Shown one piece after another: positions 1-64,000 of a DNA stretch of 64,000 nt; position 1 is the stretch's first letter; every line of letters starts with the position of its first letter. The notes under the pieces are model-generated. The model saw nothing but the letters and a program-made list of their open reading frames with translations. It did not search any database and was not told where the DNA came from. Made by a program: the position numbers and the translations under genes. Where the stretch lies: contig NZ_BDFE01000004.1 in NCBI RefSeq assembly GCF_001748225.1, positions 124,001 through 188,000 of the forward strand, in the 5' to 3' direction. The stretch comes from Desulfoplanes formicivorans (GTDB lineage Bacteria > Desulfobacterota > Desulfovibrionia > Desulfovibrionales > Desulfomicrobiaceae).

Positions 1-2
1 AA

Positions 3-425
3 TGCCAGGCCGTTCTTGTGGGCTACGATACAGAACTGACCTACGCCAAGCTGCGCACATCCTGCCTGCTTTTGCACAATCCGGACATCGCCTTTCTTGC
101 CACGCACCCCGACAAGGTCTGCCCTTCTCCCCAGGGCCCCCTTCCGGACACGGGCAGCTTTCTTGCCCTGTACGAGGCGGCCACAAACAGGATACCCGAG
201 ATCATTTTTGGCAAGCCCAACACGGTTGTGCTGCACACCCTTCTCAAACGCTACGAACCCCACAACATGGTCATGATCGGGGATCGGCTGTACACGGACA
301 TGGTGCTGGCCCGCAACGCCGGACTGGACAGCATTCTGGTTTTAAGCGGCGAATCCTCGCAAAAGGATGTGGACTCCTGTTCGGACAATCCCACCTGGGT
401 TCTGCCGGATCTGGGAGGCATCTGA
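3..425 (+). CDS. NagD-type HAD phosphatase, C-terminal part (5' end outside window)
   Basis: The reading frame is open from the window edge and ends at the TGA at 423-425, so only the last ~140 residues are visible. The piece opens with AVLVGYDTELTYAKL, the start of the cap domain of HAD subfamily IIA enzymes (NagD, 4-nitrophenyl phosphatase, glycerol-phosphate phosphatase). Later comes IFGKPN and then VMIGDRLYTDMVLARNAGLDSILVLSG, the HAD motif III/IV region that binds Mg2+ and phosphate. The catalytic DxDG motif must lie upstream of the window. Substrate cannot be told from the sequence. Glycerol-3-phosphate genes lie about 1.2 kb away, which makes a glycerol-phosphate phosphatase possible, but an unrelated transporter gene sits between. 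Confidence 0.88.
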   Translation, partial: CQAVLVGYDTELTYAKLRTSCLLLHNPDIAFLATHPDKVCPSPQGPLPDTGSFLALYEAATNRIPEIIFGKPNTVVLHTLLKRYEPHNMVMIGDRLYTDMVLARNAGLDSILVLSGESSQKDVDSCSDNPTWVLPDLGGI

Positions 426-645
426 TACGCCCCTCTCGGCTGGTCTTTTTCACATCTGCAGGGCCGAGATTGTTTGCAGGGATGCGCTCACAACCTGCCA
501 ACATGAACTCCACAGGGTAAACCCATCAAGCCGATCCGGCCCTGTTTCCCCCGACCTGTCTGCAGATCCTGATGCCCCGGGTATCATCAATATCAGTGAT
601 ATTGCGCCTTGATCTGCCATGCCATAAGACAAGGCCCTCGCGCGT

Positions 646-704
646 TGAGGACGACCTCATCGCTCACCATGCGAACGGGGACGACCCCATCATCCTTCAA
701 GGAG
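646..704 (+). promoter_or_regulatory. Guanidine-II (mini-ykkC) riboswitch upstream of gdx/sugE
   Basis: Two small hairpins, each closed over the tetraloop ACGA, lie just upstream of the exporter gene. P1 is TGAGG-ACGA-CCTCA at 646-659. P2 is GGGG-ACGA-CCCC at 677-688. They are separated by a 17-base linker. Two hairpins with ACGR loops are the definition of the guanidine-II class, which forms a loop-loop dimer when guanidinium binds. ATCCTT just after P2 is complementary to the ribosome-binding AAGGAG at 699-704, so control is probably translational: guanidine would free the Shine-Dalgarno. The downstream gene is the expected target of this class. Confidence 0.9.
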
Positions 705-711
705 TAGCACC

Positions 712-1026
712 ATGAATTGGACGATTCTCGTCCTTGCCGGCCTGTTTGAAACCGGCTGGGCCATCGGCCTGAAGTTCACCCATGGATTTACCAGATTGTG
801 GCCGACCGTTTGGACCATCCTGGCAATGGTGGTCAGCCTCTGGCTGCTGGGCATTGCAGTCAAATCACTTCCCGTAGGCACGGCGTACACGGTCTGGGTG
901 GGTGTGGGAGCCATCGGAACGGTCATTCTCGGCATCATGCTGTTCGGAGAACCCGCCAATATTGGTCGGCTGATCAGCATCGGGCTCATTGTGGCCGGTA
1001 TCATCGGGCTCAAGGTCGCATCCTAA
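712..1026 (+). CDS. gdx: Guanidinium exporter, SMR family (Gdx/SugE)
   Basis: This 104-residue protein has four hydrophobic helices and the small multidrug resistance fold. Glu13 in the first helix ([19 protein letters not shown]) is the essential proton/substrate-coupling acid. The GWAIGLK and [19 protein letters not shown] segments match the SugE/Gdx branch rather than EmrE. Proteins of this branch exchange guanidinium for protons across the inner membrane as dual-topology dimers. The gene stands alone, with AAGGAG eight bases before the ATG, a guanidine-II riboswitch in its leader and a strong terminator after it. The riboswitch and the family assignment support each other. Confidence 0.95.
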
Positions 1027-1045
1027 AAGGCCCTCTCTCGCCGTC

Positions 1046-1087
1046 ATGAAAAAAGCCCTTGCCGTAAACGGCAAGGGCTTTTTTCAT
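1046..1087 (+). terminator. Intrinsic terminator after gdx
   Basis: A near-perfect hairpin (AAAAAAGCCCTTGCCG, loop TAAA, CGGCAAGGGCTTTTTT) starts 20 bases after the gdx stop. With A and T runs on its two sides it can work in both directions, serving gdx and the leftward zinc-ribbon gene. Confidence 0.93.
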
Positions 1088-1158
1088 GGAAACATCTCGC
1101 AACACATCGAGGTTACCACACAACGCATGCGTCCCTCATGGGAACATCATCTCCCCAC

Positions 1159-1356
1159 TTAATCGAAGCTGTTCCAGTGACCGCAGTTCTCGCAGGAAAA
1201 GGACGAGGGGACATAGTCACCGTCCACCTTGCTGACCTCCACCACATTGATATGCCCGCAGTTTTCGCAGGGGATCAGGGCAGTTGCATCTTCCGGGTTG
1301 TAATCAAACAGTTCTCCATCAATGGTGATGGATTCCGAAAATTTCTCCATGTCCAT
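1159..1356 (-). CDS. Small zinc-ribbon protein, function unknown
   Basis: This is a 65-residue acidic protein with two CxxC knuckles, CENCGH at residues 30-35 and CENCGH at 55-60. They are spaced as in a rubredoxin- or zinc-ribbon-type metal site. I start it at the ATG preceded by GGGAGG five bases upstream. An in-frame start 102 bases further upstream would read through the terminator of the ugp operon and has no better ribosome site. No catalytic motif is present. It could be a small nucleic-acid- or protein-binding zinc protein, but I do not recognise a named family. Confidence 0.75.
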   Translation of the reverse strand: MDMEKFSESITIDGELFDYNPEDATALIPCENCGHINVVEVSKVDGDYVPSSFSCENCGHWNSFD

Positions 1357-1416
1357 GGCTGCCTCCCTGGTTGAGATGGTATAAACGCTGGTTTGCGCGA
1401 TATATGACCATATAAC

Positions 1417-1453
1417 AAAACCCCCGATGTGGAAATCTCCAAATCGGGGGTTT
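1417..1453 (-). terminator. Terminator of the ugpBAE operon
   Basis: AAACCCCCGAT pairs with ATCGGGGGTTT across a 13-base loop. Read leftward, the stem is followed by TTTTG. It lies ~170 bases past the ugpE stop and upstream of the zinc-ribbon gene, so it most likely ends the ugp transcript. Confidence 0.8.
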
Positions 1454-1514
1454 AACAATCGGGGTTATGGGTGGGGATAGTGTTTGACCCAGCCCTGGGA
1501 GGCGAGGGCAAACA

Positions 1515-1617
1515 GGGCACGGCGCGCCGTGCCCCTACGGGTCAGAGGACAGAGAAAAGATGCCAGTCATTGGCGCGACGTGTTTTTTCTGTGCACTGCG
1601 CACTGCGTACTGCGCAC
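1515..1617. repeat. Intergenic palindrome plus short TGCGNAC tandem units
   Basis: A perfect 20 bp palindrome occupies 1515-1534 (half-site GGGCACGGCG). About 60 bp later, at 1593-1617, there are three contiguous 7-mers of the form TGCGNAC. There is no ORF. The block sits between the ugpE stop and its distal terminator. It looks like a dispersed intergenic (REP/MITE-like) sequence, but only one copy is visible here, so this is a suggestion. Confidence 0.45.
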
Positions 1618-1623
1618 TCTCTT

Positions 1624-2544
1624 CTATTTTTCCGGATCGACCAGCCCTTTGACGAACCAACGTTGCATGAACAGCACCACAAGCACCGGCGGAAGCATGA
1701 CAATGAGGGAGCCGGCCATGGCCACATTCCAGAAAGGAAGGTCATCAGCCTGGGGAATGATGTTCTGCAACCCGATGACCGCGGTCATCATCTTGGGATT
1801 GGTGGTGATGAGAAGAGGCCAGAGGTACTGGTTCCAGCCGTAGACAAACTCGATGACCACCAGGGCCGCGATATTGGTTTTGGACAGGGGGAGAAGGATC
1901 TTGCGAAAAAAGGTCATGGCCGAGGCCCCGTCCATCTTGGCGGCTTCGCAGAGTTCCTCGGGAATGGTCAAAAAGAACTGCCTGAACAGAAAGGTACAGG
2001 TTGCCGAGGCCACCAGGGGCAAGATCAAACCGGGATAACTGTCCAGCAGACTCAATTCCAGCGTGACCGAAATGTCATGGGTGGCAAACCAGTCCATCAG
2101 CCAGCCCAGATGCAACAGGTCAACCAGGGACTGAATCGGTCCCAGCAGATTGGCCGCCATCTCGTAGGTCGGCAGGATGCGCACTTCCACCGGGAGCATC
2201 AGGGTACAGAAGACCGAAACAAAAGCGATCTTGCGCAACCGGTAATCGAAATACACAATGGAAAAGGCCCCGAACAGGGACACAATGATCTTGCCTATGG
2301 TAATGCCCGAAGCCATGATGAACGAATTGGTCAGCTGGGTCCCCAAATCTCCCTTGACCCAGGCGGCCTTCATGTTGACCAGGAACTGATCACCGGGAAT
2401 AAGGGGCATGGGAACCCGGGAAACATCCTCGATGGGCAGGGTAGCGGCGATGAGCGCATAGATGATCGGAAATCCGACGATCAGAATGCCCAAAATGAGG
2501 AAGACGTAGGTCAACGTATCGAGAATGGGTGTCTTTTCTACCAT
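1624..2544 (-). CDS. ugpE: sn-Glycerol-3-phosphate ABC transporter permease UgpE
   Basis: This 306-residue inner-membrane protein has six hydrophobic helices and the permease EAA loop (EELCEAAKMDGAS), which docks on the ATPase UgpC. MTLIPG-like PMPLIPGDQFLVNMKAAWV and the closing MQRWFVKGLVDPEK match UgpE closely. Compared with the 281-residue E. coli protein as I remember it, about 30 extra residues lie before LLDSYPGLILPLVASAT, around residues 130-160. Together with UgpA it forms the channel that brings in glycerol-3-phosphate. It starts three bases after the ugpA stop, so the two are translationally coupled. Confidence 0.94.
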   Translation of the reverse strand: MVEKTPILDTLTYVFLILGILIVGFPIIYALIAATLPIEDVSRVPMPLIPGDQFLVNMKAAWVKGDLGTQLTNSFIMASGITIGKIIVSLFGAFSIVYFDYRLRKIAFVSVFCTLMLPVEVRILPTYEMAANLLGPIQSLVDLLHLGWLMDWFATHDISVTLELSLLDSYPGLILPLVASATCTFLFRQFFLTIPEELCEAAKMDGASAMTFFRKILLPLSKTNIAALVVIEFVYGWNQYLWPLLITTNPKMMTAVIGLQNIIPQADDLPFWNVAMAGSLIVMLPPVLVVLFMQRWFVKGLVDPEK

Positions 2545-2547
2545 GAT

Positions 2548-3438
2548 CTATCCCGTATATTGAACTTTTTTCTCCACATATTTGAACTGGAGAATGGTGA
2601 CGATGATGATAATACTCATGAGAATGACGGACTGGGCCGAGGACGAACCGAGATTGAGTCCGATGAACCCGTCCTGATAGACCTTGTACACCAGAATGTT
2701 CGTCGAACCGCCCGGACCGCCCTGGGTCATGGTATGGATGACCCCGAAGGTCTCGAAAAAGGAATAGATGATGTTCATGACCATCAGAAAAAAGAGGGTG
2801 GGCGAAAGAAGCGGCAGGGTGATATTCCAGAACCGTCTGAAAGGGCTGGCCCCGTCCATGGCAGCCGCCTCGATGAGGGAAGTGGGAATGGCCTGCATCC
2901 CGGCAATGAAAAACACGAAATTGTAGCTGATTTCCTTCCAGGCACTGGCCATGATGACCATGACCATGGCATCGGAACCATGCAATACCGGATTCCAATC
3001 CACACCAAAGGTCTTTTTGATGATCAAAGCGACCACCCCGTAAGACGGATGAAGCAAAAAAAGCCACAAGATACCGGAAATGGCCGGAGCCACAGCATAG
3101 GGCCAGATGAGCATGGTTCTGATGACGGCCTTAACCTTACATGCCCGGTTGGCCAGGGTGGCAATGAACAGCCCCAAAGAAATGGAGGTCACGGCCGTTG
3201 CCCCAGAAAAAACCCCCGTAATCCCGATGGACTTGAGATACAGGGGGTCGGTAAACAGATCGACAAAGTTGTCGAACCAGACAAAACTGGTGTGCAATCC
3301 AAAAGGATCGCTCAGGAGCATGGAGTTGATCAGCCCGTTCAAGGCCGGCCAGTAAAAAAAGGTCAACGTGACCAGAACCTGGGGCAGGATCAACAGATAC
3401 GGGAGATACTTGTTGGAAAAGATGGATCGCTTGATCAT
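2548..3438 (-). CDS. ugpA: sn-Glycerol-3-phosphate ABC transporter permease UgpA
   Basis: This 296-residue MalF/UgpA-type permease has six predicted membrane helices. The N-terminal YLLILPQVLVTLTFFYWPA and the EAA loop EAAAMDGASPFRRF are family hallmarks, as is the MTQGGPGGSTNILVYK segment near the C-terminus. It is the partner of UgpE in the transporter core. It lies downstream of ugpB, separated from it by a terminator-like hairpin, an arrangement that usually gives more binding protein than permease. Confidence 0.95.
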   Translation of the reverse strand: MIKRSIFSNKYLPYLLILPQVLVTLTFFYWPALNGLINSMLLSDPFGLHTSFVWFDNFVDLFTDPLYLKSIGITGVFSGATAVTSISLGLFIATLANRACKVKAVIRTMLIWPYAVAPAISGILWLFLLHPSYGVVALIIKKTFGVDWNPVLHGSDAMVMVIMASAWKEISYNFVFFIAGMQAIPTSLIEAAAMDGASPFRRFWNITLPLLSPTLFFLMVMNIIYSFFETFGVIHTMTQGGPGGSTNILVYKVYQDGFIGLNLGSSSAQSVILMSIIIIVTILQFKYVEKKVQYTG

Positions 3439-3461
3439 GGCAAACCCGTCGTGAAAATACG

Positions 3462-3501
3462 AAAAAAAGACATACCGCCCCGTGATGGCCGGGGCGGTAT
3501 G
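3462..3501 (-). terminator. Intercistronic hairpin between ugpB and ugpA
   Basis: ATACCGCCCC and GGGGCGGTAT form a 10 bp GC-rich stem (3472-3500). Read leftward, it is followed at 3462-3468 by seven T. It has all parts of an intrinsic terminator yet lies inside the operon, so partial read-through is likely, as between malE and malF. Confidence 0.82.
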
Positions 3502-3530
3502 ACGACTTATATGTTCCTCAACAAAAACGA

Positions 3531-4859
3531 CTAATTGTAAATCTTTTCAAAGGCACGAAGTTCCTTGTTGCCCCTGGCCACAGCATCATCCAGTGCCTGC
3601 TGGGGGGTCTTAGTGTCGTTCCATACCTTTTCAAGTTCTTCATTGACGATGTTACGAATCTGAACGAAATAGCCCAGCCGCAGACCGCGAGAATTCTTGG
3701 TGGGAATGGCCCGGTTGAGCTGTTTGATGCCCACTTCCTGATAGGGCTGTTCCTTGTAGTAACCCTGCTTCTTGAGTTCGTCATAAGCGGTCAGGGTGAT
3801 GGGAAAATACCCGGTCTGCTTATGCCAGAAAATCTGCTGTTCCGGCTGGGCCAAAAAGGCCAGGAAGGCGGCTACGCCTTTGTACTCTTCCTTGGAGTGA
3901 CCGGCCAGTACCCAGTTGGAGGCACCGCCGATGATGGAATTCTGGGGCCTGGCCATCCAGGATTCCACAGGCAAGGGGGCAACGTCCCACTGGAAGTCCT
4001 TGACCGCCTTTTTCAGTTTGGCAATGCCGCTGATGGAATCAATGTATACGGCTGCATTCTGGGCGATGAATTCAGCCTTGGGTCCCTGATATTTCTGGCC
4101 GCCATACAAAAATCTTTTGTCCTTCATCCAGTCCTTGAGCTGGGCGATGTGGGCGACAACCTGGGGACTATTGAACTGCAGGACACAGTCCAGACCTTCA
4201 TACCCATTGGCCCTGGAGGCAAAGGGCAGGTTATGGATGGCACAATAGTTTTCAATCTGGGTCCAGGACTGCCACGCCGCAACCAGACCGGCGGGAGCGA
4301 TCTTCTTGTCGATCATGGTCTTCAGGATGGTGCCAAGCTCATCCCATGTCATGGGGTCGGATTTAGACGGCAGGGGAATGCCCGCCTTCTTGAACATGTC
4401 CGCATTGTAATACATGACTGGGGTGGAGGAGTTGAACGGCATGGACATCAGCTTGCCGTCCTTGTTCATATAATAGGATAACACGGCCTGAAGATAGTCA
4501 TTCCAGTTGATATCGTACCCGGCATCACTCATGAGCTTGTACACCGGATAGATAGCTCCTGAAAGCATCATGGTCTGGGTACCCACTTCGAAACTCTGGA
4601 GAATGTGTGGCTGTTTGTGCGCACGAATGGCCGCAATGCCCGCGTTGAGAACCTCGTCATAGTTACCCTTGTTGGTACCAATGACAACGTACTTGTCCTG
4701 TGACTTGTTGAATTTGTCGATCAAGGCCTTGCAGACTTCTCCGCGAGCACTGCGCATGGCATGCCACCATTGGATCTCGATTTTTTTGGCCATGGCATTG
4801 CTTCCCACAAGGAGCATGAGACTGGTCAACAGGACCGCTACAATTCGTTTCCCGCGCAT
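3531..4859 (-). CDS. ugpB: Periplasmic glycerol-3-phosphate-binding protein UgpB
   Basis: This is a 442-residue extracellular solute-binding protein (family 1). The start is the ATG behind GGAGGT seven bases upstream. It gives a clean signal peptide (MRGKRIVAVLLTSLMLLVG, cleavage after NAMA). The mature protein begins KKIEIQWWHAM, the ligand-site segment of UgpB. Later markers are MPFNSSTPVMYYNADMFKKAG and NSIIGGASNWVLAG. It captures glycerol-3-phosphate or glycerophosphodiesters in the periplasm for UgpAE-UgpC. It is the promoter-proximal gene of the leftward operon and diverges from glpD. Confidence 0.95.
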   Translation of the reverse strand: MRGKRIVAVLLTSLMLLVGSNAMAKKIEIQWWHAMRSARGEVCKALIDKFNKSQDKYVVIGTNKGNYDEVLNAGIAAIRAHKQPHILQSFEVGTQTMMLSGAIYPVYKLMSDAGYDINWNDYLQAVLSYYMNKDGKLMSMPFNSSTPVMYYNADMFKKAGIPLPSKSDPMTWDELGTILKTMIDKKIAPAGLVAAWQSWTQIENYCAIHNLPFASRANGYEGLDCVLQFNSPQVVAHIAQLKDWMKDKRFLYGGQKYQGPKAEFIAQNAAVYIDSISGIAKLKKAVKDFQWDVAPLPVESWMARPQNSIIGGASNWVLAGHSKEEYKGVAAFLAFLAQPEQQIFWHKQTGYFPITLTAYDELKKQGYYKEQPYQEVGIKQLNRAIPTKNSRGLRLGYFVQIRNIVNEELEKVWNDTKTPQQALDDAVARGNKELRAFEKIYN

Positions 4860-4912
4860 CGTTTCTACCTCCGTTTGTAAGGTATCGGATTGGTTGAACA
4901 CAAATTTGCGTG

Positions 4913-4941
4913 AGACTATTGTGACACTCTTTTTTGGTCAA
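4913..4941 (-). promoter_or_regulatory. Candidate sigma-70 promoter for ugpB
   Basis: Read leftward, TTGACC (4936-4941) is followed after exactly 17 bases by TAGTCT (4913-4918). The -35 box is good and the -10 box is mediocre. It lies 54 bases upstream of the ugpB ATG. No transcript evidence is available. Confidence 0.45.
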
Positions 4942-5064
4942 GATACTTTTTATATGGGAGGACATGTTAGCAAAAAATGATAACATACTGTTTTTTAAGT
5001 TTTTATTTAAAAAAATATCCATTCTTGTCGTTTTTGTGCCGTTGAACTATGAGTTTCACGTCAC

Positions 5065-5079
5065 TTTTGTTCGACAAAA
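5065..5079. promoter_or_regulatory. Candidate operator in the ugpB-glpD control region
   Basis: TTTTGT-TCG-ACAAAA is a perfect inverted repeat with a TTCG centre. DeoR-family repressors such as GlpR bind A/T-rich sites with TTCG centres. It sits 76 bases before the glpD start, between two divergent glycerol-phosphate operons. No regulator gene is in the window, so identity is inferred from position and shape. Confidence 0.45.
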
Positions 5080-5154
5080 CCTATCTTCACCTTCAATGTA
5101 TTCCGCCTGCAGGAACACATTGATATCACAACATATCGAAATAAAGAGAAATTT

Positions 5155-6663
5155 ATGCTGCGCAACGATTATCAGGTCGCCGTTATCGGCGGCGGCATCA
5201 ACGGGACCGGGGTGGCCAGGGAAGCGGTCTCCCGGGGATACTCCACCCTGCTGGTGGAAAAAAAGGATTTCGGTCATGCCACTTCCGGACAAAGCTCCAA
5301 GCTGGTCCACGGTGGTATCCGCTACCTGGAAAATTGTGATTTCAAACTGGTCCGCGAGGCCCTCAAGGAACGCAGAGTCCTCCTGAATACCGCCCCTCAT
5401 CTGGTTCATCCCCTGCGGTTCAACATTCCGGTGTACAAGGATGACAAGCGACCGGCCTGGATGGTCCAGACAGGATGCAAACTTTACGACCTGTTTGCAG
5501 GACGCAAAAATCTTGCTCCGTCAAGCCGGTTGTCCACCAGGGAAATGCAGGGGCTGTCCATGCTTCGCCAGGACAACCTCTCGGCAGTGCTCCAATACTC
5601 CGACGCCCAGACCGACGACTCCCGCCTTTGCCTGGCAACGGCCCTGACCGCCGAAATGTATGGGGCCGACGTGCACAACTACATGACGGCCCGTGACGTC
5701 AAGGCCATGGGAACCCATTACCAGTTGGACCTGCATGACGAACGTACAGGGCACGACCATGTGGTCAAATGCAAATATCTGGTCAATGCGGCCGGTCCCT
5801 GGGTTCCCGGTCTCGACCGGGAGCTTTCTCCCCAGGCCGGGCATCCCCATCTCAAATATGTGCGGGGCATCCATTTTGTAGTGCCGAAAATGTTCGACCA
5901 CACCGGCTTTCTGGTCATGCCTGCGGATGGCCGCATCGTCTTTGTTCTTCCCTGGAAGGACAACTTCACCCTCATCGGAACCACGGAATCGGAATTCAAG
6001 GGCAACGAATTCGACGACATTCCGCCCAGTGATGAGGAGATCAGCTACCTGATCAATGTGACCAACCACTATTTTCCCTCAAGCAAGCTGACCCTTGATG
6101 ATGTCCTGCACATCTATTCGGGAGTGCGCAGCCTGGTTTCCCATGGCGAATCCAACATGACCACCATGTCCCGGGAATACACCATTGTGGACGATCACCA
6201 GTCCGTTGGTTCCGGCTACCTGGGGGTATTCGGGGGCAAGCTGACCACCTACCGCTCCCTGGGAGAAAAGGTGGTCGACCGCATTGCCGGGGATCTGGTT
6301 CCGGCCGGCGCCCGCAATCACCACACCGACAGGGACCCCATCATGGGAGCCGGCACGGTTCCCGAAGGGCTGGCCCATATCTGGACCAGGCGGCTGCAGG
6401 ATGCCCAGGTATCATCCACAGCCGTGGCAACATGGGAAAAACGGTACGGTACCCAATGGCTTGAGGTAGCCAGATACGTTCTCGCGGAAAAGGGATTCGA
6501 ACAGGAGATCCTGCCCGGTCTGTGGCGTGGCGAACTCGCCTACATGAAGGAAGTGGAAAAGGCGGTTTCCCTGAACGATATCATCCTTCGCAGAACCAAA
6601 CTCGTGTATACGGCCTCGCAGGCTGACAAGGATATCCTGCAGGGCGAGCTGGATAAATTATAG
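5155..6663 (+). CDS. glpD: Glycerol-3-phosphate dehydrogenase, FAD-dependent (GlpD)
   Basis: The 502-residue enzyme oxidises glycerol-3-phosphate to dihydroxyacetone phosphate and passes electrons to quinone at the inner membrane. The N-terminus carries the dinucleotide-binding motif VIGGGINGTGVARE (residues 9-22). It is followed by GHATSGQSSKLVHGGIRYLE, the GlpA/GlpD substrate and FAD signature. GVFGGKLTTYRSLGEKV in the second half is also typical. Length fits the single-subunit GlpD type. The ribosome site AAAGAG before the ATG is modest. Its products and substrates tie it to the divergent ugpBAE operon and to ugpC just downstream. Confidence 0.96.
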   Translation: MLRNDYQVAVIGGGINGTGVAREAVSRGYSTLLVEKKDFGHATSGQSSKLVHGGIRYLENCDFKLVREALKERRVLLNTAPHLVHPLRFNIPVYKDDKRPAWMVQTGCKLYDLFAGRKNLAPSSRLSTREMQGLSMLRQDNLSAVLQYSDAQTDDSRLCLATALTAEMYGADVHNYMTARDVKAMGTHYQLDLHDERTGHDHVVKCKYLVNAAGPWVPGLDRELSPQAGHPHLKYVRGIHFVVPKMFDHTGFLVMPADGRIVFVLPWKDNFTLIGTTESEFKGNEFDDIPPSDEEISYLINVTNHYFPSSKLTLDDVLHIYSGVRSLVSHGESNMTTMSREYTIVDDHQSVGSGYLGVFGGKLTTYRSLGEKVVDRIAGDLVPAGARNHHTDRDPIMGAGTVPEGLAHIWTRRLQDAQVSSTAVATWEKRYGTQWLEVARYVLAEKGFEQEILPGLWRGELAYMKEVEKAVSLNDIILRRTKLVYTASQADKDILQGELDKL

Positions 6664-6771
6664 CTGACAAGCCGGCACACCCTTCCCGAACCTTCAGGGC
6701 CGTATGTTGTTGTGCTGCGCCTTTGATTGTTCGCGGACCATCAGTCTCGTGGAACCGGCAGGGAGAGAACA

Positions 6772-7878
6772 ATGGCAGAAGTCGTCATTTCCGACGTGTA
6801 CAAGATGTATGGCAAGGTGGAAGCGATTCATGGAATCAACCTTCACATCAAGGACAAGGAATTCATCGTTTTTGTCGGCCCTTCGGGATGCGGCAAGTCG
6901 ACCACATTGCGCATGATCGCCGGATTGGAAACCATTTCCGCCGGAACCATGCGCATCGGAGACCGCATCATCAACGATCTGGCCCCCAAGGACCGCCGCG
7001 TGGCCATGGTCTTCCAGAATTATGCCCTGTATCCACACATGAACGTGTACGACAACATGTCCTTTGGCCTCAAACTCAAGAAGCATCCCAAAGAGGTCAT
7101 TCAGAGCCGGGTCCAGGAAGCCGCAGAAATTCTCGGACTGACCAGCCTGCTCAACCGGAAACCCTATGAACTTTCCGGAGGACAGCGTCAGCGCGTGGCC
7201 ATGGGCCGGGCCATTGTCCGCAAACCTTCCGTATTCCTGTTTGACGAACCGCTTTCCAACCTGGATGCCAAGCTCAGAACCCAGATGCGGGCAGAAATCA
7301 AAAGACTGCACCAAAAGGTCAAATCAACCATCGTCTATGTCACCCACGACCAGGTGGAGGCCATGACCCTGGCCGACAGGATCGTGGTCATGCGGGACGG
7401 GCACATCGAACAAGTGGGCACGCCCAAGGAACTCTTCCGCAAGCCGGTCAACACCTTTGTGGCCGGATTCATCGGCAATCCCCCCATGAATCTGGTCCCA
7501 TGCACACTGGACAGCGACAGCGCTACCCTCACCTGTCGGGGCAAATTCTCCCTTCCCCTGCCACAGGCCCAGGCTGATGCATTGCGCGCCAACGGTCACG
7601 GGAACAAGGACGTCATCCTGGGCATCAGGCCGGAAAACCTGAGCGTGAACGACGGCAAGAATGATCCCGTACCCGACGACTGGAAAGTGGACGCATTGGT
7701 CGATTTTGTGGAACCCTTGGGCAGCGAGACCTACCTGCATGTCAAGATCCAGGATATCGCCTTTCAGGCCAGGACCAAGGGCACGACCACCATCACCGAG
7801 GGTGACAAGGTCCCCCTTATTTTCGACCTGAAATACATGCATCTGTTTGATGCCGCCTCCCAGCAATCCCTGCTGTAA
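6772..7878 (+). CDS. ugpC: Glycerol-3-phosphate ABC transporter ATPase UgpC
   Basis: This 368-residue MalK/UgpC-type ATPase has Walker A GPSGCGKST (~36-44), Q-loop FQNYALYPHMNV, signature LSGGQRQR, Walker B VFLFDEPLSNLD and the switch histidine in VTHDQVEAM. A C-terminal TOBE-type regulatory region follows (GIRPENL). The start is the ATG preceded by GGGAGAG. It powers the UgpAE permease encoded on the other side of the control region. UgpC is therefore transcribed with glpD rather than with its own permeases, so import and oxidation capacity may rise together. Confidence 0.93.
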   Translation: MAEVVISDVYKMYGKVEAIHGINLHIKDKEFIVFVGPSGCGKSTTLRMIAGLETISAGTMRIGDRIINDLAPKDRRVAMVFQNYALYPHMNVYDNMSFGLKLKKHPKEVIQSRVQEAAEILGLTSLLNRKPYELSGGQRQRVAMGRAIVRKPSVFLFDEPLSNLDAKLRTQMRAEIKRLHQKVKSTIVYVTHDQVEAMTLADRIVVMRDGHIEQVGTPKELFRKPVNTFVAGFIGNPPMNLVPCTLDSDSATLTCRGKFSLPLPQAQADALRANGHGNKDVILGIRPENLSVNDGKNDPVPDDWKVDALVDFVEPLGSETYLHVKIQDIAFQARTKGTTTITEGDKVPLIFDLKYMHLFDAASQQSLL

Positions 7879-7891
7879 CCCCGCTGATCAA

Positions 7892-7925
7892 CCGGACAGG
7901 GGCGGCTGATGCAGCCCCTGTCCGG
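7892..7925 (+). terminator. Hairpin after ugpC
   Basis: CCGGACAGGGGC pairs with GCCCCTGTCCGG around a 10-base loop, 14 bases after the ugpC stop. The stem is strong but no T run follows, so it may act as a factor-assisted or 3'-protecting hairpin. Confidence 0.6.
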
Positions 7926-7980
7926 ACCCCACCAAGACCCATCCTTTTCCGATACGACGAACTCCAGACCTCTTTGCCCC

Positions 7981-8295
7981 CCTCTTTGCGATGCATCCAA
8001 GGCCCTTGCTGCTTGCATTATCCAGGCCAAAAGCGTTATCCTCTGCACCGGTCTATGAGCAGTGGAAAAACGAGTTTGAACGCAAACCTTCGGTTACCCG
8101 AGTTACCATATGATCATAAGCGCCGAGATGAAATTGCGGGCATCGCTCATGCGCAAGGAAAGCAGATGCAGCCATTACCGGCTGGATTATCCCCACATGG
8201 ACACCACAAACTGGAATGTCTGGATCAATATCTACCAGGACAGTGACGGAAACATGTGTCTGGAAAAGCAACCCGTTGGTACCTGGCCGAGCTGA
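7981..8295 (+). pseudogene. Remnant of an AprA/fumarate-reductase-like flavoprotein
   Basis: Short coding pieces in two frames resemble a flavoprotein of the succinate dehydrogenase/fumarate reductase/adenylylsulfate reductase alpha class. In the first frame, 7999-8058 reads AACIIQAKSVILCTG, like the AKAVILATG segment of the FAD domain, then hits TGA. A second frame gives VYEQWKNEFERKPSVTRVTI (8057-8110). After a shift, the first frame gives AEMKLRASLMRKESR and then HYRLDYPHMD, ending in TGA at 8295. That piece resembles the C-terminal arginine/histidine region of such enzymes. Several hundred residues between the pieces, and the whole N-terminus, are missing. No complete copy is in the window. 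The family call rests on short motifs. Confidence 0.5.
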
Positions 8296-8373
8296 TACCC
8301 GGACAGTGCGCTCCATGGAAGGCACTCCTTGCCCCGACAGGCAATGGGGCGCTGATCATGCCACCACCGGGAC

Positions 8374-8423
8374 AAGCCCCAAGGAGATTGCATGCACATC
8401 AACATGCAGTCCACTTGGGGCTT
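8374..8423 (+). terminator. Long hairpin in the intergenic region before the HAD gene
   Basis: AAGCCCCAAG pairs with CTTGGGGCTT, and inside it TGCATG pairs with CATGCA around an 8-base loop. CGTTT follows. It is probably a terminator for transcription coming from ugpC or from the remnant gene. The remaining bases at 8296-8520 show no ORF or other element I can support. Confidence 0.6.
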
Positions 8424-8520
8424 CGTTTAATCACCTCTTTTCCCCGTCACCCCGGGACTGGACCTTTGGCCTTCCAGCCAGTACATTGCCGGGTCACACC
8501 CCAACCAATGGTCCGTAATC

Positions 8521-9411
8521 ATGTCATCACAATATCCACACGCACCCACACGCAACGCTGCTGCCCGGGGCATCTTTTTTTCCGACCTGGACGGCACCCT
8601 GCTCCGTTCGGACAACACCCTGTCCGCCGCTGACAGGGCCGCGCTGGAAGGCCTTGCCTCCCGCAATATTGTACGGGTCATAGCCACCGGCAGGTCCCTT
8701 CGATCCTTCTGCGATGTCATTGAGCCCGATTTTCCCGCGGATTACGTCATCTTTTCCACGGGAGCCGGTGTCGCCCGCATGGCAGAATATGAAATCATCA
8801 AAAAAAGCGTGCTAAACCGCGAAGCAATCATGCGCACGGTCCGGATTCTCCGCCAGGCAGCCATTGATTTCATGCTGCACCGTCCCATCCCCGAAAACCA
8901 TTTTTTCGCGTTTGAAACCAACAGCCCAACAAATCCCGACTTCTCAACCCGTGTCAATCTGCACAAGCAATGGGCCTGTCCCCTCAGGGACGTGGAGACA
9001 TGGTCCGAGGCAACGCAATTCGTGGCCATTCTCCCCCCGTGGCGGGATGCATCCGTGATTGACGACGTCCGGGCCGAACTGACCGATTTGAGCGTCATCC
9101 GGGCAACTTCTCCCTTTGATCATCAGTCCACGTGGATGGAAATCTTTCCGGGTCAGGTCTCCAAGGGAAGCTCGGCCTCGTGGCTGGGAACTCGCCTTGG
9201 CCTGACACCGGACACGACCATGGCCATAGGCAACGACTATAATGACCTGGCCATTCTTGAACATGCCGCCCACAGCTATGTAGTGGCCAATGCCCCCGGG
9301 GAACTGACCCGCAGATTTGCCACGGTCGCCTCCAACAACGACAACGGGGTCGCCCAGGCCGTGGCAAGATGGCTGCGGGAGTGTTCCTTTGACATTGACG
9401 CAACCCCCTGA
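8521..9411 (+). CDS. HAD hydrolase, Cof/IIB type
   Basis: The 296-residue protein has HAD motif I FFSDLDGTLL (residues 19-28), motif II in VRVIATGRS, motif III lysine in GQVSKGSS and motif IV GNDYNDLA. A C2-type cap lies between motifs II and III. Family members hydrolyse sugar or cofactor phosphates in the cytoplasm, and the exact substrate cannot be assigned. The first ATG has no clear Shine-Dalgarno, so the N-terminal ~15 residues before the motif are uncertain. It runs toward dgkA with a 49-base gap and may share its transcript. Confidence 0.85.
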   Translation: MSSQYPHAPTRNAAARGIFFSDLDGTLLRSDNTLSAADRAALEGLASRNIVRVIATGRSLRSFCDVIEPDFPADYVIFSTGAGVARMAEYEIIKKSVLNREAIMRTVRILRQAAIDFMLHRPIPENHFFAFETNSPTNPDFSTRVNLHKQWACPLRDVETWSEATQFVAILPPWRDASVIDDVRAELTDLSVIRATSPFDHQSTWMEIFPGQVSKGSSASWLGTRLGLTPDTTMAIGNDYNDLAILEHAAHSYVVANAPGELTRRFATVASNNDNGVAQAVARWLRECSFDIDATP

Positions 9412-9460
9412 TCCCCGTACCCGGAAGTGCAATTATCTCAACCGTTCACAGGATCATGTC

Positions 9461-9832
9461 ATGCCCAAACCCGATACCAAGCCCCTGTTGCACCTTGTTG
9501 CGGCCTGCAGATATTCCTGGAAGGGACTGACTGCGGCCGTTCGTCACGAGCACGCCTTCAGGCAGGAACTGATCGTCGCCGTCATCGCCATCCCCCTGGG
9601 CATCTACCTGGGTGAAGGCATGATACAGAAAGTGCTGTTGGCCGGCTCCTGGCTCCTGGTCATGATCGTGGAACTGCTCAACTCCGCTCTCGAAGCAGTG
9701 GTCGATCTGGTCAGTCCGGGCCACAATCCCCTGGCCGGACGGGCCAAGGATCTTGGTTCGGCAGCGGTCCTGCTGACCATCGTTCTGGCCGGCCTTTCAT
9801 GGGGCATGATCCTCACGGAACATATGGGTTAA
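9461..9832 (+). CDS. dgkA: Diacylglycerol kinase DgkA
   Basis: This 123-residue membrane protein has three hydrophobic helices and the DgkA hallmark EAFRQE-like sequence HAFRQELIV. The active-site segment is VELLNSALEAVVDLVSPGHNPLAGRAKDLGSAAVLL, holding the Glu, Asn and Asp residues that bind Mg-ATP. It phosphorylates diacylglycerol to phosphatidic acid in the inner membrane. It lies 27 bases before a sulfatase-fold headgroup transferase. Such enzymes release diacylglycerol when they take a headgroup from a phospholipid, so DgkA would recycle that by-product. Confidence 0.95.
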   Translation: MPKPDTKPLLHLVAACRYSWKGLTAAVRHEHAFRQELIVAVIAIPLGIYLGEGMIQKVLLAGSWLLVMIVELLNSALEAVVDLVSPGHNPLAGRAKDLGSAAVLLTIVLAGLSWGMILTEHMG

Positions 9833-9859
9833 ACCTTGCGACCCCCTGCGCCAACACCC

Positions 9860-11755
9860 ATGCATACCGAAAGTCAAAACACCTCCACCAAACTGCTCGC
9901 CTATCTGGGCTGTTACGTTTGTACCGATCTGGTCATCCGCAAGGATGCCGTTGCCCAATGGGGCCTTGTGCAATACGGCGTGTATGCACTTTCCATTGTC
10001 TGGGCCTTTTTCCTCTACCGCGAAATCATCGCCAGAATACAGGGCAGGACCTCCAACCAGGCCCGCAGATTTCCGGCCCTTGTTGTTTCGGTCCTGATCA
10101 CGGCAACCATTTCCATATCCTATGGTTTTTTCCTGTACTTCAAGATATTGCCAAATATTTCCGCCTTTGGAATCCTTTTTTTCTCCCCCCGCGATTTCCT
10201 GGGCTCCATTGTGTCCAGAATCTCTCTGGCCAGTGCCCTCATGTTCCTTGTTTTTTGTCTTCTTTTTTACCGTTTTATCCGGTCAAGTGCCCAAAATTAC
10301 CGCAGACAGCCAAGAAGCCGCTGGGAAAAGGGGCTGATCATCCTGCTTTTCCTGGCGTCCATTCCCCTTTTCCAAAGCCGGACAACGGTTTCCTCGGGGG
10401 CGCTGCTTCCTGAAATGAATGCCCTGTTCAACCTGGGCATCGCCACCTATGACCAGCTTTTTGATCAGGAACACTCGGGACGCGCCCTACCCCGGCCCAA
10501 CCGGCCGCACCTGCCTGCTGTTGCCCGCAAGGCACCCTGCAACATTCTGCTCATTCTCAACGAATCCCTGAGGGCCGACCACATCCCGGCTTTGGGCGGG
10601 CCCAAAGGATTGACCCCCTTTCTGACAACCCTGCTCGCCAGGGAAGAGGGGGTCATCTTTCCACGATTCTACGCCGTGGCCACACGGACCATCATTGCCC
10701 TGCCGTCCTGGATGACCGGAACAAGTCCTGTTCAATCGGGCCAGGCCCTGGAAAAAGCGCCCATCTTTTCCAATTATGCCAAGCAACTGTCAGGGACAAA
10801 AACCTTTCTCATCGCCTCCCAGCCCTACGAGCCGGGGGATGTCTACCGCTTTGTCAACGACGGGTCCTGGGACATGATCGTGTGCGCGGAAAACAGCGGC
10901 CACCCGTTCCAGCCGGCGACCCAGTCCATCAGTGATCGCTTCCTTCCCGCCTATCTGGACCGGTTTCTCGAGAACATGCAGCCCGAGGAAACCTTTCTGG
11001 GCGTCATTCACACCTTTGGGACCCACCATCCCTATTATGCCGACACGAACAAGGCCTCCCTGCTGGCTCCGGTCCCCGTGCAAACGCGGTACAAGGAAGC
11101 CATCCGGGCCCTGGATGCCAATCTTGAACAAATCGTGACTGTTCTCCAAAAGCATGGTCGCTTTGACAACACCATCATCCTGTCCACTTCGGATCACGCC
11201 GAAGCCATGAACGAACACGGGTATTGGGGGCATTTGCGCACCTTCTACAACGAGGAAGCCCGGGTCCCTGGTTGGGTGCTCATTCCCAGGGCATTGCGCA
11301 GATCACCTGCCTTTGCCGAGATGCACAAGGGTCTGCTGGCCAACAGGAACCAATACCTTTCCAATATCGACATCATGCCCACAGTGCTGGATATTCTGGG
11401 ACTTTCCCCTTCGCCCGAAGCCCCTCCCCTGCTGGGTGCGCCCCTGACCCGGCCCATACAGGGCCCGCGCATCATCCGCATGCAGAACTATCAGGACGTG
11501 GACAATGCCATGTTCCCGGGAACTGCCCTCTTGTATGGACACTACAAATACATTCTGCTTTTGGAAAACGGTCGCAAAAAACACCATCTCTATGACATGA
11601 CGTCCGATCCGCACGAACAGCACAACCTCTGGCCCCAGGCCCCTGAATCCCTCAAAAAGGCCATTTTCTCGGAAATCGAAGCCTACCCAACGTCCAGGGA
11701 GGTTCTCACCTTTCAACCTCCCTCGCCCTGGGTTGATCTCGGCGATCGCCCCTGA
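9860..11755 (+). CDS. Membrane-anchored sulfatase-fold headgroup transferase (EptA/LtaS-like)
   Basis: Starting at the ATG this is 631 residues. A TTG 24 bases upstream is also possible, and neither has a good ribosome site. Four to five hydrophobic helices lie in residues ~15-185, and a soluble alkaline-phosphatase-superfamily domain follows. NILLILNESLRADHIP carries the nucleophile position, here Ser where EptA has Thr. IHTFGTHHPYY and STSDHAEAMNEHGYWGH supply metal-binding His and Asp. Family members move phosphoethanolamine or phosphoglycerol from phospholipids to lipid A, glycans or glucans in the periplasm. Pairing with dgkA supports phospholipid as donor. The acceptor is unknown. Confidence 0.82.
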   Translation: MHTESQNTSTKLLAYLGCYVCTDLVIRKDAVAQWGLVQYGVYALSIVWAFFLYREIIARIQGRTSNQARRFPALVVSVLITATISISYGFFLYFKILPNISAFGILFFSPRDFLGSIVSRISLASALMFLVFCLLFYRFIRSSAQNYRRQPRSRWEKGLIILLFLASIPLFQSRTTVSSGALLPEMNALFNLGIATYDQLFDQEHSGRALPRPNRPHLPAVARKAPCNILLILNESLRADHIPALGGPKGLTPFLTTLLAREEGVIFPRFYAVATRTIIALPSWMTGTSPVQSGQALEKAPIFSNYAKQLSGTKTFLIASQPYEPGDVYRFVNDGSWDMIVCAENSGHPFQPATQSISDRFLPAYLDRFLENMQPEETFLGVIHTFGTHHPYYADTNKASLLAPVPVQTRYKEAIRALDANLEQIVTVLQKHGRFDNTIILSTSDHAEAMNEHGYWGHLRTFYNEEARVPGWVLIPRALRRSPAFAEMHKGLLANRNQYLSNIDIMPTVLDILGLSPSPEAPPLLGAPLTRPIQGPRIIRMQNYQDVDNAMFPGTALLYGHYKYILLLENGRKKHHLYDMTSDPHEQHNLWPQAPESLKKAIFSEIEAYPTSREVLTFQPPSPWVDLGDRP

Positions 11756-11887
11756 GCGGTCTCATGCCCTGAGCCGCACCATACATTGACATCACCTGAT
11801 GCCGCGCTTATTTTTGCGGCTTGTTGTGCCCCAAGTCACCCATGTTGCCCAATCACCCGACCTCATTGATCTCTCCAAGGAGCCCGC

Positions 11888-13201
11888 ATGCCCTGCCGTA
11901 CTATCACCTATACCGATGCCTCTTCCTGGCCGGCCATCAGCCAATGGCTGGAAGGACGCAAGGGACCCAAGCAGTCCGTGGAACAACCGGTTCTCGACAT
12001 TCTCGAAGCCGTCAAAACCCGTGGCGATGAGGCCCTTGCCGAATACACGTCCCGATTCGACTGTCCCCGATTTTCACCAGACGCCATTGCCGTCACTGCC
12101 GAGGAAATGGCTGCCGGCTGCGCCCTGGTCCCCGAAAGGGACAAGACCATCATACAGGAAGCTGCCGACAATATCCGATCCTTTCATGAAAATCAGAAAC
12201 AAAAATCATGGATGGTCACCCAGGAAAACGGCACCATCCTCGGCCAAATGGTCTCGGCCGTGGATCGTGCGGGCCTCTATGTTCCCGGTGGCAAGGGAGG
12301 GGAAACCCCACTCATATCCAGTCTGCTCATGAATGCCATTCCGGCCCAGGTGGCCGGAGTCAAGAATATCGTAATCGTTTCCCCGCCCCGCAAGGACGGC
12401 ACCCTCAATCCGTCCATTCTGGCGGCTGCAAACATCCTGGGAATCGACCACATTTTCCGGGCCGGCAGCGCCTGGGCCATTGCGGCTCTGGCGTATGGCA
12501 CCCAGACCATTCCCCGGGTGGACGTGATTGCCGGACCAGGCAACATTTTCGTGACCACGGCCAAACGGATTCTGGTTGGCGAAGTGGGCATCGACATGAT
12601 CGCAGGACCAAGTGAAATCGCCATTTTGGCCGATACGTCCGCCCATCCGGAATGGCTGGCCGCTGATCTTCTTTCCCAGGCGGAACACGATCCCCTGGCC
12701 TCTTCCATTCTCATTTCTCCGGACAAGACCATCCTGGAAAAAACCAGGCAGGCCCTGGTCCGCCAGGTGGCCGAGCTGCCGCGTCATGACATTGCAGCGT
12801 CATGCCTGAAGGACTGGAGTGCCTGCATCCTGGTACCGGACATGGACACGGGACTGGAACTGGTCAACAAGATAGCTCCGGAACATTTTGAACTCTGTGT
12901 GGACGATCCCTGGTCCCTGCTTGGCAAGGTCAAAAACGCGGGAGCCGTGTTCATGGGCCATCACACGCCAGAACCGGTTGGCGATTATTTTGCCGGACCC
13001 AACCACGTTCTGCCTACGCTCTCCACGGCCCGATTCTCCTCGGCCCTTTCCGTGGACACCTTTTGCAAAAAAACAAGCATCATCGCGGCCAGCGACAGCT
13101 ATATCCAAGAACACGGTGAAAAAATCGCCCGCCTTGCCCGCATGGAACAGCTCGAAGCCCATGCCCGCAGCATGGAGCGCAGGATGCGCCCTATGCGATA
13201 A
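11888..13201 (+). CDS. hisD: Histidinol dehydrogenase
   Basis: The 437-residue enzyme performs the last two steps of histidine synthesis, oxidising L-histidinol to L-histidine with NAD+ and Zn2+. The family signature is visible as IPRVDVIAGPGNIFVTTAKR, with GPSEIAILAD and LLSQAEHDP following. The zinc and catalytic histidines are seen in HTPEPVGDYFAGPNHVLPT. AAGGAG lies before the ATG. Other his genes are not in the window, so the pathway is scattered here. It is followed by purC with a 142-base gap. Confidence 0.97.
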   Translation: MPCRTITYTDASSWPAISQWLEGRKGPKQSVEQPVLDILEAVKTRGDEALAEYTSRFDCPRFSPDAIAVTAEEMAAGCALVPERDKTIIQEAADNIRSFHENQKQKSWMVTQENGTILGQMVSAVDRAGLYVPGGKGGETPLISSLLMNAIPAQVAGVKNIVIVSPPRKDGTLNPSILAAANILGIDHIFRAGSAWAIAALAYGTQTIPRVDVIAGPGNIFVTTAKRILVGEVGIDMIAGPSEIAILADTSAHPEWLAADLLSQAEHDPLASSILISPDKTILEKTRQALVRQVAELPRHDIAASCLKDWSACILVPDMDTGLELVNKIAPEHFELCVDDPWSLLGKVKNAGAVFMGHHTPEPVGDYFAGPNHVLPTLSTARFSSALSVDTFCKKTSIIAASDSYIQEHGEKIARLARMEQLEAHARSMERRMRPMR

Positions 13202-13343
13202 GAAACGAAAACAGGAAACAGAAGACAGGAGGAGTCTTTTGCCAGCCTGGTGACCGGCCCATATCCCATTATTCTTTTTCCTGGTTCCTCTTTTTGAAAC
13301 CGTAAACGTACAACCTCAAACATCTTCCTCTCCGAGGCCATTC

Positions 13344-14240
13344 ATGCAAATCGTTACCCAGACAGATATCAAGGAATACCCCCTTGTCTCCCGCGGCAAG
13401 GTGCGCGACATCTATGCCATTGATGCATCCACCCTGCTCATCGTGACCACGGATCGCATGAGCGCCTTTGACGTGATCATGAACGAGCCCATTCCCTACA
13501 AGGGCGTTGTCCTCAATCAGATCACCATCTTCTGGATGGAAAAATTCAAGGACATCATTGCCAACCATCTTCTGGCAACGGACGTCAGGGACTTCCCCGC
13601 CGACCTGGCACCGTATGCCGACCAGCTCGAAGGTCGTTCCGTCCTGGTCAAGAAGGCCAAGCCCCTGCCCATCGAATGCATTGTCCGCGGCTACATCACC
13701 GGTTCCGGATGGAAGGACTACCAGCAATCCGGCAAGGTCTGCGGATACGAGCTCCCCGCCCATCTCATGGAATCCCAGCAACTTCCCAAGCCCCTGTTCA
13801 CGCCATCCACCAAGGCCGAACTGGGAGAGCACGACCAGAACATCACTATGGACAAGGCCCGGGAACTGGCTGGCGAAGACCTGGTCAAAAAAGTGGAAAA
13901 CGTTGTCCTGTCCATCTATGAACAGGCCTCGGCCTACGCCCGTGAAAGGGATATCATCATCGCGGATACCAAGTTCGAGTTCGGCCTGCAGGGCAAGGAA
14001 CTCCTGCTCATCGACGAGGTGCTGACCCCGGACTCCTCCAGATTCTGGCCCGTCCAGGGATACGAACCAGGCAAGGGACAGCCGAGTTTTGACAAACAAT
14101 TTCTGCGGGACTGGCTGGCAGGAACCGGCTGGGCCAAAACCCCGCCTCCCCCAACCCTGCCCAAGGAAGTCATTGCCAGGACCCAGGACAAATATTTCGA
14201 AGCCTTTCGGTTGCTGACCGGCCGCAAACTTGACCTGTAG
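13344..14240 (+). CDS. purC: SAICAR synthetase
   Basis: This 298-residue enzyme of de novo purine synthesis joins CAIR and aspartate using ATP. SRGKVRDIYAI near the N-terminus and the ATP-grasp-like segments IECIVRGYITGSGWKDY and IIIADTKFEFGL are diagnostic. LIDEVLTPDSSRFWP carries the substrate-binding DEVLTPDSSR motif. Length matches the larger SAICAR synthetase form (about 300 residues). The gap from hisD (13202-13343) holds no gene. A perfect 15 bp hairpin follows the gene. Confidence 0.97.
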   Translation: MQIVTQTDIKEYPLVSRGKVRDIYAIDASTLLIVTTDRMSAFDVIMNEPIPYKGVVLNQITIFWMEKFKDIIANHLLATDVRDFPADLAPYADQLEGRSVLVKKAKPLPIECIVRGYITGSGWKDYQQSGKVCGYELPAHLMESQQLPKPLFTPSTKAELGEHDQNITMDKARELAGEDLVKKVENVVLSIYEQASAYARERDIIIADTKFEFGLQGKELLLIDEVLTPDSSRFWPVQGYEPGKGQPSFDKQFLRDWLAGTGWAKTPPPPTLPKEVIARTQDKYFEAFRLLTGRKLDL

Positions 14241-14292
14241 AGCAGAGCGTGCTGAACTCTGATATCCACACGTTAGATGCAGATCCGAAAAC

Positions 14293-14333
14293 CTGAAAAT
14301 CCGGAGATGGCCAGACTGTCTCCGGATTTTCAG
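14293..14333 (+). terminator. Hairpin after purC
   Basis: A perfect 15 bp stem (left arm CTGAAAATCCGGAGA) surrounds an 11-base loop between purC and fabI. Four T lie inside the descending arm rather than after it. Termination is likely but may be partial. Confidence 0.65.
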
Positions 14334-14390
14334 AGCACCATTTACTGAACAGTCACTCAACCTGCCATGCGCATTCACGAGGAACAACCC

Positions 14391-15155
14391 ATGCTTTTAC
14401 AAGGCAAAAAAGCCCTTATATTTGGAATCGCCAACGAGAGAAGCATCGCCTACGGCATAGCTTCCCAGATGAAACAGCAGGGAGCCAGGCTGGCCTTCAG
14501 CTATGCCGGCGAAGCCATTAAAAAACGCATTGATCCCATAGGTGAAGAACTTGGCGCCGACTTTCTGGTTCAATGCGATGTCACCAGCGATGAGGATGTG
14601 ACCAGATGTGCAGATACCGTCCGTGACCACTGGGGCGATATTGACATCCTGGTCCACTCGGTGGCCTTTGCCAATCGGGACGATCTCAAGGGCAGATTCA
14701 TTGACACCTCCAGGGACGGTTTTTTGTTGGCCCAGAATATCTCGGCCTATTCCCTGGTCAGCCTGTGCAAGGCCTTTGAACCCATGATGAACCAGGGCGG
14801 ATCGGTCATGGCCATGACCTACTATGGATCGGAAAAGGTGATCACCAACTACAATGTCATGGGTGTTGCCAAGGCAACCCTTGAGGCATGCGTCCGCTAT
14901 CTGGCCGCGGATCTCGGAGAAAAGGGTATCAGGATCAATGCCCTGAGTGCCGGACCCATCAAAACCCTGGCGTCCTCGGGCATCTCCGGGTTCAAGACCA
15001 TTTTGCACACCATTGAGGAACGTGCTCCCCTGCACCGCAACGTCACCCAAAACGACGTGGGCAAGGCGGCCTTGTATCTGGCCTCGGATCTGTCCTCCGG
15101 GACAACAGGCGAAATCATTTATGTGGACTCCGGATACAACATCATGGGAATCTGA
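14391..15155 (+). CDS. fabI: Enoyl-ACP reductase (NADH), FabI
   Basis: This 254-residue short-chain-dehydrogenase-type enzyme catalyses the last reduction of each fatty-acid elongation cycle. The cofactor segment IFGIANERSIAYGIA and the FabI-specific Tyr-x6-Lys pair in YNVMGVAK are present, with SVAFANRDDLKGRF and SAGPIKTLASSGISGF. I start at the second ATG, which has CGAGG eight bases upstream and gives the usual FabI N-terminus (LLQGKKALIFG). It stands alone between a hairpin and a clean terminator. Confidence 0.96.
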   Translation: MLLQGKKALIFGIANERSIAYGIASQMKQQGARLAFSYAGEAIKKRIDPIGEELGADFLVQCDVTSDEDVTRCADTVRDHWGDIDILVHSVAFANRDDLKGRFIDTSRDGFLLAQNISAYSLVSLCKAFEPMMNQGGSVMAMTYYGSEKVITNYNVMGVAKATLEACVRYLAADLGEKGIRINALSAGPIKTLASSGISGFKTILHTIEERAPLHRNVTQNDVGKAALYLASDLSSGTTGEIIYVDSGYNIMGI

Positions 15156-15168
15156 CCCGACAAGCCAT

Positions 15169-15216
15169 ACCCGGATGGCGGCATGCGCAACGTGCCGGGC
15201 ATGACGCCATCCGGGT
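15169..15216 (+). repeat. Inverted repeat in fabI 3' region
   Basis: ACCCGGATGGCG and CGCCATCCGGGT form a 12 bp stem with a 24-base loop just after the fabI stop, upstream of the real terminator. It may protect the mRNA 3' end. Confidence 0.55.
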
Positions 15217-15240
15217 AACGGACCTGAAAACGGAAGCATC

Positions 15241-15270
15241 AAAAAAAATCGCGATTCTTGCGATTTTTTT
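15241..15270 (+). terminator. Intrinsic terminator of fabI
   Basis: AAAAAAATCGC, a seven-base loop, then GCGATTTTTTT. The stem plus T run lies 86 bases past the fabI stop and 45 bases before the tRNA. Confidence 0.85.
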
Positions 15271-15314
15271 CTTGCCAAGGGAATCGGTTTTGGATAGTTC
15301 CTCATTTCCGTTGC

Positions 15315-15407
15315 GGAGAGGTGGCCGAGTCTGGCTGAAGGCGCACGCCTGGAAAGTGTGTGTACCCTAACCGGGTACCGGAGGTTCGAATCCTCTCCTC
15401 TCCGCCA
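15315..15407 (+). tRNA. tRNA-Ser (anticodon GGA)
   Basis: The acceptor stem GGAGAGG (15315-15321) pairs with CCTCTCC (15397-15403). The discriminator is G, and CCA is encoded. The anticodon stem CACGC/GTGTG holds loop CTGGAAA with anticodon GGA at 15351-15353, reading UCC/UCU. A long variable arm (CCGGGTACCGG region) and the T arm GGAGG-TTCGAAT-CCTCT confirm a class II serine tRNA. A run of seven T follows directly. Confidence 0.97.
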
Positions 15408-15452
15408 TTTTTTTCTTGATGTTCTCCTTCATTGAATCCCCAAGCACAGAGT

Positions 15453-15535
15453 GAAGTCGGGCGGCAGGGGTGCTGCCAACCCCGTCAGGCCCGAGAGGGA
15501 GCAGCGGTAACAGTTACTTCTGGGTGCCCGGCTTC
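15453..15535 (+). ncRNA. ffs: Signal recognition particle RNA (4.5S type)
   Basis: The conserved domain IV core is plain: GTCAGGCCCGAGAGGGAGCAGC, with CAGG and AGCAGC forming the asymmetric internal loop that Ffh binds. The ends pair as GAAGTCGGGC (15453-15462) with GCCCGGCTTC (15526-15535). The RNA is the small bacterial type without an Alu domain and guides co-translational membrane insertion with Ffh and FtsY. The capping tetraloop is GAGA rather than the more usual GGAA. The true ends may lie a few bases outside the helix given here. Confidence 0.95.
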
Positions 15536-15538
15536 TCT

Positions 15539-15568
15539 AACAGGGGCGTCTTTCGAGACGTCCCTGTT
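15539..15568 (+). terminator. Hairpin ending the SRP RNA transcript
   Basis: AACAGGGGCGTCT-TTCG-AGACGTCCCTGTT is a 13 bp stem, with one mismatch, closed by a stable TTCG loop, starting four bases after the SRP RNA core. Only a weak T-containing tail follows. Confidence 0.75.
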
Positions 15569-15590
15569 CGTGTATAGGGGAGAATTCGCC

Positions 15591-15707
15591 TTGACGTCTT
15601 CCGATTCCTCCTTATCTGATATTTTCGTTCGTCTCCTGCTTTCAATCCTGTTGGTTGCTTGCCGTGATCGTTCCGGCCCGGGCAGGGATCTGGGCCGTTA
15701 CAACTGA
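15591..15707 (+). CDS. Possible 38-residue lipoprotein-like peptide (weak)
   Basis: A TTG codon preceded by AGGGGAG eight bases upstream opens a 38-codon frame. It has a hydrophobic stretch and a lipobox-like LLSILLVAC. This could be a tiny lipoprotein, but the frame is short, the start is non-ATG and I know no homologue. The rest of 15571-15845 shows no other feature except the ribosome site of the next gene. Confidence 0.2.
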   Translation: MTSSDSSLSDIFVRLLLSILLVACRDRSGPGRDLGRYN

Positions 15708-15845
15708 CAGCAACGTCTCACGCTTTGCACCAACGCGGTGGGCATTTCCTTGCTGCAACGCGCAGAAATGGTAACACTTCATAGCGCTTGCACATGCCTT
15801 GGGGACCTGCATTAGCCAACCTATCCTGCAACAAGGAGAGTCTTC

Positions 15846-16769
15846 ATGCGTCTCAAGCATATCCTCATCCTGCTTCCGATCATGCTCGTTGTCCTCACCG
15901 TCATGGCCATGGTCCAAACGGCCGAAGCCAAACGGTTTGGAGGAGGCCGGTCCTTTGGAGGACGGTCGTCCTATTCCAAGAGCTATTCCCGACCCATGCC
16001 TTCCAAGAGTTTCGGACAACAGCAAAACACCCGGGCGGGCCGTGTCGGCCAGGCCCCCAACCGAAGTCGCTGGGGCGGCATGTTTGGCGGCCTTCTGGGC
16101 GGCATGCTCATGGGCGGTTTGCTGGGCTCTCTCTTTGGTGGCGGCCATTTCATGGGCCCCAATCTCCTTGACCTGCTTCTCATCGGAGGGGGTATCTTCC
16201 TTTTGATGCGCTTTCTGCGCAAACGGCGGGAGGCATCAGTGGGCGCCACCTCGTCCGGCGGTTCCCCCTATACCATGGACACCTCCTCCTATCATACCCG
16301 TGACGGTTCTGCCTCCGAAACTTCGGCATGGGACAATCTGCAGACAGGAGGGAGTACCCCATCCGGTACATCTTCTTCCTCGGTCGCCATTCCTCCCGAT
16401 TTTGACCAGGAAGATTTCATGAAAGGAGCCAAAGCCGTGTATCAGCGCTTGCAGAACTCCTGGGACAAACGGGATCTTGATGACATCCGCACCTTCACCT
16501 CCCCGGAAGTATACCGGTTTATTGAAGAGCAGTACAAAAACGATCCCACGCCCAGTACCACGGAAATCCTGCTTCTCAACGGTGAGCTTCTCGAAGTGAA
16601 AACCATTGGCAATCAAACCGTGGCCACGGTTCATTTTGATGTGATCATGCGCGAAGATCCGTCCAGCCAGGCCACCGAACAGGTTCGCGAAATCTGGCAT
16701 TTCAGCAAGTACGAAAACAAATCCGGTGACAACTGGGTCCTGGAAGGCATTCAGCAGCTTGAGAACTGA
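15846..16769 (+). CDS. Tim44-domain membrane protein
   Basis: The 307-residue protein starts with a signal peptide (cleavage near QTAEA, residue 28). A Gly/Ser/Arg-rich region follows (~30-75), then a Gly-rich hydrophobic stretch and a transmembrane helix LLDLLLIGGGIFLLMRFLRKRRE (~107-130). A Ser/Thr-rich linker leads to a C-terminal Tim44/MRPL45-like domain (~185-307, from DFDQEDFMKGAKAVYQRLQNSW). Bacterial members are envelope proteins of unproven function, and the domain is thought to bind lipid or protein. AAGGAG precedes the ATG. The next gene starts one base after the stop, so the two are coupled. Confidence 0.85.
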   Translation: MRLKHILILLPIMLVVLTVMAMVQTAEAKRFGGGRSFGGRSSYSKSYSRPMPSKSFGQQQNTRAGRVGQAPNRSRWGGMFGGLLGGMLMGGLLGSLFGGGHFMGPNLLDLLLIGGGIFLLMRFLRKRREASVGATSSGGSPYTMDTSSYHTRDGSASETSAWDNLQTGGSTPSGTSSSSVAIPPDFDQEDFMKGAKAVYQRLQNSWDKRDLDDIRTFTSPEVYRFIEEQYKNDPTPSTTEILLLNGELLEVKTIGNQTVATVHFDVIMREDPSSQATEQVREIWHFSKYENKSGDNWVLEGIQQLEN

Positions 16770-16770
16770 T

Positions 16771-16998
16771 ATGGCCGAGCTCACATGCATTTTCTGTGGC
16801 GGACCCGCCGAAATCCAGGGGACCTGAGCCCGGGGACGCGTCGTGTGCAGGTCCTGCCACATGGATGTTCCCATGGCCATGTATCGAGACGAAATCGAAG
16901 CCTACAAAGAAGCCATGTGCCAGGATGCGGCATCTTCAACGGATTCGAACCAGCCGTCACCCCCGGACAAGCCCCTTGATACGCCGGAAACAAATTGA
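16771..16998 (+). CDS. Small two-knuckle Cys protein with in-frame TGA: candidate selenoprotein
   Basis: One frame runs from the ATG at 16771, one base after the Tim44-domain gene, to TGA at 16996. It is interrupted only by TGA at 16825-16827 (codon 19). Read as Sec, the product is 75 residues: CIFC (6-9), U19, CRSC (26-29), then an acidic helix and a Pro/Ser-rich tail. The coding sense continues unchanged after the TGA. A hairpin follows 15 bases on: GTG, bulged T, GCA, loop GGTCC, TGC, CAC (16843-16860). This is the layout of the E. coli fdhF SECIS upper stem. The alternative is a single-base nonsense mutation, for example from TGG, in an ordinary zinc-ribbon gene. No family is recognised. 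Confidence 0.5.
16843..16860 (+). promoter_or_regulatory. SECIS-like hairpin after in-frame TGA
   Basis: The stem GTG/CAC and GCA/TGC is broken by a single bulged T at 16846 and capped by GGTCC. In E. coli fdhF the bulged U and the loop GU are what SelB contacts. The distance from TGA to the stem is 15 bases, against 11 in fdhF. Part of the symmetry is forced by the codons for CRSC, which lowers its weight. Confidence 0.45.
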
Positions 16999-17003
16999 AA
17001 GAT

Positions 17004-17039
17004 AAAGGCCTGCAACAGCATACGCTGTTGCAGGCCTTT
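17004..17039 (+). terminator. Bidirectional intrinsic terminator
   Basis: AAAGGCCTGCAACAGC-ATAC-GCTGTTGCAGGCCTTT is a perfect 16 bp stem. It ends the Tim44/small-protein operon and also faces the leftward gene ending at 17114. Confidence 0.9.
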
Positions 17040-17113
17040 GTGTCTGGTATGACTTCTGCGCCTTGCCACGAAGAAGCAGAACCTCTCTCCCATCATGCGT
17101 TCTTGCAAAGGGG

Positions 17114-17341
17114 CTATCGCTCTTCCATCATGTTGGCCAAATCGCGAATCCTGCGAAGGGTTTGTCCCCGTTCCTGGGCCAACCGTTGCCATTTTTTCTT
17201 TTCCTTCTTGATAGCCTCCACGGTCTGCAGGAGATCCTGAATGGTATGGGCAGGATAACCGTATTTGGCATATTTGCCCTTGCGGAGCTCTTCATCATTG
17301 CGCTGCCGCAGGGCGCTCAACTGGCTGGCGTTCAGAATCAT
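17114..17341 (-). CDS. Conserved small coiled-coil protein, unknown function
   Basis: This 75-residue highly charged protein is mostly helical. Residues ~38-75 (LQTVEAIKKEKKKWQRL and on) suggest a coiled coil, and YAKYGYPAHTIQDLL precedes it. There are no Cys, membrane or enzyme motifs. The stop is followed leftward by the shared terminator. The ribosome site upstream of the ATG is weak (CGAGG about 13 bases away). I do not recognise the family. Lys/Glu periodicity and a compositional match to its neighbours make it a likely real gene. Confidence 0.6.
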   Translation of the reverse strand: MILNASQLSALRQRNDEELRKGKYAKYGYPAHTIQDLLQTVEAIKKEKKKWQRLAQERGQTLRRIRDLANMMEER

Positions 17342-17379
17342 GAAAACAAACTACCTCGTGCAGATAAATGTCGACAGAT

Positions 17380-17994
17380 CTAGAGGCTTCCACCTAGCAG
17401 AAAAAACAGCGATTGAAAAATACCGATTACAAACCCCAAAACAGCGCCCACCAGCTCGATAAACCGAAACTCCTTTTGCATGATGGAAACAAGAAGCAGT
17501 TCCAGCTGATCCATGGAAAAGCCTTCCACTTTCTCCCGAACCAGCCTGGCCACATCAAACCGGTCTTCCACTTCCTGAGCTCCTCTCTTGAGAAATTGAG
17601 GCACGATCTCATCCAATTGGCTGGCCAGCAGGCCGCGTATCTTTTCCATGGTTTCGTCGTTCAGGAACATGCCGACCATGGGATGGATGCCCACGAGTTT
17701 TTCCCGAACAAAGGTCTCCAGACCTTCCTGAATCATCTCCCTGAAAGTTGCGGCAAATTCCGGGGAGTCGATCACTGCGGCAACATCCTTTTCCGAGATA
17801 AGATTATCCTGAACCATCATGGCCAGATTGGCCGCCAGGGCCTTCTTGCGCTTGGGAAAAATGCCCTGAATGGTCAACGAAAAAATCTTGATGGGCTTTC
17901 GCGGGTGAAAGAGCATCTTCACGGCCAGATAATTGGTCAGCCAACCGATAAACGCACAAATGACAGGTGCGGCAACAAACATCATCCATTTCAT
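17380..17994 (-). CDS. DUF445 family membrane protein
   Basis: Starting at the ATG with AAGGAG ten bases upstream gives 204 residues. A longer reading adds 60 residues without family character and is rejected. The N-terminus MFVAAPVICAFIGWLTNYLAVKMLFHPRKP is the DUF445 (YheB-like) signature, with a membrane helix and the N-Y-x-A-V-K-M-L-F motif. A helical middle follows, then a C-terminal membrane helix (IELVGAVLGFVIGIFQSLFFLL). The function of the family is not established. It lies upstream of the 75-residue gene in the same direction, 38 bases apart. Confidence 0.85.
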   Translation of the reverse strand: MKWMMFVAAPVICAFIGWLTNYLAVKMLFHPRKPIKIFSLTIQGIFPKRKKALAANLAMMVQDNLISEKDVAAVIDSPEFAATFREMIQEGLETFVREKLVGIHPMVGMFLNDETMEKIRGLLASQLDEIVPQFLKRGAQEVEDRFDVARLVREKVEGFSMDQLELLLVSIMQKEFRFIELVGAVLGFVIGIFQSLFFLLGGSL

Positions 17995-18350
17995 GAAAAA
18001 CCATCTCCTTATTTGAACCCAACTACACCGCTCGTCAGGGTTCCCATGATCCAGGGCGAACCTCTCCTGCCGAACGAGGATGATTTTTCTTGCCGATGCC
18101 ACCGGCAAAGTCAAGACGATGGAACCCGGTGACCTGCAGTTTTCTTGACGGCCCCGGGGATTTGCAATACGCACACTTTTCTGTGCCGAGGGCGATCACC
18201 ATCCATTGAGACAGCCACCTGCAACCAGGATGGTTCCTGACCCGACCCCCAGAATCACATCGATCACATTCCATTCAGGCCCTTGAACCGTGGCAGGACC
18301 ACGTCAAGTGGCTCTTTTTCATTGTACCCAGTCATTACGGAGAACGAGCG
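17995..18350. other. Intergenic region between divergent DUF445 gene and lysS
   Basis: This stretch of 356 bases has no ORF that I can support. It must hold the promoters of both divergent genes, but I see no convincing -35/-10 pair. The only clear element is ACGGAG just before the lysS start. Confidence 0.5.
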
Positions 18351-19868
18351 TTGAGCAAGAACACCACCACTGCTCCCAACGAGAACCAGGTCCTTCGCCA
18401 TCGCAAGGAAAAAGCCGCGTTCCTTGAGGAAGCCGGCGTACCACTGTATTCCAACACCTTCCGCAGAACCACCCACGTTTCCGACATCTTTGATCAGTAT
18501 GGGGCCGTGGAGGACGAGGCAACCCTCGACAAGGCAGGAGAAGAGTTTGCTCTGGCCGGACGTATCGTCAGCCTGCGTTCCTTTGGCAAAATCACCTTTT
18601 TTCATCTCATGGACCGATCCGGTTCCATTCAGGTCTGCGCCCAGCGGGATGCTTTGGGAGTCAGTGAGTACAAAATTTTCAAGAAATTCGACATCGGCGA
18701 CATTGTCGGCGTACGAGGCGGGATTTTTCGAACCAGGACGGGTGAGCTGACCGTCAAGGCCGTGTCCATTTGTCTGATCACCAAGTCCATGCGCCCTCTT
18801 CCGGAAAAATTCCACGGCCTCAAGGATGTGGAAACCAGATATCGGCAACGCTATGTGGACCTGATCGTCAATCCCAGGGCCAAGGATATTTTTCTGAAAC
18901 GCACGGCCATTGTGCGCTCCTTGCGCAACTTTTTCGACGCCCGCGGCTTTCTGGAAGTGGAAACCCCCATGATGCAGGCCATTCCGGGCGGAGCAACGGC
19001 CCGCCCCTTTGAGACCTTTCACAACGCCCTGGACATGAAGCTGTACATGCGTATCGCTCCGGAGCTCTATCTGAAACGCCTTCTGGTCGGCGGATTCGAA
19101 AAGGTCTACGAAATCAACAGAAATTTCCGCAATGAGGGCATTGATACCCAGCATAACCCGGAATTCACTATGATCGAATTCTACTGGGCATATGCCGATT
19201 TCAATGATCTCATGGATCTGACCGAGGAACTCTTTTGCACCCTGGCCAAGGAAGTCACCGGTGATACCACCGTGGAGTACCAGGGAACACCCATTGAATT
19301 GGGCAAGCCATGGACCAGGATGACCTTTTACGATTCCCTGGAAAAAATCGGCGGACTTACTCCCCAGCAATACGGGGATTACGACACGGCCAAGGCCTTG
19401 GTCCAGAAACTGGGGGAGAATGCCCAGGTGGGGGAAAAGCTCGGCAAACTGCAGGCAAAGCTGTTTGATATCCTCGTGGAACCCAAGCTCATTCAGCCCC
19501 ATTTCATCTACCATTATCCAACAGACATCTCGCCTTTGGCCAGACGCAACGAAAAGGATCCGTCCATTACCGACCGGTACGAGCTGTTCATCACAGGGCA
19601 TGAAATGGCCAATGCCTTTTCCGAATTGAACAATCCCTTTGACCAGCGCGACCGTTTTGCCGAACAGGTCAAGGAAAAGGAAGCCGGAGATGACGAGGCC
19701 CATCGCATGGACGACGACTATGTCCGCGCCCTGGAATACGGCATGCCTTCGGCTGCCGGCCAGGGGATCGGCATTGATCGTCTGGTCATGCTCCTTACGG
19801 ATTCCTCCTCCATCCGCGAAGTCATTCTCTTTCCCCTGCTGCGCCCCGAAGCCACCGGCAAGGACTAG
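18351..19868 (+). CDS. lysS: Lysyl-tRNA synthetase, class II
   Basis: The 505-residue enzyme charges tRNA-Lys. An OB-fold anticodon domain lies at ~60-165 (AGRIVSLRSFGKITFFHLMD). The class II core has motif 1 near RGFLEVETPMMQAIPGGATARPF, motif 2 FRNEGIDTQHNPEFTMIEFYWAY and motif 3 GIGIDRLVMLLTDSSSIREV. The start is TTG, with ACGGAG seven bases upstream; no ATG lies nearby in frame. It leads the outer-membrane operon that follows, with a 71-base gap to lolC. Confidence 0.97.
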   Translation: MSKNTTTAPNENQVLRHRKEKAAFLEEAGVPLYSNTFRRTTHVSDIFDQYGAVEDEATLDKAGEEFALAGRIVSLRSFGKITFFHLMDRSGSIQVCAQRDALGVSEYKIFKKFDIGDIVGVRGGIFRTRTGELTVKAVSICLITKSMRPLPEKFHGLKDVETRYRQRYVDLIVNPRAKDIFLKRTAIVRSLRNFFDARGFLEVETPMMQAIPGGATARPFETFHNALDMKLYMRIAPELYLKRLLVGGFEKVYEINRNFRNEGIDTQHNPEFTMIEFYWAYADFNDLMDLTEELFCTLAKEVTGDTTVEYQGTPIELGKPWTRMTFYDSLEKIGGLTPQQYGDYDTAKALVQKLGENAQVGEKLGKLQAKLFDILVEPKLIQPHFIYHYPTDISPLARRNEKDPSITDRYELFITGHEMANAFSELNNPFDQRDRFAEQVKEKEAGDDEAHRMDDDYVRALEYGMPSAAGQGIGIDRLVMLLTDSSSIREVILFPLLRPEATGKD

Positions 19869-19939
19869 GATCCGCCACATCGACCTGAAAAAGCGACCCG
19901 TCATGTTGTGTCGCCAAGGAAGATCACAGCCCATCACTC

Positions 19940-21169
19940 ATGCGCCTTGAACTGTTCATAGCCCTACGCTACCTGATCGCCAAACGGCAGCAGGCCTTCA
20001 TATCCGTCATTTCCCTCATTTCCATCCTGGGGGTGGGGCTCGGCGTGGCTGCCTTGATCATTGTCCTCGGGGTGATGACCGGTTTTAGCGAAAATCTGCG
20101 GGACAAGATCCTGGGAATAAACGCCCACGTCATTGTGGGAAGTCTGGAAAAAGGCTTTGCCCATTATGACCAGCTGGTGGCCAAGGCCCGCTCTGTTGAC
20201 GGAGTCAGAAGCGCCACCCCCTTTATCTACAGCGAAGTCATTCTCAGTGCGCCTGGCGGCGCCAAAGGTGCCGTGCTCCGGGGGATTGACCCTCAATCGG
20301 CAGGTTCCGTCCTGAGCATTGGCAAGGATCTGCAAAAGGGAAGCATCCAGGCCCTGGGCAGGGACAAGGGATTTCCCGGAGTCATTGTGGGCAAGGAACT
20401 GGCCAAGGGGCTCGGCCTGACCATGGGCAGCCGGGTGAACATCATGTCACCGGCCGGCAAAAAAACAGCGGCAGGATTCAGCCCCAAGATCATGACCTTT
20501 GAGGTCTGCGGCATCTTTGCCACAGAGGTCTTTGAGTACGACTCGTCCCTTGCCTACGTATCCATCCCTGCGGCCCAGAAACTTCTGGGCATGAACGAAG
20601 ATCTGGTCACCGGCATCGAGCTCAAAGTGTACGACGTATACGGGGTACAGAAGCTGAGCAAACAGGTCCTGGACGCTTTGGGTGGTTTTCCCCTGTACGT
20701 GCGCAACTGGATCGAGATGAACAAGAATCTCTTTTCCGCCCTGCAGCTTGAAAAGACAGCCATGGGCATCATCCTCATCATGATTGTCCTGGTGGGATCC
20801 TTCAGCATTGTAACCACTTTGATCATGATGGTCATGGAAAAGACCAGGGACATTGCCGTGCTCATGTCCCTGGGAGCAACCCGGAAAAACATCCGGAACA
20901 TCTTCATTCTTCAGGGGACCATCATCGGATTCATCGGAACCGTTCTCGGATATGTCCTGGGGATCGGCATCAGTCTTCTTCTCAAGAAATACCAGTTCAT
21001 CAAACTGCCTGCCGATGTCTATTATCTGGACCACATTCCCATCAGACTCGAATGGATGGACCTGACCCTCATCGGGGTAGCGGCCATGGCATTGTGCTTT
21101 TTGGCCACCATTTATCCGGCCCGTCAGGCCTCACGCATGGAACCTGCCGAGGCGTTGCGCTATGAGTGA
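19940..21169 (+). CDS. lolC: Lipoprotein-releasing permease LolC/LolE
   Basis: The 409-residue inner-membrane protein has an N-terminal helix, a large periplasmic domain (~50-265) and three C-terminal helices with the FtsX-like motif. FIALRYLIAKRQQAFISVISLISILG at the start and the final [18 protein letters not shown] are typical. It extracts mature lipoproteins from the inner membrane and hands them to LolA. Only one permease gene is present, which suggests a homodimeric LolCE/LolF-type arrangement. It overlaps lolD by eight bases. Confidence 0.93.
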   Translation: MRLELFIALRYLIAKRQQAFISVISLISILGVGLGVAALIIVLGVMTGFSENLRDKILGINAHVIVGSLEKGFAHYDQLVAKARSVDGVRSATPFIYSEVILSAPGGAKGAVLRGIDPQSAGSVLSIGKDLQKGSIQALGRDKGFPGVIVGKELAKGLGLTMGSRVNIMSPAGKKTAAGFSPKIMTFEVCGIFATEVFEYDSSLAYVSIPAAQKLLGMNEDLVTGIELKVYDVYGVQKLSKQVLDALGGFPLYVRNWIEMNKNLFSALQLEKTAMGIILIMIVLVGSFSIVTTLIMMVMEKTRDIAVLMSLGATRKNIRNIFILQGTIIGFIGTVLGYVLGIGISLLLKKYQFIKLPADVYYLDHIPIRLEWMDLTLIGVAAMALCFLATIYPARQASRMEPAEALRYE

Positions 21170-21842
21170 TTCCCTTTACCGCCTTACCTCCATTGGCAAG
21201 ACCTATCAGGGACCAGCCGAAAAGCTGACTGTCCTCAAGGGCATTGATCTGACCATCCTCAAAGGGCAGTCTTTGGCCATCCTGGGGGCATCTGGCTCGG
21301 GAAAAAGCACCCTGCTGCACATTCTGGGCACACTGGATACGCCCACCAGCGGCGACATTTTTTTCCAGGGCCGCAACCTCAAGGACCTGGACGAACAACA
21401 ACGGGCGCACACCAGAAATCGGGAAATAGGATTTGTTTTCCAGTTCCACCATCTCCTTCCGGAATTCAACACCCTGGAAAACGTGGCCATGCCGGGAATG
21501 GTTGCCGGCCAGTCCAAATCCCGAGCCATGGATGCGGCCCGCAACGCTCTGGACCTTGTGGGACTCGCGCACCGTCTTGATCACAAGGTGACCACCCTCT
21601 CTGGTGGCGAACGCCAACGCGCAAGCATTGCAAGGGCCCTGGTCATGAATCCGCAGGTCATCCTGGCCGACGAACCCACTGGCAATCTTGATGAAAAAAC
21701 AGCAGAAACCGTTGAGCACCTGTTGCTTCAATTGAATCAAACCCTGCAAACCACCCTGGTCGTTGTGACGCACAATACCGGTCTTGCCCAGCATATGGAC
21801 CGTCAACTGGTTTTACGTTCTGGAGAACTCTATGAACAATAG
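21162..21842 (+). CDS. lolD: Lipoprotein-releasing ATPase LolD
   Basis: The 226-residue ABC ATPase has Walker [11 protein letters not shown]-loop [13 protein letters not shown] (typical of LolD), signature LSGGERQR and Walker [13 protein letters not shown]. It energises the LolC permease. Its start lies inside the 3' end of lolC, and its last 11 bases overlap the bamA start, so all three are translationally coupled. Confidence 0.96.
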
Positions 21843-24522
21843 ATGCCCATCCTTGAAGTTCTTGTACCTTGCAGGAGCCATACTGGTTCTGGGGATACTC
21901 GTGGTTCCGTCGGCCTTTGCCAAGAAAACCGTCAAACTGGCGATCCTTCCCTTTCAGATCAACGCCTCCCCGGAACTTGCCTATCTCAATGAAAGTCTTC
22001 CGGAAATGCTCAGTCAAAAACTCGAGGAACTGGAGATCCCCACGGTGAACCAGCAGGAGTTGGACCGGATCATTGAAGACCAGCAGGTTACCGAGCTGGA
22101 TCTGCAAACCGCCAGAGACCTGGCCCTGCTCAGCAATGCCCAATACGCGGTCTACGGAAGTTTCAGCCAGATCGGCGAGAGCCTGAGTCTGGACGTTCGT
22201 CTGGTGGAGGCCTTTGGTCTCAAGGAAACCAAGGCCCTGTTCGTGGTCAAGGAGGGGCTGATCAATCTTTTGCCGGCCATTGACGAACTGGCGGAAAAGA
22301 TCAGCCAGGAACTCTTGAGCCAGGAAAAGATCGCTGCCATCAAGGTTGAAGGCACCCAGATCCTGGAAAAGGATGTTGTTCTCATGCGGCTGCATATCCA
22401 GAAGGGAGACATCTACGATCCCAAGGAGATCAACCAGGAGGTCAAGCGCCTTTTCGAACTGGGCTATTTTGATGATGTCCGGGTCAAGACCGCAGATACC
22501 ATGGACGGCAAGGAACTCACCTTTGAGGTCAAGGAAAAACCCCTCATCCAGGCCATCGGTGTTGTGGGAGCCAAGGAACTGGATGAAGACGACATCATCG
22601 AAGTCATGAGCAGCAAGACCGGTTCAGTCCTCAATCCCAAGGTCCTGGTGGAGGACATGGACAAGATCAGGGACCTCTACCGCAAAAAGGGATTTTACAA
22701 CGCCAAGGTCAGCTACAAACTGGAATCTTCCGAACTCGGCCGCGCCCGGCTGAATATCACCATTGATGAAGGCAAGAAGCTGTATATTGAAAAAATCATC
22801 ATCCAGGGGGCCAACCAGCTTGATCCCGACGATATTGAAGACGAACTGGCCCTTTCCACCCGAGGCATGTTCTCCTGGCTCACCGGATCCGGTGTTCTCA
22901 AGGAGGAACTCCTGGACCGGGATGCCGCAGCCATTGAGGCCTATTACGGCAACCGGGGATTCATGGACGCCAAGGTGGGTCAGCCCGAAGTGGAATACAA
23001 GGAAGACGGCATCTACATCACCTTCAAAATCAATGAAGGCAAGCGGTACAAGGTGGGCAAGGTGACCTTTTCCGGAGACCTCATTATTGACGAGGAAACC
23101 CTGTTCAAGGTCTGCCAGTTGGACGACCTGGTTGGCGAGGAAGACGGGTATTTCGACCGTTCCAAACTGCGGGCCGACATCCAGAACCTGGCAGATTTCT
23201 ATACCAATTACGGGTATGCCTATGCCGAGGCCAACGCCGACCTGAAAAGAAACGAGGACAATCAGACCTTTGATGTCAATTACGTCATGACCAAGGGCAA
23301 AAAGGTCTACATCCGAAGGGTCAAGATCCAGGGCAATACCAAGACTCGTGACAATGTCATCCGCCGGGAAATGCGTCTGACCGATGGCAATTTGTTCAGC
23401 GGAGCCAAGCTGAACCGTTCCAATGTCCGCTTGACCAAGCTGGACTATTTCGAAACCGTGGCCATTGAAACCGTGCCCACCAAGGAACCCGACCAGATGG
23501 ATCTGGTGGTCAAGGTCAAGGAGAAATCCACCGGCATGATCAGCGCCGGGGCAGGCTACTCCACCCTGGACAAGGTGTTTTTCACCGCGTCCATCCAGGA
23601 GCGCAACCTCTTTGGCAAAGGGTACAACACGTCCTTTTCCGGCAGCTTCGGAGCCACGACCACCCGATACGACCTCACCTTCTGGAATCCCCATTACAAG
23701 GACTCCAATCTCGGTCTGGGGGCCCAGGCCTACATCACCGACGTGGACTACGACGATTATTATGACAAGAAATCCATTGGCGGCAAGGTGATGTTCGGGT
23801 ACCCTCTGGGGGAATACACCCGGTTGAGCTGGAACTACAAATTGGAACGGTATACCATTTCCGATCTGGACGAGGACGAATTCGATCATGATGAGATCGA
23901 AGAAGGAACCTTCTGGGCCAGTGCCGCCTACGTGGGCGTTACCCGGGATACCACCAACCGGCGCATCAACCCCACCCGGGGAACCAAGAACACCCTGTCT
24001 GTTGAGTATTCGGGCGGCCTTCTCCAGGGGGATGACGAATTCATCAAATATATTGCCGACAGCAGCTGGTATCATCCCCTGTTCTGGAGTACGGTATTCC
24101 ACTGGCATGGCCAGGCCGGATACCTCATGGAAAACGGAGACGACGACATTCCCCTGTTCGAGCGGTTTTATCTTGGAGGAATCAACTCGGTACGCGGATA
24201 CAAGGGAAGGGATATCTCGCCCCGCTATGACGATGGTAGCGACGACAAGAAAGGCGGGGTCAAGGAGTTCTTCACCAACTTCGAATACATCTTCCCCATC
24301 AACAAGGAAATCGGCATCCTGGGTCTGGTCTTTTTTGACGCCGGCAATGTCTGGGATGACGACGAGTCCGTTGACTTCGACCTGTACAAATCCGTTGGAG
24401 CCGGCATCCGCTGGTACTCGCCCCTGGGTCCGCTACGCCTGGAATACGGCTACGGGCTTGACGAAGACGATGACGTTTCCGGTGGTGGCCGAGTGGAATT
24501 TTCCGTGGGTCAGTTTTTCTAG
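21832..24522 (+). CDS. bamA: BamA outer-membrane assembly factor with extra N-terminal domain
   Basis: I start at the ATG with GGAG seven bases upstream, giving 896 residues with signal peptide [20 protein letters not shown] (cleavage after SAFA). Residues ~31-165 are not POTRA: KLAILPFQINASPELAYL, then a Rossmann-like run to YAVYGSFSQIG, resembling TolB-N/FlgO-type domains. Five POTRA domains follow, starting near IAAIKVEGTQI, IQAIGVVGAKEL, KLYIEKIIIQG, RYKVGKVTFSG and KVYIRRVKIQG. The 16-strand barrel has the VRGYKGRD lid motif and ends in a C-terminal Phe. It inserts beta-barrel proteins into the outer membrane. Confidence 0.95.
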   Translation: MNNRCPSLKFLYLAGAILVLGILVVPSAFAKKTVKLAILPFQINASPELAYLNESLPEMLSQKLEELEIPTVNQQELDRIIEDQQVTELDLQTARDLALLSNAQYAVYGSFSQIGESLSLDVRLVEAFGLKETKALFVVKEGLINLLPAIDELAEKISQELLSQEKIAAIKVEGTQILEKDVVLMRLHIQKGDIYDPKEINQEVKRLFELGYFDDVRVKTADTMDGKELTFEVKEKPLIQAIGVVGAKELDEDDIIEVMSSKTGSVLNPKVLVEDMDKIRDLYRKKGFYNAKVSYKLESSELGRARLNITIDEGKKLYIEKIIIQGANQLDPDDIEDELALSTRGMFSWLTGSGVLKEELLDRDAAAIEAYYGNRGFMDAKVGQPEVEYKEDGIYITFKINEGKRYKVGKVTFSGDLIIDEETLFKVCQLDDLVGEEDGYFDRSKLRADIQNLADFYTNYGYAYAEANADLKRNEDNQTFDVNYVMTKGKKVYIRRVKIQGNTKTRDNVIRREMRLTDGNLFSGAKLNRSNVRLTKLDYFETVAIETVPTKEPDQMDLVVKVKEKSTGMISAGAGYSTLDKVFFTASIQERNLFGKGYNTSFSGSFGATTTRYDLTFWNPHYKDSNLGLGAQAYITDVDYDDYYDKKSIGGKVMFGYPLGEYTRLSWNYKLERYTISDLDEDEFDHDEIEEGTFWASAAYVGVTRDTTNRRINPTRGTKNTLSVEYSGGLLQGDDEFIKYIADSSWYHPLFWSTVFHWHGQAGYLMENGDDDIPLFERFYLGGINSVRGYKGRDISPRYDDGSDDKKGGVKEFFTNFEYIFPINKEIGILGLVFFDAGNVWDDDESVDFDLYKSVGAGIRWYSPLGPLRLEYGYGLDEDDDVSGGGRVEFSVGQFF

Positions 24523-24592
24523 CCGCCACGATCCATCAGAAGCACCCAACCATCAAACCATCATGTATCATGGACAACTAAAGGAGAACCCA

Positions 24593-25132
24593 ATGCGTCA
24601 GACCATTATGCTCACCTGTATCATGCTGCTGTTTACGGCTTCGGCCTTTGCTGCCGGCCCCAAGATTGGTGTTGTCAACATGCAGAAACTCATTGCCACA
24701 TCCGAACCCGGCCAGGCAGCCATGAAGACCCTTCAGGAAAAGTTCAAAGATGTGAAGGAGAAAATGGACAAACAGAAACAGGAAATCCAGAACATCCGGG
24801 AGGAACTTCAAAAACAGGAGTATGTCCTCAGCCAGGAGGCCAAGGAAGACAAGGAACTGGCCTACAAGCGCAAGGTTCGCGACTTCCAGGACCTCTATCG
24901 CAGCACCCAGCGCAAAATAAAGCTTGAAGAACAAAAACTGAGTGAACCGGTCATCAAACTCATTGTCCAGGTCATCACCAAATACGGCAAACAGCAGGGC
25001 TATACCACCATTACCGATGCCCAGGCCAGTGGATTGATCTATGCCGATGCCAAGGCCGATCTCACCGATGAGATCTTGGTCGAGGTCAACCGGGAATGGC
25101 GTGCCACCAACAAGGGCAAGGATGCAAAATAA
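24593..25132 (+). CDS. skp: Periplasmic chaperone Skp/OmpH
   Basis: This 179-residue protein has a signal peptide (cleavage after ASAFA, ~21). The mature start is [20 protein letters not shown] long charged helical hairpin (~50-125) forms the tentacles that hold unfolded outer-membrane proteins, and [19 protein letters not shown] closes it. AAGGAG lies before the ATG. It feeds BamA encoded just upstream. Its stop codon overlaps the lpxD start by one base. Confidence 0.92.
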
Positions 25133-26178
25133 TGTTGCTGACGGACATTGCTCAACGCCTCGGGCTGACTCTTGTTGGCCAGGACCGGGAAATAACCGGG
25201 GTAAACACCCTTGCTGATGCCGGTCCCCAGGACGTCAGTTTCCTGGCCAACCCCAAATACGCCGACCAGGTAGCCACGACAAGGGCCGGGGCCATCATAA
25301 CGGATGAAGTTCATGCCAAACTGGCCCCCTGTCCTGTTCTGGTAAGCGCGCAGCCCTACCTGGACTTTGCCAGACTGGTTCAGATCATGGCCAAACCCCT
25401 GGGTCGCTTTTCCGGCCAAAGCGACAAGGCTTTTATCCACCCCGGTGCAACCGTACATCCTTCTGTTGCCATCGCGCCCTTTGTGTATATCGGGGACGGT
25501 GCCCAGGTGGACGCAGGAACCCGGCTTTTCCCCCATGTCCATGTGGGCGAGGATTGCCGCATCGGCAAAAATTGCACCATTTATCCCCGGGTAACCCTCA
25601 TGGACGGCACTCTGGTGGGAGACAAGGTCATCCTGCATGCCGGTGTGGTCCTTGGCAGTGACGGATTCGGCTTTGCCCAGGCAGCACAGGGACTGGAAAA
25701 GTTCCCCCAGATCGGCCGGGTTGTCATCGAGGATAATGTGGAAATCGGGGCCAACACGACCATCGATCGGGCCGCCCTGGGTGAAACCAGGATCGGCAGG
25801 GGAACAAAAATAGATAACCTTGTTCAGATCGGCCATAATGTTCAGGTGGGGGAAAATTCCATCATCGTGGCCCAGGTGGGTATTGCCGGTAGCGCCAACC
25901 TGGGAAAGAACGTGGTACTTGCCGGTCAGGTGGGAGTTGCCGGTCATCTGACCATTGGGGATGGCTGCCGGGTTGCTGCCAAGGGCGGCATCCACGCATC
26001 CGTGCCCCCCGGGACCGACCTGGGCGGTGGTCTGCCCTCCATTGAATACAGGCAATATCTCAAAACCGTGGCCACCATTCCCAAACTTCCGGAGATGTCC
26101 AAACGTCTCCGAAGGCTGGAAAAGGAACTGGCCCGACTGCGTGAAGCATGCCAGCAAGACAATCCGTCAGGCACATGA
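25132..26178 (+). CDS. lpxD: UDP-3-O-acylglucosamine N-acyltransferase LpxD
   Basis: The 348-residue enzyme adds the N-linked acyl chain in the third step of lipid A synthesis. An N-terminal uridine-binding domain (residues 1-100) precedes a left-handed beta-helix of hexapeptide repeats (~100-310). The catalytic histidine lies in [15 protein letters not shown], and [18 protein letters not shown] is a family marker. A C-terminal helix ([18 protein letters not shown]) closes the trimer. The start is the ATG that overlaps the skp stop; an upstream in-frame ATG lies inside skp. Confidence 0.96.
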
Positions 26179-26224
26179 ACCTTCCCTTTTTTCATCACCT
26201 CCAAGTTGTCACGTGGGACCCATC

Positions 26225-26689
26225 ATGAAACAACCAGCACTCGGCGAAATTGTGAGCAAGGATATCCTGGACCTGTTGCCCCACCGGTATCCGTTTCTTC
26301 TGGTGGACAGGGTTCTGGAATTTGCCCCCCTGGACCACATCAAGGCCGTCAAGGGAGTGACCCTGAACGAACCTTTTTTCCAGGGCCATTTTCCGGCCTA
26401 TCCCGTCATGCCCGGGGTTCTCATTCTTGAGGCACTGGCCCAGACAGGCGGCATCCTTGTGGTCAAATCCATTCCCCAGCAGATGCAGGACAAGATTTTT
26501 CTGTTCACGGGCATTGAAAAGGTACGATTCAGACAATCCGTCTTTCCCGGAGACCTGCTTCACCTGGAGGTCAAATACCTCAAACACAAACTCAACCTGT
26601 GGAAAATTCAGGGCGTTGCCAAGGTTGGAGGGAAAAAAGTGGCCGAAGGGTTGCTTACGGCTGCGGTTGTGGACAGGGAGGACGGATAG
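26225..26689 (+). CDS. fabZ: 3-Hydroxyacyl-ACP dehydratase FabZ
   Basis: The 154-residue hotdog-fold enzyme dehydrates 3-hydroxyacyl-ACP during fatty acid synthesis. LLPHRYPFLLVDRV and the catalytic GHFPAYPVMPGVLILEALAQ (His and Glu) are diagnostic. It competes with LpxD and LpxA for 3-hydroxyacyl-ACP, so its place between them lets the cell balance membrane lipid and lipid A. Its TAG stop shares a base with the GTG start of lpxA. Confidence 0.96.
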   Translation: MKQPALGEIVSKDILDLLPHRYPFLLVDRVLEFAPLDHIKAVKGVTLNEPFFQGHFPAYPVMPGVLILEALAQTGGILVVKSIPQQMQDKIFLFTGIEKVRFRQSVFPGDLLHLEVKYLKHKLNLWKIQGVAKVGGKKVAEGLLTAAVVDREDG

Positions 26690-27474
26690 TGGCCACTGAG
26701 ATTCATCCATCAGCCATTGTTGCCAAAAATGCGGAAATCGGCCAGGACGTGATTGTCGGTCCTTTTGCCATCGTGGAAGAGGATACCCGTATTGGTGACC
26801 GTTCGGTCATTGAAGCATCGGCTCATATCAAGAAATTGACCACTCTGGGCGAAGACTGTCAGATCCATTCCTTTGCCAGTATCGGGGGCCCTCCTCAGGA
26901 TCTCAAGTATCAGGGAGAACGAACCGTCCTTGAAATGGGTGACAGGATCACGGTACGAGAATTCGTGACCATCAACCGCGGCACCTCCGGGGGTGGCGGC
27001 GCCACCCGCGTGGGCTCGGACTGCTTTGTCATGGCCTATTGCCACATTGCCCATGACTGCCAGCTGGAAGACCACGTGATCATGTCCAACGGCGCAACCC
27101 TGGCAGGCCACGTGGAAGTGGCCGCACATGCCATTATTGGCGGTCTGTCTGCCGTGCACCAATTCGTTCGCATCGGGACCCACGCCTTTATTGGCGGCAA
27201 AACCGGCGTGGCCCAGGACATTCCCCCGTACATGATGGCTGTGGGAGACAGGGCCCGACTCAGAGGGCCCAATCTCATCGGCCTTAAACGTGCCGGATTC
27301 ACCGCCGAGGAACTCAAGGCCATCAAGCAGGCCTACAAGCGCATCTGGCGTACCAAGGGCAATCTCAAGGGGGCATGCAAGGACGTTCTGACTGAATTCG
27401 GCGATCTTGAACGGATTCAGCATCTTATCGAGTTCGTCAAGAATTCCCAACGGGGCGTGACCTCGGCGGCCTAG
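26689..27474 (+). CDS. lpxA: UDP-GlcNAc acyltransferase LpxA
   Basis: The 261-residue enzyme carries out the first step of lipid A synthesis. The start is GTG, with GGGAGG seven bases upstream. An in-frame start 90 bases earlier lies in fabZ and lacks family sequence. Hexapeptide repeats begin IHPSAIVAKNAEIG. The catalytic His is in AYCHIAHDCQLEDHVI, and GGLSAVHQFVRIGTHAFIGG is the LpxA signature. A helical C-terminal region (NLIGLKRAGFTAEELKAIK) binds ACP. Confidence 0.97.
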   Translation: MATEIHPSAIVAKNAEIGQDVIVGPFAIVEEDTRIGDRSVIEASAHIKKLTTLGEDCQIHSFASIGGPPQDLKYQGERTVLEMGDRITVREFVTINRGTSGGGGATRVGSDCFVMAYCHIAHDCQLEDHVIMSNGATLAGHVEVAAHAIIGGLSAVHQFVRIGTHAFIGGKTGVAQDIPPYMMAVGDRARLRGPNLIGLKRAGFTAEELKAIKQAYKRIWRTKGNLKGACKDVLTEFGDLERIQHLIEFVKNSQRGVTSAA

Positions 27475-27579
27475 CTGACGAGTTGTCTGCCAGCTTCTGG
27501 TGATTGTTTCCGGTTTACGATTTCGGTTCCTGGTTCGTGCCCGCCGGAACCGGTCAACGTCACACCCATTGCACCTTTC

Positions 27580-28419
27580 ATGACACGACCTTCTCCCCGA
27601 CTCGGACTCGTCGCTGGTGGCGGAATCTTCCCGGCTCTTGTGGCCCAAAATGCCAAAAAGCAGGGCTTTAAGGTCATTGGCGCAGGGTTTGTCAGCGATA
27701 CCTCCAGGGACACACCAGCCACGACCCATGTGTTCACGTGGCTCAAACTGGGCCAGCTGGGTGCGTTGATCCGCTTTTTCAAAAAGCACAAAGTCTCCCA
27801 GGTGGTTTTTGCCGGTCCCATTGACAAGCCCAGAGCCCTGGCCATCCGCCCTGATCTGCGGGCCGCACGCGTCTTGTTCTCCCTGGCCTGCAAGAGTGAC
27901 GATTCCCTGCTGCGCGCTGTGGCCAGGGAGTTTGAAAAGGAAGGCATGGAGGTCGTTTCTGCGACACGGTTTCTCCCCGAGCTGACCACACCTCGGGGCG
28001 TTTTGACCCGCAGGGCACCCGACAAACGGGAAATACGCGATATTTTGTATGCCCGCCCCATTGCCAAGACCCTTGGCTCCCTAGATATCGGCCAATGTCT
28101 GGTGGTCAGAGAACAGATGACCATTGCTGTTGAAGGCATCGAAGGGACCAATGCCACGATCCTTCGAGCCGGAACCCTGGCCCAAAAGGGCTGCGTTGTT
28201 GTCAAGATTTTCAAGCCCGGGCAGGACGCGCGTATCGACCTGCCAGCCATCGGCCCGGAAACCATCCGGAGCATGATCACGGCCCAGGCAACCTGCCTGG
28301 CCGTTGACGCCCAAACCAGCCTGCTTTTCAGCCCCCAGGAAACCCTGGAATTGGCCAATCGTCACAACATAGCGATTCTTGGCATGGACGAGAGTTTACT
28401 GCAGGAACTTGCGCCCTGA
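27580..28419 (+). CDS. lpxI: UDP-2,3-diacylglucosamine pyrophosphatase LpxI
   Basis: The 279-residue protein (formerly DUF1009) cleaves UDP-2,3-diacylglucosamine to lipid X and UMP, replacing LpxH. GLVAGGGIFPALVAQNAKKQG at the N-terminus and VFAGPIDKPRAL are typical. The C-terminal catalytic domain has GIEGTNATILRAG and FKPGQDARIDLPAIGPETI, carrying the catalytic acidic residues. It lies at the end of the lpx block, after a 105-base gap (27475-27579) that contains no gene. Confidence 0.95.
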   Translation: MTRPSPRLGLVAGGGIFPALVAQNAKKQGFKVIGAGFVSDTSRDTPATTHVFTWLKLGQLGALIRFFKKHKVSQVVFAGPIDKPRALAIRPDLRAARVLFSLACKSDDSLLRAVAREFEKEGMEVVSATRFLPELTTPRGVLTRRAPDKREIRDILYARPIAKTLGSLDIGQCLVVREQMTIAVEGIEGTNATILRAGTLAQKGCVVVKIFKPGQDARIDLPAIGPETIRSMITAQATCLAVDAQTSLLFSPQETLELANRHNIAILGMDESLLQELAP

Positions 28420-28475
28420 TCCGTTGCCGGCCACCCGCATCCTCACCACCAGACTATACGCTGCACACAACCATC

Positions 28476-29798
28476 ATGAACATGCCACGCCAGTTGTTTT
28501 TCATGCTTACCCAGGGTTGCAAGGTCAACCAGTACGAATCCCAATCCATTCGCGAGGCATGGACAAGACAGGGGCTGCTCGAGTGCGACGAACCGGACCA
28601 TGCTGACATCATTTTCATCAATACCTGCGCGGTCACGGAACGAGCCATTTCCGACCTCAAGCGGCATGTGCGCAGGCTGCACCAGAAAAACCCCGAAGCG
28701 TCCATTCTTCTGGCCGGCTGTGCGGTCCAGGCCCTGCCGGAACTGGCGCGGCTCAATGGCGTCCGAGCGGCTGTTTCCCAGGCCGACAAGCATCTCTTGC
28801 GCAACCACCCGGGGCTGCTCCCATTGACGGACGCTCCCGCCCAAGCAGATCCCTATCCGGATTTTTCCATCACCCGATACCAGCGAACCAGAGGCGTGGT
28901 CAAAATCCAGGATGGTTGCTCCCACAGGTGTACCTATTGCATCATCCCCTCTACCCGAGGCAAATCAGTCAGTCGGGAACCCCAGGCCATTCTCGAAGAA
29001 ATCGGCAGGCTGTTTACAAACGGTGTCCACGAAATTTCCCTGTGCGGGATCAACCTGCGCCACTTTGGCCGAGATCTCCATCCCCGAACCAACCTCTGGG
29101 AACTTCTCGAACGCATTGAGGAACGGTTCGGGCAGACATGGCGCTCCAAGGCCCGCATCAGGCTCAGTTCCCTTGAACCCTCCGAATTGACTGCCCAGGG
29201 TCTGCAGGCGCTCACCAACTCTTCCCTGGTCTGTCCCCATGTGCATGTTTCGCTGCAAAGCGGCAGCCCCCACGTTCTCCGGCGCATGGGCCGGGGACAT
29301 TACACGCCCGAGATGGTCATGGAGTTTGTGGAAGGGCTCAGACGCGTATGGCCTGTGTTTGCCCTGGGAGCAGATATCATTACCGGATTTCCCGGGGAAA
29401 CAGACACGCATTTTGAGGAGACCCTGGACTGCCTTGGCAGGCTGCCACTGACCTATGCCCATGTCTTTCCCTATTCCCGGCGTCCGGGAACAGCCGCAGC
29501 CTCCTTTGAGGACCAGGTTCCCCACAAGGAACGGACCCTCCGGGCGGCCAGGGTCCGCACCCTCGTGCAGGCCAAAAAACAGGATTTCATCCGTCTGCTG
29601 GCACAACGCGAATCCCTGGAAGTCATTTTTGAAAACGGGCGCAAGGGAATGAGTCAATTCTATGTCCCCTGTCAGCTGACCGAATCCGGCCTCATTGCCT
29701 CCGGGGACAGAACCCTGCACACCGTCACCCCCACAGGCCAGAACGATCACGGGCTGCTTGTGACCCCGGCCGTGCCAGGAAAACCAGGAGAACGTTGA
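28476..29798 (+). CDS. mtaB: tRNA t6A37 methylthiotransferase MtaB
   Basis: This 440-residue radical-SAM methylthiotransferase converts t6A to ms2t6A at position 37 of tRNAs reading ANN codons. The N-terminal domain has three cluster-binding Cys, in TQGCKVNQYES, NTCAVTE and AGCAVQ. The radical SAM motif CSHRCTYC (CxxxCxxC) follows, then HVSLQSGSPHVLRRMGRGHY. A C-terminal TRAM-like region closes it. It shares one base with the next gene (TGATG). Confidence 0.94.
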   Translation: MNMPRQLFFMLTQGCKVNQYESQSIREAWTRQGLLECDEPDHADIIFINTCAVTERAISDLKRHVRRLHQKNPEASILLAGCAVQALPELARLNGVRAAVSQADKHLLRNHPGLLPLTDAPAQADPYPDFSITRYQRTRGVVKIQDGCSHRCTYCIIPSTRGKSVSREPQAILEEIGRLFTNGVHEISLCGINLRHFGRDLHPRTNLWELLERIEERFGQTWRSKARIRLSSLEPSELTAQGLQALTNSSLVCPHVHVSLQSGSPHVLRRMGRGHYTPEMVMEFVEGLRRVWPVFALGADIITGFPGETDTHFEETLDCLGRLPLTYAHVFPYSRRPGTAAASFEDQVPHKERTLRAARVRTLVQAKKQDFIRLLAQRESLEVIFENGRKGMSQFYVPCQLTESGLIASGDRTLHTVTPTGQNDHGLLVTPAVPGKPGER

Positions 29799-30367
29799 TG
29801 AGCACACCAGCCATTCCCTTGCCTGCCAAACCGGTGCTCTCCATCTTGAGTGCCAAGTGGGACCGGTTCTGGCCCGAGTTGCAAAAGACCCTGGAAAAAC
29901 GTTTCTCGCCCATGGACCATGTTTCCGAACCGATCCCGTTCACGCAGACAACGTATTATGATGAGGAACTCGGAACACCCATCACCAGGCGGTTGATCAG
30001 CTTTGAACAGCTTGTGCCCATGGACGAACTTCCGGCGATCAAGCTCTGGACCAATTCCCTGGAAAAGGCATGGATGGACTCAAGGGGACATCGCCTTTGC
30101 AATCTTGATCCCGGCTACCTGAACCAGGAACGGCTGGTGCTGGCAACGGGCAAAAATTTTACCCACCGCATCTATCTCTGTTCGGGCATCTGGGCCGACC
30201 TGACCCTCATCTACCAACGAGGAAACTGGGTTGATCTGCCGTGGACATTTCCCGACTATGCCACAACAGCCATCAAGGACCATTTGACCCGAATACGCGC
30301 TCTTTATACCCTCCAAGTGCGCGCTCAACGCCAAACCAAGGAATCGCACCAATGCCCAAAAGCATGA
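29798..30367 (+). CDS. DUF4416 family protein
   Basis: The 189-residue protein matches DUF4416. TTYYDEELGTPITRRLISFEQL, then IKLWTNSLEKAW, NLDPGYLNQERLVLATGK and RIYLCSGIWADLTL, and WTFPDYATTAIKDHL are the conserved blocks. No function is established, and no metal or nucleotide motif stands out beyond the invariant Asp, His and Tyr residues. I start at the ATG overlapping the mtaB stop, with AGGAG upstream. It overlaps yicC by 16 bases, a link to RNA and translation genes that is common in this group of bacteria as far as I recall. Confidence 0.85.
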   Translation: MSTPAIPLPAKPVLSILSAKWDRFWPELQKTLEKRFSPMDHVSEPIPFTQTTYYDEELGTPITRRLISFEQLVPMDELPAIKLWTNSLEKAWMDSRGHRLCNLDPGYLNQERLVLATGKNFTHRIYLCSGIWADLTLIYQRGNWVDLPWTFPDYATTAIKDHLTRIRALYTLQVRAQRQTKESHQCPKA

Positions 30368-31233
30368 CCGGATACGGCTCTTCCCTGACCAGGACCGATG
30401 ATTGGTCCATCAGCTGGGAGATCAAAAGCGTCAACGGCAAATTTCTGGATCTCAAATGGAAGATCCCCCAGACCATGTACGGATCGGTTGCAGAATGGGA
30501 AAAAACAATCCGTTCAAAGGCCGCCCGCGGTCGGGTCGAATTGTTCCTGAAAATCCAGATCACCGACCCGGATCGTCTGGGCTTGGAACTGGATACGACC
30601 ATGCTCCAAGCCATGCTCGGCCAGCTGGACAAACTGGCCAAAGAGCAAGGCCATTCCTTTGTACCCGACTACAATACCCTTTTGTCCATGCCCTCTCTTT
30701 GGAAGGACTCCGGCAACGTTCTTGATCCCCAGTTCGCTTCCGACGTGCAGGCAGGCCTTGTCACCGCCCTCAATGACTGGAACCAGTGCCGCACCCGGGA
30801 AGGACAGGCCCTCAGGGAGGATCTGCTGGCCCGCATCCAGGTGCTCAAGTCCATTGTTCTGGAAATTCGTGAGGTTGCCAAAGACATCGTCAAGGACCGC
30901 TTTGTTCTCATCCAAGAACGCGTCAACCAGCTCCTGGAACAGGTTGATGTTCAGGTGGACGACTCCAGGATGCTCCATGAACTGGCCATTCTCTCGGACA
31001 AGCTGGATGTAAGCGAGGAATTGACCCGCCTGGATGCCCATCTCAAGGCCATTGAAAGCATCCTTGACGCTGGTGGTGAAATGGGCCGCAAACTCGACTT
31101 TCTTCTTCAGGAATGCTTCCGGGAGATCAACACCTGTGGGAACAAGGTCCAGAAACACGAACTCGGCGCCAGGACTGTTGCCTTCAAGGCTGAATTGGAG
31201 AAATGCCGGGAACAGGTCCAGAATCTGGAATAG
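30352..31233 (+). CDS. yicC: YicC/YloC family endoribonuclease
   Basis: The 293-residue protein begins PKSMTGYGSS, the YicC hallmark, followed by WEIKSVNGKFLDLKWKIP. The C-terminal domain (from ~205) has DKLDVSEELTRLDAHLKA and GRKLDFLLQECFREINTCGNK, the conserved catalytic/metal region of the YicC/YloC RNases. I start at the ATG inside the end of the DUF4416 gene; the longer in-frame reading adds non-conserved sequence. It is followed by remA and gmk, a conserved trio. Confidence 0.93.
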   Translation: MPKSMTGYGSSLTRTDDWSISWEIKSVNGKFLDLKWKIPQTMYGSVAEWEKTIRSKAARGRVELFLKIQITDPDRLGLELDTTMLQAMLGQLDKLAKEQGHSFVPDYNTLLSMPSLWKDSGNVLDPQFASDVQAGLVTALNDWNQCRTREGQALREDLLARIQVLKSIVLEIREVAKDIVKDRFVLIQERVNQLLEQVDVQVDDSRMLHELAILSDKLDVSEELTRLDAHLKAIESILDAGGEMGRKLDFLLQECFREINTCGNKVQKHELGARTVAFKAELEKCREQVQNLE

Positions 31234-31285
31234 CTGATCACCTGGATGGACAACGCAGGATAATTCGCAAACAAGGTTTTACGCC

Positions 31286-31552
31286 ATGAAACACCAGCAA
31301 CTTCTGAATATCGGCTTTGGCAATTTTGTAGTCAGTTCCAGGGTCGTTGCCATTGTCAATCCCAGCTCTTCACCCATGCGCCGCCTGCGAGAGGACTCCC
31401 GCAAGGATGGGCGGCTCATTGACGCCACCCAGGGACGCAAAACCAGATCCATCATCGTCACCGATTCAAACCACTGCGTTCTCTCGTCCATCCAGGCCGA
31501 GACCATTGCCCAGCGTTTTGGCAGCAACAACGAGGACGAACAGGATGATTGA
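31286..31552 (+). CDS. remA: RemA-like DUF370 regulator
   Basis: This 88-residue protein has [21 protein letters not shown] and [20 protein letters not shown], conserved in DUF370/RemA. In Bacillus, RemA is a DNA-binding activator of matrix genes that forms ring-shaped assemblies. Its role in Gram-negatives is unproven. The C-terminal tail ([11 protein letters not shown]) is acidic. It sits between yicC and gmk and overlaps gmk by eight bases. Confidence 0.9.
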
Positions 31553-32156
31553 ACGTACCGGTTTGCCTCTGGTCATCAGCGCCCCTTCGGGCACCGGGAA
31601 AAGCACCCTGATTGCCAGACTGCGCCAGGAGTTTCCTGCATTTGCCTTTTCCATCTCCTGTACCACCCGTGCGCCCAGGCCGGGTGAAATCCATGGAAAG
31701 GACTATTATTTCCTGGACAAAAAAACCTTTTTGCAGCGACGCGACAACCATTTTTTTGCCGAATGGGCCTCGGTTCACGGCAACTTGTACGGCACTCCCC
31801 TTGAGGCGACCCAGACGATCCTGGCCCAGGGCAAGGACATCATCTTTGACATTGATGTCCAGGGAGCGCGACAGCTCAAGCAGACCCTTCCCCAAAGCTG
31901 TTTCGTGTTTCTGTTCCCTCCCTCCCTCAAGGCTCTGGAAAGCCGGCTTGTCAAGCGGGGCACGGATTCCAGAGAAGTGATTGCCAAGCGTCTGGCCAAT
32001 GCCAGGGACGAAATCAATCAATGCGATCTCTTTGAATTCTGGATTATCAACGACGATCTCGACACCGCATATGAAGAACTCCGAGCCGTCTATCTGGCAG
32101 CCAGGGCCAGGGCTATTCACCGGCCCGGCCTCAAGCAGACCCTGCTTGCGACATGA
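31545..32156 (+). CDS. gmk: Guanylate kinase
   Basis: The 203-residue enzyme phosphorylates GMP to GDP. The P-loop [10 protein letters not shown] and the GMP-binding [10 protein letters not shown]-like segment [18 protein letters not shown] are clear. [15 protein letters not shown] and [11 protein letters not shown] complete the family pattern. The start is the ATG inside the end of remA. The 74-base gap to pyrF contains no feature of note. Confidence 0.97.
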
Positions 32157-32230
32157 CAACATGCCTGTCCCTTCGCCGCGGGACAACACGGGTATATGTT
32201 TGTTAATCTTCAAACCCATCTAGGTAGACC

Positions 32231-32944
32231 ATGACCAGCCAAAAACTCATCGTGGCCCTTGATTTTCCTTCCCGGGAACAGGCCTTGGCCATGGCCCGTA
32301 CCCTGTCCGGACATGTGCGCTGGGTCAAAGTCGGCTTGGAACTCTTTTGCCGCACCGGGCCGGAGATTGTATCCACCCTCGACAACCTGGGATTCAAAGT
32401 CTTTCTTGATCTCAAATTCATGGATATCCCCCATACGGTGCAAGGGGCAGTGACATCCGCCTGCGCAGCCGGAGCGGATATGCTGACCATCCACGTCACT
32501 GGTGGACAGGCCATGGTCCAGGCAGCCCTTCGAGGAGCCCGCATGGCCGGAAAAAAACCGCCACTTCTCATCGGTGTAACCGTGCTCACCAGCATGAGCT
32601 CGAATGATCTAGCCCTTGTTGCAGGCCGATCACGCAACCTTGAGGACACGGTTTCATCTATGGCTCATCAGGCCCGCACCTGGGGCCTTGACGGCATTGT
32701 CTGTTCAGGTCAGGAAGTACAGAGGATACGCCAGCAATGCCCAGAACCCTTTACCATTGTCACTCCAGGCATCCGTTTGAAAAAAGATCTGGATTCAGAA
32801 GATGATCAGAAGCGGGTGACAACGCCGAAAGCCGCGCTCAGGGCAGGGTCAAGTTACCTTGTTGTCGGCCGTCCCATCACACGAGCGACCGACCCGGTTG
32901 GCACGATACAACGTTATCTTGACACAATCGAGGAACAATCATGA
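32231..32944 (+). CDS. pyrF: Orotidine 5'-phosphate decarboxylase
   Basis: The 237-residue TIM-barrel enzyme makes UMP. IVALDFPSREQAL, the catalytic VFLDLKFMDIPHTVQGA (Lys and Asp network) and the phosphate loop VVGRPITRATDP are diagnostic, with VTPGIRL before the loop. It overlaps the next gene by four bases (ATGA). Confidence 0.97.
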   Translation: MTSQKLIVALDFPSREQALAMARTLSGHVRWVKVGLELFCRTGPEIVSTLDNLGFKVFLDLKFMDIPHTVQGAVTSACAAGADMLTIHVTGGQAMVQAALRGARMAGKKPPLLIGVTVLTSMSSNDLALVAGRSRNLEDTVSSMAHQARTWGLDGIVCSGQEVQRIRQQCPEPFTIVTPGIRLKKDLDSEDDQKRVTTPKAALRAGSSYLVVGRPITRATDPVGTIQRYLDTIEEQS

Positions 32945-33762
32945 TGGCATCTTCATCTGACAAGACTCCGGAACGTGAAAAGATCAAAGGAGTCTTTTCC
33001 AGTCAAAGTCTCAAGCAGATCGGAACCGGAACCACAGCCCGCAAAACATTGCAAAAAACCTATTGGTTTGCCCAGGAACTGGACAACGACCAAATAGAAA
33101 TCCAGCCGTTGAACATCAATTACGTTCCCTCGGGTCCCAAAAAAATCATCCCCAAAGACGAATTCCTGAACAAATTCGCTCCAGAGCCTGAATTTTACAC
33201 GACCACGGTGTACCCCAAAATCAGAGAGCTTTCACGCACCGTTGCCAGAGCAGAGAGGCACCGCAAGCGGGGCGAAACCTTTAGTGCCGAATTCGAATAC
33301 GGCAATGCCCTACGCATTGACGAAGAAAACATACGCGCCAACTTCGGGCTGGGCCTGACCTATCTGGAACGGGGAGAAAAAGAAAAGGGAGACGACATCT
33401 TCCGTCGCCTGGTAAACCTTGATGCGGCCTTTGAAGAAGAGCACAAGCACCTGTTCAATGAGTTCGGCATCAACCTGCGCAAGAATAACATGTTTGATCA
33501 GGCGGTCGAATACTATGGTCGAGCATTGACATTGAGCGCCAATGACGAGAACCTTCACTACAACATTGCTCGAGCCTATTTTGCAAAGGGAGATTACCCC
33601 CGGGTTGTTGAACATGTCATAATGTCCCTCAAATTGAACAAAGCCATGCCTGAAAGCAAAAAACTCCTGAAATACATGGCCCAAAAAAATCTCCTGACCC
33701 AAGAATTACACGACAGAATAACACAGGATCTGAACATGAACATGGAAGAGCTCGTGCAGTAA
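32941..33762 (+). CDS. TPR-repeat protein
   Basis: This 273-residue soluble protein has an N-terminal segment without recognised family (residues 1-85, holding QKTYWFAQELDNDQIEIQPLN). Three to four tetratricopeptide repeats follow over ~95-240 (FEYGNALRIDEENIRANFGLGLTY, FDQAVEYYGRALTLS, NLHYNIARAYFAKGDYPRVVEHV). TPR arrays mediate protein contacts. No signal peptide or membrane helix is visible. It is translationally coupled to pyrF and followed by recJ, but its partner is unknown. Confidence 0.85.
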   Translation: MMASSSDKTPEREKIKGVFSSQSLKQIGTGTTARKTLQKTYWFAQELDNDQIEIQPLNINYVPSGPKKIIPKDEFLNKFAPEPEFYTTTVYPKIRELSRTVARAERHRKRGETFSAEFEYGNALRIDEENIRANFGLGLTYLERGEKEKGDDIFRRLVNLDAAFEEEHKHLFNEFGINLRKNNMFDQAVEYYGRALTLSANDENLHYNIARAYFAKGDYPRVVEHVIMSLKLNKAMPESKKLLKYMAQKNLLTQELHDRITQDLNMNMEELVQ

Positions 33763-33813
33763 CCCGACTTCCCCGGGCCCAAGTACTTGCACGCCAAGAC
33801 GCCCGGCATACGT

Positions 33814-35526
33814 ATGCATCCATTACCAGACAACATTCTGTTCCCCTCTCCCCTTTGCGCTGCCGAGCAGCAGTTGGTCCGCTCCCTTGCGCGTGACCTC
33901 GGCATCACCGAACTGACAGCCTCGATCCTCTTCAATCGCGGACTGCGAGACCAGCAAGCCATACAGCGCTTTCTTGACCCGGGACTTCGGCATCTTTCGG
34001 CCCTGGAAAACTGGCCGGGTCTGATTCCGGTTGCCGAACGCCTTGCAGCACACATTGCTCAAGGGGAAAAAATTGCTGTATGGGGTGATTACGATGTTGA
34101 CGGTGTCACGGCTACAGCCCTGGTGACGGATTTCTTTAAACGCAAGAATCTGTCCATAATCCCTGTGCTGCCTTCGCGGTTCGAACATGGATACGGCCTT
34201 GATGGATCTGCAATACGTGAACTTGCCCTATCCGGGATTCAAGTCCTTTTAACGGTTGACTGCGGGATTTCTGATCACCAGGCCGTGGATGTTGCCAAAT
34301 CCCTGGGCATGACCGTCATCATCACGGATCACCACCTCCCGGGGCCCGTCCTTCCGGCTGCAGACGGCATCTTCAATCCCCAACTCCAAGCCTGTCCGTG
34401 CCCCCATCTGGCCGGAGTCGGCGTGGCCTTTCTGCTCATGGCCGCCCTCAACCGGATTCTTCCCCCTCCCATTGATATCCGTCCACTTTTGGACTTTGTA
34501 GCCCTGGGAACGATTGCCGATATTGTCCCCCTGACCGGCGAAAACCGGATTCTGGTGAAAAACGGCCTTCTTGTTCTCAAATCAGACGATCGTCCCGGTA
34601 TTGCCGCCCTCAAGGGAGCCTGTTCCCTGGAAAGCGGCGCTTCTATCGGCTCCGGTGATGTCGGATTCGGACTTGCCCCGCGCATCAATGCGGCCGGTCG
34701 GTTGGACACGGCCAGGACCGCTTTTGATCTGCTCATGGCCGATTCTGCGAACACGGCCAAGCCATTGGCCAACCGCCTGAACAAGCTCAATGCCCAGCGC
34801 AAGACCATTGAACAACACATTGTCGATCAGGCCTTGGAACTGCTTGCAGAAAACGACCAGTCCTTTGGCCATGTCTTGTTCGACCCCGCATGGCATCAGG
34901 GGGTGTTGGGCATTGCTGCATCCCGCGTGACCGAACAGACCTATCGCCCCACCATCCTTCTTTCCGATCAGGGAGATGTGCTCAAGGGATCAGGTCGGAG
35001 TGTCCCGGGAATTGATCTGTTTACCTGTCTCAAGGCATGTGAGGACCTTTTGGAAGGATTCGGAGGTCATGTCATGGCAGCCGGTCTCAGCGTCCATCCC
35101 GACAACCTGGCAGCCTTCAGAGAACGCTTCAATGCCGCTGTATCCGAGCAGTGCCATGGAGCCGCTTTGCCCCGTCCCAAAATCAAGATTGACGCCGAAG
35201 TGCCCTTTGACCACATCACACCGGTTCTTCTTGCCGAAATCGAATCACTGCAGCCCTTTGGCCCAGCCAACCCGCGACCTGTATTTCTTTCCCCCGTGGT
35301 TACCGTGCGCAGCGTCAAGCCTTTCAGTCGCAACCGCCACCTGGCCTTTGAACTCCGGGATGAATCATCCAATATCACCTTTCGTGCCCTGGCCTGGCGA
35401 CAAGGCTCTACCCGGCATTATCAACAGCCTCAGGGTGCCCGCGTTCGTATAGCCTTTACACCCAAACTGACAACCTATAGGGGACTGGTAGGCATTGAAT
35501 TGATCATCAAGGAACTTTTTGCCTGA
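33814..35526 (+). CDS. recJ: Single-strand DNA exonuclease RecJ
   Basis: The 570-residue enzyme degrades single-stranded DNA 5' to 3' in recombination and mismatch repair. DHH-family motifs are visible: WGDYDVDGVTATA (motif I), TVDCGISDHQA, ITDHHLPGP (DHH, motif III) and DFVALGTIADIVPL (motif IV). The DHHA1 domain has GSGRSVPGIDLF and GGHVMAAGLSV. I use the ATG; a TTG 27 bases upstream is also open. Confidence 0.95.
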   Translation: MHPLPDNILFPSPLCAAEQQLVRSLARDLGITELTASILFNRGLRDQQAIQRFLDPGLRHLSALENWPGLIPVAERLAAHIAQGEKIAVWGDYDVDGVTATALVTDFFKRKNLSIIPVLPSRFEHGYGLDGSAIRELALSGIQVLLTVDCGISDHQAVDVAKSLGMTVIITDHHLPGPVLPAADGIFNPQLQACPCPHLAGVGVAFLLMAALNRILPPPIDIRPLLDFVALGTIADIVPLTGENRILVKNGLLVLKSDDRPGIAALKGACSLESGASIGSGDVGFGLAPRINAAGRLDTARTAFDLLMADSANTAKPLANRLNKLNAQRKTIEQHIVDQALELLAENDQSFGHVLFDPAWHQGVLGIAASRVTEQTYRPTILLSDQGDVLKGSGRSVPGIDLFTCLKACEDLLEGFGGHVMAAGLSVHPDNLAAFRERFNAAVSEQCHGAALPRPKIKIDAEVPFDHITPVLLAEIESLQPFGPANPRPVFLSPVVTVRSVKPFSRNRHLAFELRDESSNITFRALAWRQGSTRHYQQPQGARVRIAFTPKLTTYRGLVGIELIIKELFA

Positions 35527-35574
35527 CCCATTTTGTTTCTGTATATTTCCAAACCACCATGCAAGGAGATACCC

Positions 35575-35961
35575 ATGACCATTCGTTCCCTATGCTCTAT
35601 GCTGATTGGCATCGCCATGATCTGTTCCTTATGTTCCTGTGCGGCTGTTGTGGCAGGAGGGGCCGGAGCCGCAGCAACGTATACCTATTTTGAAGGCAAA
35701 GTCTCCATAACCAGAAACGTCAATGTCGATCGGGCCTATGCCGCGGCCCTCAGTGGGTGCAAGGATCTCGGTCTGGTCATTGAAAAACAAAACAAAAATC
35801 TTTCCGGGGCCCAGATTACCGGCAAGGATGGCGATCGTCCCTTCTGGATATGGATCAGCACCGACAACAACGTTACTTCCAAGATTTCCGTTCGCGTTGG
35901 CCTTTTTGGTGATCGAAACGCCTCTCGCAATATTCAGGACGCCATTGCCAATCATTTGTAA
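35575..35961 (+). CDS. Small outer-membrane lipoprotein (DUF3568-like)
   Basis: With AAGGAG seven bases before the ATG this is 128 residues. The signal sequence ends in a lipobox (ICSLCSC), so the mature protein is lipid-anchored. It continues AAVVAGGAGAAATYTYFEGK, the DUF3568 start, then an alpha/beta domain (VDRAYAAALSGCKDLGLVIE). Family function is unknown. It follows recJ by 48 bases and ends at a long inverted repeat shared with the convergent gene. Confidence 0.82.
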   Translation: MTIRSLCSMLIGIAMICSLCSCAAVVAGGAGAAATYTYFEGKVSITRNVNVDRAYAAALSGCKDLGLVIEKQNKNLSGAQITGKDGDRPFWIWISTDNNVTSKISVRVGLFGDRNASRNIQDAIANHL

Positions 35962-35981
35962 CAGCCCATTCATGGTGTGCT

Positions 35982-36037
35982 CCTAAGCAGCAAGGGGGAT
36001 ACAGACTGTCATGTCTGTATCCCCCTTGCTGCTTAGG
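35982..36037. terminator. 25 bp perfect inverted repeat between convergent genes
   Basis: The arms CCTAAGCAGCAAGGGGGATA... and its complement are 25 bp, perfectly matched, around a six-base loop (TGTCAT). They lie between the stops of the rightward lipoprotein gene and the leftward ASKHA-domain gene. It is most likely a shared bidirectional terminator. The T run is absent on both sides, which is unusual for so strong a stem. Confidence 0.75.
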
Positions 36038-36051
36038 GCGCAACTCACTTC

Positions 36052-37599
36052 TTAACAATACCCAAAGCGCATCTTGGCAACATATCCGCGGGCAAAATCA
36101 TCCTGAGCCGGTAAATCAAGGCTTTGTACATGTCCTTGCAAACCTTGCACTCGGGTACGGGCATCCTTATCCACCAGCAGATCCCATGCTCCCTTGAGGG
36201 CGGTATTGCCTGCCAAACAGATCTTTTTCTCCCAGGATGTGGGGAAAAAACCCAGGTCAACCAGTTCCAGCGGTCGAAGATTCCCACCCAGTGCTCCGGA
36301 TACAAAGACCTTTCTGACGGCATTTGTCCTGAGGCGACCATGGCCAAGAAGAGATTTCAGGGCGTAATTGCACGATGCCTTGAGTTTCAAGATCTCTTCA
36401 ACATCCCTTCCAGTTAGAATGGTTTTGCCTTCCAGAACCAAGGCCTTGCCTGAGGCATTGTGCTGGACCATGTTCTCGATGCGCTGGCCCACCAGATGAC
36501 CTGGTCGGGTGAACAAACCCGTATCATCCAGCACGCCGGTACGCCGAAGCAGACTCACCAGGGAAAGATATCCTGTTCCAGAAATGCCGTGTCCAATACT
36601 CCCGCCAGCCGGACACAAGCCGTCCCGGGTCAGTGTAAACCCGGTACAAACCCCGGAAGACGCGATTTTGCCCCGGGTGAGGCCGATTCCTTCCAAAGCA
36701 GGTCCCATGGCAACGCTGGTCACCCAATAGTTGTCAGGACCCAAAGCAAGAACAAACTCGCCATTGGTTCCGAAATCGGCAAGAATAAACGGAAAAAGCT
36801 CGCTCACTGGATAGTGGCCCAGAATATGGGCCAGGCCACAGGCAATGTCCGCTCCCACAAAGGGCGCCAACAGGGGGGGGATATAAACCTGCAGGGAACT
36901 TGATGCATGCTGCCTCGTCAGGGTGGCCATGGCGCCACCTGCATAGGTCAAGGCATAGGGAGACGCGGCCAATCCCTGAAACGAACGTCCCAGCAGCGAG
37001 TAGATCATGACGCTGTTACCGGTGACCACAACAGCCGGGCGAGAGATATCCTTCCTCCCGACCAGTCTTTCGATGCTTGTGATCAGGCACTGCTGCAAAC
37101 AAAGGGACATGGCCGGGCCCAGTTGAGCAAAGGCCATCCGGGCCATGACATCGGCCCCGGCACCCACCTGGGGATTGAGCAGGTGTCCGTAATGTAAGGT
37201 AGACGAACCCGGTTGCACACCCTGCCACTTGATGGCAGTAGTTCCAATATCAATGGCCAGGCGGTCCCAACTCTCCGTGTACAAGGAAACATCATCCCCG
37301 GACGCAGGAGTGGTCAGGGAATCGTGGGCAATGCGTATACTCGTGCCGGGCACAGGAAGATGTCTGCAGGAAAGGCGCCACCCTGCTGTAAGCTGACGGG
37401 TGGAGAGCACGTTGACCTCCACATCGTCAGGAGCGGGAGGATCTGATAGATACAGAACTCGACAACGTCCGCACGCTCCAAGCCCTGCGCACAGGGGACG
37501 TCCCTGATACAAACCGGCCGCAAACAGATTCTGGGCAAGGGTGGCTCCCGCATGGATGGGATAGGAATGAGTTTGTTTCCCGCTTGTAACGTATAGCAC
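36052..37599 (-). CDS. Ferredoxin/ASKHA-domain protein (RACo-like corrinoid activator, DUF4445)
   Basis: The 515-residue protein has an N-terminal 2Fe-2S ferredoxin domain with Cys37, Cys43, Cys46 (CAGLGACGRC) and Cys78 (LSCRH). A C-terminal actin-like ASKHA/DUF4445 ATPase domain carries LAIDIGTTAIKW and ILADFGTNGEFVL as phosphate loops. Such proteins use ATP to reduce Co(II) corrinoid proteins back to Co(I) for methyl transfer. No corrinoid protein or methyltransferase gene is nearby, so the client is unknown. The start is GTG with AGGA upstream. A LysR gene precedes it by 27 bases in the same direction. Confidence 0.88.
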   Translation of the reverse strand: MLYVTSGKQTHSYPIHAGATLAQNLFAAGLYQGRPLCAGLGACGRCRVLYLSDPPAPDDVEVNVLSTRQLTAGWRLSCRHLPVPGTSIRIAHDSLTTPASGDDVSLYTESWDRLAIDIGTTAIKWQGVQPGSSTLHYGHLLNPQVGAGADVMARMAFAQLGPAMSLCLQQCLITSIERLVGRKDISRPAVVVTGNSVMIYSLLGRSFQGLAASPYALTYAGGAMATLTRQHASSSLQVYIPPLLAPFVGADIACGLAHILGHYPVSELFPFILADFGTNGEFVLALGPDNYWVTSVAMGPALEGIGLTRGKIASSGVCTGFTLTRDGLCPAGGSIGHGISGTGYLSLVSLLRRTGVLDDTGLFTRPGHLVGQRIENMVQHNASGKALVLEGKTILTGRDVEEILKLKASCNYALKSLLGHGRLRTNAVRKVFVSGALGGNLRPLELVDLGFFPTSWEKKICLAGNTALKGAWDLLVDKDARTRVQGLQGHVQSLDLPAQDDFARGYVAKMRFGYC

Positions 37600-37626
37600 A
37601 CCAAATATCCTGTTGCGCGCATCGCA

Positions 37627-38541
37627 TCACGATGCAGACAGCTGAGAAAGGGACAGATCATTGACCAGAAAATCACGCAACGCGCGGGTTGCCGGGAAAA
37701 GCTCACGTTTTTGATTGTACACAAGATAAAACGTTCGCGACATGGTGAACCCGGGAATGGAAGCCACTCCCATTTCTCCGCGCTTGACATAGGGATCAAC
37801 AACCATTCGCGAAGTCACTGAAATACCCATCCCAGCAAGCACACAACCAAGCATGGCCTGGGTGTTCTGCACCTGAATACCGACACGCAGATCGTCAACG
37901 CCAAGATCAACACTCTTCAGTGCGGACTCGAGAGCTCTGCGGGTTCCTGATCCGGGCTCACGCATGACCCATGGCACGCTGCACAGCGTGGTGTGAGCAT
38001 CCCCCTGGCTGACCGCGTGGATCAGTTTTTCGGTTCCAATGAGGACGAGATCATCTTCCAGGAGGGGAACAAAGGCGAGATCATTGCAATCCGCTGCCGA
38101 ACCGACCATGGCAAGCATAACCTCGCCCTGACGGACCATATCAATGACCCCGCCAGTATCACCCACTCGCAAATCGATCTGCACTTCAGGATAGGTGCGC
38201 ATGAACTTGGCCAGCATGGGGGGCAGAATGTAATCAGCCGGTATGGTGCTGCCTCCGAGGATGATCGGACCGGAGATGGTTTGCCGCAGAAGGTCAATTT
38301 CTGCGCGAGCCATGTCCAGGACATGAAAAATACTCCTTGTTCGACCGTACAGGATCTCGGCGGCCTGGGTCGGCAGGACATTGCGTCCGACACGATCAAA
38401 CAGAAGAATGCCCAGTTCGTCCTCCAGAAGAGCCACATGGGAACTGATGGTAGGCTGGGAAAGAAATAATTTTTTACCAGCCTTTGAAAAGCTCCGCGTT
38501 TCATAGACCTTGGCAAACGCTTCAAGACGTCGTATATCCAT
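37627..38541 (-). CDS. LysR-family transcriptional regulator
   Basis: The 304-residue protein has an N-terminal winged helix-turn-helix (MDIRRLEAFAKVYETRSFSK, then LSQPTISSHVALLEDELG) and a substrate-binding domain from ~90 (ISGPIILGGSTIPADYILP). The latter resembles CysB/CbbR-type regulators. Its overall look recalls LysR proteins annotated as selenium-metabolism-associated in sulfate reducers, but that is memory and was not checked. It shares a transcript direction with the RACo-like gene 27 bases downstream and may control it. Confidence 0.9.
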   Translation of the reverse strand: MDIRRLEAFAKVYETRSFSKAGKKLFLSQPTISSHVALLEDELGILLFDRVGRNVLPTQAAEILYGRTRSIFHVLDMARAEIDLLRQTISGPIILGGSTIPADYILPPMLAKFMRTYPEVQIDLRVGDTGGVIDMVRQGEVMLAMVGSAADCNDLAFVPLLEDDLVLIGTEKLIHAVSQGDAHTTLCSVPWVMREPGSGTRRALESALKSVDLGVDDLRVGIQVQNTQAMLGCVLAGMGISVTSRMVVDPYVKRGEMGVASIPGFTMSRTFYLVYNQKRELFPATRALRDFLVNDLSLSQLSAS

Positions 38542-38584
38542 TTTGGCAATAATTTGGATCAGGTTTATCGATTTTAAAAAACAG

Positions 38585-38615
38585 AAAAAAAGGCAGAGTA
38601 CTCTGCCTTTTTTTT
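38585..38615 (-). terminator. Terminator of the ribosomal protein/rpoA operon
   Basis: GGCAGAG-TA-CTCTGCC is flanked by seven A and eight T, a textbook bidirectional terminator. It lies seven bases past the rplQ stop and upstream of the LysR gene, separating the two leftward units. Confidence 0.93.
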
Positions 38616-38621
38616 CGTCAC

Positions 38622-39059
38622 CTATGCCTCGGAAGTTGTCTCTTCCACTTCTTCGGTCTTCTCGGGCTGCTCTTCTTCGTCCGCAACCGGCTCGACCGCC
38701 CTCACATTCAGCTCGATAAGGGCCATGGGTGCGGCATCACCCATCCTTGGCTGGCTGAACTTGACTATACGTGTATAACCACCTGAAGGCTGATCAGCAA
38801 ATCTCGGTCCAATCTCATCAAAAAGGCGTTGTACCAGCTGATGACTGCCAAGAACCTTGTAGGCCTCGCGACGTGATTTCAAATCATTCTTCAGAGCCAG
38901 GGTGATCAGGGGTTCAACAAACTTTCTGAGTTCCTTGGCCTTGGGTAATGTCGTCCGTATCCGTTCGTGAACCAGCAAAGACCTAGACATGTTCCTGAAC
39001 AAGGCCTTTCTGTGCTCCATGGTACGGTTGAGTTTCCTGCCTGCTTTTTTATGCCTCAT
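38622..39059 (-). CDS. rplQ: Ribosomal protein L17 (bL17)
   Basis: The 145-residue large-subunit protein has the typical start [20 protein letters not shown]. The family core ends near residue 120, and an acidic Glu-rich tail of about 25 residues follows ([15 protein letters not shown]), longer than in E. coli. It is the last gene of the macro-operon. Its start overlaps the rpoA stop by 11 bases. Confidence 0.97.
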
Positions 39060-40092
39060 CTTCTTCTGACCTCTTCATCCATTCCTGGTACATTTCTTCA
39101 AAATTATCGTTTTTCATCCCGAATTCAAGATTCATGGATTCGAGAACACGGCGAATATCTTCGAGTGATTTGCGACCGAAATTTTTGGTTTTGAGCATTT
39201 CACTTTCAGTCTTCTGAACAAGCTCACCAACAAGATGAATACCAGCACTCTTCAGACAATTGCTCGCACGAACCGGAAGCTCGAGATCTTCAATACTCTT
39301 GAAAAGATTGGGATTGATTTCCTGAGTGGCGGAAACGTTCTTGTGATCGACATCAGCCGTTCCTTCATCAAAATTGATGAACACGGCCAGCTGTTCCTTG
39401 AGAATCTTGGCACTGTACGCCAGGGCATCCTCGGGCGATACCGAACCATCCGTCCAAATCTCCATGATCAGCTTGTCATAGTTGGTCATCTGGCCGACGC
39501 GAGCCTGTTCCACATGATACGCGACTTTTTTGACAGGAGAAAAACTCGAGTCCAGGGGAATAATGCCGATCTCGTTGTCCAAGCCCTCATGCATTTCAGC
39601 CGGGACATACCCCTTGCCCATGCGAACCTCCATCTCAACAACAAAATCGATGGGTTCGGTCAGGGTGGCGATATGCTGGTCAGGGTTGAGCACCTTGATA
39701 TTCTGGTTCTCCTGGATGGCAGAAGCGGTTACCTCGCCGACATCATTGGCAACAAGCTGCAATCGCTGGGGTTCGCTCGTTGATGAAGCAAACTTGATCT
39801 GCTTGAAATTGAGAATGATGTCCGTAACGTCTTCAACTATCCCCGGAATCGTGGAAAATTCATGCTGAACTCCATTGATTTTCAAAGCGGCAATGGCAGC
39901 ACCCTGAAGCGAGGACAACAGGATTCGACGCAAGGAATTCCCTATGGTTGTACCGAAGCCCCTTTCCAAGGGTTCACATATGAACTTTCCATATGTAGCG
40001 CCGGATTTGTCATCACGTTCGATCCGGTCGGGTTTGACGAGTTCAGACCAGTTACGCACGTTCACAGGTCTTTCACTGCTGGTTTCCGTCAT
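39049..40092 (-). CDS. rpoA: RNA polymerase alpha subunit
   Basis: The 347-residue subunit has an N-terminal dimerisation domain ([17 protein letters not shown]) and a C-terminal DNA/activator-binding domain ([20 protein letters not shown], then GRKSLEDI). It is ~18 residues longer than the E. coli subunit, mostly as a charged C-terminal tail. I start at the ATG with GGTG upstream rather than at the GTG nine bases earlier. It assembles the polymerase core with RpoB and RpoC, encoded 15-20 kb upstream on the same strand. Confidence 0.97.
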
Positions 40093-40107
40093 AGAAAACA
40101 CCTATTT

Positions 40108-40734
40108 TTATTTGGAGTACAATTCGACGATCAGCTGCTCATTCATCGGGAAGGTAACATCATCACGCACAGGCAGGGCCTTGACAGTACCCTTGAGTGC
40201 CGTGACATCGACGTCAAGCCATGCTGGTACGCCTCGACGGGCAACAACCTCTTGCGCTTCCTTGATGACAAGGCTGTTTTTGCTCTTGGTGCACACTTCA
40301 AGGACATCTCCTTCCCTGAGCTGAATGGAAGGAACAGTGACCTTGCGTCCGTTAAGCATGAAATGGCCGTGACGGACGAGCTGCCGCGCCTGATTCCTGG
40401 AATTGGCAAATCCCATTCTGTACGCAACATTGTCGATACGCTTCTCAAGAAGCATCAACAGGTTGGTACCAGCAATGCCCTTCTTGGATTCAGCGACCTT
40501 GAAGTAGTGTCTGAACTGACCTTCCAGAACACCATACATGCGGCGAACCTTCTGCTTCTCGCGAAGCTGAATGGCATATTCCGTGGGCTTGCGACGCATC
40601 TTGCCGTGCTCTCCCGGAGGATAGGAACGCCTTTCAAAAGCACATTTATCAGTGTAACAACGATCACCCTTGAGAAAAAGCTTTTCGCCTTCCCTCCGGC
40701 AAAGTTTGCATTTTGCACCTGTATATCTAGACAA
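40108..40734 (-). CDS. rpsD: Ribosomal protein S4 (uS4), zinc-binding form
   Basis: The 208-residue primary binder of 16S rRNA has an N-terminal Cys cluster (CKLC at 9-12, then CYTDKC at 26-31) that binds zinc, so this is the C+ type. It has the S4 RNA-binding domain ([20 protein letters not shown]). The start is TTG with AAGGAGG eight bases upstream; no ATG is available. S4 usually also represses its own operon. Confidence 0.97.
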
Positions 40735-40747
40735 TTTCTAATCCTCC

Positions 40748-41137
40748 TTAAACTCTGCGCCGCTTGGGTGGTCTACAGCCATTGTGAGGGATGGGGGTGA
40801 CGTCACGAATAAAAGTCACTTTCATCCCTGCGGCATGAATGGCACGCATGGCGGATTCACGACCCGCACCAGGTCCCTTTACAAAGATGCCGACCGTACG
40901 CATCCCATGATCCTGAGCACGTTTTGCAGCAACTTCGGCTGCCTTCTGTGCCGCAAAGGGAGTGCTTTTCCGGGAGCCCTTGAAACCGGAGGTTCCGGAA
41001 CTCGCCCAGCTGACCACATTGCCTACATTATCTGTAAACGTAATAATGGTGTTATTAAAAGTTGCGCTTATATGCACAATACCGGTGGGAATGTTCTTGC
41101 GTTCCCTTTTTTTCATACCCTTCTGAGGCCTTGCCAT
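40748..41137 (-). CDS. rpsK: Ribosomal protein S11 (uS11)
   Basis: The 129-residue platform protein has [17 protein letters not shown] and [16 protein letters not shown], ending with the basic [15 protein letters not shown] tail that contacts rRNA. It is flanked by rpsM and rpsD in the usual alpha-operon order, and it starts with ATG. Confidence 0.98.
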
Positions 41138-41153
41138 ACCTTCTCCTCACTCT

Positions 41154-41522
41154 TTACTTTTTGCGACCTACAGCAACACGTTTTCTGCCTTTTCTTGTGC
41201 GGGCGTTTGTCTTGGTCTTTTGACCACGCACAGGCAGGCCTCTTCTATGCCTTAAACCACGATAACATCCAATATCCATGAGTCGCTTGATATTGGCGGT
41301 TACTTCACGACGCAGATCGCCTTCAACCTTGTAGTTATCTTCGAGTTCAATACGAATTTTCTTGATTTCATCGGCAGTGAGGTCGTCGGTTTTCTTGGTC
41401 CAATCGGTCCCGGTGGCGTCTAAAATCTTGAGCGCTGTCGTATGACCAATCCCGTAGATATAGGTCAACGCGATATCAAGTCGTTTATTCTTTGGTAGAT
41501 CAATACCTGCAAGTCTTGCCAC
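41154..41522 (-). CDS. rpsM: Ribosomal protein S13 (uS13)
   Basis: The 122-residue head protein contacts the large subunit and P-site t[23 protein letters not shown] and [20 protein letters not shown] are diagnostic. The start is GTG, closely behind GGGGGA. Confidence 0.98.
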
Positions 41523-41536
41523 AACATCCCCCTACA

Positions 41537-41650
41537 CTAGCCTTGTCTCTGTTTATGTCTTGGATTTTCACAAATGACACGGATCGTTCCCTTTCGCTTG
41601 ATAACCTTGCACTTGGGACAGATCTTCTTGACTGATGGTCGAACTTTCAT
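41537..41650 (-). CDS. rpmJ: Ribosomal protein L36 (bL36), zinc type
   Basis: This 37-residue protein reads [20 protein letters not shown] and then [17 protein letters not shown]. Cys11, Cys14, Cys27 and His32 form the zinc site, so this is the C+ form. It lies between secY and rpsM. No infA or map gene separates it from secY; the 62-base gap is too short for either. Confidence 0.97.
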
Positions 41651-41712
41651 AATTCCCCCAAAATATATTTCCGACAAATCCGTAGTCTCACGATCACATT
41701 ACAAACGACGTC

Positions 41713-43017
41713 TTAACGTCTTCCCTTGATCTTGGCCTTGGCCATGAGTCCATCGTATTGACCGGTAATCAAATAGGATTGCACCTGGCTCATCGTATCC
41801 ATTGCCACACCAACCACGATCAACAGGGCAGTTCCGCCGTAATAGAAAGGCACATTGAACTGCCTGATGAGAAGCATTGGGAAAATACAGACAACAGACA
41901 CATAAATGGCGCCCCAAAATGTGAGACGGCCAAGGACCTTGTCAATATATTCCTTGGTTTTGACCCCGGGCCGAATCCCGGGAATGAAAGCTCCCTGTTT
42001 CTTCAGGTTTTCAGCAATGTCCTTGGGATCGAAAATGATCGCTGTGTAGAAGAAACAGAAGAAAACAATCATGGTGATATAAAACAGATTGTAGACCAGG
42101 GAACCAGGACTGAAGATGGCAGAAAACTGCTTCAACCATTGCACATTGGAAAAATTGGCAATTGTTGCGGGAAACATGAGAATGGAAGAAGCAAAAATCG
42201 GAGGGATGACTCCGGCAGTATTCACCCGAAGAGGCAAATGGCTGCTCTGCCCGCCATACAATTTTCTGCCCATCATTCTCTTGGCATACTGGATCGGAAT
42301 CCTGCGTTGCCCGCGCTCCACATAAATAATGCCAATCAAAACAGCAGCCATCACCACCAGAACGAAAAGAGCCACAAACACGCTGATCTCGCCGGTACCC
42401 ATCAAACGGATGGAGTTGAACAGACCAGCAGGAAAACGGCAGACAATACCGGCAAAAATGATCAGGGAAATACCATTGCCAACGCCATTTTCAGTGATCT
42501 GCTCCCCAAGCCACATGATCAGAACCGTTCCGGCCGTCAATGTCAGGATCGTTATGATCCGAAACGACCATCCCGCAGCCAGGACAACGGGAGCCCCGGT
42601 GGGACTGGACATACTTTCAAGTCCAATGGCAATGCCAAGTCCCTGTACCAGGGTGATGAGAACGGTACCATACCTGGTGTACTGGGTGATTTTTTTCCGG
42701 CCTGCCTCGCCTTCTTCCTTGCTGAGCCGCTTGAGATCCGGGCTGACCACGGTCAAAAGCTGAATGATGATCGAAGCCGAAATATAGGGCATGATCCCCA
42801 AGGCAAAGACCGAGAGATTCCGCAGGCCACCACCGGAAAACATGTCGAAAAGGCCGAACAACGTGTTCTGAGCATTGGCAAAGAAATCGGACAGGGCATT
42901 TCCATCAACACCCGGAATGGGCAAATGAATGCCCACCCGATAAATTGCCAGAAAGAGAAAGGTGAACAGTAATCTTCGTTTAAGTTCCTGAACGCCGCTA
43001 TTCATTGATGCCGACAT
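41713..43017 (-). CDS. secY: Protein translocase channel SecY
   Basis: The 434-residue inner-membrane protein has ten hydrophobic helices. IPGVDGNALSDFF, GIMPYISASIIIQLL (plug/gate region), RYGTVLITLVQG and the cytoplasmic loop RRIPIQYAKRMMGRKLYGGQSSHLPLRVN are diagnostic. It forms the Sec channel with SecE and SecG, encoded elsewhere. AGG lies before the ATG. It follows rplO by six bases, as in spc operons. Confidence 0.98.
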   Translation of the reverse strand: MSASMNSGVQELKRRLLFTFLFLAIYRVGIHLPIPGVDGNALSDFFANAQNTLFGLFDMFSGGGLRNLSVFALGIMPYISASIIIQLLTVVSPDLKRLSKEEGEAGRKKITQYTRYGTVLITLVQGLGIAIGLESMSSPTGAPVVLAAGWSFRIITILTLTAGTVLIMWLGEQITENGVGNGISLIIFAGIVCRFPAGLFNSIRLMGTGEISVFVALFVLVVMAAVLIGIIYVERGQRRIPIQYAKRMMGRKLYGGQSSHLPLRVNTAGVIPPIFASSILMFPATIANFSNVQWLKQFSAIFSPGSLVYNLFYITMIVFFCFFYTAIIFDPKDIAENLKKQGAFIPGIRPGVKTKEYIDKVLGRLTFWGAIYVSVVCIFPMLLIRQFNVPFYYGGTALLIVVGVAMDTMSQVQSYLITGQYDGLMAKAKIKGRR

Positions 43018-43023
43018 AATGAC

Positions 43024-43470
43024 CTATCCTTCAAGTGCCGTGGCTTTGCCCCCGGCCTGAGTGATCTTTTCCGCAGCTTTCTTGGAAAAGGCATGCGCAG
43101 TAATGGTCACGGGACCGGAAAGTTCGCCATCAGCAAGAATCTTGATGGGAGCGTTCTTGTTGCAACAGGAACATGTATACAGATCATCCAGGGTCAATTC
43201 GGTGGCCTCGGGAAAGTGACGGCTGATCTGATACAGGTTGATGGTTTGATACTTCACACGAAAGGGATTCTTGAAACCACGCTTGGGAAGCCGACGCTGC
43301 AAAGGCATCTGTCCGCCTTCAAAACCAGGGCGAACTCCACCACCGGAGCGGGCATTCTGTCCCTTGTTTCCCTTTCCGCTGGTACATCCCTGACCAGTGG
43401 CAGAACCGCGGCCGACACGTTTGCGCTGGGCACGCTGCTCTGGATATGGATACAGTTCATGTAAATTCAT
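43024..43470 (-). CDS. rplO: Ribosomal protein L15 (uL15)
   Basis: The 148-residue large-subunit protein starts MNLHELYPYPEQRAQRKRVG and has the Gly-rich GSATGQGCTSGKGNKGQNAR. An odd Cys cluster, YTCSCCNKNAPIKI, lies near residue 100 where most homologues have charged residues. The ATG overlaps the rpmD stop by one base. Confidence 0.97.
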   Translation of the reverse strand: MNLHELYPYPEQRAQRKRVGRGSATGQGCTSGKGNKGQNARSGGGVRPGFEGGQMPLQRRLPKRGFKNPFRVKYQTINLYQISRHFPEATELTLDDLYTCSCCNKNAPIKILADGELSGPVTITAHAFSKKAAEKITQAGGKATALEG

Positions 43471-43640
43471 TACTTTACAACCTCTACTAAATGACGAACA
43501 CGTTTAATCATTCCCAGTGTACAGGAATTATCCGGAAGCTCGTTGGTGGAATCGATCTTGCCGAGTCCCAGAGCCCTGACAGTCTTTCTTTGTCGTGGAT
43601 TGCACCCGATAATACTTTTGACAAGTCTGACCTTGATCAT
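43470..43640 (-). CDS. rpmD: Ribosomal protein L30 (uL30)
   Basis: This 56-residue protein reads MIKVRLVKSIIGCNPRQRKT and then VRALGLGKIDSTNELPDN, typical of short bacterial L30. It sits between rpsE and rplO in spc-operon order. The stop TAA overlaps the rplO start. Confidence 0.97.
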   Translation of the reverse strand: MIKVRLVKSIIGCNPRQRKTVRALGLGKIDSTNELPDNSCTLGMIKRVRHLVEVVK

Positions 43641-43648
43641 GAAAACAC

Positions 43649-44140
43649 CTATTTGCGAGTGATGGTTATTTTCTTCCCACGAATATTGCTCACTTCCTCG
43701 GCCCCCCGAAGTCCTTCGAGACCGGCAAAGGTGGCTCGCAATACATTGTGTGGGTTGTTCGTGCCAATAGCCTTGGTCAAGATATCGTGCACCCCAACAG
43801 CTTCCATGATGGCACGCACGGGTCCGCCAGCAATGATGCCGGTACCCTTGGAGGCAGGCTTGAGCAGGACACGACCAGCACCAAAGATCCCGGTCGTCTG
43901 GTAAGGGATGGTCCCCTCGATGAGGGAAATCTTCTTCATGGCGCGCTTGGCACGATCGGAAGCCTTTTTAATGGCATCGGGAACCTGATTGGCCTTACCC
44001 AGACCATACCCGACGCTCCCATTTCCATCTCCTACGACGACAAGTGCACTGAAGCTGAAGCGACGACCGCCCTTGACAACCTTGGCGACCCTGTTGAGAT
44101 AAACGACTTTTTCGATAAATTCGCTCTCGGTTGGCTGCAT
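43649..44140 (-). CDS. rpsE: Ribosomal protein S5 (uS5)
   Basis: The 163-residue small-subunit protein has [20 protein letters not shown], the dsRNA-binding domain involved in decoding fidelity. [19 protein letters not shown] follows, with [16 protein letters not shown]. It is eight bases before rpmD and twelve after rplR. Confidence 0.98.
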
Positions 44141-44152
44141 GAATGACCTCTA

Positions 44153-44509
44153 TTAAAATTTTAAACCGGCTTCGCGTGCACTGTCTGCAAAAGCCTTGAC
44201 TTTACCATGAAATACATACCCGTTCCTGTCGAAAACAACGGCAGAAATATCCTGCTTCAAGGCTTCTTCGGCAATGCGCTTGCCAATGACCTTGGCGGTC
44301 TCGATATTGGCGCTACCGTTCTTGAATTCGTCCATGGCCAAGGAAGAAGAGGAAACCAGTGTGGTACCGGCATCATCATTGATCAGCTGGGCATAGATAT
44401 GCTTGTTCGAACGGAATACCACGAGACGCGGTCTCTCTGCGGTACCGAAAATTTTCTTCCGGATACGGATTTTTCTTTTTAATCTCGCTTGTCTCTTGCT
44501 AGATTTCAT
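44153..44509 (-). CDS. rplR: Ribosomal protein L18 (uL18)
   Basis: The 118-residue 5S-rRNA-binding protein has RPRLVVFRSNKHIYAQLIND, then AKVIGKRIAEEALKQDI and FDRNGYVFHGKVKAFADSAR. It begins eight bases after rplF ends, in normal order. Confidence 0.98.
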   Translation of the reverse strand: MKSSKRQARLKRKIRIRKKIFGTAERPRLVVFRSNKHIYAQLINDDAGTTLVSSSSLAMDEFKNGSANIETAKVIGKRIAEEALKQDISAVVFDRNGYVFHGKVKAFADSAREAGLKF

Positions 44510-44517
44510 CGATTTAC

Positions 44518-45054
44518 CTACTTAGCGCCGGATTTGCCGGCCTTGCGGCGGATCTGTTCGTTAACATACTTGATCCCCTTGCCCTTGTACGGCTCCGGAG
44601 GACGGACCCTTCTGATCTGAGCGGCTGTTTCGCCAACCAACTGCTTGTCACATCCGGACAGGGAAATCTTGTTACCCTCAACCTTGCCATCAACTCCCTG
44701 GGGAAGCGTAAAATGCACAGGGTGGGAGTAACCAACATTAAGTTCGAGATCAGAGCCCTTGAGGTTGACCTTGTATCCAACACCGACCAGTTCGAGCTCT
44801 TTGACAAACCCTTTTGAAACGCCTTCAATGGCATTGTGGATCAAAGAGCGACACAGTCCATGGTGGCACTTGCTGGTTTTTTCATCATCGTCGCGAGACA
44901 GCGTCACACTGCCATCGACCAGCTCGGCATGGATCTTTTCATGAAGATCAACCGTCAAGGTCCCCTTTGGTCCTTTTACCTCTACCAAGTGTTCCTTGAC
45001 GTTCAAATCTACATCCTTGGGAACATCTATCGGCTTTCTACCAATTCTTGACAT
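44518..45054 (-). CDS. rplF: Ribosomal protein L6 (uL6)
   Basis: Starting MSRIGRKPIDVPKDVDL, the protein is 178 residues. Residues ~85-115 contain VSKGFVKELELVGVGYKVNL. The C-terminal PPEPYKGKGIKYVNEQIRRKAG is the rRNA-contact signature. A 69-residue upstream extension of the open frame overlaps rpsH and is not part of the gene. Confidence 0.98.
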   Translation of the reverse strand: MSRIGRKPIDVPKDVDLNVKEHLVEVKGPKGTLTVDLHEKIHAELVDGSVTLSRDDDEKTSKCHHGLCRSLIHNAIEGVSKGFVKELELVGVGYKVNLKGSDLELNVGYSHPVHFTLPQGVDGKVEGNKISLSGCDKQLVGETAAQIRRVRPPEPYKGKGIKYVNEQIRRKAGKSGAK

Positions 45055-45064
45055 AGTTTCCTCA

Positions 45065-45448
45065 CTACCAGATTTCGCAGAGGAGTTCTCCGCCGATTCC
45101 CAATTCCTTGGCCTTGCCGCCCTCCATGATACCCTGTGAGGTGGAAAGGATACAGATGCCAAGGCCATTCTGAACAGCCGGGATATCCGCTTTGCCGACA
45201 TAAACGCGACGGCCTGGCTTGCTGATACGCTTGAGACCGGAAAATGCCGGCCGCCCTTCATGATACTTCAAACGGATATCAATGGAATTATCCGTGATTT
45301 CATAATCCTGAACATATCCCTCATCCTTGAAAATGGCGACCATGGCTGCCTTGGTTTTACTCAGCGGGGCAGACACTGTCTCATGGAGCGCCATTTGTGC
45401 ATTGCGGATTCTGGTCAGGATATCTGCGATTGGATCTACTACTGACAT
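45065..45448 (-). CDS. rpsH: Ribosomal protein S8 (uS8)
   Basis: The 127-residue protein begins MSVVDPIADILTRIRNAQ. The C-terminal STSQGIMEGGKAKELGIGGE is the 16S rRNA-binding signature. I choose the ATG over a GTG six bases earlier because the family starts at this residue. In E. coli S8 represses the spc operon, and the same is likely here but was not tested. Confidence 0.97.
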   Translation of the reverse strand: MSVVDPIADILTRIRNAQMALHETVSAPLSKTKAAMVAIFKDEGYVQDYEITDNSIDIRLKYHEGRPAFSGLKRISKPGRRVYVGKADIPAVQNGLGICILSTSQGIMEGGKAKELGIGGELLCEIW

Positions 45449-45463
45449 ATGCACATTCCTCGT

Positions 45464-45649
45464 TTACCAGCTAGATTTACGGACGCCGGGGAGCTCACCG
45501 GCCAAAGCCATGTTGCGGAAGCAGATGCGGCAGATCCCGTATTTACGCATGTAGGCACGCGGCCTCCCGCACAAAGGGCACCTGTTATATTTGCGTGTCG
45601 AAAATTTTGGCTTCCGCTTCGCTTTGACCCTTAATGATGTCTTTGCCAA
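45464..45649 (-). CDS. rpsN: Ribosomal protein S14 (uS14), type Z
   Basis: The 61-residue protein has two CxxC pairs (CPLCGR and CRICFR), the zinc form of S14. The start is TTG behind AAGGAGG; no ATG exists in frame, and [17 protein letters not shown] is the expected N-terminus. It lies between rplE and rpsH. Confidence 0.97.
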
Positions 45650-45661
45650 AATACTCCTCCT

Positions 45662-46201
45662 TTATTTCTTGAAAGGCATACCGAGCAAGTCTAACAAACG
45701 CTTGCCTTCCTTGTCGGTGGTTGCGGAAGTCACAATGGTAATGTTCATGCCCTTCACTCGGTCAACATCATCCATGTTGATTTCAGGGAAAATCGTGTGG
45801 TCCTTGATCCCAAGGGTAAAATTTCCCCTTCCATCAAAACCCTTGTCAGGTATCCCGCGGAAATCTCTCACCCGTGGAAGAGCAACATTCAAGAGCTTGT
45901 CAAGAAAATACCACATTCTCTCCCGACGCAATGTAACACAGCACCCAATGGGCTGGCCCTCACGCAGTTTGAACGCAGCGATAGACTTTTTGGCCCTGGT
46001 CACAACAGCCTTCTGACCAGCAATCAAGCTCAATTCCTTTGCAGCATCCTGAATCAGTTTATTATCCTGGCTACCTTCGCCAAGACCCATGTTCAATGAA
46101 ACAAACTTCAGACCGGGTACCTGCATTGTTGAGGAATAATTAAATTCCTTTTTCAATTCCGGGGCTACTTTTGTTGTATAAATTTCACTCAGTCGCGTCA
46201 T
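45662..46201 (-). CDS. rplE: Ribosomal protein L5 (uL5)
   Basis: The 179-residue 5S-rRNA-binding protein has [22 protein letters not shown] and the signature [20 protein letters not shown]. It contacts P-site tRNA and the small subunit through the central protuberance. Order rplX-rplE-rpsN is standard. Confidence 0.98.
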
Positions 46202-46210
46202 TATAGTCCC

Positions 46211-46534
46211 CTAACTCATCACTTCGTTACATTTCTTGCAGTAACGAACTTTTTTTCCGCCATCAGCTATCTTGTAACCAACCCTGGTTGGTTTGGTGCA
46301 GGATTCACATATAAGCTGGACGTTCGAAACATGCAGGGGGGCTTCCTTGTCTACGATCCCACCCTGTTCATTCTTGTACGGGTTGGGTTTGACATGGCGT
46401 TTGACCATGTTCACGTTTTCAACAAGGAGAAGATCCTTGTTCTTGAAGATCTTCTTTACCTTTCCTGTCTTTCCCTTGTCCTTTCCTGCAAGGACAATCA
46501 CAGTATCGTCTTTATGAATTTTCCTGGTTTTCAT
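46211..46534 (-). CDS. rplX: Ribosomal protein L24 (uL24) with C-terminal Cys pairs
   Basis: The 107-residue assembly-initiator protein has the KOW motif VIVLAGKDKGKTGKVKKIF and VKRHVKPNPYKNEQGGIVDKE. The C-terminus carries two CxxC pairs (CESC, ~residues 76-79, and CKKC, ~99-102) that form a likely zinc ribbon, absent from E. coli L24. Confidence 0.97.
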   Translation of the reverse strand: MKTRKIHKDDTVIVLAGKDKGKTGKVKKIFKNKDLLLVENVNMVKRHVKPNPYKNEQGGIVDKEAPLHVSNVQLICESCTKPTRVGYKIADGGKKVRYCKKCNEVMS

Positions 46535-46542
46535 AGTAAATC

Positions 46543-46911
46543 CTATAAAACCTCAGGCGCCAGGGACACGATCTTCATGAAATTTTTGGCTCTCAATTCT
46601 CTGGCCACGGGGCCGAAAATACGTGTTCCTACTGGGTCAAGGTTCTTGCTGAGTATGACAGCGGAGTTATTGTCGAACCGGATATAAGAACCATCGGGAC
46701 GACCGATTTCCTTCTTGGTCCGGACAATGACAGCCTTCATGACATCGCCTTTTTTGACTTTGGAGTGGGGCATCGCTTCCTTGACGGAAACGACAATGAG
46801 ATCACCGACACTGGCATAGCGGCGATGGCTCCCTCCAAGAACCTTGATACAGCAGACCTTCTTTGCACCTGAATTATCAGCTACATCAAGAGTTGATTGT
46901 ACTTGTATCAT
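46543..46911 (-). CDS. rplN: Ribosomal protein L14 (uL14)
   Basis: The 122-residue protein at the subunit interface has [19 protein letters not shown] at the start and [20 protein letters not shown] near the end. It begins the spc part of the macro-operon. The nine-base gap from rpsQ leaves no room for a separate promoter. Confidence 0.98.
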
Positions 46912-46920
46912 CCTTATCCC

Positions 46921-47187
46921 CTAAAGAGCCTTTTCAATAATTTTCGTAAGATGCCAACGCTTATTGGCACTCAGAGGTCTGTGTTCTACAATCTGGACCT
47001 TGTCACCGACCCGGCATTCATTCTTCGGATCGTGGGCCATGAACTTTTTCCTGCGACGGATGTATTTTTTCAAGACAGGATGCTTGATGAGTGTCTCAAC
47101 TCTGACGACAATGGTCTTATCGTTCTTGTCGCTCACGACAAAGCCCGTCATGCGTCTCTTGTTGGCCTTCTGTTCGCTTGTAGCCAT
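46921..47187 (-). CDS. rpsQ: Ribosomal protein S17 (uS17)
   Basis: The 88-residue OB-fold protein has MTGFVVSDKNDKTIVVRVET, then RRKKFMAHDPKNECRVGDKV and RPLSANKRWHLTKI. It is preceded by rpmC with a three-base gap. Confidence 0.98.
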   Translation of the reverse strand: MATSEQKANKRRMTGFVVSDKNDKTIVVRVETLIKHPVLKKYIRRRKKFMAHDPKNECRVGDKVQIVEHRPLSANKRWHLTKIIEKAL

Positions 47188-47190
47188 GTT

Positions 47191-47385
47191 CTAGTTCTCC
47201 ATCTCTTTTTCGCCAAGGACACCCAGAATACGGGCGATGTTTTTCTTGACCTTGGAAATACGCTGCGTGTTTTCGAGCTGGGCAGTGGCATGTTGAAAGC
47301 GAAGATTCATCAACTCCTGACGATACTCCGTCAACTTCTCATGAAGCTTGTCGACATCGAATGTTCTCATTTCGGAAGCTTTCAT
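47191..47385 (-). CDS. rpmC: Ribosomal protein L29 (uL29)
   Basis: The 64-residue helical hairpin protein near the exit tunnel has LRFQHATAQLENTQRISKVK and KNIARILGVL. I start at the ATG with AAGGAG seven bases upstream, which adjoins the rplP stop, rather than at the in-frame start six codons earlier. Confidence 0.97.
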   Translation of the reverse strand: MKASEMRTFDVDKLHEKLTEYRQELMNLRFQHATAQLENTQRISKVKKNIARILGVLGEKEMEN

Positions 47386-47386
47386 A

Positions 47387-47797
47387 TCAGGACTCCTTAA
47401 CAACGATTTGGGTCTTGAATGGCAGCTTGTAAGACGCCAACTTCAGTGCACGTTTGGCCAACTCGATATCGACCCCCTTGATCTCGTACAAAACCTTGCC
47501 TCGGCGAACCGGAGCACACCATCCGCACGGCGCTCCCTTACCCTTTCCCTGACGGGTTTCAGCGGGCTTGGAGGTAATGGGTTTGTCAGGAAACACGCGA
47601 ATAAAGACCTTTCCGCCCCTTTTGATATGACGCATCATGGCAACACGAGCGGATTCGATCTGCTGGTTGGTCAGTTTGCCACTTTCAAGAGCCTTCAGGC
47701 CAACCTCGCCAAAGGAAACAAGATTCCCACGGGATGCCTGTCCCTTGATCCTGCCTTTTTGCTGCTTTCTGAATTTAACTTTCTTTGGACTCAGCAT
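47387..47797 (-). CDS. rplP: Ribosomal protein L16 (uL16)
   Basis: The 136-residue protein near the A site starts [20 protein letters not shown] and has [20 protein letters not shown]. Its ATG overlaps the rpsC stop (TAATG-type junction), so the two are translationally coupled. Confidence 0.98.
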
Positions 47798-48435
47798 TAT
47801 CGACGACCCTCATCTAAAATATCACCCTTGTAGATCCACACCTTGACGCCGATAACTCCATAAGTAGTTGCGGCCTGAGCGAATCCGTAATCGATATCGG
47901 CACGCAACGTATGCAGGGGAACGCGACCTTCTCGCTGCCATTCGGTTCTGGCGATTTCAGCACCGCCCAACCGGCCGGAGCAGGAAACCTTGATTCCCTG
48001 GGCACCGAACTTTTCGGCAATGGTGATGGTTCGCTTGGTCGCCCTACGAAAGGCAACCCGACGTTCGAGCTGCATGGCGATGTTTTCAGCCACAAGTTGG
48101 GCATCAACTTCAGGTCGGCGAATTTCGTTGACTTCGATCAAAAATTCACCTGAAAATTTGTTTCTAAGATCAGCACGAAGCTTTTCAATCTCAACACCCT
48201 TCCGCCCGATAACAATGCCCGGCCTGGCAGTAAAAAGAATCAACCGGACCTTGTCAGCTGCGCGTTCAATTTCAATCTTCGAAATTCCGGCGTGATAGAG
48301 CTTTTTCTTGATATAGCTCCTCAGCTTCTTGTCCTCATGCACAAATTTGGGATACTCTTTGGTTGCAAACCAGCGTGAAAGCCAGTTTTTGTTGTATCCT
48401 AAACGGAATCCATATGGATGTATCTTCTGACCCAA
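47797..48435 (-). CDS. rpsC: Ribosomal protein S3 (uS3)
   Basis: The 212-residue protein at the mRNA entry channel has a KH domain with [20 protein letters not shown]. The C-terminal half has [20 protein letters not shown]. The start is TTG behind AGGAGG; the expected N-terminus [17 protein letters not shown] follows, so the non-ATG start is real unless there is a sequencing error. Confidence 0.97.
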
Positions 48436-48447
48436 GGCAATGTCCTC

Positions 48448-48780
48448 CTATAGCTCATCAACAATTACGGTAACATGGCTTGTACGCTTGAAAATGCGAT
48501 AAGCTCGGCCCATTGCCCTTGGCTGAATCCTCTTCCAAGTGGGTCCTTCGTTTACCATGACCCGCTTGACAAAAAGATTATCAACATCCAGCCCTGTATT
48601 GGCTTCAGCATTAGCAATAGCAGAATCCAATACCTTCAAAATTACCTTTGCGGCTTTCTTGGGTGTAAACTTGAGGATGTTGATGGCATCCTCCACAGTT
48701 TTCCCGCTGATATTTCTTGCGACAAGCCGGGTCTTCTGCGCTGAAATCCGCATATATTTGGCGGTTGCTTTCACTTCCAT
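48448..48780 (-). CDS. rplV: Ribosomal protein L22 (uL22)
   Basis: The 110-residue protein lining the exit tunnel has [20 protein letters not shown] and the C-terminal [20 protein letters not shown], the macrolide-relevant loop region. The standard S10 order rpsS-rplV-rpsC is kept. Confidence 0.98.
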
Positions 48781-48783
48781 GGA

Positions 48784-49068
48784 CTACTTTCCTTTTACCT
48801 GGCTTTTTTTGTCACCGGCATGTCCCCGAAACGTCCGCGTGGGAGAAAATTCACCCAGCTTGTGGCCAACCATGTTTTCGGTAACAAAGACGGGAACAAA
48901 TTGTTTGCCGTTGTGCACAGCGAAGGTCATCCCGACCATTTCCGGGATAATGGTCGATCGCCGCGACCAGGTCTTTATCACCTGACGACTGTTATCCCTG
49001 ACGGCCCGATCAACCTTGGCCAGCAAATGATCGTCAACAAAAAAACCTTTTTTCAATGATCTTGGCAT
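48784..49068 (-). CDS. rpsS: Ribosomal protein S19 (uS19)
   Basis: The 94-residue head protein starts [19 protein letters not shown] and has the signature [20 protein letters not shown] followed by [12 protein letters not shown]. It is three bases before rplV. Confidence 0.98.
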
Positions 49069-49076
49069 GTTATCTC

Positions 49077-49907
49077 CTACTTCCGGCCACGGCGTTTAAC
49101 GATCAAACGCGAGGATTGCTTCTTGGGGTTCCTGGTCTTGTATCCCTTGGTAGGCTTACCCCAGGGAGTGACAGGATGACGACCACCGGAACTGCGGCCC
49201 TCACCACCACCAAGCGGATGATCAATGGGGTTCATGGCAACGCCGCGTACTTCAGGACGCTTGCCTTTCCAACGATTACGACCGGCCTTACCGATACTGA
49301 TGTTTTCATAGTCAAGGTTGCCGACCTGGCCGATAGTGGCCATGTTTGCCGCCAGGACCCTGCGAACCTCACCCGAAGGAAGCCGCAACAAGGCATACTT
49401 GCCTTCCTTGGCCACCAGCTGGGCATAGGTTCCGGCCGATCGGGCCATCTGCCCACCCTTGCCGGGATACAGTTCGATGTTGTGAACGATGGTTCCCTGG
49501 GGAATCTTGGCCAAAGGCAAGGCATTCCCTGTGGTAATATCGGCCTTTTCACCAGCAATGACCGTATCGCCCACCTTCATCCCGTTGGCGGCAAGAATAT
49601 AGCGCTTTTCGCCATCGGCATAATGGAGCAGGGCAATGCGGGCACTTCGGTTGGGATCGTACTCGATGGTAGCGACCTTGGCGGGGATATCAAGCTTCTG
49701 TCTCTTGAAATCGATCATGCGATAACGACGCTTGTTGCCGCCGCCACGACGCCGCGAGGTAACCCGTCCATAGTTGTTGCGGCCACCTGTTGTGGAAATC
49801 CCTCGAGTAAGCGACCTTTCAGGTTGCGACCGAGTGATCTCTTCAAAGGTAGATACCGTCTGTGCTCTCCTACCTGGTGAGGTAGGTTTCAATTTGCGTA
49901 CAGCCAT
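49077..49907 (-). CDS. rplB: Ribosomal protein L2 (uL2)
   Basis: The 276-residue core protein near the peptidyl-transferase centre has [18 protein letters not shown] and the family signature [20 protein letters not shown], containing the conserved His for the active-site region. It is nine bases before rpsS. Confidence 0.98.
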
Positions 49908-49909
49908 TC

Positions 49910-50200
49910 CTACACCCCTTCAAAAAAATCTATTTTATCACCTGGCGACAGGTTGACATAGGCCTTTTTGCAACCTGGAATCCTGCCGACGGCACGACCC
50001 ATCTTCTTTCTGACCCTGGGTCTGTACTTGACAACATTGACCGACTGCACAGTGACGTTGAAAAGTTCCTCGATCGCCTTGGAAATGTCATGCTTGGATG
50101 CCCGAGGATGCACGTAAAAAGCGATCTTTTCATCCTGTTCTTTCATCAGGGTGGTTTTTTCGGAGAGCAGCGGTTTGATAAGAACCTGTGTATTTTCCAT
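49910..50200 (-). CDS. rplW: Ribosomal protein L23 (uL23)
   Basis: The 96-residue protein at the tunnel exit, docking site for SRP and trigger factor, starts [20 protein letters not shown] use this ATG; the in-frame extension of 12 codons overlaps rplD. The tail [20 protein letters not shown] is typical. Confidence 0.97.
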
Positions 50201-50201
50201 C

Positions 50202-50822
50202 TTACTGTAACCTCTCCTGAAGCTTTTCAACGGCACCCTGCTCCATCACGAGCTGAGGATGCCGTAATATATCATAAACATTCAATGCATCCTGGGTCGT
50301 AACCTGGACACCGGGAACATTGCGGGCTGAAAGGGTAAGGTTTTTATACTCTTCGGGGACAACAATCAAGACTTTTTTCAGGCCCAGTCGCTCGCGCAAT
50401 CCCACAAAGGCTTTGGTCTTGATTTCATTGAGATCCAGCTTGTCAACAATGAGCATGTCATCCTGAACAAAACGGGAGGTCAACGCCATTTTCAGGGCCA
50501 ACCGCCGGATCTTCTTGTTCACCTTGAACGAGTAATCCCTTGCCTGGGGACCGTGAACCACGGCACCACCCTTCCACAAGGGTGAACGAACCGAGCCGGC
50601 ACGAGCACGTCCCGTCCCCTTCTGCCGCCAGGGTTTCTTTCCTCCCCCACGGATCAGGGCACGGTTTTTCACACCAACGGTTCCTGCACGCCTTGCATTC
50701 CGAAAGGCCCGCACAACAAAGTGCAGGATTTCCGGCTTTACCTCAACAGAAAAAATATCATCGGTCAGATCCATCTCGCCGACGACATTCTTTTCCTGGT
50801 TGTATATTTTTGCCATTGCCAT
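50202..50822 (-). CDS. rplD: Ribosomal protein L4 (uL4)
   Basis: The 206-residue protein has the tunnel-reaching loop GGGKKPWRQKGTGRARAGSV (~59-78) and SPLWKGGAVVHGPQARDYSF. AAGGAG precedes the first of two nearby ATGs. In E. coli L4 represses the S10 operon. Confidence 0.98.
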   Translation of the reverse strand: MAMAKIYNQEKNVVGEMDLTDDIFSVEVKPEILHFVVRAFRNARRAGTVGVKNRALIRGGGKKPWRQKGTGRARAGSVRSPLWKGGAVVHGPQARDYSFKVNKKIRRLALKMALTSRFVQDDMLIVDKLDLNEIKTKAFVGLRERLGLKKVLIVVPEEYKNLTLSARNVPGVQVTTQDALNVYDILRHPQLVMEQGAVEKLQERLQ

Positions 50823-50833
50823 AGCAGTTCTCC

Positions 50834-51466
50834 TTAACTCCTCTTGCGAAGAAGGACGACGCCCTTCTTCGGACCGGGTACCTGCCCCCGGATGATCACC
50901 AGGTTATCCTCGGGTCTGACATCAACAACCTCGAGGTTGAGAGAGGTCACATTCTTGTTACCCATCTGCCCGGCCATCTTTTTGCCCTTGAAAACCTTCC
51001 CGGGGTAGGCGCACTGACCAATACCACCTGTTGCCCGGTGGACCTTTTCATGACCATGGGATGCAGGAGCTCCGCCAAAATTCCAACGTTTCATGGGACC
51101 GGCAAATCCGTGGCCCTTGGATGTTCCACGCACGTCAATCCGTTCCCCGGGAGAAAAAATATCCGCGGTGATAGTTTGACCGACCTCGTAACTATCGACA
51201 TCTTCGGTTCGAAACTCGTTGAGATATCGATAGAAACCGCAGTCAGCCTTGAGCTGATGCCCCCGTTTCGGCTTGTTCAGCCTGTGGGAGGCAATGGGCT
51301 CGAACCCAACCTGGATGGCATTGTATCCATCCTTTTCTTCAACCTTTTTCTGGATCACCGGGCAGGGACCGACCTCGATGACGGTTGCGGGAACCACTGT
51401 CCCGTCATCCGCAAAGATGCGTGTCATACCCAGTTTTTTTCCGATAAGGCCCAATGTTTTTTTCAT
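50834..51466 (-). CDS. rplC: Ribosomal protein L3 (uL3)
   Basis: The 210-residue protein has GLIGKKLGMTRIFADDG and the signature FAGPMKRWNFGGAPASHGHEKVHR, reaching toward the peptidyl-transferase centre. It is the second gene of the S10 block, 20 bases after rpsJ. Confidence 0.98.
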   Translation of the reverse strand: MKKTLGLIGKKLGMTRIFADDGTVVPATVIEVGPCPVIQKKVEEKDGYNAIQVGFEPIASHRLNKPKRGHQLKADCGFYRYLNEFRTEDVDSYEVGQTITADIFSPGERIDVRGTSKGHGFAGPMKRWNFGGAPASHGHEKVHRATGGIGQCAYPGKVFKGKKMAGQMGNKNVTSLNLEVVDVRPEDNLVIIRGQVPGPKKGVVLLRKRS

Positions 51467-51486
51467 GGCTTGCTCTCTTTTCGCGA

Positions 51487-51795
51487 CTAAAGCTTGATTT
51501 CGACATCGACGCCGGCAGGCAGATTGAGTTTGCCAAGGGCATCAACGGTCTGCTGTGTTGGTTCGAGGACATCAAGAAGCCGTTTGTGGATTCTGATTTC
51601 AAACTGTTCGCGAGATTTCTTGTCCACATGCACGGAGCGCTGAATCGTGGTCTTGTGAATTCTGGTCGGCAAGGGAATGGGGCCTGCGATGCTGGCACCG
51701 GTATTCTTGGCCGAGTCAACAATCTCAGCTACGGCTTTATCTAAGATACGATAATCATACGCCCTTAGTTTGATTCTAATTTTATCGCTATTCAT
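51487..51795 (-). CDS. rpsJ: Ribosomal protein S10 (uS10)
   Basis: The 102-residue protein, which also binds NusB in antitermination, starts [20 protein letters not shown] and has [21 protein letters not shown] start at the ATG behind AGGAAA. It follows fusA by 85 bases; no tuf gene lies between, where many bacteria have one. Confidence 0.98.
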
Positions 51796-51880
51796 GACAG
51801 TTTTCCTAAATGTTGCGAATAAACCGGTTTGGCCTTGTGGGCGCACGCGGGTCCCATCCCCCGTGCTCTTCACGATGCTC

Positions 51881-53953
51881 CTAGATCTTTTTCAAAAGCT
51901 CTTCAGCAACAGAAGACGGTACTTTTTCATAATGATCGAACAGCATGGAATATGTGGCACGCCCCTGGGTCTTGGACCGAAGATCCGTGGCATATCCGAA
52001 CATGTTGCTCAAGGGGATGTAGGCACGAATGATCTGCGTTCCCATGCGGGCTTCCATGTTGCTCACCTTGCCGCGGCGTCCGTTCACATCACCCATGACG
52101 TCTCCGAGATATTCTTCGGGAGTAAGGATCTCCACGAACATAATCGGCTCCAGGATGACGCCTCCGGCCTTTCTGCAGGCTTCCTTGATGGCCATGGAAC
52201 CGGCAATGTAAAATGCCTGCTCGGAAGAATCCACATCATGGTAGGATCCGTACACAAGACGGACCTTGATATCGACCACAGGGAATCCCGCAAGCACACC
52301 ACTGGTCAGTGCATTCTGGATACCCTTGTCCACGGCGGGAATATATTCCTTGGGAATGACGCCACCGACAATCTTGTTTTCGAACTCGTAGCCCTTACCG
52401 GGCTCCTGGGGTTCGACCTCGATGACCACGTGCCCGTACTGACCACGACCACCCGACTGCTTGGCGTACTTGAGATCTTCCTTGACCGCTTTGGTTATGG
52501 TTTCCCGATAGGCAACCTGAGGCTGGCCCACATTGGCGTCCACCCCGAACTCGCGGGTGAGGCGATCAACAATGATCTCAAGGTGCAGCTCGCCCATGCC
52601 GGCAATAAGGGTCTGTCCGGTTTCATCATTGCTTTTCACCCTGAAGGAAGGATCTTCCTTGGCCAGCTTCTGCAGGGCCTGGCTCAGGGAATCGCGGTCG
52701 GACTTGGTCTTGGGCTCAATGGCAACCTCGATGACCGGATCAGGGAAATCAATGGACTCGAGAAGCACAGGACGTTCCTGTGCGCACAAGGTCTCACCGG
52801 TGGCGGTATATTTCAGACCGACAGCCGCAACAATGTCCCCGGCGTAGGCTTCCTTGATCTCCTCACGCTTGTTGGCGTGCATCTTGAGCAATCGACCGAT
52901 ACGCTCCTTCTTGCCGGATGCGGCGTTGAGCACCGTTGTACCGGCAACGATCTTGCCGGAATAAATGCGCAAAAAGGTCAGATGCCCGATAAAGGGATCG
53001 GCCATGAGCTTGAAGGCCAGCGCTCCCAGAGGAGCATCGTCCTCGCAGGGACATTCGATCTGCTCTTCGGAATCCGGGGCATGACCGACCATAACCGGAA
53101 TGTCCACGGGCGAAGGAAGATAGGACACAATGGCGTCAAGCAGGGGCTGAACGCCCTTGTTCTTGAAGGCGGATCCACAAAGAACAGGACAGATGCTCAG
53201 ATTGATCGTTTCCTTGCGTACCGCCTCCCCAAGTTCCTCGGGGCTGATCTCTTCACCTTCAAGATAGCGGTCAAGCAAGGTCTCGTCTTCCTCAGCCACG
53301 GCCTCGATCAGCGACTGACGCCACTGCTCGGCCTCATCCTTCAATTCTTCGGGGATGGGGACAAATTCGTAGTTCTTTCCCATGGACTGCTCGTCAAAAA
53401 TCAGGGCCTTGCCATGGATGAGATCCACAACGCCCTCAAAAGCTTCTTCGCTGCCAATGGGAATCTGCAAAGGAACCGGCTTGGCCTTGAGACGTGAGGA
53501 GATCATCCCCACAACCCGAAAAAAATCGGCTCCTGACCGGTCCATCTTATTGACAAAAGCAATACGGGGAACCTTGTACCGATCGGCCTGGCGCCATACG
53601 GTTTCGGACTGAGGCTCGACCCCTCCTACCGCGCAAAAGACGGCTACAGCCCCGTCGAGAACGCGCAGTGCACGCTCAACTTCCACGGTAAAGTCCACAT
53701 GCCCGGGAGTATCAATGATATTGATCCGATGGTCATCCCAGAAACAGGTAGTGGCTGCCGACGTGATCGTGATGCCACGCTCCTGTTCCTGCTCCATCCA
53801 GTCCATGGTTGCCTGGCCATCATGAACCTCACCGAGCTTATGCGATACGCCCGTATAATAAAGGATACGCTCGGTTGTTGTGGTCTTGCCCGCGTCAATG
53901 TGGGCCATGATCCCGATATTTCTTTGCTTTTTGATAGGTACGACTCGTGCCAC
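51881..53953 (-). CDS. fusA: Elongation factor G
   Basis: The 690-residue GTPase drives translocation. G1 is [20 protein letters not shown], the switch motif G3 is DTPGHVDF and G4 is NKMD. The later domains include [15 protein letters not shown] and the domain V segment [19 protein letters not shown]. The start is GTG behind AGGAG. It lies in str order after rpsG. Confidence 0.98.
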
Positions 53954-53965
53954 GCTAACTCCTAA

Positions 53966-54448
<483 letters not shown>

Positions 54449-54453
54449 TTACT

Positions 54454-54825
54454 CTATTTGGGACGCTTCGTTCCGTACTTGGAGCGGCCTTTACGCCTAT
54501 CCTGAACTCCGGAAGTGTCCAAGGTACCACGAATGATGTGAAACCGAACACCTGGAATATCCTTGACACGACCACCACGAATCATGACCACCGAATGCTC
54601 TTGCAGATTATGTCCTTCACCCGGGATGTACGATGTGACTTCGATCCCGTTGGTCAGCCGCACCCTTGCGACTTTACGCAAAGCCGAGTTCGGTTTTTTC
54701 GGGGTTGTCGTATATACACGAACGCAAACCCCGCGTTTTTGAGGACATCTTTCCAGAGCTGCGGTCTTTTTTGCCTTGACTTGCTTGGTCCGCTCTTTGC
54801 GCACCAACTGATTTATCGTAGGCAT
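54454..54825 (-). CDS. rpsL: Ribosomal protein S12 (uS12)
   Basis: The 123-residue decoding protein starts [20 protein letters not shown]. The loops [18 protein letters not shown] and [18 protein letters not shown] keep the Lys residues altered in streptomycin resistance, so the sequence looks drug-sensitive. The conserved Asp in GRVKDIPG is the site that RimO methylthiolates. GGAGG lies right before the ATG. Confidence 0.98.
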
Positions 54826-54861
54826 ACGACCTCCATATAAAATAACTTTTAGAAACGCCGT

Positions 54862-54890
54862 CAGTTATTGAATGCGAATGGGCTTGTCAA
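54862..54890 (-). promoter_or_regulatory. Candidate str-operon promoter
   Basis: Read leftward, a perfect -35 TTGACA (54885-54890) is followed after exactly 17 bases by TAACTG (54862-54867). It lies 37 bases upstream of the rpsL ATG. The -10 box is weak, and the -35 overlaps the loop of the hairpin at 54874-54908. Confidence 0.45.
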
Positions 54891-54908
54891 GTCTTTATGC
54901 CCATTCGC
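54874..54908 (-). terminator. Hairpin between rpoC and rpsL
   Basis: GCGAATGGGC and GCCCATTCGC form a 10 bp stem around a 15-base loop, 27 bases after the rpoC stop. There is no T run leftward, so it would attenuate or process the transcript rather than end it. Confidence 0.5.
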
Positions 54909-54934
54909 TCAATTTTCAGGCTGCCACCTACCAA

Positions 54935-57900
54935 TTATACGTCATTGTTTCTCAATGTATCCTGGAAAACATCGATCTTGGCGCTGCCTCCCTGCTGTGA
55001 CCCATAGGAACCGCTGGTATCCACCAGGATCGGATCACGGACCAGCTCTTCCAGGAACTTGTCCGGGCTTTCTGCCTGACCGGGAACCTCAATGGCATTG
55101 TCAACATATGCCTTGTAGCCGGTACCGGCAGAAACGAGTCTGCCCACAATGACATTTTCCTTGAGTCCAAGCAATGAATCTTCCTTGCCCTGCAAGGCCG
55201 CTTCGGTCAGCACCTTGGTGGTTTCCTGAAAGGAAGCCGCCGAAATAAAGGACTCGGTGGACAACGAAGCCTGGGTGATGCCAAGCACCAGGGGTTCTGC
55301 GGTTGCAGGCCTGAGTCCCTTGGCAACACATTTTTCATTTTCGGCAAAAAAACGACTCTTCTCAATGTGTTCGCCAATGAGAAAACCCGTATCACCGGGA
55401 TCAAGGATATTAACCTTCTTGAGCATCTGGCGAACTATGATCTCGATGTGCTTGTCATTGATGTATACGCCCTGGGAACGATACACATGCTGCACTTCTT
55501 CCACCAGATAATTGGCCAAGAATTTTTCACCGTGAACCGCCAAAAGATCATGCAGGTCCGGAGTGCCTGCAGTAAGCAGTTCACCGGCTTCCACAAAATC
55601 ACCTTCCTGCACGGTGATATGCCGTCCCTTGGGAATGAGATATTCCTTGTGCTCGCCCACTTCGGGCGTCACCACAATACGGCGCTTGCCCTTGGAGTCG
55701 GCTCCAAACGAGGCCGTACCTTCGATTTCCGAGATGATCCCCGGATCCTTGGGTTTGCGTACTTCGAAAAGCTCGGCAACTCTGGGCAGACCACCCACAA
55801 TATCCTTGGTCTTGGACGTTTCACGCGGCTTACGGGCAATGAATTCCCCGGCCCGAACCCGCTGTCCGTCCTGGACCATGAGCAACGCGCCCACAGGAAG
55901 CTGGAAAATGGCCTGGGAGGCCCCGCCAGAACGCGTCACAACATTCCCGTCGTCGTCGCAGATGGAAACCGAAGGCCGCAGGTTGGTGGACCGATACTCC
56001 ATGATGCTCAAGGTGGTCTTGTGCGTTGTGGGGTCCATCTTTTCCTGCACAGTCCGCCCTTCAATGACATCGGCGAACTTCACGATACCATCCACATCAG
56101 CAATAAAGGGCTCGTTGAACGGATCCCACTCGGCCAGCTTTTCGCCCTTTTTGACCTTGTCTCCCTGCTGGAAGAACAGGGTGGCTCCGTTGGGAAGGGG
56201 ATACTTTTCCCGTTCAAGTCCTTGATCATCCACAATCTTGAGCTGACCGTTCTTGCTGAGAACGAGCATCTTTCCTTCGGCATTCTTGACGACCCTGACC
56301 CTTGAAAGGACCACAATCCCGTCATTTTGTGCCTTGTGGGAGGACTGCTCGATCTCCCTGGATGCCGTACCACCAATGTGGAAGGTCCGCATGGTAAGCT
56401 GTGTTCCGGGCTCGCCAATACTCTGGGCGGCGATAATGCCGACAGCCTCGCCCACATTGACAAGATGGCCCCGGGCCAGATCGCGACCATAGCACTTGGC
56501 ACATACACCATGTGCACTCTTGCAGGCAAGGGCAGAACGGATAACGATGCTCGAAAGACTGGTCGCATCGATTTTTTCCACGGCATCCTCGTCAATCAAT
56601 CCACCGGCCGGAACAATGCATTCCCCGCTGTCAGGATCCACAACATCCTGCATCGCAATACGGCCAAGCACACGTTCACCCAGTTTCTGGCGAACCTCAC
56701 CGCCCTTGACCATGGCGGTAATCTCAAGGCCGTCAACCGTCCCGCAATCATCTTCACTGATGATGACATCCTGGGAGACATCCACAAGACGACGGGTCAG
56801 ATAACCGGAGTTGGCTGTCTTGAGGGCCGTGTCTGCCAGCCCCTTCCGGGCTCCATGGGTCGAGGTGAAGAACTGCAAAACCGTCAACCCTTCCCTGAAG
56901 TTGGCCGTGATCGGGGTTTCAATGATTTCGCCAGAGGGCTTGGCCATCAGACCGCGCATCCCGGCAAGCTGACGCATCTGGTCCTTGTTACCTCGGGCTC
57001 CGGATGTGGCCATCATGTAGATAGGGTTGAAGCTCTGATTTTCACGCTTTTCCCCGGTTTCGGGGTTGACCAGAATCTCCGTGGACAGCTGTTTCATCAT
57101 GGCCGTTGCCACATCATTGGTGGTCTTGGTCCAGACATCCACCACCTTGTTGTACTTTTCCGTCTTGGTAATGATACCGTCGTTGTACTGCCGTTCAATC
57201 TGATCGACTTCGGCAGTCGCCTTCTTGAGCAACCGGGATTTTTCCTCAGGGATGGTCAGGTCCTTGACCCCGACGGTCACGGCAGCGCGCGTGGAGTATT
57301 CAAAACCCAGGGCCTTGATCCGGTCACAGACCAGAACCGTGGCCTTGGTCCCTGCATGCCGATAGGTCTCCCCTACCAGGTTGGCGATGGCCCGCTTGTC
57401 CATGATTCTGTTGACAAGATGGAAGGGAACGCCTTCAGGCAGCATGTCGCCGATGAGAATCCGGCCGGGGGTCGTTTCAATGCGCTCCCCGTCGATGCGC
57501 ACGGTGATGCGGGCATGCAGCCCCAGACAACCGGCATCGTAGGCAGCAATGACTTCCTCGGGAGAGGAAAAAATCTTTCCCTCGCCAGGCTCGAAATGTC
57601 TGGGAACCGTCAGATAATACAGACCAAGAACCATGTCCTGGGTAGGCACGATAATGGGTGAACCATTGGCCGGGGACAGGATGTTGTTGGTGGACATCAT
57701 GAGGACCCGGGCTTCGATCTGGGCCTCCACGGACAAGGGCACGTGAACGGCCATCTGGTCGCCATCAAAGTCGGCATTAAAGGCGGTACACACCAGAGGA
57801 TGCAGGCGAATGGCCTTGCCTTCGATCAGGATGGGTTCAAAGGCCTGGATTCCAAGTCTGTGCAGGGTCGGAGCACGGTTGAGCAGAATGGGGTATTCCC

Positions 57901-59167
57901 TGACCACGTTTTCCAGGATATCCCAGACCACGACCTCTTCCCGCTCGACCATCTTCTTGGCGCTCTTGATGGTGGAGGCATAGCCTCGGGACTCGAGCTG
58001 GGAATAGATGAACGGCTTGAACAATTCCAGGGCCATTTTCTTGGGAAGACCGCATTGATGCAGCTTAAGATTGGGCCCCACGCAGATGACCGAACGGCCG
58101 GAATAATCAACACGCTTTCCAAGCAGGTTCTGCCTGAATCGGCCCTGCTTGCCCTTGATCATGTCGCTTAAGGATTTGAGGGCTCTTCCGTTGGTTCCGG
58201 TAATGGCCCGACCGCGACGACCGTTGTCAAACAGGGCGTCAACAGATTCCTGCAGCATCCGCTTTTCATTGCGGATAATGATATCCGGGGCACCAAGCTC
58301 AAGCAGGCGTTTGAGACGGTTGTTGCGGTTAATCACCCGACGATACAGATCATTGAGATCCGAGGTGGCGAACCGGCCTCCATCAAGGGGAACCAGAGGA
58401 CGAAGATCCGGGGGGATGATCGGAATGACCTCGAGAATCATCCAACTGGGCTTGTTGTCGGAATCCAGAAAGGCCTCAACAATATGCAGCCGTTTGGCCA
58501 GTTTTTTCTTTTTCGTTTGCGACCGGGTCGCCTTGGATTCGTTTCTCAGGGTTTCCCGAAGCTCTGCCAGATCGATCTCCTCGAGAAGTTCCTTGATGGC
58601 TTCGGCACCCATGCCCACCTTGATGGCAGATTCACCGTAATGTTCAATGATCTGAATATACTGGTCCTCGGAAATGACCTGCATTTTCTGAAAGTTCGTC
58701 TCGCGTGGATCCAGAATGATGTACGCGTCAAAATAGAGAACTTTTTCCAGGTCGGCCATGGTCATGTCCAAAAGCGTACCGATCTTGGACGGCAGACTCT
58801 TGAGAAACCAGATATGGGCAACAGGAGCGGCCAGCTCGATATGCCCCATTCGTTCTCTTCGGACCTTGGAAGCAATGACCTCGACACCGCATTTTTCACA
58901 CACAATGCCGCGGTGCTTCATGCGTTTATACTTTCCGCAATTACATTCATAATCCTTTACTGGACCGAAAATCTTGGCACAGAACAAACCATCCCGCTCG
59001 GGCTTGAAGGTCCGATAGTTGATGGTCTCGGGCTTTTTAACCTCGCCATAGGACCACTCGCGGATCTTTTCCGGAGAGGCGATCTGGATCCTGATCTTCT
59101 CGAGATCCTGGCCCTTGATGGTGGTTGCTGTATTTCCTCTCTGCGTGAACAGATCATCAAGACTCAT
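54935..59167 (-). CDS. rpoC: RNA polymerase beta' subunit
   Basis: The 1410-residue subunit has the N-terminal zinc site [20 protein letters not shown], the active-site [16 protein letters not shown] with three Asp that hold catalytic Mg2+, and the second zinc site near [15 protein letters not shown]. The trigger-loop region [11 protein letters not shown] to MRTFHIGG is intact. Length agrees with proteobacterial beta'. It follows rpoB by 80 bases. Confidence 0.98.
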
Positions 59168-59247
59168 ATATTTTCTCCGCGGCGTTTACCAAAACATTGC
59201 GTTAGAATTTGAAACCTGCCGTCCCTGAAAGCGATCAAAGCACCCCG

Positions 59248-62200
59248 CTAGCGACGTCTGCGGGGACGGGGTCGCTCCTTGAGTTCAACGTCAAGACACA
59301 GGGACATCATCTCCTTGACAAGCACGTTGAAGGACTCGGGCATGCCTGACTCAAGGAAGTTCTGTCCCTTGACGATCTTTTCGTACATCTTGACTCGTCC
59401 GGCAACATCATCGGATTTCACCGTCAGAAACTCCTGAAGCAGATGGGCCGCACCATAGGCTTCTATGGCCCAGACTTCCATCTCTCCAAGACGCTGGCCG
59501 CCGAATTGCGCCTTACCACCCAGAGGCTGCTGCGTGACCAGGGAATAGGGACCAGTGGAACGGGCATGGATCTTTTCGTCAACAAGATGATGCAGTTTGA
59601 GATAGTACATGTACCCGACGGTTACGCGATGATCAAAAGCCTCTCCGGTTCTTCCGTCGTACAGAACCGACTTGCCATCGTCAGGAAGGCCGGCCCGATC
59701 AAGCAGTCCCCAGATCTCGTCTTCATGGGCACCATCGAACACAGGCGTTTTCATGACGATTCCCTCGCGCAGCTTGCGTGCCGCCGCCACAAAGTCCTCA
59801 TCACTCATGGAGTCCACCAGCTCGCTGATTTCCGCAGAGGCAAAAATCTCCTTGACCTCGTTGCGCACGGGAACCAGATCGTCCCCCTTTTCAATCATGT
59901 CGGCAATTTGCTGCCCCAGTTCCTTGGAGGCCCACCCCAGATGGGTTTCCATGATCTGACCGATGTTCATTCGCGAGGGAACACCAAGGGGATTGAGAAC
60001 AACATCCACCGGAGTGCCATCGTCAAAAAACGGCATGTCCTCTTCGGGCAGAATATTGGAAACAACACCCTTGTTTCCGTGCCGACCGGCCATTTTGTCA
60101 CCAACACGCAGCTTCCGTTTGACAGCAATATACACCTTGACCATCTTGATCACTCCGGGAGGCAGGTCATCGCCTTCGTTCACCTTCTCCCGCTTGAGAT
60201 CATAAATGGCCCGTATGGCCTGCAGCTGACGATCGTACTGTTCCAGGATGTCTTGAACATTCTCGTTGACTTCCTTGCTCTTGAACAGCCTGGCCAGCTT
60301 CTTGAGGGGAACCTGGGCAATGATCTTCTCGGAAAGGGTCTGATTGGCCTCCACAAGGACTTCGCCCTTGCGTTTGCCCATCAGGCTTCGCGCAATGATC
60401 TTGCCCTTGACGCATTTCCAGAGCTTGCTGATCGTGGTTTCAGTCAGCGACGTGATGTGCTGCTGCTCACAACGGTCAATGCGGTTCAGATCGTAATCCT
60501 CGATTTCCCTGGTTCGGGCATCCTTGTCACCGGAACGGCGATTGAACACCTTGACATCAAGGACAATACCCTCCACTCCCGGCGGCACCTTGAGTGAGGT
60601 ATTCTTCACATCCCTGGCCTTTTCTCCGAAAATGGCCCGAAGGAGCCGTTCTTCGGGGGTAAGCTGAGATTCTCCCTTGGGAGTGATCTTGCCCACAAGA
60701 ATATCATCCTGTCCCACACGGGCGCCAATGCGGATGATGCCGCTCTCGTCCAGATTGCGCAGCATGTCCTCACCAACATTGGGGATGTCCCTGGTTACCT
60801 CCTCGGGTCCGAGTTTGGTATCTCGGGCGATGAGATCAAATTCCTCGATATGGATGGACGTGTACACGTCCTCCTTGACGGTCTTTTCGGAGATGAGGAT
60901 GGAGTCCTCGTAGTTGAACCCGCACCAGGGCATGAAGGCCACCAGCAGGTTCTTGCCAAGGGCAAGTTCGCCATCCTTGATCCCGGCTCCATCGGCAAGG
61001 ATATCACCCTTGACCACGCGCTGACCGGGCAAAACGCGCGGCTTTTGACCAAAACAGCTGTTCTGGTTGGATTTGTGAAACTTCTGGAGCAGATAAAAAC
61101 AGGTGCCACCCGTTTGGGGGTAGAGGTCATCATAGCAGACAACAACGCGCTCCGCATCCACAAACTGGATGACTCCATCGCCTTCTGCGAGCAGACAGGC
61201 ACCGGAATCGCGGGCCACAGGTCCTTCCATGCCGGTTCCAACCAGGGGCTTTTCAGCCTGGAGCAGGGGAACGGCCTGACGCTGCATGTTACACCCCATG
61301 AGGGCGCGGTTGGCGTCATCGTGCTCGAGAAAGGGGATCAGTGATGCGGATACCGAGACGATCTGGCTGGGCGAAATGTCCATCAGGGTGACTTCGTGCT
61401 TGTCAACAATGGCGAATTCGCCTTCAACACGTGCCGAAATCTGGTCATTCACAAAATAGCCGTCTTCTCCGATGACCGCGTTGGCCTGAGCCACAATTTC
61501 CCCTTGTTCCCGGGAAGCGTCAAAATAGCGGACTTCACCGGTAACCTTGCCATCCTTGACGATCCTGTAGGGGGTCTCGATAAAGCCGAAATCATTGACA
61601 CGGGCATAGGTGGTCAACGACACGATCAAACCGATGTTCGGCCCTTCAGGCGTTTCAATGGGACAAATACGCCCGTAATGGCTGGGATGGACATCGCGCA
61701 CCTCGAACCCGGCACGTTCACGGGTCAGTCCTCCGGGTCCAAGGGCGGAAAGACGCCGCTTATGCGTGACCTCGGAAAGGGCATTGGTCTGGTCCATAAA
61801 CTGGGAAAGCTGGGATGTCCCGAAAAATTCCTTGAGCACGGCCGTGACCGGCTTGGGGTTGACCAGATCGTGGGGCATGAGGGTAGCCACTTCCTGCAAG
61901 CTCATGCGTTCCTTGATGGCGCGTTCCATGCGCACCAGGCCGATACGGTACTGGTTTTCAACCAGCTCGCCCACCGGTCGCACGCGACGGTTGCCCAGAT
62001 GATCGATGTCATCGGCAGGCCCATGGCTATCCTTGAGAAAGAGCAGATGCTTGATGGCCTTGAGAATATCATCATTGCTCAGGGTACGAGCATCAAGGGG
62101 CAGATCCAGGCCGAGGCGCGTGTTGAGCTTGTAACGGCCCACGGGCGAAAGGTCATAATAATCAGGATTGCGGAACAGATTGTCGAAAAAGGATGCCGAA

Positions 62201-63342
62201 ACTTCAGGCGTGGGCGGCGAGCTGGGTCGCAATCGCTTGTAGATGTCAACCTGGGCGCTCTCGGTATCCGTTGTCTTGTCCAGCATGAGGGTATCGCGAA
62301 TGGACGAGGAAACTTCGGGCCCGGAAGCAAACAGACATTGAACGCTCTGGATACCGGCTTCCTGGAGCTGTCCGATCAAATCGGCGGTAAGGGGATCTCC
62401 CGGGGAAGCAATGACTTCGCCCGTTTCGGGATGAACGATTTCATGGGCCAAAAATTCAGTAGCCAGATCCACCGGATTCATCTCGATCTCGTTGATGCCG
62501 GCGGCAATCATCCTCTTCCAGGCACCCTTGGTAATCAGGCTGCCTGCTTCCACGAGTTTTTTTCCGTCATCCCGGACCAAGGTGGAACAGGCCGTATCCT
62601 TGCGGTAGAATTCGGGCTTGACCTCGCGAAAGACGCGCCCTTCAGCATCAAAGCGCAGCGTATGAAAGTCATAAAATGTCTTGAGGATCTCGGCCGTGCT
62701 CAAACCCATGGCCTTAAGCAGGATGGTCACGGGCATTTTCCGGCGACGATCGATACGAACATACAGGATGTCCTTGTGGTCGAAATCAAAATCAAGCCAC
62801 GATCCGCGCATGGGAATGATGCGTGAACTGTAAAGAACCTTGCCACTGGCGTGGGTCTTTCCTGAATCATGTTCAAAAATGATTCCGGGAGAGCGCTGCA
62901 ACTGGTTGACAATGACCCGCTCGGTGCCATTAACCACAAAGGTACCTTTGACGGTCATCAACGGAATGGTGCCGAAATAGATATCCTGTTCCTTGATATC
63001 ATGGATCGTTCGGTCCTGCGTCTCTTCATCTACATCAAAAACAACAAGACGCACCTTGATACGAACAGGCGCTTCATATGACAGCCCCTTGGAGATGCAC
63101 TCTTCAACATTGAACTTGGGCTCGCCGATATCATAACTGACATATTCCAATGTTGCAGTCTTGTTAAAATCCTGAATCGGAAATACAGAGCGAAAAACAC
63201 CCTCCAGTCCAATGTCTTCTCTACTCGAAGGAGGCACATCTGACTGTAAAAATTTTTTATAAGAATCGACTTGAAGGGTTAAAAGGTGAGGGATATCTAT
63301 AACATCTTTTGTTGACCCAAATTTTTTTACAAATTGATTCAT
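59248..63342 (-). CDS. rpoB: RNA polymerase beta subunit
   Basis: The 1364-residue subunit has the rifampicin region [20 protein letters not shown] and [20 protein letters not shown] with all usual sensitive-type residues. [22 protein letters not shown] and the C-terminal [18 protein letters not shown] are diagnostic. GGGGAG lies before the ATG. It is separated from rplL by an AT-rich 336-base leader. Confidence 0.98.
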
Positions 63343-63678
63343 GTTCTCCCCTCAGGTAAAGAGCTCAAAGAGACGGCACCACTAAGAATAAGCACAAAAA
63401 CGTTTTGATAAAATCAGAAAATAGAAATAGAAATAGCGAAGAAATATTTTAAACATTTGATGCAAGAAGCATACAAACGATTTATCTCAAGGAAGGATAT
63501 ATGAAAATATATATACGAATGGATGATTTGTGATACGAAGCGTCTATATCCAGCGAAGTAACCGCTAAAGTAAAAATAAAATTTAATGCAGTATTTTTTG
63601 TATTAATGCTTATAAACATAATAAGGAGCACAGGGCACTATACCCTATGCTCCTTATGAATCAGCAGGATAGCACGAA
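63343..63678 (-). other. AT-rich rplL-rpoB intergenic leader
   Basis: This stretch of 336 bases has no supported ORF and is much richer in A and T than its flanks, with runs such as TATATATAT near 63515. It holds the hairpin at its right end and the GGGGAG ribosome site of rpoB at its left end. A second promoter for rpoBC would fit here, but I could not fix a convincing -35/-10 pair. Confidence 0.6.
63621..63656 (-). terminator. Attenuator-like hairpin after rplL
   Basis: ATAAGGAGCA-C-AGGG pairs with CCCT-A-TGCTCCTTAT with one internal mismatch, 22 bases past the rplL stop. There is no strong T run leftward. This fits the partial terminator known between rplL and rpoB in other bacteria, which sets the ratio of ribosomal protein to polymerase. 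Confidence 0.65.
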
Positions 63679-64000
63679 CTACTTCAGTTCGACTACAGCT
63701 CCAGCGCCTTCGAGCTGTGTCTTAGCATCTTCAGCCTGCTCCTTGGTGACGGCTTCCTTGATGACCGAAGGAACCTCGTCAACCTTAGCCTTGGCTTCCT
63801 TGAGACCGAGGTTGGTCAGAGCACGAACGACCTTAATGACGGCAATCTTGTTGCCGCCAACTTCCTTGAGCACGACATCAAATTCGGTTTTTTCTTCCTC
63901 GGCAGCAGCTTCACCGCCGGCAGGAGCTGCAGCAACTGCGGCAACAGGAGCAGCAGCGCTGACACCAAATTTTTCTTCAAGTTCCTTGATGAACTCAGCG
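63679..64000 (-). CDS. rplL: Ribosomal protein L7/L12 (bL12), C-terminal part (5' end outside window)
   Basis: About 107 codons are visible up to the window edge. The order is the end of the N-terminal dimer domain ([13 protein letters not shown]), an Ala/Gly/Pro-rich hinge ([15 protein letters not shown]), and the globular domain with [20 protein letters not shown] and [11 protein letters not shown] at the end. It is the stalk protein that recruits translation GTPases. Only ~15-20 residues are missing. Confidence 0.97.

Follow-up and report, generated by a model that had tools for sequence, protein, structure and literature searches.

A predicted dual-CxxC small selenoprotein of the GxU type downstream of a Tim44-domain gene in Desulfoplanes formicivorans

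The 64,000-nt stretch of Desulfoplanes formicivorans contig NZ_BDFE01000004.1 analyzed here (the window) contains a frame for a 75-residue zinc-ribbon-like protein in which, as judged from sequence comparison, an in-frame UGA almost certainly does specify selenocysteine (Sec). The frame very probably encodes a genuine selenoprotein that is translated and belongs to the GxU type ("hypothetical protein DW") within the dual-CXXC small group. It is a new, divergent member of an already predicted family, missing the NCBI cut-off, and not a new kind of selenoprotein. An earlier note on this DNA had proposed a selenoprotein with a SECIS element, a proposal supported by a conserved TGA, by selA, selB, selC, and selD in the genome, and by a covarying stem.

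Reading frame, Sec codon and Sec-insertion capacity

The Tim44-domain gene stops at a TGA (16767-16769) and the selenoprotein frame opens one base later (Table 1). With its internal TGA taken as Sec, the product carries the motifs C6xxC9, U19, and C26xxC29. This arrangement (a frame one base past the Tim44-domain gene, TGA at codon 19, CxxC on both sides) had been described in the earlier note and was found again at the same coordinates.

Table 1. Features of the selenoprotein locus (positions within the window).
Feature	Position	Strand	Remarks
Tim44-like domain gene, directly upstream	15846..16769	+	PF04280, 71 bits, cut-off 29.6
Predicted gene for a 75-aa selenoprotein (Sec at codon 19)	16771..16998	+	TGA stop 16996-16998
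Zinc knuckle 1, C6xxC9	16786..16797	+	Both Cys invariant
UGA codon predicted to be read as Sec (residue 19)	16825..16827	+	TGA in all 58 distinct Sec-type sequences; two orthologues have Cys
Extended SECIS-like stem-loop, predicted fold joining an outer stem to the apical hairpin	16832..16872	+	Fold; p 0.012 vs. synonymous codons (longest stretch tested)
Candidate SECIS apical hairpin, GTG-T-GCA-GGTCC-TGC-CAC	16843..16860	+	Synonymous-codon null p 0.004; family covariation
Zinc knuckle 2, C26xxC29; codons double as SECIS apical stem	16846..16857	+	Both Cys invariant
Likely intrinsic terminator: perfect 16-bp inverted repeat, 4-nt loop, TTT	17004..17039	+	5 nt past stop; T run short

A scan of 150 genomes of relatives recovered the protein in about 25, each with TGA at the Sec column, and in the alignment from this first scan C6, C9, G17, U19, C26, and C29 were invariant. 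The class-wide profile scan yielded 29 high-scoring genomes (≥59 bits), 29 of them with TGA, and a phylum-wide sample added about 49 further TGA members and two Cys orthologues (L107 and L108). In total, about 78 Sec members were tallied for the GxU type versus 2 with Cys. When 58 distinct Sec-type homologues were read residue by residue, the Sec column was TGA in every one and the residue at -2 from Sec was always Gly. Directly before Sec the window protein has Thr; most relatives have Arg there. Cys at the Sec column was also seen in a paralogous subfamily.

A pseudogene, in which a nonsense mutation or sequencing error had turned TGG (Trp) or CGA (Arg) into TGA, would need a single base change. 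The same TGA was nevertheless present in 58 distinct sequences from many families, and neither Trp nor Arg was found at residue 19 among these sequences and the two Cys orthologues, so that a pseudogene is extremely improbable and is counted as already refuted. The earlier note had singled out this column for comparison, expecting Cys or Sec in a selenoprotein and Trp or Arg after a nonsense mutation. Reading of TGA as Trp was separately rejected: Trp occurs in no homologue, and TGA also ends the selenoprotein gene and the Tim44 gene.

A TGA-specific DNA pattern run against approximately 85,000 species genomes matched 29 stretches, among them Desulfacinum hydrothermale and Thermosulfurimonas dismutans. 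All of the informatively named matches were deltaproteobacterial or thermodesulfobacterial; one was named just "Proteobacteria." The search of species-genome contigs with a Cys-substituted protein returned no match, in part because TGA escapes any pattern that contains Cys; the TGA-aware pattern worked.

The genome of the window encodes the genes for Sec insertion that the earlier note had proposed looking for, all four being found: selA (617 bits), selB (410 bits), the tRNA-Sec gene selC (82 bits), and selD (333 bits). The selD gene itself has an in-frame TGA, and one TGA also occurs in each of two full-length formate dehydrogenase alpha genes. Across the Sec-form genomes selB was present in 27 of 29, which is consistent with Sec insertion but not decisive, because selB was also present in 284 of 348 genomes of the class. 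The two relatives with the Sec gene in which selB was not found, G017 (L019; 96% complete, 510 contigs) and G062 (L017; 43% complete), are fragmented or incomplete genomes, and a missing contig is probably the reason.

The hairpin downstream of the UGA

The TGA-to-hairpin distance is 15 nt. Of the hairpin reported in the earlier note, the sequence, the position, and this spacing stood; the single bulged T was seen when the hairpin was folded alone, but in longer folds an outer stem formed and it was the 3' arm that carried the bulge. Against dinucleotide shuffles the 51-nt region was unremarkable (z -1.16, 26/200). The appropriate null keeps the encoded peptide and shuffles synonymous codons at the codon usage of the window, and under it the hairpin folded at -7.7 kcal/mol versus -2.9 kcal/mol in the shuffles (p 0.004); two longer stretches gave p 0.008 and 0.012, and p was 0.022 in an earlier run under different settings. 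The earlier note had worried that the CRSC codons force part of the palindrome. With p 0.004-0.012 while the peptide is kept, these codons alone do not explain it.

The same null was applied to the 58 members, giving a mean z of -1.65 and p < 0.05 in half of them; a p-value combined over the members ignores their relatedness and is not to be taken literally. Control values were -0.36 for 18 Cys homologues, -0.27 for a downstream stretch, and -0.54 for an upstream stretch. No SECIS-like hairpin was seen in the Cys versions. The Arg right after the third Cys was encoded by AGG in 25 of 28 sequences, compared with 32 of 109 at other downstream Arg positions, the bias expected if this codon has to supply a paired A and G.

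An eight-pair stem was evaluated over 53 distinct sequences, where 82.3% of cells were paired versus 30-57% for slid versions of the stem. Changes on both sides of a pair numbered 54 cells versus 24 in shuffles, and the covariation score was reached by none of 500 shuffles. With this covariation, the computational prediction that already existed stands much more firmly across the whole GxU subfamily. In L098, L102, L105, L106, L120, and L124 the common stem was missing and another strong hairpin (GGUGAGGUGUCUCACC type, GGUGAG...CUCACC) lay slightly nearer the UGA, which suggests that the SECIS was replaced in these sequences.

A 51-aa frame opens at GTG 16843, so the gene might stop at TGA 16825 and be followed by a separate ORF, or the TGA might be read through with another amino acid. 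Both flanking knuckles are invariant, however, and hold fixed 9- and 6-residue spacings to the TGA, the Cys forms read straight through, and the stem after the TGA covaries; this reading is accordingly very unlikely. At the level of sequence, a tiny selenoprotein is confirmed, of a kind easily truncated or missed by gene callers.

Family assignment, paralogue and neighborhood

The best family match of the window protein was NCBIfam NF041197, "dual CXXC motif small (seleno)protein," at 35.4 bits with Sec entered as Cys, below the curated cut-off of 40 bits. The NF041197 motif CxxC-x9-U/C-x6-CxxC is present in the window protein, and each of the 26 sequences in the first alignment matched the model at E 0.01 or better. 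Among relatives, some scored 40.8-46.7 bits and others 26-36. A 2026 review places two entries under this accession, OS_HP3 (RxU) and hypothetical protein DW (GxU) (PMC13188914); the review traces OS_HP3 to Zhang & Gladyshev 2007, its reference 60 (PMC13188914). Hypothetical protein DW was reported in Desulfosarcina by deep-Sep (2025) (PMC12013277).

The motif at Sec in the window protein is G-T-U, that is GxU and not the RxU of OS_HP3. Features shared with hypothetical protein DW are one Sec in G-x-U, a relation to NF041197, occurrence in Desulfobacterota, Cys homologues, and a reported SECIS-like element (PMC12013277, PMC13188914). The predicted DW label rests on the GxU motif, the family accession, and taxonomy, and not on a sequence alignment to SMF39960.1. 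OS_HP3 resembles the window protein in its pair of CxxC motifs, spaced identically around a Sec or Cys, but differs in its RxU motif, its other C-terminus, the predominance of Cys among its members in the taxonomic class of the window, and its own long branch (100/100). The earlier note held that the protein fits no selenoprotein family then known to it, which does not stand: NF041197 and the published OS_HP3 and DW predictions cover it. New here are the covariation evidence, the rarity of Cys forms, and the Tim44-gene linkage in one family.

Other resemblances were weaker. The metal-binding double selenoprotein MbdU (NF045648) showed weak similarity (E 0.005, MbdU positions 56-100), but its model spans 468 positions and its family has two Sec, and the window protein scored 15.8 against a cut-off of 600. 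The zinc-ribbon cysteine pattern is shared with Lar restriction-alleviation and zinc-ribbon domains (PF14354, PF08271), for which the window protein fell below cut-off (15.1 vs. 28.6); PF14354 was matched weakly by 37 of 60 members. Additionally, three loci (L026, L027, and L031; near 1501-1611, - strand) encode arsenite-methyltransferase-like fusions with a CxxC-x9-C-x6-CxxC ribbon and Cys at the Sec position, and these fusions resemble the N-terminal part of MbdU.

A second dual-CXXC gene occurs in the same genome (L048, G000:C20:102250-102408). It is of the RxU (OS_HP3) type, reads VRTUR with an in-frame TGA, and at 59.2 bits lies above the NF041197 cut-off. A tree that treated Sec and Cys as one character had a branch, supported at 100/100, that separated the RxU-type proteins from the rest; this tree used 46 columns and left many inner forks unresolved.

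Judged by strand and position, the Tim44 gene was directly upstream both here and in 13 relatives from the same family, an arrangement shared by most such relatives examined. A genome of another family had a Tim44 gene about 0.8 kb upstream. The inverted repeat with its TTT, 5 nt after the selenoprotein stop, makes it probable that the Tim44 gene and the selenoprotein gene share one transcript. The repeat was not listed by a consensus scan, and the span 15300-17400 yielded no sigma-70-like promoter. Beyond the Tim44 linkage the upstream genes differed (helicase, efflux pump, topoisomerase, aminomutase, ketosynthase, and others, named by reading the sequence) and on that reading look unrelated, so no function follows from the neighborhood. 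Outside the family of the window, L133 (-2494 to -119 from the match) and some 12 comparable loci had a HEAT/TPR-like gene of ~575 aa and a TPR-like gene of ~215 aa, often divergently upstream (domains by reading). The plasmid search gave no match.

Structure and possible role

The structure model was of modest confidence (pLDDT 74-76, pTM 0.46), with short strands beside the knuckles followed by a C-terminal helix. Sequence and fold searches of the PDB gave weak matches, mostly zinc ribbons (best Z 3.4). Sec lies 10 residues past C9, with C26 another 7 residues on, and falls near the turn predicted to separate strand 12-16 from strand 23-26. This spacing and the place near the modeled turn suggest that Sec is probably not among the four ribbon ligands. 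Of 58 members, 46 have a Cys 29-35 residues past Sec, usually at +31, and this residue (Cys50 in the window protein) is a possible selenenylsulfide or resolving partner of Sec19.

In the proposed mechanism, the Tim44-selenoprotein transcript would be translated and SelB with Sec-tRNA would recognize the hairpin just past UGA 16825, its apical stem being made from the codons of the second CxxC. Sec would be inserted at residue 19, and the next TGA, at 16996, would serve as the genuine stop. The product would be an 8-kDa zinc ribbon in which C6, C9, C26, and C29 probably hold structural Zn, with Sec19 placed near the beta-hairpin turn between the knuckles and a C-terminal helix after it. The exposed selenolate would most likely be redox-active or soft-metal-binding.

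Our best guess is that the protein carries a redox-active selenol on a zinc ribbon whose part is structural; as hypotheses, a redox selenol is ranked first and a soft-metal ligand second. Under the latter the protein would still be a real selenoprotein, with Sec as a fifth or alternative metal ligand (in a metal sensor, chaperone, or soft-metal trap) instead of a redox catalyst. The almost invariable joint retention of Sec and the ribbon core would fit a metal ligand, as would the similar Cys-containing ribbon fused to an arsenite-methyltransferase-like protein that resembles part of MbdU. Sec is, however, near the predicted hairpin turn and distant in sequence from both knuckles, and no metal-handling gene was consistently adjacent among the neighborhoods examined, leaving a metal-ligand role possible but the less probable of the two. 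As a zinc ribbon that lacks a thioredoxin-like redox motif, the predicted protein would be an unusual selenoprotein.

The GxU ribbon keeps Sec almost everywhere. It is conceivable, if rather doubtful, that the selenol would do a job that Cys hardly can, perhaps an unknown Desulfobacterota-specific redox or metal-transfer step, coupled in the family of the window to the Tim44-domain membrane protein. The scarcity of Cys forms makes the question "why selenium?" testable in the GxU subfamily.
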